From: a virus | Strand: one strand, 5' to 3' | IMG/VR virus record: IMGVR_UViG_3300012022_000006 | Coordinates: 1 to 21,939 of that record | Length of the DNA: 21,939 bases | The notes under the pieces: model-generated | The model's database searches: none | The model's input: the letters and a program-made list of their open reading frames with translations, nothing else | What the model was told of the DNA's origin: nothing | Shown: one piece after another, positions 1 to 21,939 of the stretch | Numbering within the stretch: position 1 is the first letter of the stretch | How the letters are laid out: the number at the start of each line of letters is the position of its first letter | Position numbers and translations under genes: made by a program

Positions 1-1
1 A

Positions 2-313
2 TCGTCTCCGTTTGAGTGGCGCACCGGTAACACGACCTACAACGTGTATCTGGAAGACGACGGTGCTGGCAAGATCCGCATCGTGACCATCGACCTGAGC
101 GACAACAAGGTTGTTCTACAGGACAACGTCGGCACGGTGAACTACGCAACTGGTGCAGTCACCCTGAGCGCGATCGCCGTCGAAAGCCTGTTCGGTCCGT
201 CTCTAAATATCTACGCCCAACTTGTCAAGTCAGACGTCGAGACGAACAACAGTCAGATCCTGACCATCGACCCAACTGACTTGCAGATCACCGTTACCGG
301 AATCCGCATCTAA
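2..313 (+). CDS. 6: Baseplate wedge protein, gp6-like, C-terminal fragment
   Basis: This is the 3' end of a gene that begins outside the window; the reading frame is open from base 2 to the TAA at 311-313. The roughly 100 visible residues are beta-rich. They include GTVNYATGAVTL and, near the end, NSQILTIDPTDLQITVTG, a pattern I associate with the C-terminus of gp6-type baseplate wedge proteins of cyanophage-like T4 relatives. In T4, gp6 forms the ring that joins neighbouring baseplate wedges. Synteny supports the call: a gp8-like wedge gene lies two genes downstream, as in the T4 order 6-7-8. The stop codon overlaps the next ATG (TAATG), which suggests translational coupling. The main uncertainty is that only the tail of the protein is visible, so another baseplate protein of the gpJ/gp6 class cannot be excluded. 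Confidence 0.6.
   Translation, partial: SSPFEWRTGNTTYNVYLEDDGAGKIRIVTIDLSDNKVVLQDNVGTVNYATGAVTLSAIAVESLFGPSLNIYAQLVKSDVETNNSQILTIDPTDLQITVTGIRI
203..209 (+). promoter_or_regulatory. Putative T4-type late promoter (CTAAATA)
   Basis: CTAAATA resembles the T4 late promoter box TATAAATA, which is read by the phage late sigma factor (gp55 type). It lies inside the gp6-like coding region about 100 bases before the NUMOD3 gene. The same box recurs at other points in the window, some at gene boundaries. Because this copy is intragenic, it could be coincidental. Confidence 0.4.
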
Positions 314-771
314 TGCTCATCAACACCGACTCCATCGCAGAAGCACTAAACATGCGCCCTATCGGTATCTTGGAAATCGATACCGAAGGCGCTACTGAAG
401 GATGGGGCGGCGGTCGCGGCGAATTCAACGCGTTCTTCGGCAAGAAGCATACCGAAGAGACCAAACAGACAATTCGCGAAGCAAAGACAGGCTCATCTCA
501 CCGTCCTGCGACAAAAGAAAAGATGAGCAAGACCCGTATCGGGCGGTCTCATTCGGAGTCGCACAAGAAGAGCATCAGCGAATCACGTAAGGGCATGGTC
601 TTCACAACCGAGCATCGTGAAAATCTACGCAGGTCGCATCTAGGAAACAAGAACTCCGAAGAGACGTGCAAGAAAATCTCCGCCGCTCTGAATGGTCGAA
701 AGCTAACCGATGCCCACCGAGCAGCCATCAGGGCTGCATGGGCAAAGCGCAAGGAAAGTTCCAGTGCTTGA
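313..771 (+). CDS. NUMOD3-repeat protein, homing-endonuclease relative without a visible nuclease domain
   Basis: This 152-aa protein is built mostly of short repeated helix-turn modules of the NUMOD3 (nuclease-associated modular domain 3) kind. They run from about residue 41 (FFGKKHTEETKQTIREAKTG) through at least five more degenerate units, ending in LTDAHRAAIRAAW. NUMOD3 units normally sit beside GIY-YIG or HNH nuclease domains in homing endonucleases, where they contact DNA. Here the first 40 residues show no GIY-YIG or HNH motif, so it is probably a solo DNA-binding protein or the remnant of a mobile endonuclease. The ATG overlaps the upstream stop (TAATG). The 3' end supplies the ribosome binding site of the next gene and overlaps its GTG start. 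It uses AAA, ACA and other A-rich codons more than its neighbours, consistent with acquisition by transfer. Confidence 0.75.
   Translation: MLINTDSIAEALNMRPIGILEIDTEGATEGWGGGRGEFNAFFGKKHTEETKQTIREAKTGSSHRPATKEKMSKTRIGRSHSESHKKSISESRKGMVFTTEHRENLRRSHLGNKNSEETCKKISAALNGRKLTDAHRAAIRAAWAKRKESSSA
751..758 (+). promoter_or_regulatory. Ribosome binding site that fixes the GTG start at 764
   Basis: AAGGAAAG lies about 8 bases before GTG 764, inside the last codons of the NUMOD3 gene. It argues for the GTG start over the ATG at 710, which has no comparable site and would add 18 residues unlike the conserved family N-terminus. Confidence 0.7.
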
Positions 772-3700
772 CAAATACATCTCGCCGTACATCGCCTCGC
801 AGTTCCCTCGCTTCTACCGCGAAGAAGGTCCAACCTTCATCCAGTTCGTGAAGGCGTACTACGAGTGGATGGAAGAGGAAGGTCAGGTGCTCCTGGAGTC
901 CAGGAGCCTTGGCGAGTACCGCGACATCGACACGACCACCGAAGCGTTCTTGGATCACTTCAAGAACAAGTACATGGTCGGTCTCCCGGAGAATGTGCTT
1001 GGTGACAAGCGCACGCTGCAGAAGCACATCAAGGAAATCTACTCGTCGAAGGGTACGGCTCAGGGTCTCGAACTGCTGTTCCGTCTGCTGTACAACGAGT
1101 CCTCCGAGATCTATCTGCCTGGCGACGACATCCTGCGCCCCTCGGACGGCATCTGGGTACAGCCAGTGTACCTGGAAGTGTCGGTCAATCCTTACAACGT
1201 CCTGCTCATCGGCGAACAGATCACGGGTCGAGAGACCGGTGCGACTGCGATCGTCGAGGATTTCCAGGTTCGTTACATCAACAAGCGTCAGATCAACGTG
1301 CTGTTCCTGTCGAACGTGCGCGGCGACTTCAAGACGAACGAGATCATCCTCTCGAAGGTCATCAGCGACCCGCTCGCTTCCCCTTCGGTCATCGGCTCCA
1401 TGTCCAACATCCTGATCAATGAGTCCGGTTTCGGATTCAAGGTCGGCGACACTCTGGAAGTCGGCGACGGCGCAGGTCAGTTCGGCAAGGCGGTGGTGGC
1501 TTCTGTCAGCCCGCGTAACGGCGCGGTCACGTTCAGCATCGAACACGGTGGCTCCGGCTACGCGAACAACAACGTCTGGGCACCGAACGACATCCGTGTC
1601 ACGGCGGTTGACCCCGACAACCCCGACAACCCTGGCATCGGCGCAGACTTCGAGATCGGCGAAATCGTCGACACCGAAGTCATTGTCACAGCGGTGGACC
1701 AGATTGCTCCATACGCGAACACCCAGCTGAACTCGCCCGACTACCAGTTCACCGCACATGTCGGTCAGCCGGAGAACATCAACACAGCGCTGAACCAGGC
1801 ACTCAACGTTCAGAACATCACTGTCGGTACCATCAAGTCGCTGCGCGCCATCAACCCAGGTGCGGGCTACAACGGTCCGGTATACGTCAGCGTCGACAAC
1901 CCGGTCATCTCTGGTCTGATGATCGAGGATCCGCAGAACGGCAACTACAAGGGCAACAACGCCATTGTGGAAGGTCGCGCGTCGGCAGGCAACGGCGCCA
2001 TCAACACTGTCAAGATCATCAACTCTGGCATCGGCTACGCCAATGGTGACGTGATCACGCTGACCAACCCGAACGTCCCATTCGTGGCGACGGGCGCGGT
2101 CCTGCTCGAGAAGCAGGGTACGGGCGAAGGCTACTGGAAGAACACTCGCTCGTTCCTGAACAGCGACAAGTACATCCAAGACTCGTTCTACTACCAGGAA
2201 TACAGCTACGAGACCCGTCTGTCGGTCGCGTTCAACTACTACTCCGACCTCCTGCAGAAGCTGTGGCACCCATCTGGTACACAGGGCTTCAGCAAGGTCG
2301 TTGTCACGAACGTTGCGGACAGTGGTTCCGAAGCGGTGGAAGTCGACATCGTCGCTACCCGCATCACGCAGTACATGACGCAGTTCAGCACCTACGTCCA
2401 GACGACTCGTGCAACCACGACCACGTTCGGAACCGAGTACGCAACCGCGTACAAGACTCTGCGCCCAACGCTCACGTCTCGTACGACCTATGCGGACTAC
2501 CTGGTCAACCAGCCAAACCTCGTGATCAACGGTCAGTTCCCGTACGACGCCAGCAGCTGGCAGGCGCGCGGCAACACCGTCATGGCATGGGACGGAACTG
2601 GCCAGCGCCTGCGCGTCGAACGTGCCAACGGCATCGGTTCCGTCATGCAGGTCATTCCTGTCTCGGCAGGACAGTCCTATCAGCTTGAGTGGGCACACTC
2701 GAACGCGTCGAACGGTACCAACGTATTCGTCGCGTCGTCGAACACCGTCAGTGGCGCGAACCTCATCGCGAACTCGGTCAACTTCACCGGGGCAAGCAAC
2801 ACAGGTATTCTGCGCTTCCAGGCGACGACGAACAACGCGTTCGTGATCATCAACGTTCTTGGTGGCACCGGCAACGTCGCGTTCATCGATGACGTGGTGC
2901 TGCGCAGTGTTCCGACTCTGGAACGCCAGACCGAGTTCGTCACCGTCTTCAATCGTGACACCGCCTACAACAACGGTTCGCGCCAGACTACGTTCAACAC
3001 GACGACTACGTTCAACACGACCTACAACACCGTGTACAACACGGTCTTCGACAGCTACCCAACGAAGATCACTGAGTTCCTGACTCAACTGTACACCACG
3101 TCGACGTACTCTGCGACTCGCATCACCAACCGCGACACGACGACTTCGTACAGCACCTGGTTCAACACGCAGCGCCTGACCAGCACTGTGACGACCACTG
3201 CTTACCTGACGGCGTTTGCGACCAACCGTGCTACTCTGACCGAGTACACGACGACGTTCAACACCACGTACGCAACCAACCGTGCGACGACCACAACGTT
3301 CAACACCACCTACGACACCGTCTTCAACACCTCGTACGCTACGACCACCGCGTACCTGACGACTGTTGGCGCGATCGTACAGACCAACCGTGCGACGACC
3401 ACGACCTTCGACACGAGTCGAGTGACTCTGACGACGTTCGACACCAGCCGCGCTACCGCAACTGTGCGTAGCACGAACCGTGCAACGACCACCGCGTACC
3501 AGTCGTCTGTACAGACGAGCCGCGTGACGGAGACTAGCCGAAACACCACGTTCGGCACAACCTTCAACACGCAGTGGCAGTCAACTGGTGTGATCTACTA
3601 CAATACCACGTATCAGACCCTCACCTACATCGGATTCCTGACGTACACTGGCGGTCGAGATTGGTATACTGGCTTCGACGCCTACACTTCGGTGACCAGG

Positions 3701-4558
3701 CAGACGTTCCGTTACTCGACGGCTACTCTGAATCGTCAGACTTCGCGCGACACCTCGCGAATCACTGGCTTCGGAACAACGACCACGTTCGGTACTCTGT
3801 ACGACGTCAGCCGTGCGACTACCACTGTCTTCAACACGACGTTCAACACGACGACTGTATTTGCAACCAACCGCGATACGACTACCGTGTTCGCAACCAA
3901 CCGTGCCACCGACACCGTGTTCAACACTGACGGTACGAGTCAGCAGCAGACGACGCGTGCAACCGACACGTTCCGTTCGACGAATCGTTCTACGACCGCA
4001 TCGACCAGCCGCGTCACGACCACCGTGTTTGACAAGACTGTTGCGACGGACCGCCTGACGACTCGTTCGACCACCACCGTGTTCGACACCAGCCGAACCA
4101 CCGCGATCAACACCATCACCGTGTACTACACGAACTTCGACACCTCGTCGATCACCTCGCGTATCACCAACACGGGTTACACCACGGTGTTCTTGACCTC
4201 GGCGATTCGACTGACGGACGTTGTGACCAACCGCGCAACTCTGACCTCGGTTCCGACCCCGGTCTCGCGCAGCACCAGCCGTTCAACCGTTCGTTCGACC
4301 AACCGCGCAACTGCAACATCGCGCGTCACTGCTCTGAACACCGTCATCGCAACGTCGGTACAGCGTGACACCAACCGTCTGACCGTGTTCGTGGCTTACC
4401 CGACTTCGTTCATCACGTACTACAACACGCTGACCGAAATCAACACGGACTACCAGACTGTGCGTCAGACTACTCGTCAGACCAACACTGTGTACGATAC
4501 TGCGTACCCAACCGAGCGCCAGACCTCCGTCTTGACTCAGACAGATGTCGCCGACTAA
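764..4558 (+). CDS. Giant baseplate/tail structural protein in the gene 7 position, with Thr-rich repeat C-terminal half
   Basis: With the GTG start this is a 1264-aa protein. Residues 1-130 (DKYISPYIASQFPRF ... LLFRLLYNESSEIYLPGDDI) match a conserved N-terminal domain of virion proteins found beside gp6 and gp8 in cyanophage-like T4 relatives. Residues 210-450 contain repeated Gly-x-Gly-Tyr/Phe beta modules such as GGSGYANN and SGIGYANGD. Residues 455-510 carry a second conserved block, GYWKNTRSFLNSDKYIQDSF. From about residue 530 to the end the chain is dominated by Thr, Arg, Asn and Phe in about 10-residue repeats (NRATTTTFNT type), interrupted at residues 585-717 by a carbohydrate-binding-like jelly-roll domain. 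It lies between gp6-like and gp8-like genes, so it is the positional counterpart of T4 gp7, the wedge protein that starts assembly. Homology to gp7 itself is not evident. The repeat half probably forms an extended fibre or shell. Confidence 0.7.
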   Translation: MLDKYISPYIASQFPRFYREEGPTFIQFVKAYYEWMEEEGQVLLESRSLGEYRDIDTTTEAFLDHFKNKYMVGLPENVLGDKRTLQKHIKEIYSSKGTAQGLELLFRLLYNESSEIYLPGDDILRPSDGIWVQPVYLEVSVNPYNVLLIGEQITGRETGATAIVEDFQVRYINKRQINVLFLSNVRGDFKTNEIILSKVISDPLASPSVIGSMSNILINESGFGFKVGDTLEVGDGAGQFGKAVVASVSPRNGAVTFSIEHGGSGYANNNVWAPNDIRVTAVDPDNPDNPGIGADFEIGEIVDTEVIVTAVDQIAPYANTQLNSPDYQFTAHVGQPENINTALNQALNVQNITVGTIKSLRAINPGAGYNGPVYVSVDNPVISGLMIEDPQNGNYKGNNAIVEGRASAGNGAINTVKIINSGIGYANGDVITLTNPNVPFVATGAVLLEKQGTGEGYWKNTRSFLNSDKYIQDSFYYQEYSYETRLSVAFNYYSDLLQKLWHPSGTQGFSKVVVTNVADSGSEAVEVDIVATRITQYMTQFSTYVQTTRATTTTFGTEYATAYKTLRPTLTSRTTYADYLVNQPNLVINGQFPYDASSWQARGNTVMAWDGTGQRLRVERANGIGSVMQVIPVSAGQSYQLEWAHSNASNGTNVFVASSNTVSGANLIANSVNFTGASNTGILRFQATTNNAFVIINVLGGTGNVAFIDDVVLRSVPTLERQTEFVTVFNRDTAYNNGSRQTTFNTTTTFNTTYNTVYNTVFDSYPTKITEFLTQLYTTSTYSATRITNRDTTTSYSTWFNTQRLTSTVTTTAYLTAFATNRATLTEYTTTFNTTYATNRATTTTFNTTYDTVFNTSYATTTAYLTTVGAIVQTNRATTTTFDTSRVTLTTFDTSRATATVRSTNRATTTAYQSSVQTSRVTETSRNTTFGTTFNTQWQSTGVIYYNTTYQTLTYIGFLTYTGGRDWYTGFDAYTSVTRQTFRYSTATLNRQTSRDTSRITGFGTTTTFGTLYDVSRATTTVFNTTFNTTTVFATNRDTTTVFATNRATDTVFNTDGTSQQQTTRATDTFRSTNRSTTASTSRVTTTVFDKTVATDRLTTRSTTTVFDTSRTTAINTITVYYTNFDTSSITSRITNTGYTTVFLTSAIRLTDVVTNRATLTSVPTPVSRSTSRSTVRSTNRATATSRVTALNTVIATSVQRDTNRLTVFVAYPTSFITYYNTLTEINTDYQTVRQTTRQTNTVYDTAYPTERQTSVLTQTDVAD
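2355..4555 (+). repeat. Thr/Arg/Asn/Phe-rich degenerate coding repeat (about 10-aa unit)
   Basis: The encoded residues follow a degenerate unit of the type T-[N/S]-R-[A/V/D]-T-x-T-x-[F/Y]-x. Clear runs at exact 10-residue spacing include TSRVTLTTFD followed by TSRATATVRS, and TTVFATNRD followed by TTTVFATNRA. More than 30 R-x-T units can be counted. Lys and Glu are almost absent and no Cys is seen, while Thr recurs at alternate positions as in beta strands. At DNA level, stretches such as aaccgtgcgacgaccac recur, but codons vary, so the repeat is old or held at protein level. The array is split by an unrelated domain at 2516-2914. Confidence 0.85.
2516..2914 (+). other. Carbohydrate-binding-like (CBM4_9/galactose-binding type) domain inside the Thr-rich protein
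   Basis: Residues 585-717 of the gene 7-position protein read as a single jelly-roll-type domain. It starts with NLVINGQF, then has a Trp/Gly segment, VSAGQSYQLEW in the middle and VAFIDDVVLRS at the end. That opening and closing pattern is typical of CBM4_9-like modules that bind polysaccharide. It is bordered on both sides by Thr-rich repeat, so it looks inserted into or between repeat blocks. Function in host-glycan recognition is inferred. Confidence 0.6.
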
Positions 4559-4561
4559 TGG

Positions 4562-4568
4562 CTAAATA
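4562..4568 (+). promoter_or_regulatory. Putative T4-type late promoter upstream of the gp8-like gene
   Basis: CTAAATA starts four bases after the upstream stop codon and ends 24 bases before ATG 4593. Transcription starting about six bases downstream would give a short leader for the gp8-like gene. This is one of the few true intergenic gaps in the window, which strengthens the call. Confidence 0.65.
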
Positions 4569-4592
4569 GAGTCGTCTACACTGGATTCACAC

Positions 4593-6320
4593 ATGTCTAC
4601 GATTCTAGCCAAGTTCAAGCAGAACATCACCGACGACTTCATCAGCTCGCTCGACAGCCCCGTCCGCGAGCTGGTGATCGAGGCGCAGGGCGCAGGATAC
4701 GCCAACGGCGACACCATCGTCTTCACGGGCGATGGTGAAGCTGCATCCGGCAAGGTCTGGACCGACGCGCAGGGTCGTGTCACCTATACTTCCATCACGG
4801 AAGGTGGGCGATACGTCACCCTGCCGAACGTCAGCATCACCACTGCCAACGGCTTCGGTGCTGTCATCACTCCAAAGATCGAGAACGATCACTTCTACCT
4901 GTACGCCGGGCGCTCGAAGCCATTCGACGCCGAGCCTGCACGCGATCCGAACTACGAGAACGACTACGACTCGTTCTTCTTCCAGTACGAGCAGATGCTG
5001 TACGGCAAGAAGATCTCCAACACCGACGTTGCCTACATGGCACGCGTCGTTGAGTGGAAGGCGAATACGGTGTTCGTTGAGTACGACGACAAGGATCGCC
5101 AGCTGCCGGAGAAGGACTTCTACGTCCTGACCACCGACAACCATGTCTTCAAGTGCATCACGAACAATAGCGGCGCACCGTCGCTGATTGAGCCTGCCAA
5201 CACCCAGCCAACCGGTCTGCCGACTCAGCTCGCAGACGGCTACCGCTGGAAGTACCTGTACAGCATCACTGGCCAGGACAACACCAAGTTCAAGACCCCT
5301 TCGTTCATGCCGGTCAAGGCGAATGCCAACGTGGCTGAGAGCGCGATCGACGGCGGTGTCCTGAACATCAAGGTCGAAGCAGGCGGCACCAACTACCCTG
5401 CATTCAGCGGTCAGGTCTCGAGCACCCAGGGCGGCAACATCATCGTTCTGCCGAGCGACGCTTCGTCTGTTCCGAACTTCTACGCCAACTGCACCGTGAC
5501 AGTGTTCGGTGCAGGCAACGCCGTCACCAACCGTCGCATTCTGTCGTCGGGTGTACAGGGCAACAACAAGATCATCACGGTCGCGTCCAACTTCAATGCC
5601 AACCAGGTCAACGACGGCTACCAGTTCAGCATCGCGCCGAGCTTGGTTGTGACGGGAGACGGTTCTGGTTTCGAGGGCTTCCTGAAGATGAACGCCACAA
5701 ACCGTTCGGTGATCGGCGTCGAGATCGTTGATCCGGGCAGCAACTACCACCAGGCAACTGCGGTGGCGATCGCTGGTACCGGCTTCGGATCAGGCGCCAA
5801 GCTGCGCGCTGTCATCGCACCTCGTGGCGGTCACGGTTCAGATGTCTATGGCGAGCTGTACTGCAAGCACATGGGCATCTCTGGCGAATTCGCCAACACG
5901 CTGGGCTTCCCGGTCGATGTCACGATCCGTACAGTCGGCATCCTGAAGAACCCACAGTTCGCGAACGGCGCTCCGTACACGACGTTCAAGTTCAACCAGA
6001 CCGTCACGATGTCAACTGCGAACACGTCCAACCGACTGTTCACGCCGGGCGAAACCATCATCGGTAACGCCTCGCAGGCACGCGGTCAGGTGGCTTTCTG
6101 CAACACGAGCCAGACGATCATCACCGGCTACATCGGCACCTTCATCCCCGGCGAAGTGGCAACGGGTCAGACTTCCAATGCGCAGCTTACGATCAATGCG
6201 CTAAATAACACAGCTGACTTGAAGATGTACTCGGGCGACGTAGTCTACCTGCAGAACATCTCGCCTACCCCGCGCAACAAGACTTCGTCTGAGCAGATCA
6301 AGCTCATCATCAAATTGTAA
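4593..6320 (+). CDS. 8: Baseplate wedge protein, gp8-like
   Basis: This 575-aa protein shows hallmarks of the gp8 baseplate wedge family of cyanophage-like T4 relatives. These are HFYLYAGRSKPF at residues 100-111, FYVLTTDNHVFKCITNN at about 176-192, DGYRWKYLYSI at 215-225, a FMPV segment near 238, and the signature APRGGHGSD at 409-417. In T4, gp8 dimers form part of each wedge with gp6, gp7, gp10 and gp53. The protein is longer than T4 gp8 (334 aa). Extra length comes from an N-terminal beta module at about 25-97 (GAGYANGDT type, the same style as in the upstream giant protein) and an extension after residue 450. The Shine-Dalgarno signal before ATG 4593 is weak, and a late-promoter box lies just upstream. 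The family call is from remembered motifs. Confidence 0.75.
   Translation: MSTILAKFKQNITDDFISSLDSPVRELVIEAQGAGYANGDTIVFTGDGEAASGKVWTDAQGRVTYTSITEGGRYVTLPNVSITTANGFGAVITPKIENDHFYLYAGRSKPFDAEPARDPNYENDYDSFFFQYEQMLYGKKISNTDVAYMARVVEWKANTVFVEYDDKDRQLPEKDFYVLTTDNHVFKCITNNSGAPSLIEPANTQPTGLPTQLADGYRWKYLYSITGQDNTKFKTPSFMPVKANANVAESAIDGGVLNIKVEAGGTNYPAFSGQVSSTQGGNIIVLPSDASSVPNFYANCTVTVFGAGNAVTNRRILSSGVQGNNKIITVASNFNANQVNDGYQFSIAPSLVVTGDGSGFEGFLKMNATNRSVIGVEIVDPGSNYHQATAVAIAGTGFGSGAKLRAVIAPRGGHGSDVYGELYCKHMGISGEFANTLGFPVDVTIRTVGILKNPQFANGAPYTTFKFNQTVTMSTANTSNRLFTPGETIIGNASQARGQVAFCNTSQTIITGYIGTFIPGEVATGQTSNAQLTINALNNTADLKMYSGDVVYLQNISPTPRNKTSSEQIKLIIKL
6201..6207 (+). promoter_or_regulatory. Putative T4-type late promoter inside the gp8-like gene
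   Basis: CTAAATA lies near the 3' end of the gp8-like gene, about 125 bases before the start of the DUF4815 gene, and may serve it. It is intragenic, so it is less certain than the intergenic copies. Confidence 0.4.
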
Positions 6321-6331
6321 CAGGACGATAC

Positions 6332-9300
6332 ATGTCATCTCTGGAAACAAACCTGAACGTTCCGCCGTATTTCGACGACTTCAACGAGGACAAGCGATTC
6401 CACCGAATCCTGTTCCGTCCGGCTGTCGCTGTACAGGCACGTGAACTGACTCAGCTGCAGACGATCCTGCAGAACCAGATCGAACGCTTCGGCAACCACA
6501 TCTTCAAGGATGGTTCGGTTGTGCAGGGCTGCTCGGTCGAGTACATCACGGATCTGGAATACATCGGCGTTGAAGACCAGTTCCTGGACGACACCGACCT
6601 CTCGGTCAACGACGACAATCTGATTGGCGCTATCGCCGTCGGACAGACTTCCGACGTCCAGGCTTTGATCGTCGCTTCCCGTGCTGGCTTCATCCGCCAG
6701 AACCCAGGCTGCTTCTTCATCCGCTACAACAAGCCGGGCATCAACGGTCAGCGTACCTTCCTGCCGGGCGAGACCATCCGCCTGTACGGTGAGGACTCGT
6801 CCTACGTCGAGAACATCATCCTGAAGGTTGATGACGCGGCTCCGTTCAACGCCTACAAGACCCTGACGGTTGACGCTATCCAGGTGGGTAACCCTGCCAA
6901 CGTGACTGCACGCGCAATCATCAGCGACGTCGACACCGTCAACAACACCGTTACCGTCAACAACGTTCGCCGCCGCTTCAGCGCGGGCGACGTGCTGCTG
7001 GTCTCGAGCAACAACTCCGTCAACGCTGCTATCTCGAGCGTCAACTACGACCTGTCGAACGAAATCGGTTCGATCCGTACCCTGACCGCCAACACCGACG
7101 GCATCGCCATCGAAACCGACGAGATGTCGGGCTTCGCTTACGGCGCACACGTGTCTGACGGTATCGTGTACCACAAGGGTAACTTCATCAAGGTTGTTCC
7201 GCACAACGTCATCGTCAACGAGAAGTCGTCGAACCCAGCGGGCTACCTGCTCGGCTTCGAGACCGCCGAAGAGATCATCACCGAGACTGCTGACGAGTCG
7301 CTGAACGACAACGCGCTGGGCTACTCCAACGCCAACGCACCGGGTGCACACCGTCTGAAGCTGACCTCGACTGTCGTGTCGAAGGCTGCGAACTCGGTGT
7401 CGAACACCGACATCTTCTTCCCAATCGTCGAGTTCTCGAACACTGGTGCCGTCTTCGAGCGCACCGATCCAGAGTACGCGATGCTGGGCGACGAGATGGC
7501 CAAGCGTACCTACGAAGAGTCGGGACACTACGTCATCAAGCCGTTCGCTGTGTCGTCGAACACCGACGCCGGTGACACCCAGAGCCTCATCTACGACGTC
7601 TCGCCAGGTCTGGCATACGTCAAGGGCGAGCGCACCGAACTCCTGACCAACCTGCCGGTCAAGGGTCGTCGTGGCACGGACACTGTCTCGTACAACGAGC
7701 AGATCGTTTCGATGAACTACGGCAACTACATTGAAGTCAACGAAGTCCGTGGTTCGTTCCTGAGCAGCGGCGTTGCCGTTCAGCTGCGCAGTGCTGTCCA
7801 GCAGGCTGTCACGACCAACCGCACGACCGCTTCCAGCCCGGCTGGTACTGTCATCGGCAACGCGATCGTCAGCGACATCGTGTACGTGAGCGGCATCAAG
7901 GGTTCGGCAAGCGCCGTGTACCGTCTGTACCTGAGCAACATCCAGATGAACTCCGGTTCATCGTTCACTCAGGTCCGATCGATCCTGCGTCTGATCAACA
8001 GCACATACCAGTACTCGGACGTCATCCTGACTGGAGGCGTTGCCGTTCTGAAGGAGACTTCGTACGCTCCGCTGATCTTCGACCTGGGCGCACCTTCGGT
8101 CAAGACGCTGAAGAACGCGAACAACGTCGCCGACACGAACTACTACTACCAGACCACGAACGGCACCTGTACGCTGGAAGCGGCTGGCACGGTCAACTTC
8201 CGTCTGCCATCGGGCGGCGGTATCCTCGGCTTCACTGACGGTTCGAACGCCTCCAAGGCGCGCGTATCGCTGGTGACGACCGCCAACGCTCTGTCGGCAG
8301 TACTGACCACCGCCGCTACCACCTATGCCAACGGCGTCATCGCCGCGACTGGGCTGGGCGGCAAGTTCCTGCCGGGCGAAGCAGTTCGCATCGGTTCGAA
8401 CACCTACACCGTCACCGAAATCCTGACCGCAGATCAGGTCAAGGTTGCAGGTACTGTTCCGGCTTCGACTAACCAGTCCGTCCAGCGTTTCCACTTCGCC
8501 GGCTCGGTGATTGGTCTCGACGCTGCAGACCGTACCCTGACCGTCAACGCGAACAACGAAGCGACCATCAGCCTCGGCACCACCTACTCCAACGCACCTG
8601 TTGCGACGGCAGTGCAGATGTACGCACTCCAGAATCAGGGCGCTGAGATGAAGAAGGAGATCAAGCGCTCCACCGTCGTGATCATCAACGTTGCCAACAC
8701 GGGCACCGATGCTGGTCCGTGGAACCTCGGTCTGCCGGACGTCCTGAAGGTCACCGGCGTGTTCCCAGCGGTCAACACCGGCAACGGTTACGCTGTCGAC
8801 ACCAACAGCAACTACCTGGGCGACTTCGTGCTCGACAACGGTCAGCGCGATGCGTTCTACGACCACGCATCTCTGCAGCTGGCTCCGCAGATCACCGCCG
8901 ACATGGTTCAGGGCAAGAGCTACATGGTGTCCGTGGACCACTTCGTGGCGAACAACACCACCGGTAAGGGCTACTTCTCGGTCGACTCGTACCCTGTCAA
9001 CGACGCGCTGACCGCAAACGTTGCTTCGACGATCAAGACCTACGAGATCCCGACCTACTTCAGCTCGGCTCGTGCCAAGACGTTCGACCTGCGCAGCGTC
9101 ATCGACTTCCGTCCGTACAAGACGGCGACTGCGAACGTCACCTCGAACGTGGCTCAGGCTACCACCAGCCCGGCTGGTTCGACCACGTTCAACGCGAACA
9201 CCACCGGCTTCAACCCGTACCCTGGCCAGAACTTCGAGTGCAACTTCACTCACTACCTGCCACGTAAGGACGTCCTGACGGTCACTCCGACCGGCTCGTT

Positions 9301-11719
9301 CGTGGTTGTGGAAGGTGTTCCGAGCCTGTCTCCGCGCACTCCGAAGTATCCGACGGAATCGCTGGCGATCGCCAACATCGACGTCCCAGCATACCCTTCG
9401 TTGACCGACAACGAGCGTGCAGACACTGGTCTGGCTGAAGCGATCAAGATCGCGATCCAGAACAACAAGCGTTTCACGATGAAGGACATCTCTGCTCTCG
9501 AGCAGCGTATCTCCCGTCTGGAATACTACACCTCGCTGAACGCACTGGAACAGTCGGCTACCGACATGAAGGTGATCGGCTCGGGCGGTCTGGACCGCTT
9601 CAAGAACGGTATCTTCGTCGATGCCCTGAACAACCACGCGTTCGGTCGCGTCGAGAGCAACGAATACCGCGTCGCTGTTGACGAGAAGAACGGTTTCGCC
9701 CGTCCATTCTTCCAGCCGGAGTTCTTCGACCTGGAGTTTGACGCGGCTGCTTCGAGCGGTGTTGTGAAGAACGGCGACGTTCTGACCACCACCTTCACCG
9801 AAGAACTGTTCCTGGACCAGAACTTCGCAACCGACAGCCGTTCGCTGTCTGGCGCGCCGCCGTCCTACAATGGTACGCTGGTTCTGACTCCGAACCGCTG
9901 GTCCGACGTTGAGATCATGGCGAAGCCAGTCTCCGTCAACGCAACCGACAAGGCTTCCGCGTCGCTGCGTGACATGACCGCGCCGGTTCTGTGTGCTCAG
10001 TACGGTTGGTGGCGTACCGACAAGGGCGTCAACGACCTGGCCAACTCGGTCGATCAGGCAGTCGAAAGTCTGCGTGACAAGACCAACCTCAGCACCGAAA
10101 CCACCTACACCGTGGACGATGGTACTCAGCAGTCGGTCACCGTTCAGCCGTTCATCCGTGCGCGCGAAATCGCGTTCCAGGCATTCGGTCTGAAGCCGTA
10201 CACCAAGTTCTACGCTTACATCGACGACGCTGATGCTTCGGATCTGTTCGCCCCAGGCGACGTGGTCAACACCAACGCCACCGATGACAGCGCAGTGATT
10301 CGTACCCACATCTGGGGAACCGCGCTGGAGTCCAACTCCCGTGGTGAACTGGAAGGCAAGATCACCATTCCGGGCTTCCGCTACAAGGCTGGTCGTCACA
10401 CCGTTAAGCTGCTGTCTCAGGGCATCGACGCGATCACCACGCAGCAGGTCTCCTCGGCAGCCGCGATCTTCGAAGGTGAGATCATCTACAAGGATCCGCC
10501 GCCACCGATCGTCATCATCGTCGACGTGAAGCCAGAACCGAAGGAAACTCCGGTTGCCAAGTTCACGAAGTCGGGTGACATCTACGTCACCTCGCCAGCG
10601 CAGCACTCGATCAAGTTCACCGACGCTTCTGTGAAGGGAACTGGAACGATCACTGACTGGTCGTGGGACTTCGGTGACGGTCAGACCTACAATGGTCAGA
10701 ACCCACCGGCTCACACCTACGCTGTCGGCGATTCGGCTCAGGCATTCAACGTGCGCCTGACTGTCACCGACTCCTACAACCTGAAGTCGTCGTACAGCGA
10801 AGTTATCACGCTGTTCAAGCTGCAGCCTGCTCCGCCGCCGCCACCTCCGGCTCCGCCAGCTCCATCGGCGACGCTGTACATCCAGTCGTACTCCAACGGT
10901 AGCCCAACGGGTTCCGGTGAAGCTTCTGGCGTTGGTAGCTCGGATTCGGCTCACGTTGCGACTCCTTCTACCACCTACACGGGAGCGTTCTTCGAGTGGG
11001 TTGTCAGCGTGAACTCCGGTCCTCCTCTGACCACCATCGTCGTTGGCAACAACGGTTCCGTGGACGGTCAGGCGAACAACCGACTGGGCATGAGCCTGTA
11101 CGGACCTAACCGTTCGACGGCGCTCAACTCGGCGATGACGGTCACCTGTCGTTATAAATACGCCAATGGTTACATCATCGGCACTTCGTCGTACAACTTC
11201 CGTCACAACACCACAGTCGTTGTGACCACTCCGCCGGCATCGGGTGGTGGTTACGTTGGTGGAGGCGGCGGTTGCGTCCAGGTCGATCAGCTGATGGCTG
11301 ACGGTCTGCGTGCTGGTGACGTACAGGTCGGCATGAAGTACATCTCCATCGTTCCAGGCGAAGCGCCACGACTGACTCCGGTCCTCGAAGCGCCAGCTCC
11401 GTTCTTCCGCCCTTGCGTCCGTATCGTCACCGAGTCCGGCGCATCCCTGATCCTGTCGGCAGCTACGCAGTTCAACCTGCCGGGCGCGCTGATGGATCTG
11501 GAAGAGGGTCACTGGCGCCATGCTTCCGACATGCTCGGCGAGCTGGTTCTGGTTGAGGACGACGAAGGTCAGCGTTGGGAGATGGTTACCCGTGTTGATG
11601 ACGTTGGTTCGATGGAAGTCATTCCTCTTGGTTTCGGCGGGCGCTCGTTCGCGGCTGGTGAGAGGGCTAATGTCCGCATCTACAGCCACAACCGCATGTT
11701 TGCTACTGAGAAATTCTAA
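6332..11719 (+). CDS. DUF4815-type virion structural protein with PKD, poly-Pro, Ig-like and Hint-like C-terminal modules
   Basis: The N-terminus of this 1795-aa protein (PPYFDDFNEDKRFHRILF, then VQARELTQLQTILQNQIERF) is the hallmark of DUF4815 phage structural proteins, present in cyanophage-type tails. A central conserved region includes MKDISALEQRISRLEYYTS and LDRFKNGIFVDALNNHAFG. The C-terminal part is modular. A PKD domain spans about 1407-1495 (WSWDFGDG at 1443-1450), followed by a proline linker (PAPPPPPPAPPAPS), an Ig-like domain at about 1513-1630, a Gly-rich hinge (GGGYVGGGGG), and a Hint-like domain from Cys1648 to His1786-Asn1787 close to the C-terminus. AGGA six bases upstream supports ATG 6332. 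It is probably a tail or baseplate-periphery protein carrying surface-exposed adhesion modules. The Hint-like call is less sure than the DUF4815 and PKD calls. Confidence 0.8.
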   Translation: MSSLETNLNVPPYFDDFNEDKRFHRILFRPAVAVQARELTQLQTILQNQIERFGNHIFKDGSVVQGCSVEYITDLEYIGVEDQFLDDTDLSVNDDNLIGAIAVGQTSDVQALIVASRAGFIRQNPGCFFIRYNKPGINGQRTFLPGETIRLYGEDSSYVENIILKVDDAAPFNAYKTLTVDAIQVGNPANVTARAIISDVDTVNNTVTVNNVRRRFSAGDVLLVSSNNSVNAAISSVNYDLSNEIGSIRTLTANTDGIAIETDEMSGFAYGAHVSDGIVYHKGNFIKVVPHNVIVNEKSSNPAGYLLGFETAEEIITETADESLNDNALGYSNANAPGAHRLKLTSTVVSKAANSVSNTDIFFPIVEFSNTGAVFERTDPEYAMLGDEMAKRTYEESGHYVIKPFAVSSNTDAGDTQSLIYDVSPGLAYVKGERTELLTNLPVKGRRGTDTVSYNEQIVSMNYGNYIEVNEVRGSFLSSGVAVQLRSAVQQAVTTNRTTASSPAGTVIGNAIVSDIVYVSGIKGSASAVYRLYLSNIQMNSGSSFTQVRSILRLINSTYQYSDVILTGGVAVLKETSYAPLIFDLGAPSVKTLKNANNVADTNYYYQTTNGTCTLEAAGTVNFRLPSGGGILGFTDGSNASKARVSLVTTANALSAVLTTAATTYANGVIAATGLGGKFLPGEAVRIGSNTYTVTEILTADQVKVAGTVPASTNQSVQRFHFAGSVIGLDAADRTLTVNANNEATISLGTTYSNAPVATAVQMYALQNQGAEMKKEIKRSTVVIINVANTGTDAGPWNLGLPDVLKVTGVFPAVNTGNGYAVDTNSNYLGDFVLDNGQRDAFYDHASLQLAPQITADMVQGKSYMVSVDHFVANNTTGKGYFSVDSYPVNDALTANVASTIKTYEIPTYFSSARAKTFDLRSVIDFRPYKTATANVTSNVAQATTSPAGSTTFNANTTGFNPYPGQNFECNFTHYLPRKDVLTVTPTGSFVVVEGVPSLSPRTPKYPTESLAIANIDVPAYPSLTDNERADTGLAEAIKIAIQNNKRFTMKDISALEQRISRLEYYTSLNALEQSATDMKVIGSGGLDRFKNGIFVDALNNHAFGRVESNEYRVAVDEKNGFARPFFQPEFFDLEFDAAASSGVVKNGDVLTTTFTEELFLDQNFATDSRSLSGAPPSYNGTLVLTPNRWSDVEIMAKPVSVNATDKASASLRDMTAPVLCAQYGWWRTDKGVNDLANSVDQAVESLRDKTNLSTETTYTVDDGTQQSVTVQPFIRAREIAFQAFGLKPYTKFYAYIDDADASDLFAPGDVVNTNATDDSAVIRTHIWGTALESNSRGELEGKITIPGFRYKAGRHTVKLLSQGIDAITTQQVSSAAAIFEGEIIYKDPPPPIVIIVDVKPEPKETPVAKFTKSGDIYVTSPAQHSIKFTDASVKGTGTITDWSWDFGDGQTYNGQNPPAHTYAVGDSAQAFNVRLTVTDSYNLKSSYSEVITLFKLQPAPPPPPPAPPAPSATLYIQSYSNGSPTGSGEASGVGSSDSAHVATPSTTYTGAFFEWVVSVNSGPPLTTIVVGNNGSVDGQANNRLGMSLYGPNRSTALNSAMTVTCRYKYANGYIIGTSSYNFRHNTTVVVTTPPASGGGYVGGGGGCVQVDQLMADGLRAGDVQVGMKYISIVPGEAPRLTPVLEAPAPFFRPCVRIVTESGASLILSAATQFNLPGALMDLEEGHWRHASDMLGELVLVEDDEGQRWEMVTRVDDVGSMEVIPLGFGGRSFAAGERANVRIYSHNRMFATEKF
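11153..11160 (+). promoter_or_regulatory. Exact T4 late promoter consensus TATAAATA, intragenic
   Basis: This is the only copy of the full T4 consensus box in the window. It lies within the DUF4815 gene, about 570 bases before the next start codon. It encodes Tyr-Lys-Tyr in a GC-rich gene. Whether it is used is unknown. Confidence 0.4.
11273..11692 (+). other. Hint-like (hedgehog/intein fold) domain at the end of the DUF4815 protein
   Basis: Residues 1648-1787 follow a Gly-rich hinge. They begin with Cys (CVQVDQLMADG), continue with PCVRIVTESGASLILSAATQF in the place of Hint block B, then LGELVLVEDDEGQRWEMV and VDDVGSMEVIPL, and end with an IYSHN motif. First Cys, beta-rich middle and terminal His-Asn are the Hint layout. 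The block B position reads T-Q-F-N, so the usual TxxH histidine is missing. The residue after Asn is Arg, not Cys/Ser/Thr, so full protein splicing is unlikely. Confidence 0.55.
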
Positions 11720-11724
11720 GGGAA
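11718..11724 (+). promoter_or_regulatory. Ribosome binding site of the 548-aa gene
   Basis: AAGGGAA overlaps the stop codon of the DUF4815 gene and lies 4 bases before ATG 11729. It is one of the stronger sites in the window, suggesting coupled but efficient translation. Confidence 0.6.
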
Positions 11725-11728
11725 CCGC

Positions 11729-13375
11729 ATGGCAACCACCAACGAACTGAAAGCCGCTCTGACGCAAGTCTTCAAGGTATCCGTACCTGGCGGCATTTCG
11801 GGAATGTACGCCACCTCGATCGATCTGTTCTTCCGCAAGAAGAGCAGCTCGTTCGGGCTGGAACTCTGCCTCATCGAGCTAACCGATGGGCAGCCTGACA
11901 CCTCCAAGGTGGTGCCGAACTCCACAGTTCGTGTCGCCGCCGAGGGCGTGAAGGTTTCCGAAGATGGCACGGTCGCTACCAACTTCAAGTTCTCGACCCC
12001 AGTATGGCTGGTCTCCGGCAACCGCTACGCGTTCGCTCTGCGCGCGCTTGGCGGTTCGCCAGACTTCACCATCTGGACTGGCTTGAATGGTGCAACTGAC
12101 ATCGCCACCGGCAAGACGATCTCTTCCAACCCGCTGTCCGAATCGGCGTACTTCGCCAAGAGCACTGCGGACTGGGCTGAGATCCCGAACGAAGACATCA
12201 AGTACAGGCTGTATCGCGCGAAGTTCAACACTTCCGGCGCTACCGCTGTGCTGCGCAAGGGCAACACCGAGTTGTTCCAGCTGAAGAACGTCCGCTACGC
12301 TACCGGCTTCCCGGACTTGATTCCAGGCGACGAAGTGTTCGGAACCGACGCCAACGGCATGCGCGACACGAGTCGTTATGCCAAGGTTGTCGCGTTCGAT
12401 GACGTAAACAACATCCTGTACCTGCGCAACTCGACCGGCAACTTCGCAGCGAATGCGGACCTGACGTTCGTTCGTTCCAGCGAAGAAGGTGCAACGAAGT
12501 CCAACAACGCCATCACGGGTGTCGTGGCTCAGGCTCAGATCAGCAACCTGCTGGACTACCCTATCCATGCCGTGGTTCCGAAGATCGGCGACAAGACCAA
12601 CTCTCTGGGTTCGGTTCAGTTCGACTTCCGAGGCACCTACAAGGAAGGCTCCACGCTGGTTCCGGTCAAGGAAATCCAGGCAGGTGACTGGAAGACAGTC
12701 ACGAACCAGGAAGAAGCCGAGTTCTACGACAAGACCCGCTACGTGCTGTCACGTTCGTCGGAAGTCGCTCAGTTGCAGGGCAACAGCTCTGTCGAACTAC
12801 GCGCAACACTGTCGTCGAACACTGACTTCATCAGCCCGGTCCTTGACCTGCGCGAGCGCTCGCTGATCGGCATCAAGAACCTCATCAACGCCAGCACCAA
12901 CAACGAAGACACCATCTACGGCGGCGCGCGTACCAAGTACGTCTCCAAGATCGTGACACTGGCTGACGGTCAGGAAGCGGAAGATCTCAAGGTCTTCATC
13001 ACCGCCTACAAGCCGCCGCGTACGAACATCTACGTCTACGCCAAGCTCTGGAACTCCGAAGACACTGACGCGTTCGACACGAAGAAGTGGACTCTGATGA
13101 CTCAGGTCACCGACTCCACTCTGTTCTCGAACCCGAAGAACGTCGAGGACTACCGCGAGTACGAGTTTGACCTGCCTTCCGTAGAGCAGTCGACTGGCGC
13201 AGCATGGTGTCCGAACCTTGGCGTCGACAACGTGCAGTACCGCAACGCAGCAGGCGGCGTGTTCGTTGGCTACAAGAAGTTCTCCATCAAGGTTGTCATG
13301 TCGGTTGCGACCGATGAAGACGCCTACAACTATCCGCGTCTGTCTGACGTTCGCGGTATTGCCCTGCAGAAATGA
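11729..13375 (+). CDS. Virion structural protein, cyanophage-type beta-sandwich family
   Basis: In this 548-aa protein, residues about 22-165 (GMYATSIDLFFRKKS, SEDGTVATNFKFSTPVWL, EDIKYRLYRAKF) match a region I know from structural proteins of cyanophage-like myoviruses. There it occurs near or within DUF4815-type proteins. The rest of the chain keeps the family style, with DFISPVLDLRERS in the middle and DYREYEFDLPS late. No signal peptide, membrane segment or enzymatic motif is visible. The gene follows the DUF4815 gene by nine bases and overlaps the next by ATGA, so the two large proteins are probably co-produced and may contact each other in the tail or baseplate. In some relatives the two may be one polypeptide; this is from memory and unverified. 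Exact role is unknown. Confidence 0.65.
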   Translation: MATTNELKAALTQVFKVSVPGGISGMYATSIDLFFRKKSSSFGLELCLIELTDGQPDTSKVVPNSTVRVAAEGVKVSEDGTVATNFKFSTPVWLVSGNRYAFALRALGGSPDFTIWTGLNGATDIATGKTISSNPLSESAYFAKSTADWAEIPNEDIKYRLYRAKFNTSGATAVLRKGNTELFQLKNVRYATGFPDLIPGDEVFGTDANGMRDTSRYAKVVAFDDVNNILYLRNSTGNFAANADLTFVRSSEEGATKSNNAITGVVAQAQISNLLDYPIHAVVPKIGDKTNSLGSVQFDFRGTYKEGSTLVPVKEIQAGDWKTVTNQEEAEFYDKTRYVLSRSSEVAQLQGNSSVELRATLSSNTDFISPVLDLRERSLIGIKNLINASTNNEDTIYGGARTKYVSKIVTLADGQEAEDLKVFITAYKPPRTNIYVYAKLWNSEDTDAFDTKKWTLMTQVTDSTLFSNPKNVEDYREYEFDLPSVEQSTGAAWCPNLGVDNVQYRNAAGGVFVGYKKFSIKVVMSVATDEDAYNYPRLSDVRGIALQK

Positions 13376-13587
13376 CCGAAGAGATCACTCGAGCAGCTGA
13401 AGCCCCCGACTTCCTTGTCGAAAGGAATGTCGGGGCACTGCTAAATACCAATGCTAAAGCCCTCTCTGCGTATCGTATGCAGAGAGCGGAAGTACGCAAA
13501 GCTCGAGAGAACTCCGAACGACTTGATCGACTGGAGGCGGGCTTTGACGAAATCAAGTCGCTACTACTTCAGGTGCTCAACAAATGA
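13372..13587 (+). CDS. Small helical protein, unknown function
   Basis: This 71-aa protein starts in an ATGA overlap with the 548-aa gene and ends in an ATGA overlap with the fibre gene. The second half (residues about 38-70) is charged and helical, with a heptad-like pattern ending RLEAGFDEIKSLLLQVLNK, so it may form a coiled coil. Its location just before an S74-type fibre gene would suit a fibre attachment or assembly helper, but that is inference. The coding DNA also holds a strong hairpin and a CTAAATA box, so this stretch may serve regulation as well as coding. I do not recognise the family. Confidence 0.6.
   Translation: MTEEITRAAEAPDFLVERNVGALLNTNAKALSAYRMQRAEVRKARENSERLDRLEAGFDEIKSLLLQVLNK
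13402..13436 (+). promoter_or_regulatory. Strong imperfect RNA hairpin within the 71-aa gene
   Basis: The left arm GCCCC-(C)-GAC-TTCCTT pairs with AAGGAA-(T)-GTC-GGGGC around the loop GTCGA. This gives 14 pairs with one bulged base on each side. No T-run follows, so it is not a classic intrinsic terminator. A CTAAATA box begins five bases downstream. Confidence 0.5.
13441..13447 (+). promoter_or_regulatory. Putative T4-type late promoter before the S74 fibre gene
   Basis: CTAAATA lies within the 71-aa gene, right after a strong hairpin and about 135 bases before the fibre start. It could start a fibre-cassette transcript. Confidence 0.5.
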
Positions 13588-14630
13588 CAGTTGCAGTCGC
13601 AAACGTATCTCTTGCTAACACGTTCGGGCACTGGGTTGCTCGCACGAACGAGCTTGCAGCCGCGATGTCGTTGAAGGCTGTCACGGTCAACAGCAACGCT
13701 GCTGTGGGCAATGCCGCAATCAACGGCACGTTCTCCGCGAACACCATTCGCCTGGACCGCGTTACCGGTCTGACCGGCGCCAACGTATCCATCGATTCCG
13801 CAGTGCTGATCATCGCCAACACGGCGTCGGTCAACCAGATCGGACAGCTGAACATCAATGGTCGCATGGTGGTCAACGCCGTCAGCACCATTCAGATCGC
13901 AGGCTCAAACGCAACTCATCGCGTCCTGTCGGTCATCGACGGCAACAACACGATGGGCTTCATCAAGGTCGAGTTCCCTCTGGATCAGCTGACAGACGTC
14001 GACACGACGAACATCGCTACCAAGGATGCCGAGACGATCATCAAGTGGAACCCGACTCTGGGGCAGTGGCAGGCTAACACCATGTCGCTGATCAACACCA
14101 CACGCATCAACACCCTGAACGTCGGCACCATCTCCAGCGTTCTGACGGTACAGGCTAACGCCAACATCGGCAACACCACGCTGTTCGTGAACATGGGTTC
14201 CAAGCGCGTTGGCGTGGGTACGAATGCCCCGCGAGCTGCACTGGATGTTTCAGGAACAATCATGGCGACCGGCGACGTAAGCTCGTTCAACACTTCCGAT
14301 GAGAAGTTCAAGATGGACGGCTACCGCGTCGACACCTCCTGGGCACTCGAGAAGCTAAATCAAGTCATCGTTCGCGGTTGGACCTGGGACGAAAGGGCTC
14401 TCGAAGAATCCGAGTTCGCAGACCCTTACCTGCGCGGCGAAGACCACGGCGTGTTCGCGGGCGAGCTAGAGAAGTCGTTCCCGCAGTTTGTACAGATCCG
14501 CCCTGACGGAACCAAGGCGGTTGATTACAGGAAGTTCATTCCGTATTTGCTGGCGAGCGTGCAGGAGCTTAGCACCCGCCAGACCGAGACCGATGGTAAG
14601 CTCAAGGAACTTTCTAGCCGAGAGACTTGA
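13584..14630 (+). CDS. Tail fibre with C-terminal S74 intramolecular chaperone
   Basis: In this 348-aa protein, residues 1-230 are beta-rich, with repeated short strands (VNSNAAVGNAAINGTF, VLTVQANANIGNTTLFVN), typical of a trimeric fibre shaft. Residues about 225-348 match the Peptidase_S74 intramolecular chaperone domain: VSGTIMATGDVSSF, then TSDEKFK, HGVFAGELEKSFP, and KAVDYRKFIPYLLASVQEL. S74 domains trimerise the fibre and then cleave themselves off, using a Ser-Lys pair in an S-D-x-[R/K]-x-K motif. Here Ser238 and Lys243 fit, predicting a 237-residue mature fibre and a 111-residue released chaperone with a coiled-coil tail. An AGGTG site about 8 bases before ATG 13584 supports the start. 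Short for a tail fibre, so it may be a tip or side fibre; its receptor cannot be inferred. Confidence 0.85.
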   Translation: MTVAVANVSLANTFGHWVARTNELAAAMSLKAVTVNSNAAVGNAAINGTFSANTIRLDRVTGLTGANVSIDSAVLIIANTASVNQIGQLNINGRMVVNAVSTIQIAGSNATHRVLSVIDGNNTMGFIKVEFPLDQLTDVDTTNIATKDAETIIKWNPTLGQWQANTMSLINTTRINTLNVGTISSVLTVQANANIGNTTLFVNMGSKRVGVGTNAPRAALDVSGTIMATGDVSSFNTSDEKFKMDGYRVDTSWALEKLNQVIVRGWTWDERALEESEFADPYLRGEDHGVFAGELEKSFPQFVQIRPDGTKAVDYRKFIPYLLASVQELSTRQTETDGKLKELSSRET

Positions 14631-14631
14631 G

Positions 14632-14970
14632 ATGAGCACATCCGTCAATCTAACCTTCGATCAGCGTTCCACCTTCTCCTTGGTGCTTTTCCGCGCCAGG
14701 GACCAGCGCAACCTGCCGATCGACTTGTCGGGTCTCATGGGCGTTTCGGCTTTCAAGATCAACTACACGACCGGCAACACAGCGTTCTCGCTGCCGGTCA
14801 TGACCAACGCGGACGGCGAAGTCATCATCTACGGCGACGCCGAACAGACTGACGTGAAGCCGGGGCGCTATGTCTTTGACGTGCTGTTGAGCGACGGAAA
14901 CCGAATCGTCTCTGGTCTGGCTACGGTCATCCCTGCGATTGCAGAACAACCAACACCGGTACTCACCTAA
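14632..14970 (+). CDS. Small beta-sandwich structural protein, fibre-associated
   Basis: This 112-aa protein starts at the ATG one base after the fibre stop (TGAGATG). An in-frame ATG lies 144 bases further upstream, but using it would add 48 Arg-rich residues that overlap the fibre gene and look non-coding. The pattern is FDQRSTFSLVLFRARD ... LPIDLSGL ... DGEVIIYGD ... PGRYVFDVLLSDG ... GLATVIPAI. This fits a small beta-sandwich family common in phage tails (strand, 'G-x-Y-x-[Y/F]-D-V', then 'G-x-x-x-V-x-P' near the C-terminus), similar in style to baseplate-upper-protein N-terminal domains. It may anchor or cap the neighbouring fibre. It has no cysteine and no signal peptide. The family similarity is by pattern only. 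Confidence 0.65.
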   Translation: MSTSVNLTFDQRSTFSLVLFRARDQRNLPIDLSGLMGVSAFKINYTTGNTAFSLPVMTNADGEVIIYGDAEQTDVKPGRYVFDVLLSDGNRIVSGLATVIPAIAEQPTPVLT

Positions 14971-14973
14971 GCC

Positions 14974-17900
14974 ATGGCGACTCCTAATACCAGTATCTCC
15001 TCGCTGGCTATGTCGGATGTCAACGTCGAACTGACCTATCCCGCGAACAACGCGCTGGCGATGAACGATGGCATCTTCCGAAGCCTGTCTGGCATTGAAG
15101 CCCGACAGGTCACAGACACAGTCATCAACCTCTCGGATCTGTCGAACAAGACAGCCTTCGGCGGCATCATCTCTGCGAACTCGTCGAACGTCATTTCGTA
15201 TGGCGTGATCGAGCGCGAGATCAACATGCTCGCCAACACCGACATGTTCGACTGCGACGTGCAGTGGACTGCGAACCTGATCTCAGGCGCGGCAGGCACT
15301 CTCACGACCAGGAACAAGCAGGCTTCTTACAAGGTCGTCGGCGTTCAGGAACAGAACGTGACCTCCAACGTGTTCGTGACGGCTACCCTTTCCTACAAGG
15401 GAAAGCTGATCGGCACCGCACAGAAGTACATCAGCTTCACCATCAACTCGCTGCCGCCGATGTTGTTCGTCAACGGCAACACGAACGTCGAGTCGGTGAA
15501 GTTTGAACCGACCTCTATCGCAACCACGCTGACCGCGACCGCCAACGTTCCTGGCGGACAGCTGCTATTCCGCGTCGATCCGATGGACGCAGGTGTACTC
15601 ATCTCCGGCAACACCGTCAGCCTCTCTGCCCAGGCGCAGCAGGCGGGCACCGACAACGTGCGCAACTACTCGGTCCTGACCGAACTGTTGTTCAACAACC
15701 AGATCATTGCACAGGACCTGAAGAACGTTAGCCTGCGCGCGCTGTACGCTATCCCGGACATCAACTTGACCGTCCCAGCGAGCACCAACAACGTGTTCGC
15801 GAACGTCGGTTTGGTACGCTCGTCGCTGACGATCAGCGGATCTCACAATGTCCCTGGAGCGAACCTGACATGGACTGCAACCAAGGTCTCGGGCGATGAC
15901 GCTTCTCTGATCGTTGCAGCCAACCGTGGTTCTGCAAACCTAACTGTCAGCATTGCTGACGGAGACTTCGGCGCACGCAAGGCGGTCTACGACGTTGTGG
16001 CTGCCCTAGCCTACGCCAATGGTCAGCCGATCACCTCCAAGACTACCCGCCTGACCCTGCGCGCCGCTGCGTATGGAATGCAGGTCAGCTCTGCCAACGA
16101 CACACAGAGTGGATACACTGCCCAGACGGCGGTAGCTTCTGCGACGGTCGCGTTCCAGGCAGGAACGCTGACATGGACGGTTGCACGCGTATCGGGCGAC
16201 ACCGCCGTGTTCAGCACTGCCAACAGCGGAACGAGCGGCAGCGCATCTTTCAACCTGTCGACTTCTGGAGTCGGGACCAAGACCAGTGTCTACCGCCTGA
16301 CCCCGACACTGACGTTTGACGGCGTGGTGATGTACAACGCTCCGTTCGACGTTTCGATGACTGCTCAGCAGAACGCATACACGTTCGCTCTCAGCGGCGC
16401 GACTGTCAACACGCAGGTCGGCGAAGCTCCTGTTTCGTCAAGGATCATCACGACTGCCACGCACAACGTGACGGGCGGCACTCTGTTGTTCTCGAAGTCG
16501 AGCAGCGCAGGCGTGTTGACTTCCAACTCAACGTCTGGCACGGTCACCTACAGCAACAACACGATCGGCATCGACAACTACACGCTCAGCGTGGAGCTGC
16601 GTGACGCCAACAACCGTACCATCGAGACCAAGACCAGCGCACAGACGCTGCGTGCATACGCGCCTAACCTGACGTTCACGGGTGCGAACACGCTCACCAC
16701 TACCGGTTTCAGCGACCAATCGGCTTCGCTCACTTCCAATGTTCGTGTCGGCGTCGTTGGTGCGAACACCCTCGCCGTCACCGCGCAGCTGTTGGTCGGT
16801 TCGACGCTGACATTCAACGCGAGCGGCAACTCGACTCTGCAGACTGCAACCCTGTCGACCAGCCGCACGACTGTCGGAACCAACGAAGGTACGTATCGCC
16901 TGACGGGCACCGTCAACTACTTTGGCGTTCTGTACTCCAAGACTTGGGACGCAACTCTGTCGGTCACCAAGGACGACGCACAGTTCGCAGTCACGGGTAG
17001 CGGACAGACACTGAGCAGCTTCAACTTCCCAGTTGTCGCCAATGGCGTCGTCAACGCAAGCCACGTGATTCCAGGCGGCATCGTATCCTGGTCACGTTCT
17101 GGCACAGGCACTGTCTCTGCAGTTCCGGTACAGAACAACTCGCAGCTGGTGTTCAACACCTCTCAGGGTTCGGTCGGCTCGGCTTCGGCTGCGCAGACTG
17201 TCACGGCTACGCTGCGTGACGCGGACGGCAACTACGTTGACCAGAAGTCGGTCGTCGTCAACACCTCTGCCACGGTGAACAACCCGGCGCTGGTGCTGAA
17301 CGGTCCGACCTCCAACGTCGTCACCAACACGTTCTTCGCTGCGGCTACGGTCATCGCTACTCCTTCGGTGGCGGCAGCACTGACCGGTCACACCTACCGC
17401 TTCGACTACGCACCAACTTCCGGCGCTCTGTCTAGCGTTACTTCCAACAGCTCGGCAGTCAACCTTTACGCACAGTTTGACGGCGCAGGCGAAACTCGTG
17501 GCTCTTACAACGTGGTGTGTAGCGTGATCCTGAATGGACAGACCATCGCCACTGCGTCCAAGAACATCACAGTTGCTGCGGTTTGCCCGGCTCCGACTCT
17601 CGAGTACGCAGGCAACCCTTCGGCGAGCAGCGGGTCGTTCAACTTCCCAGTGAACAACTGGGCTTGGTTCGACGCGGCAACAACTCCTGCCGGTGGCACG
17701 TTCAGCTGGTCCTGGAACCTTGTGTCAGGCGTACAGGCAACCAACATCTACACCGAGAACAACAACAGCCGACTGGTTGTGCAGAACAGCCAGAGCGACT
17801 ACGGTGGAAAGACGTCTACCTATGATGTGACGTGTACGTATCGCACGCCGAACGGAACTGTGCTCGGAACGCGCACGCAGCGCATCTCGACGTACAGCGA

Positions 17901-18606
17901 GCGCTACAACCCCAACCTGAGCCTGAACTATGTCAACGGCAACTCTGCTGGCGCTTCTGGTTTTGATGAGCGTCTTAACGCCCCTGTTAGTCTTCAGGCG
18001 TCCACCAACCCAGCGCTAGGCGGACACCAGTTCCGAATTACCCCAGTGTTCGTTGGCGGTAACCTGAACCAAGCAGACTTCGACCTGCGCACTGACTCGG
18101 GTTGGATGACGGTCACGGCGTACAACCTGCGTTCCCAGAACGGAACCAACGCGAAGTCGTCGCAGTACGATCTCTATGTGGACGTCGTTCTGAACGGTCA
18201 GGTGATCTCGGGTCAGGCGGTTCAGCGCACGTACCACACGATCACTCCAGGTTCGGTAAGCGGTGTTGGCAACTTCAACATCTATCGCCAGGTCTGGAAC
18301 GGTACTTCCTCTGCACAGATCTCGTTCAATCCGGACGGCGTCTGCTATGCTACAGATGGTAACCGCACGTGGATGAGTCCGTCGAACCCAGGTGAAGCGG
18401 CGAACTTCGAGGTGTCGTTCAACAACGGCGCTTCGTATCAGGCACTGACCTCGGCAGCCACGATCTCTGTGTCTGCTACAGGTAGCGCGTCGAGGCCATC
18501 GAACGCTCGTCGTCAGGGAACGTACATCATCCGCAACCGCTGGAGCGGCGCAGTGGCGGGCAGCGGAACTTACGACATGTACGTAGAGGTCGGCACGCCG
18601 GTCTAA
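14974..18606 (+). CDS. Giant tandem Ig-like domain fibre/adhesion protein
   Basis: This is a 1210-aa protein. The first 65 residues (SSLAMSDVNVEL ... SLSGIEARQ ... INLSDLSNKT) match a small N-terminal module seen in many phage tail proteins, probably the virion attachment part. Residues 73-1093 then form about ten diverged Ig-like units of 86-115 residues. Each tends to carry 'PGG-x-L-x-[W/F]' in the first half and '[Y]-x-[V/L]-x-x-x-L-x-[Y/F]-x-[N/D]-G' near its end. Examples are NVPGGQLLF, NVPGANLTW, VIPGGIVSW and TPAGGTFSW. Residues 1094-1210 are a distinct C-terminal domain with Trp and Arg residues that could be a tip. It is Ser, Thr and Asn rich with few Lys and Cys. Phage Ig-like domains usually decorate virions and bind cell-surface sugars. 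No good Shine-Dalgarno is visible, so translation is probably coupled. Confidence 0.75.
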   Translation: MATPNTSISSLAMSDVNVELTYPANNALAMNDGIFRSLSGIEARQVTDTVINLSDLSNKTAFGGIISANSSNVISYGVIEREINMLANTDMFDCDVQWTANLISGAAGTLTTRNKQASYKVVGVQEQNVTSNVFVTATLSYKGKLIGTAQKYISFTINSLPPMLFVNGNTNVESVKFEPTSIATTLTATANVPGGQLLFRVDPMDAGVLISGNTVSLSAQAQQAGTDNVRNYSVLTELLFNNQIIAQDLKNVSLRALYAIPDINLTVPASTNNVFANVGLVRSSLTISGSHNVPGANLTWTATKVSGDDASLIVAANRGSANLTVSIADGDFGARKAVYDVVAALAYANGQPITSKTTRLTLRAAAYGMQVSSANDTQSGYTAQTAVASATVAFQAGTLTWTVARVSGDTAVFSTANSGTSGSASFNLSTSGVGTKTSVYRLTPTLTFDGVVMYNAPFDVSMTAQQNAYTFALSGATVNTQVGEAPVSSRIITTATHNVTGGTLLFSKSSSAGVLTSNSTSGTVTYSNNTIGIDNYTLSVELRDANNRTIETKTSAQTLRAYAPNLTFTGANTLTTTGFSDQSASLTSNVRVGVVGANTLAVTAQLLVGSTLTFNASGNSTLQTATLSTSRTTVGTNEGTYRLTGTVNYFGVLYSKTWDATLSVTKDDAQFAVTGSGQTLSSFNFPVVANGVVNASHVIPGGIVSWSRSGTGTVSAVPVQNNSQLVFNTSQGSVGSASAAQTVTATLRDADGNYVDQKSVVVNTSATVNNPALVLNGPTSNVVTNTFFAAATVIATPSVAAALTGHTYRFDYAPTSGALSSVTSNSSAVNLYAQFDGAGETRGSYNVVCSVILNGQTIATASKNITVAAVCPAPTLEYAGNPSASSGSFNFPVNNWAWFDAATTPAGGTFSWSWNLVSGVQATNIYTENNNSRLVVQNSQSDYGGKTSTYDVTCTYRTPNGTVLGTRTQRISTYSERYNPNLSLNYVNGNSAGASGFDERLNAPVSLQASTNPALGGHQFRITPVFVGGNLNQADFDLRTDSGWMTVTAYNLRSQNGTNAKSSQYDLYVDVVLNGQVISGQAVQRTYHTITPGSVSGVGNFNIYRQVWNGTSSAQISFNPDGVCYATDGNRTWMSPSNPGEAANFEVSFNNGASYQALTSAATISVSATGSASRPSNARRQGTYIIRNRWSGAVAGSGTYDMYVEVGTPV
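15190..18252 (+). repeat. Ten tandem diverged Ig-like domain repeats
   Basis: Approximate unit borders in residues of the 1210-aa protein are 73-158, 159-259, 260-367, 368-467, 468-563, 564-668, 669-770, 771-872, 873-978 and 979-1093. Units share spacing and a few positions, but little identity, so the array is old. Borders are judged by eye and may be off by about ten residues. Confidence 0.65.
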
Positions 18607-18609
18607 ATA
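18603..18609 (+). promoter_or_regulatory. Putative T4-type late promoter overlapping the Ig-repeat gene stop
   Basis: CTAAATA contains the TAA stop (18604-18606) of the Ig-repeat gene and ends 24 bases before ATG 18634. Its last four bases lie in the left arm of the hairpin at 18606-18630. A start site six or so bases downstream would fall at about 18615-18616, past the left arm. Confidence 0.7.
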
Positions 18610-18630
18610 CTCCTGCAACCCAGGAGTATT
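18606..18630 (+). promoter_or_regulatory. RBS-sequestering hairpin for the 56-aa gene
   Basis: AATACTCCTG (18606-18615) is perfectly complementary to CAGGAGTATT (18621-18630), with a 5-base loop CAACC. The right arm contains the AGGAG ribosome binding site (18622-18626), seven bases before ATG 18634. In mRNA read through from upstream the site would be buried in a 10-bp stem. mRNA starting at the embedded late promoter would lack the left arm and be open. Confidence 0.8.
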
Positions 18631-18633
18631 CCC

Positions 18634-18804
18634 ATGACCATGCAGATTGACAAGAACGACCCAGTCTCCGTCGAGACGGTCAACCGTAAACTGGAATCGT
18701 TCGTAGAAGTTGTCCTCGAGAAGCTGACCGCGCAGCAAGCGACGATCAAGCAGCTGAAGACCCGCCTCCGCGCCGTAGAGAAGGAGCTGGAACCGGGTGG
18801 CTAA
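18634..18804 (+). CDS. 56-aa coiled-coil protein, unknown function
   Basis: This short gene encodes a 56-residue protein beginning MTMQIDKND and ending EPGG. Residues about 16-52 show a heptad pattern of Leu, Val and Ile (VNRKLESFVEVVLEK, then IKQLKTRLRAVEKEL), so a coiled coil is likely. A good AGGAG lies seven bases before ATG 18634, closer to ideal than for the second ATG at 18640, but it is held in a hairpin with a late promoter in the other arm. The stop overlaps the GTG start of the next gene, and its last codons contain that gene's AAGGAG site. Coding potential is supported by this organisation and by codon use matching the neighbours. I do not recognise it. A small fibre or neck assembly factor, or a regulator, would fit. 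Confidence 0.7.
   Translation: MTMQIDKNDPVSVETVNRKLESFVEVVLEKLTAQQATIKQLKTRLRAVEKELEPGG
18781..18786 (+). promoter_or_regulatory. Ribosome binding site for the GTG-start 287-aa gene
   Basis: AAGGAG lies ten bases before GTG 18797 within the 56-aa gene. It favours GTG 18797 over the ATG seven codons later. Confidence 0.6.
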
Positions 18805-19660
18805 GAAATTCGAGTACATGAGCCAGAACGAGTGGTTGGGCGACGCAACCACTCACTTCATGAAGTCTGGCAGCGCACTACGCAGCCCATCCAATGATCA
18901 AGAGTCACTCGCCAAGTACGTCCCGCGTGAAGCGAACGGCGTCAAGGTCGAGTACGACATCACATTCGAGATTCCGGGCACCGTCAAGGGCTACAAGTTC
19001 AGCGACTTCCTCACCAAGGCACTCTACATCGCTCCGCAGAGTCAGCGCTTCGCAACTGAAGCAGTGACCACGGCGGCGTCGAAGGCGTGCACAGAGGAAG
19101 GTCGTCGCGTGTTCCAGCTGCTGCTCGAGAACATCGAGGACAAGTACATCCTGGACGGCGACGATGACTTCGAGTGCGATGAGATCGTGGTTCTGCCAGG
19201 CACCAACCTGTTGTCGAAAGAGAACGTCGTCGACTTCGACAAGGTCGATGCACTTGTTCGCGGCGGCGCATACGTCAAGATCCACCCGATCACCGAGCGC
19301 ACCTGGGTACAGTACCTGAAGAGCCGCTGGGGTAAGAAGGTCATCCCACCAGAAGCACCGCTCTACCCTATCCTGCGCTCTGCACAGAAGGTCAACTTCA
19401 CCATGTCTTCCGAGACGGGCATCGCAGCGACGATCCTGGGCAAGAAGCTTGGCGTGATCGATCACCCTGAGAAGAAGACTGCGTCCACGTTCCAGCACAT
19501 CTACCAAGGTATGGACCTGGCGCGCAAGAACACCCTCAAGGAAAAGCTGATCGCTGTACTGTCGAACCCGGAGTCAGGCGTCCTGACTACATACCACGAC
19601 GACCCCGTCGAGCGCGTGGGTCGATACTTCGAGTTCATGGTAAGGTATCCGCACAAATGA
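18797..19660 (+). CDS. Conserved-looking enzyme-like protein, possible GT-B-type glycosyltransferase relative
   Basis: This 287-aa soluble protein has no signal peptide or membrane segment. Composition differs from the structural genes: Lys, Glu, His and Cys are frequent and Thr/Asn repeats are absent. Residues about 155-221 (VKIHPITERTWVQYLKSRWG, VIPPEAPLYPILRSAQKV, TMSSETGIAATILGKKLGVI) follow the pattern of the C-terminal half of GT-B-fold sugar or polyol-phosphate transferases: an HP start, a register shift to 'pl..ll..a..v', then SSE...A...GK. This is a fold-level guess. The next gene overlaps by ATGA and also looks enzyme-like, so the pair may act together. It could modify the virion, phage DNA or the host surface. 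It could equally be an unrelated structural or assembly protein. The expected catalytic residues are not secure. Confidence 0.4.
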   Translation: MAKKFEYMSQNEWLGDATTHFMKSGSALRSPSNDQESLAKYVPREANGVKVEYDITFEIPGTVKGYKFSDFLTKALYIAPQSQRFATEAVTTAASKACTEEGRRVFQLLLENIEDKYILDGDDDFECDEIVVLPGTNLLSKENVVDFDKVDALVRGGAYVKIHPITERTWVQYLKSRWGKKVIPPEAPLYPILRSAQKVNFTMSSETGIAATILGKKLGVIDHPEKKTASTFQHIYQGMDLARKNTLKEKLIAVLSNPESGVLTTYHDDPVERVGRYFEFMVRYPHK

Positions 19661-20415
19661 AGTACGTTGTCATCGCCCATCACCACGGCGCTTTCTTGAC
19701 CATCAAGCAGCTGCGCGAGCTCAAGCAAGAGTTCGTCGTGCTGGTGCCACAGACACAGGTCGAGAAGTACTCGACGATGGGCGAAGACATCTTCAAGAAC
19801 TACCTGCCGAATCTGAAGAAGGCAGCCGGCAAAGGCACGCCCGTCTTCACCGCAGACATGCGCGGCAACTTCCTGAACCTGATCGCCACGTGGATGGCGG
19901 AACTGCAGTGCACCGGTCAATGGACCGTGATGCAGGCAGGTTCGCTGCTCCTGTCGACCGACAACGACGTGTCCATCAAGACGCAGTTCGGGCTGGTCAG
20001 TGACCGCGTGCACCCGAAGTTCAAGAAGCTGTACACGATGCTCGGCGAACCCGAGAAGTCGGACAAGATGTACATGCACACGATCTTCGTGAACATGGAC
20101 AAGCGCGACGGCAAGGTGACGGAAGTCCCGAGCGACGCGGTCATGCGCCCGGACATCCTGTACAAGATGTCGTTCGGTCCGTTGTGGTGCCTGCGTCATC
20201 GTCAGATGGTCAAGCACTCAGCTGTCGCCAACTTCTGGATGGAGTCGATCCGCGCAGAGCAGGAGATCGGTGAATGGATCGCCTATCCGTACCACCTCTA
20301 TGGTGAGTACGCGAAGAAGGTCAAGGCGATGATCCCGCCCGTTTCGTTCGAGAACATCATGGCCAACGCCGAGAGTGCTGCCTGGATGCAAGAACTGGTC
20401 GAGCTAGACCTCTAA
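19657..20415 (+). CDS. Enzyme-like protein, possible GT-A/nucleotide-sugar transferase relative
   Basis: This 252-aa soluble protein starts with a strand and turn (KYVVIAHHHGAF) followed by helix and strand (LRELKQEFVVLVP), as in alpha/beta enzymes. Residues about 97-104 read SLLLSTDND, and STDND could be a DxD-like metal site of a GT-A glycosyltransferase, although no more of the family is visible. Further conserved-looking segments are MYMHTIFVNMDKRDG, LWCLRHRQMVKHSAV and EQEIGEWIAYPYHLYGEYAKK. It begins in an ATGA overlap with the previous gene, with AAGG eleven bases upstream. The TAA stop is part of a CTAAATA box. A role as a partner of the 287-aa protein is inferred from the overlap and similar composition. 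Function is not established. Confidence 0.35.
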   Translation: MKYVVIAHHHGAFLTIKQLRELKQEFVVLVPQTQVEKYSTMGEDIFKNYLPNLKKAAGKGTPVFTADMRGNFLNLIATWMAELQCTGQWTVMQAGSLLLSTDNDVSIKTQFGLVSDRVHPKFKKLYTMLGEPEKSDKMYMHTIFVNMDKRDGKVTEVPSDAVMRPDILYKMSFGPLWCLRHRQMVKHSAVANFWMESIRAEQEIGEWIAYPYHLYGEYAKKVKAMIPPVSFENIMANAESAAWMQELVELDL

Positions 20416-20418
20416 ATA
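20412..20418 (+). promoter_or_regulatory. Putative T4-type late promoter for the neck genes
   Basis: CTAAATA overlaps the TAA stop of the upstream gene and precedes ATG 20456 by 37 bases in a real intergenic gap of 40 bases. It would drive gp13 and gp14. Confidence 0.65.
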
Positions 20419-20455
20419 CTCCAGCATCCTCACACCACCATCGAGACAAACGGAC

Positions 20456-21199
20456 ATGGCACGACCTCAAACCCGCGAAGAGTTCAAGGACTACGTTCTT
20501 CGCAAGCTCGGCGCTCCTGTGATTGAGATCAACGTCGACGATTCGCAGGTCGACGACCGCATCGACGAAGCTCTCCTGTACTATGCCGACTATCACTACG
20601 ATGGTTCCGAAGCCGTCTACTACAAGCATCAGATCACAGCCGACGACATCGCCAACAAATACTTGGTGCTGCCCGAGAACATCATCGGCGCGGTCCGTAT
20701 CTTTGACATCGGTTCAGCCCTGACCGCTGGCGGCTTCTTCAACATCCAGTACCAGATCGCGCTGAACGATCTGTACACGCTCACCAGCCAGTCGCTGCTG
20801 CCGTACTACATGGCAGTTCAGTCGCTCGGCGTCATGCAGGAAATCCTCGTCGGCAAGCAGCCGATCCGCTACAACCGCATGGCAGGCAACAAGTTCCACA
20901 TCGACATGAACTGGGACAAGGTCCAGGAAGGACAGTTCTTCATCGTCGAGGCGTACAAGGTCGTTGACCCTGAAGAGTACCCGCAGGTCTGGTCTGATCG
21001 CTGGCTGCAGCGCTACGCTACCGCGCTCGTGGGCACGCAGTGGGCGACCAACCTGATCAAGTTCCAGGGTCTTCAGCTCCCGGGCGGCGTCCAGTTCAAT
21101 GGTGAGAGCATGCTTGCCCGTCACCAGAAGGATCAGGACGACCTGGAGAAGGAGATGCTCTTTGGCTACGGTCTCCCACCGATGGACATGATTGGGTGA
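20456..21199 (+). CDS. 13: Neck protein, gp13-like
   Basis: This 247-aa protein begins MARPQTREEFKDYVLRKLG, followed by APVIEINVDDSQVDDRIDEA and LLYYADYHYDGSEAVYYKH, a pattern diagnostic of gp13-type neck proteins in cyanophage-like T4 relatives. T4 gp13 (309 aa) forms the neck ring with gp14 at the head portal after DNA packaging, closing the head for tail attachment. This version is shorter than T4 gp13, as in cyanophages. The C-terminus (DLEKEMLFGYGLPPMDM) is typical of that shorter form. The start is set by the family N-terminus. The Shine-Dalgarno is weak and a late-promoter box lies upstream. The immediate gp14-like neighbour confirms the assignment. Confidence 0.85.
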   Translation: MARPQTREEFKDYVLRKLGAPVIEINVDDSQVDDRIDEALLYYADYHYDGSEAVYYKHQITADDIANKYLVLPENIIGAVRIFDIGSALTAGGFFNIQYQIALNDLYTLTSQSLLPYYMAVQSLGVMQEILVGKQPIRYNRMAGNKFHIDMNWDKVQEGQFFIVEAYKVVDPEEYPQVWSDRWLQRYATALVGTQWATNLIKFQGLQLPGGVQFNGESMLARHQKDQDDLEKEMLFGYGLPPMDMIG

Positions 21200-21202
21200 C
21201 CC

Positions 21203-21939
21203 ATGGCGACAAAACACTGGTTCCGCAACAATGACTCGCGCGCCGAACAGAAGCTGATCGACGACCTCGTCTACGAGGCGATCCAGATCTACGGCATCGA
21301 CATCCTGTACGTGCGTCGCAAGTCCCTGAACATCGACAACATCATCGTTGACGAGAAGCTCGGCAGCTTTGACGCAGCGTTCCCTTGCGAGTGCTTCGTC
21401 AAGTCCAATGAAGGTTTCGAGGGTGAAGGCGACTTCTTGTCGAAGTTCGGCTTGGAGATCCGCGACCGCATGATCCTGACCTTTGCCCGCCGCGCCTTCA
21501 AGGAGAACGTGGCTGACAAGAGTCCGGGCTACGTCCGACCGCTCGAAGGCGACCTCATCTTCTTCCCGCTAAATAAGAAGTTGTTCGAGATCAAGTTCGT
21601 CGAGCACGAGCCGGTCTTCTACCAGATGGGAAGCTTGCAGGCGTACGACGTCACCTGCGAACTCTACGAGTACAACAACGAGTCCTTCAACACGGGCTGG
21701 GACGTGATCGACAACATCTGGAAGTTCCGCATGAACAATGAAGTGCGCGAGCTTGGCCAGTCGTTCAATGACGACCAGCTGGAAGGTATCGATGCGGGTG
21801 AGTACGTAGACGACATGGCAGAGTTGCTCCGCCAAGGCTCAGAGAACTACGTTCCTGAGACTTTGGATCCGCGTGACACCAACGTTGAGTTGGAAGTCGA
21901 AGGCAGGAAGACCATGGACTGGTCCGAGAAGGATCCGTT
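21203..21939 (+). CDS. 14: Neck protein, gp14-like, 3' truncated by the window edge
   Basis: An open frame runs from ATG 21203, three bases after the gp13 stop, to the end of the window with no stop, giving at least 245 residues. The N-terminal part (LIDDLVYEAIQIYGIDILYV) and the body (GLEIRDRMILTFARRAF, RPLEGDLIFFPLNKKLFEI, FVEHEPVFYQMGSLQAYDVT) match gp14-type neck proteins. T4 gp14 binds gp13 to complete the head and forms the ring onto which the tail docks. T4 gp14 is about 256 aa, so only a few residues are likely missing. Adjacent gp13 and gp14 genes are conserved across the superfamily. Confidence 0.85.
   Translation, partial: MATKHWFRNNDSRAEQKLIDDLVYEAIQIYGIDILYVRRKSLNIDNIIVDEKLGSFDAAFPCECFVKSNEGFEGEGDFLSKFGLEIRDRMILTFARRAFKENVADKSPGYVRPLEGDLIFFPLNKKLFEIKFVEHEPVFYQMGSLQAYDVTCELYEYNNESFNTGWDVIDNIWKFRMNNEVRELGQSFNDDQLEGIDAGEYVDDMAELLRQGSENYVPETLDPRDTNVELEVEGRKTMDWSEKDP
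21569..21575 (+). promoter_or_regulatory. Putative T4-type late promoter inside the gp14-like gene
   Basis: CTAAATA lies within the gp14-like coding region. In T4 order the next gene would be gp15 (tail completion), so this could start its transcript. It is intragenic, so it is uncertain. Confidence 0.4.

Follow-up and report, generated by a model that had tools for sequence, protein, structure and literature searches.

A threonine-rich repeat fused to a phage baseplate protein is mirror-complementary and probably forms a very long antiparallel β-hairpin fibre

The window analysed here, a 21,939-bp IMG/VR fragment (IMGVR_UViG_3300012022_000006) from a phage of the T4 superfamily, encodes a baseplate-type protein that continues into a long threonine-rich repeat. 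The question raised by this locus is what such a repeat would form on a phage baseplate. We propose, with a probability of roughly three in four, that this half of the protein zips onto itself: two complementary arms would pair antiparallel into a β-hairpin fibre of great length, with both ends anchored on the baseplate.

The gene order in the window is the end of gp6, an ORF with a NUMOD3 motif, the gene 7-position ORF, a gp8-like gene, a DUF4815/PKD protein gene and more structural genes, followed by phrog_26179, Ad2 and Hc2 connector genes. The gp6 tail ends at 313 and matches the end of gp6 in a related locus, L008, and 4593-6320 encodes a phrog_438 baseplate wedge in the gp8 position. The gene 7-position ORF lies between the two, which is the placement of a gp7-like gene. 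It is intact, spans 710-4558 (1,282 aa) and is open from the ATG at 710, but its true start is likely the GTG at 764 (residue 19), which is preceded by AAGGAAA and gives 1,264 aa. A baseplate-wedge N-terminal region runs to residue 548 and is followed by repeat, insert and repeat. The preliminary description had proposed that the repeat half is fused to a baseplate-type N-terminus, and the profile match of this region to phrog_17744 confirms this. The gp7 homologues of phiM12, Cr30 and RHph_I1_18 (Rhizobium) stop before the repeats; that of phiM12 ends where the repeats of the window begin. The parts of the protein are listed below, the repeat stretches on either side of the mirror centre being called arms.

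764..2353, + strand: gene 7-position baseplate wedge N-terminal region, residues 19-548 (phrog_17744, E 3.8e-179; PF23786 above cut-off)
2354..2500, + strand: arm 1, base part, residues 549-597 (mirror-pairs with the C-terminal ~50 residues in the window, L008 and phage DLP6)
2501..2935, + strand: inserted domain, predicted carbohydrate-binding-like beta-sandwich, residues 598-742, bulging from arm 1 (AF2 and Foldseek)
2936..3625, + strand: arm 1, distal part, residues 743-972 (mirror complement of arm 2)
3626..3685, + strand: tip turn, residues 973-992, around the mirror centre at ~982.5 (unique maximum of the mirror score)
3686..4555, + strand: arm 2, residues 993-1282, back to the base (mirror alignment; the insert faces a phase shift near residue 1235)

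Two further observations concern the neighbouring genes. The NUMOD3-motif ORF (313-771, 152 aa) is homing-endonuclease-like, had no nuclease domain match and lies exactly at the gp6/gp7 junction; the GTG start of gp7 and its ribosome-binding site fall inside the end of this ORF. It is absent from L008, the gp7 of which is 75% identical to the window protein over its whole length and begins right at the gp6 stop, which indicates that the window acquired the NUMOD3 ORF by insertion at this point. The DUF4815/PKD protein ends (11400-11719) in GGGGGC and a Hint-like stretch, which had no Pfam match; this end resembles those of the first ORFs in two of the two-gene loci described below (L029 and L109).

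The repeat (residues 549-600 and 746-1282) consists of 33% Thr and 8% Arg and contains no His. Residues 746-1282, also 33% Thr, contain Lys at 0.4% and Glu at 0.9% and lack Cys, in agreement with the near-absence of these three residues noted earlier. In the autocorrelation of Thr, Arg and the aromatics, the significant lags (4, 10, 14, 18, 20, 24, 28, 32 and 36) are even without exception; no odd lag rises above chance. The repeat quantum is a dyad repeat of four ([R/F/Y]xTx) or six ([R/F/Y]xTxTx) residues. Thus, the degenerate repeat of the preliminary description is real, and lag 10 is significant, but its fixed ten-residue period is not: a ten-residue tandem repeat is ruled out by the even lags and the quanta of four and six. 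A collagen-like fibre was rejected as well (Gly 2.4%, no period of 3 in the autocorrelation). When residues are written two apart, one face shows T alternating with R/F/Y and the other N/S/A/D/T/V. The phase of this alternation is kept for ~200 residues at a stretch, with few phase shifts in 544 residues, and in 39 proteins the bulky residues are mostly spaced 4 or 6 apart, rarely at odd distances. Since tandem repeats in the DNA are weak, the order is kept at the protein level, and its presence in L008 and in Stenotrophomonas phage DLP6, which have the same repeat and layout as the window, shows that it is no assembly artefact.

In many complete members of this group, a non-repeat middle separates two repeat stretches of the same length. 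This suggested a hairpin, and every sequence was therefore compared with its reversed self by a mirror score. In the window protein the mirror is centred on residue 982.5, with a z of 8.5; the runner-up centre reaches 4.7. With the insert removed, the centre is at 291.5 of 592 residues and the complement score is 6.58, whereas 2,000 block shuffles of the repeat gave a mean of 2.80 and a maximum of 4.60. Eight controls, comprising baseplate, Ig-like and other fibre proteins, did not exceed 2.2. The best and second-best centres have z scores of 7.7 and 4.4 in L008, 11.7 and 6.6 in DLP6, and 21.8 and 6.4 in L102 (1,782 aa), where the centre (902.0) all but coincides with the midpoint (901.5). A sharp single centre was present in most intact single-gene members; it was weak or absent in a few ORFs, e.g. 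L054 and L064_9439, and the most repetitive arrays have many near-equal centres.

At mirrored positions, threonines face threonines and cations face aromatics. Ungapped and unfiltered, the window protein has 29 cation-aromatic, no cation-cation and 2 aromatic-aromatic pairs (DLP6: 37, 0 and 1), and a gapped alignment of arm 1 to arm 2 of the window gives 38 cation-aromatic, 59 Thr-Thr, no cation-cation and one aromatic-aromatic pair. The two arms are also of equal length: among 17 complete proteins, arms range from 130 to 867 residues and are correlated at r = 0.9994. Without inserts, the arms of the gp7 fusions measure ~308/300 (window), 301/302 (L008), 326/315 (DLP6) and 536/534 residues (L024). 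Arms taken from unrelated proteins have low cross-scores, high ones being found between homologues or similar highly repetitive arrays. Judged by residue class, the second arm, read backwards, is the complement of the first about one centre, and the alignment shows the register in which the arms would pair. This complementarity had been missed in the preliminary description.

Counted over the in-register stretches of 33 proteins, which include related ones so that the events are not independent, there were 1,557 cation-aromatic, 3 cation-cation and 34 aromatic-aromatic pairs (expected 797, 383 and 414), and Phe stood opposite Thr 32 times (expected 585). Neighbours of the same class are common within a strand, so this cross-strand rule is no by-product of alternation along the strand. 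On the other face, Asn favours Ser opposite (1.7-fold). The arginines had been taken for a charged ladder; this does not hold for a ladder of free charges, as every Arg has a Phe or Tyr across from it on the other arm. In comparisons of homologues, residue class is conserved in 1,720 in-register pairs; in 13 both partners have changed in a way that still obeys the rule, and in 11 a one-sided change breaks it (78 pairs break it in both homologues, and 802 were set aside because their register differs). Hence 13 of the 24 rule-relevant class changes were compensated on both sides. Compensation is commoner than expected from independent change, although the numbers are small; that there are so few such changes reflects the closeness of most of the homologues compared.

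In some loci, two neighbouring repeat ORFs each lack a centre of their own. A genuine hairpin would predict that these are one hairpin cut at its tip, the first ORF being the mirror complement of the second, and this was found. The mirror z of the pairs was 23.3 in L032, 22.7 in L029 and 21.0 in L031, and 12-23 in most pairs; others that are mirror-complementary include L099, L109, L081, L059, L069, L039 and L067. In 13 split pairs we counted 1,026 cation-aromatic against 3 cation-cation and 12 aromatic-aromatic pairs. The N-terminus of the first ORF lies against the C-terminus of the second, with the break at the tip, and parallel pairing scored below mirror pairing in all pairs except L131, where the two ORFs are separate hairpins. 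In several of these loci the first ORF ends in an additional domain:

L092 2699-5119, + strand: S74-like endosialidase chaperone end of first ORF (Pfam match)
L069 7301-9298, - strand: S74-like endosialidase chaperone end of first ORF (Pfam match)
L077 3-1418, + strand: S74-like endosialidase chaperone end of first ORF (similar sequence)
L032 5267-8722, - strand: intein/Hint-like end of first ORF (Pfam, below cut-off)
L029 4623-8258, + strand: intein/Hint-like end of first ORF (similar sequence)

The intein/Hint-like ends in L032 and L029 hint at self-cleavage at the fibre tip. We know of no DNA process that reverses the order of amino acids, which makes selection on the folded protein the likely cause of the mirror.

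Relatives were found by an alignment-based scan and a degenerate DNA pattern search of IMG/VR. The repeat occurs in at least ~130 loci of uncultured phages, with at least 150 distinct ORFs, a handful of which are overlapping frames. Two genomic slots are seen repeatedly. One lies between gp7 and gp8, where the repeat is fused to gp7 (window, L008, DLP6 and L024) or is a gene of its own (L026, L027, L028 and L030). In L026 (4860-11078) and L027 (2721-8840) this gene reads as two successive hairpins, with centres at ~645 and ~1430 in L026. The other slot is directly upstream of a phrog_26179 gene. The window has such a gene at 18797-19660, homologues of which are found directly downstream of the repeat genes in many relatives. 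A tblastn search of 50,697 phage records with the repeat, in which BLAST masks low complexity, matched DLP6 only; queries from other repeat families had no match in these records under the same masking. None of 84,980 bacterial and archaeal genomes contained the DNA pattern, profile searches of Pfam, PHROGs, NCBIfam and PDB sequences with the repeat returned nothing specific, and we found no description of such a repeat in the open-access literature searched.

Structure prediction separated the insert from the arms. AF2 gave a pLDDT of 71-81 over approximately residues 617-728, and Foldseek matched the predicted model to CBM4/16/61 folds (E 9e-6 to 1e-4, TM on target ~0.5-0.65); no Pfam family, including CBM_4_9 and CBM16, matched the insert above cut-off. 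The models thus predict a carbohydrate-binding-like beta-sandwich; an extra insert in L024 matches CBM_4_9, below cut-off. A predicted disordered chain had been named in the preliminary description as an outcome against a fibre. The window arms, modelled as a single chain from a two-sequence alignment, reached a pLDDT of ~20-37. For a small relative, again a single chain with a 7-row alignment, the value was ~24-35 over most arm residues and 74-84 in the tip domain. Foldseek found nothing significant with the latter model. On these models the outcome for the arms is ambiguous and neither favours nor excludes a hairpin.

The mirror could also arise from pairing between two copies of the protein, as a head-to-tail homodimer or a higher-order assembly with the tip domain in the middle of a rod of double length. 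Single-chain members would show the same signal if whole chains dimerised in antiparallel fashion, and pairing between chains does occur in the split systems. There, however, the N-terminus of one chain lies with the C-terminus of the other and the break is at the centre, as in a cut hairpin, and in a gp7 fusion both ends of the rod would need a baseplate. Moreover, the N- and C-terminal segments conserved among small members fit best with a single base module. We therefore regard such a dimer as unlikely.

More improbable still is a beta-solenoid or coil-stacked fold, in which the mirror would be incidental to locally palindromic units. The preliminary description had named a beta-solenoid, beside a trimeric beta fibre, as an example of stacked strands; its reading of the alternating Thr as beta structure would stand, but the pairing is antiparallel about one centre, not coil to coil. 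Thr-rich solenoids exist, and the strong lags 14, 18, 32 and 36 could be coil lengths. Nevertheless, there are several lags and no single period or constant coil length, and local palindromes would give many near-equal centres, while the mirror has a single maximum that extends without gaps over hundreds of residues and exceeds all block shuffles; it also recurs between separate genes and couples the arm lengths. Least credible of all is a disordered or low-complexity linker with mere composition bias. Low AF2 confidence and the scarcity of large hydrophobic residues would fit such a linker, which leaves unexplained the parity over ~200-residue stretches, the complementarity code, the equal arms and the compensatory changes.

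In the preferred hairpin, arm 1 (549-597 and 743-972) would run outward from the gp7-like baseplate protein and turn at ~982, and arm 2 (993-1282) would return to the base paired in register with it, residue i on arm 1 fixing the residue class at c-i on arm 2. The strands would be beta and run along a stiff fibre whose arms, of ~290 residues each, could reach ~95 nm at full extension, with Arg-aromatic pairs probably stacked as cation-pi contacts. In agreement with a hairpin, sequence in the one small family compared varies most at the tip, where identity is 64%, as opposed to 87-100% in the remaining parts. With the carbohydrate-binding-like insert off the base and the tip distal, the fibre may serve host attachment, tip and insert being the putative adhesive parts. 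S74 domains mediate trimerisation and self-cleave, and their presence at the tip end of relatives suggests, by analogy with the T4 gp37 needle, trimers of six strands. T4 gp7 is present in one copy per wedge, and a trimeric needle would therefore be hard to form from a gp7 fusion, which may instead adopt a two-stranded or other assembly. Given the baseplate-wedge N-terminus, a fibre on each wedge, as proposed earlier, is the best reading.

On balance, and with less confidence than in the hairpin itself, we think that phages have evolved an amino-acid code (Thr:Thr and Arg/Lys/His:Phe/Tyr/Trp) by which two arms, each of 130-870 residues and belonging to a single chain or to two adjacent genes, would zip antiparallel in a unique register, length and register being written in the sequence much as in a nucleic-acid duplex. 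To our knowledge, no protein family has two in-register reverse-complement arms over hundreds of residues; such arms were found in none of the libraries searched, and the repeat regions tested match no described family. For a low-complexity protein that otherwise defies prediction, structure would become readable from the sequence, and the code predicts which adjacent phage genes encode partner chains. The fibre tip is a candidate host-binding part, and a programmable protein zipper is suggested.

Among known systems, likeness to the cellular serine-rich NF033849 proteins is limited to a weak match of L055 1656-6071, below cut-off (E 3e-9, score 35 against a cut-off of 650); cellular proteins may use a similar alternation, or the match may reflect composition only. 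S74-like domains were found at the tip end of the first ORF in three split systems; the window protein has none, and no family found is related in sequence to its arms, S74 fibres included. The insert is predicted to share the beta-sandwich fold of CBM4/CBM16 modules, but unlike these it has no Pfam match. With the gp7 proteins of the T4 superfamily (phrog_17744) the window protein shares the position between gp6 and gp8 and a homologous N-terminal region, whereas the phiM12, Cr30 and RHph_I1_18 homologues lack the repeat half. In T4 gp37, up-and-down strands take the chain out to a receptor-binding tip and back. PDB sequence searches revealed no sequence relation to gp37, which coordinates iron through His, a residue lacking in the window arms; the needle of gp37 also differs in length from these arms of ~290 residues (up to 867 in relatives). 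The mirror code found in the window arms is not described for gp37 in the text consulted (PMC6957217), according to which D10 consists of residues 811-881 and 1010-1026 of a trimer, the base being built from both segment ends. The layout proposed here, read from sequence, would be that of the gp37 collar and needle (D10-D11): out and back, with both ends at the base.

Follow-up and report, generated by a model that had tools for sequence, protein, structure and literature searches.

The sequence of the window (the whole 21,939-nucleotide stretch analysed here) marks it as a structural cluster of T4-like type. The nearest named phage, to which it is related, is Stenotrophomonas phage DLP6, 67% identical at the nucleotide level across part of the region. 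By PHROG matches, the genes at 710 and 4593 encode baseplate wedge proteins, and that at 20456 a gp13-like head-tail adaptor. A 152-aa ORF at 313-771 extends across position 710, where the baseplate gene starts; it matched the homing endonuclease family PHROG_314 as well as the NUMOD3 motif of Pfam, and looks like a piece of a homing endonuclease. We focus on a 56-aa gene of this cluster and on its leader (Table 1). About 30 viral contigs encode a homologue of the 56-aa protein, as does DLP6 (AAY80_001); a rescan with a wider alignment returned nearly the same contigs, plus a new one (L396), and the folded leaders come from the first set. The protein matched no Pfam or PHROG family and has no relative in bacterial or archaeal genome contigs, nor any convincing one among solved structures, where only generic coiled coils were returned. 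Its upstream neighbour, the 1210-aa protein, gave no Pfam match. Used as sole query, the 287-aa protein found no viral contigs; an alignment query for it found L362-L365.

Table 1. Features of the 56-aa gene leader and its surroundings (window coordinates).
Feature	Position	Strand	Remarks
1210-aa gene upstream of hairpin	14974..18606	+	fibre-like by position
Late-promoter box CTAAATA	18603..18609	+	T4-like, gp55-type; predicted +1 at 18615
Hairpin left arm AATACTCCTG	18606..18615	+	RNA from 18615 retains only its last base
Hairpin loop CAACC	18616..18620	+	direct reading and folding
Hairpin right arm CAGGAGTATT	18621..18630	+	holds Shine-Dalgarno (SD) AGGAG, 18622-18626
56-aa gene	18634..18804	+	ATG 18634; probable coiled coil, KLESFVEVV core
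287-aa gene (phrog_26179)	18797..19660	+	overlaps 3′ end of 56-aa gene
Second CTAAATACTCC late box	20412..20418	+	precedes gp13-like neck gene; comparison site, outside the device

Direct reading of the sequence placed the late box, both arms, the AGGAG and ATG 18634 exactly where the original prediction had put them. The hairpin has 10 perfect base pairs, among them those of AGGAG with CTCCT, and its left arm begins inside the box. The spacer from AGGAG to the ATG is 7 nt, and the stem ends 3 nt short of this start codon. The stop codon of the 1210-aa gene (TAA, 18604-18606) lies within the late box and touches the base of the stem. The CTAAATACTCC box at 20412 has no complementary SD arm. 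Elsewhere in the window, at 13441-13486, a CTAAATA box inside a 71-aa ORF (13372-13587) is followed by an 8-bp hairpin, CTCTCTGC/GCAGAGAG; the DLP6 counterpart of this ORF also has a box, at 164314.

Apart from the hairpin at 18606-18630, the window has no perfect 10-bp hairpin with a loop of 3-8 nt. Dinucleotide-shuffled windows contained 0.15 such hairpins on average, and 12 among 100 contained at least one, so that the presence of some 10-bp hairpin is unremarkable alone. What stands out is its placement, as seen from the strand bias of late boxes, the local fold and the cost of opening the SD. The + strand has 8 copies of TAAATA and the − strand none (0.7 expected); for CTAAATA the counts are 7 and 0. 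The local fold has a z-score of −2.75, an equal stability being reached in 3 of 200 shuffles. Among the 13 window starts examined, none is as occluded as ATG 18634, whose SD costs 12.2 kcal/mol to open; the other 12 range from 0.5 to 8.5 kcal/mol, the highest of them being that of the 287-aa gene at 18797. In DLP6, 2 of 209 ORF starts reached 12 kcal/mol, the ORFs being called by a simple script. At DLP6 49803 (L283), a 13.7 kcal/mol hairpin, CTCCGGGAG...CTCCCGGAG, covers an SD without a late box, close to where the gene for FAD-dependent thymidylate synthase is annotated to begin (49818). Among 124 viral-contig sites of the form CTAAATA...GGAG...ATG, which come from largely unrelated contigs, look mostly like chance matches and serve solely as a null, none had a stem of at least 5 bp between the box region and the SD.

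To compare the two RNAs expected at this locus, both leaders were folded. The predicted SD-opening cost was 12.2-12.4 kcal/mol in read-through leaders, with a probability of about 0 that the SD is unpaired, versus 1.9-2.5 kcal/mol in RNA starting at 18614-18617. The predicted +1 is 18615, the final base of the left arm, because the published late box of phage Aeh1, CTAAATA, begins at −12 (PMC1524935). Anatomy and folding together support the proposal that the ribosome binding site (RBS) is hidden on read-through RNA and freed on RNA from the late promoter. We consider it likely that the leader acts in cis as an RNA switch like those of T4 e, soc and I-TevI, in which RBS occlusion is relieved by a promoter located inside the hairpin. 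On RNA entering from upstream, the AGGAG-CTCCT pairing would keep initiation at ATG 18634 low. A gp55-type late RNA polymerase would use CTAAATA and start at about 18615, thereby omitting nine of the ten left-arm bases, and the resulting 19-nt leader, GCAACCCAGGAGTATTCCC, would be open and translated. The 56-aa gene should then be well translated mainly from its own late transcript, which the 287-aa gene would share. What the analysis shows is the anatomy, the predicted energies, the pairing kept in one relative and the same anatomy in T4; promoter use, the 5′ end and repression are inferred.

When folded here, the T4 e leader (TATAAATACCTTC...TAGGAGGTATTATG) and the T4 soc leader showed the same plan as the window, and in both the upstream stop codon adjoins the left arm. 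The device as originally proposed is also supported by two reviews (PMC2988022, PMC3014915). The e gene (lysozyme) resembles the window gene in having a late box in the left arm, the SD in the right arm and the upstream stop beside the stem. Its late 5′ end drops the left arm (PMC3014915), the corresponding feature here being the predicted +1 at 18615. Structured e transcripts are reported to yield about 100-fold less lysozyme (PMC3014915). The e gene differs in being a lysis gene on early/middle read-through mRNA, whereas the window gene lies in a structural cluster, and in having two late boxes instead of one. For soc, a virion protein gene, the late box is likewise upstream and the left arm pairs with the SD region, but the predicted stem runs through the ATG, while that of the window stops 3 nt before it. 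In the I-TevI, segB and Aeh1 mobE leaders a hairpin hides the RBS, and the left arm is absent from late transcripts (PMC2988022). The likeness to the window is here taken from published descriptions, and the Aeh1 late box also reads CTAAATA (PMC1524935). These leaders control homing endonucleases, in contrast to the structural-cluster gene of the window.

Among relatives, the IMG/VR contig L003 has the same gene order, with homologues of the 56-aa (65% identity), 287-aa (64%), 252-aa (43%) and gp13 (74%) proteins. It keeps the late box and the stem (CTAAATACTCCAGAGaaccaatgCTCTGGAGTGTTttATG). Compared to the window, pair 9 of its stem has changed from T-A to A-T in a compensatory way, one pair has become G-U, the stem is longer by two pairs with none broken, and the loop is rewritten. 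Folding gave an SD-opening cost of 15.4 kcal/mol for read-through RNA versus 1.6-2.7 kcal/mol for promoter-derived RNA. The compensatory change, covariation being tested by this one relative, backs the proposed device alongside the T4 leaders and reviews. It also bears on the idea that the ACTCC extension of the late box is complementary to the SD (GGAGT) by coincidence or constraint, without regulatory effect. The 20412 box, which reads CTAAATACTCC with no partner arm, and the 12 shuffled windows holding some 10-bp hairpin are in keeping with such a coincidence; the compensatory and added pairs around a rewritten loop, the outlier SD-opening cost and the layout shared with e and soc make it improbable. 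L003 is relevant, too, to a role of the hairpin in terminating the upstream mRNA or protecting its 3′ end. The hairpin does sit right at the upstream stop codon, and the L003 stem is followed by TTTT, but the window stem is followed by CCC with no T run, and we regard this role as very unlikely. As an intrinsic terminator the window hairpin was rejected, since no T run follows the stem and a terminator scan finds none there.

Most other relatives have the box without the stem. In AT-rich relatives with the 56-aa gene, a TAAATA box is found upstream in nearly all, and the stem in none; the box without the stem is what most of the remaining homologues (L004-L031) show, at SD-opening costs of 0.6-4.4 kcal/mol. 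DLP6, L363 and L365 have neither late box nor stem ahead of their 56-aa homologue. The expectation that relatives keeping the gene would keep the stem thus held for L003, but not for DLP6, L363/L365 or the AT-rich relatives, and the stem is therefore clade-specific. Because most homologues have a box without a stem, and DLP6, L363 and L365 neither, the box looks old and the hairpin looks like a local addition. In DLP6 the gene order is identical (57-aa gene, 287-aa-like gene, next gene, neck proteins), AAY80_001 and its neighbours being orthologous. Unlike the window, AAY80_001 is preceded by a different upstream-gene end. The upstream gene ends in GSGTY(D/N)xYxEVGxPV in the window and L003, and differently in DLP6 and L363/L365. 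Since these 3′ ends differ, the box and hairpin may have arrived together with a swapped fibre end. DLP6 encodes gp55 and gp33 homologues (PMC5349666) and has 8 CTAAATA boxes on the + strand and 2 on the − strand; both DLP6 (3452) and L003 (2184) retain a late box upstream of gp13.

Viral contigs were also scanned for the same hairpin form, with the pattern TAAATACTCC-N4-30-GGAGTRTT, and at least 119 sites were found. Among the matches listed, 80 of 119 had an ATG no more than 7 nt downstream, compared with 24 of 60 control sites, the control having a single left-arm base changed and being scanned to the end. Pairs 9-10, which the pattern does not impose, were paired in 49 of the matches listed, versus 23 after cross-shuffling (sd 4.8). 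Sites without an ATG, again among the matches listed, also showed extra pairing (29 versus 13), so the survey partly reflects other hairpins. Where stems reached at least 10 bp, 11 of the 22 distinct downstream ORFs among the matches listed fit a GIY-YIG motif by a simple pattern. PHROG matches among the ORFs scanned were to homing endonucleases (L072, L102, L116), an HNH endonuclease (L075) and tail-tube families (L101, L105). The design thus serves homing endonucleases, as in T4, as well as late structural genes. Many GIY-YIG-like homing endonuclease genes carry a TAAATACTCC...GGAGTATT hairpin leader, with variable stems and loops (L072:2329-3073, L102:1101-1752, L089:2408-3077, L133, L093 and others). 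The tail-tube genes L101:2106-2678 and L105:9424-10177 have hairpins of the same form, of 14 and 11 bp. As long hairpins of this form mainly precede homing endonuclease genes, the window leader might be the remnant of a lost endonuclease cassette that left its hairpin promoter behind. No endonuclease remnant is seen between 18603 and 18797, and L003, at 65% protein identity, retains the stem; such an origin has little probability.

The original prediction further held that the 56-aa gene is timed separately from its structural neighbours. This is unsupported, though not refuted: the gene sits inside the structural cluster, other genes of the cluster have late boxes of their own, and the setting of the known T4 cases, late genes carried on long early/middle transcripts (PMC2988022), is not established here. 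The flanking genes are late structural genes; co-directional genes upstream could supply early/middle read-through. Because the upstream genes are structural, the read-through RNA into the 56-aa gene is probably late too, and dosage control fits better than timing.

A terminating ribosome could act on the same stem, since the upstream stop codon lies in its base. One may thus imagine translational coupling, where the stem blocks independent initiation and a ribosome that finishes translating the 1210-aa gene at UAA 18604-18606 sits on the left arm, exposing the SD and making the 56-aa product proportional to the upstream protein, plus the output of the late promoter. With the ribosome edge at 18616-18619, folding indeed lowered the opening cost from 12.2 to 1.1-1.2 kcal/mol, and the stop codon has the same position in L003. 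However, in T4 e the nudE stop lies directly ahead of a stem of the same type, yet about 100-fold repression was reported (PMC3014915). In DLP6, moreover, the two genes are close together without any hairpin, which means that coupling does not need one. Coupling as the main role seems rather unlikely. The structural nature of the upstream genes, with the stop codon in the stem base, leads us to favour a dosage role with possible coupling. Our tentative reading, held at somewhat less than even confidence, is that a hairpin placed between two late genes uncouples the dose of the small protein, not its timing, from the long late mRNA, the terminating upstream ribosome being a second input. Its most likely purpose would be to let the 56-aa gene's own promoter, and not the long late upstream-gene mRNA, set how much 56-aa protein is made; the overlapping 287-aa gene would perhaps be under the same dose control.

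We conclude that a device familiar from T4 probably recurs at a new site, a 56-residue structural-cluster gene of a T4-like phage. It extends the promoter-in-hairpin device to a DLP6-like phage lineage of 58% GC and to a gene of the structural cluster. There, the textbook reason for the device, silencing on early mRNA, is not obviously applicable; should the read-through RNA prove late, the device would serve as a dosage valve.
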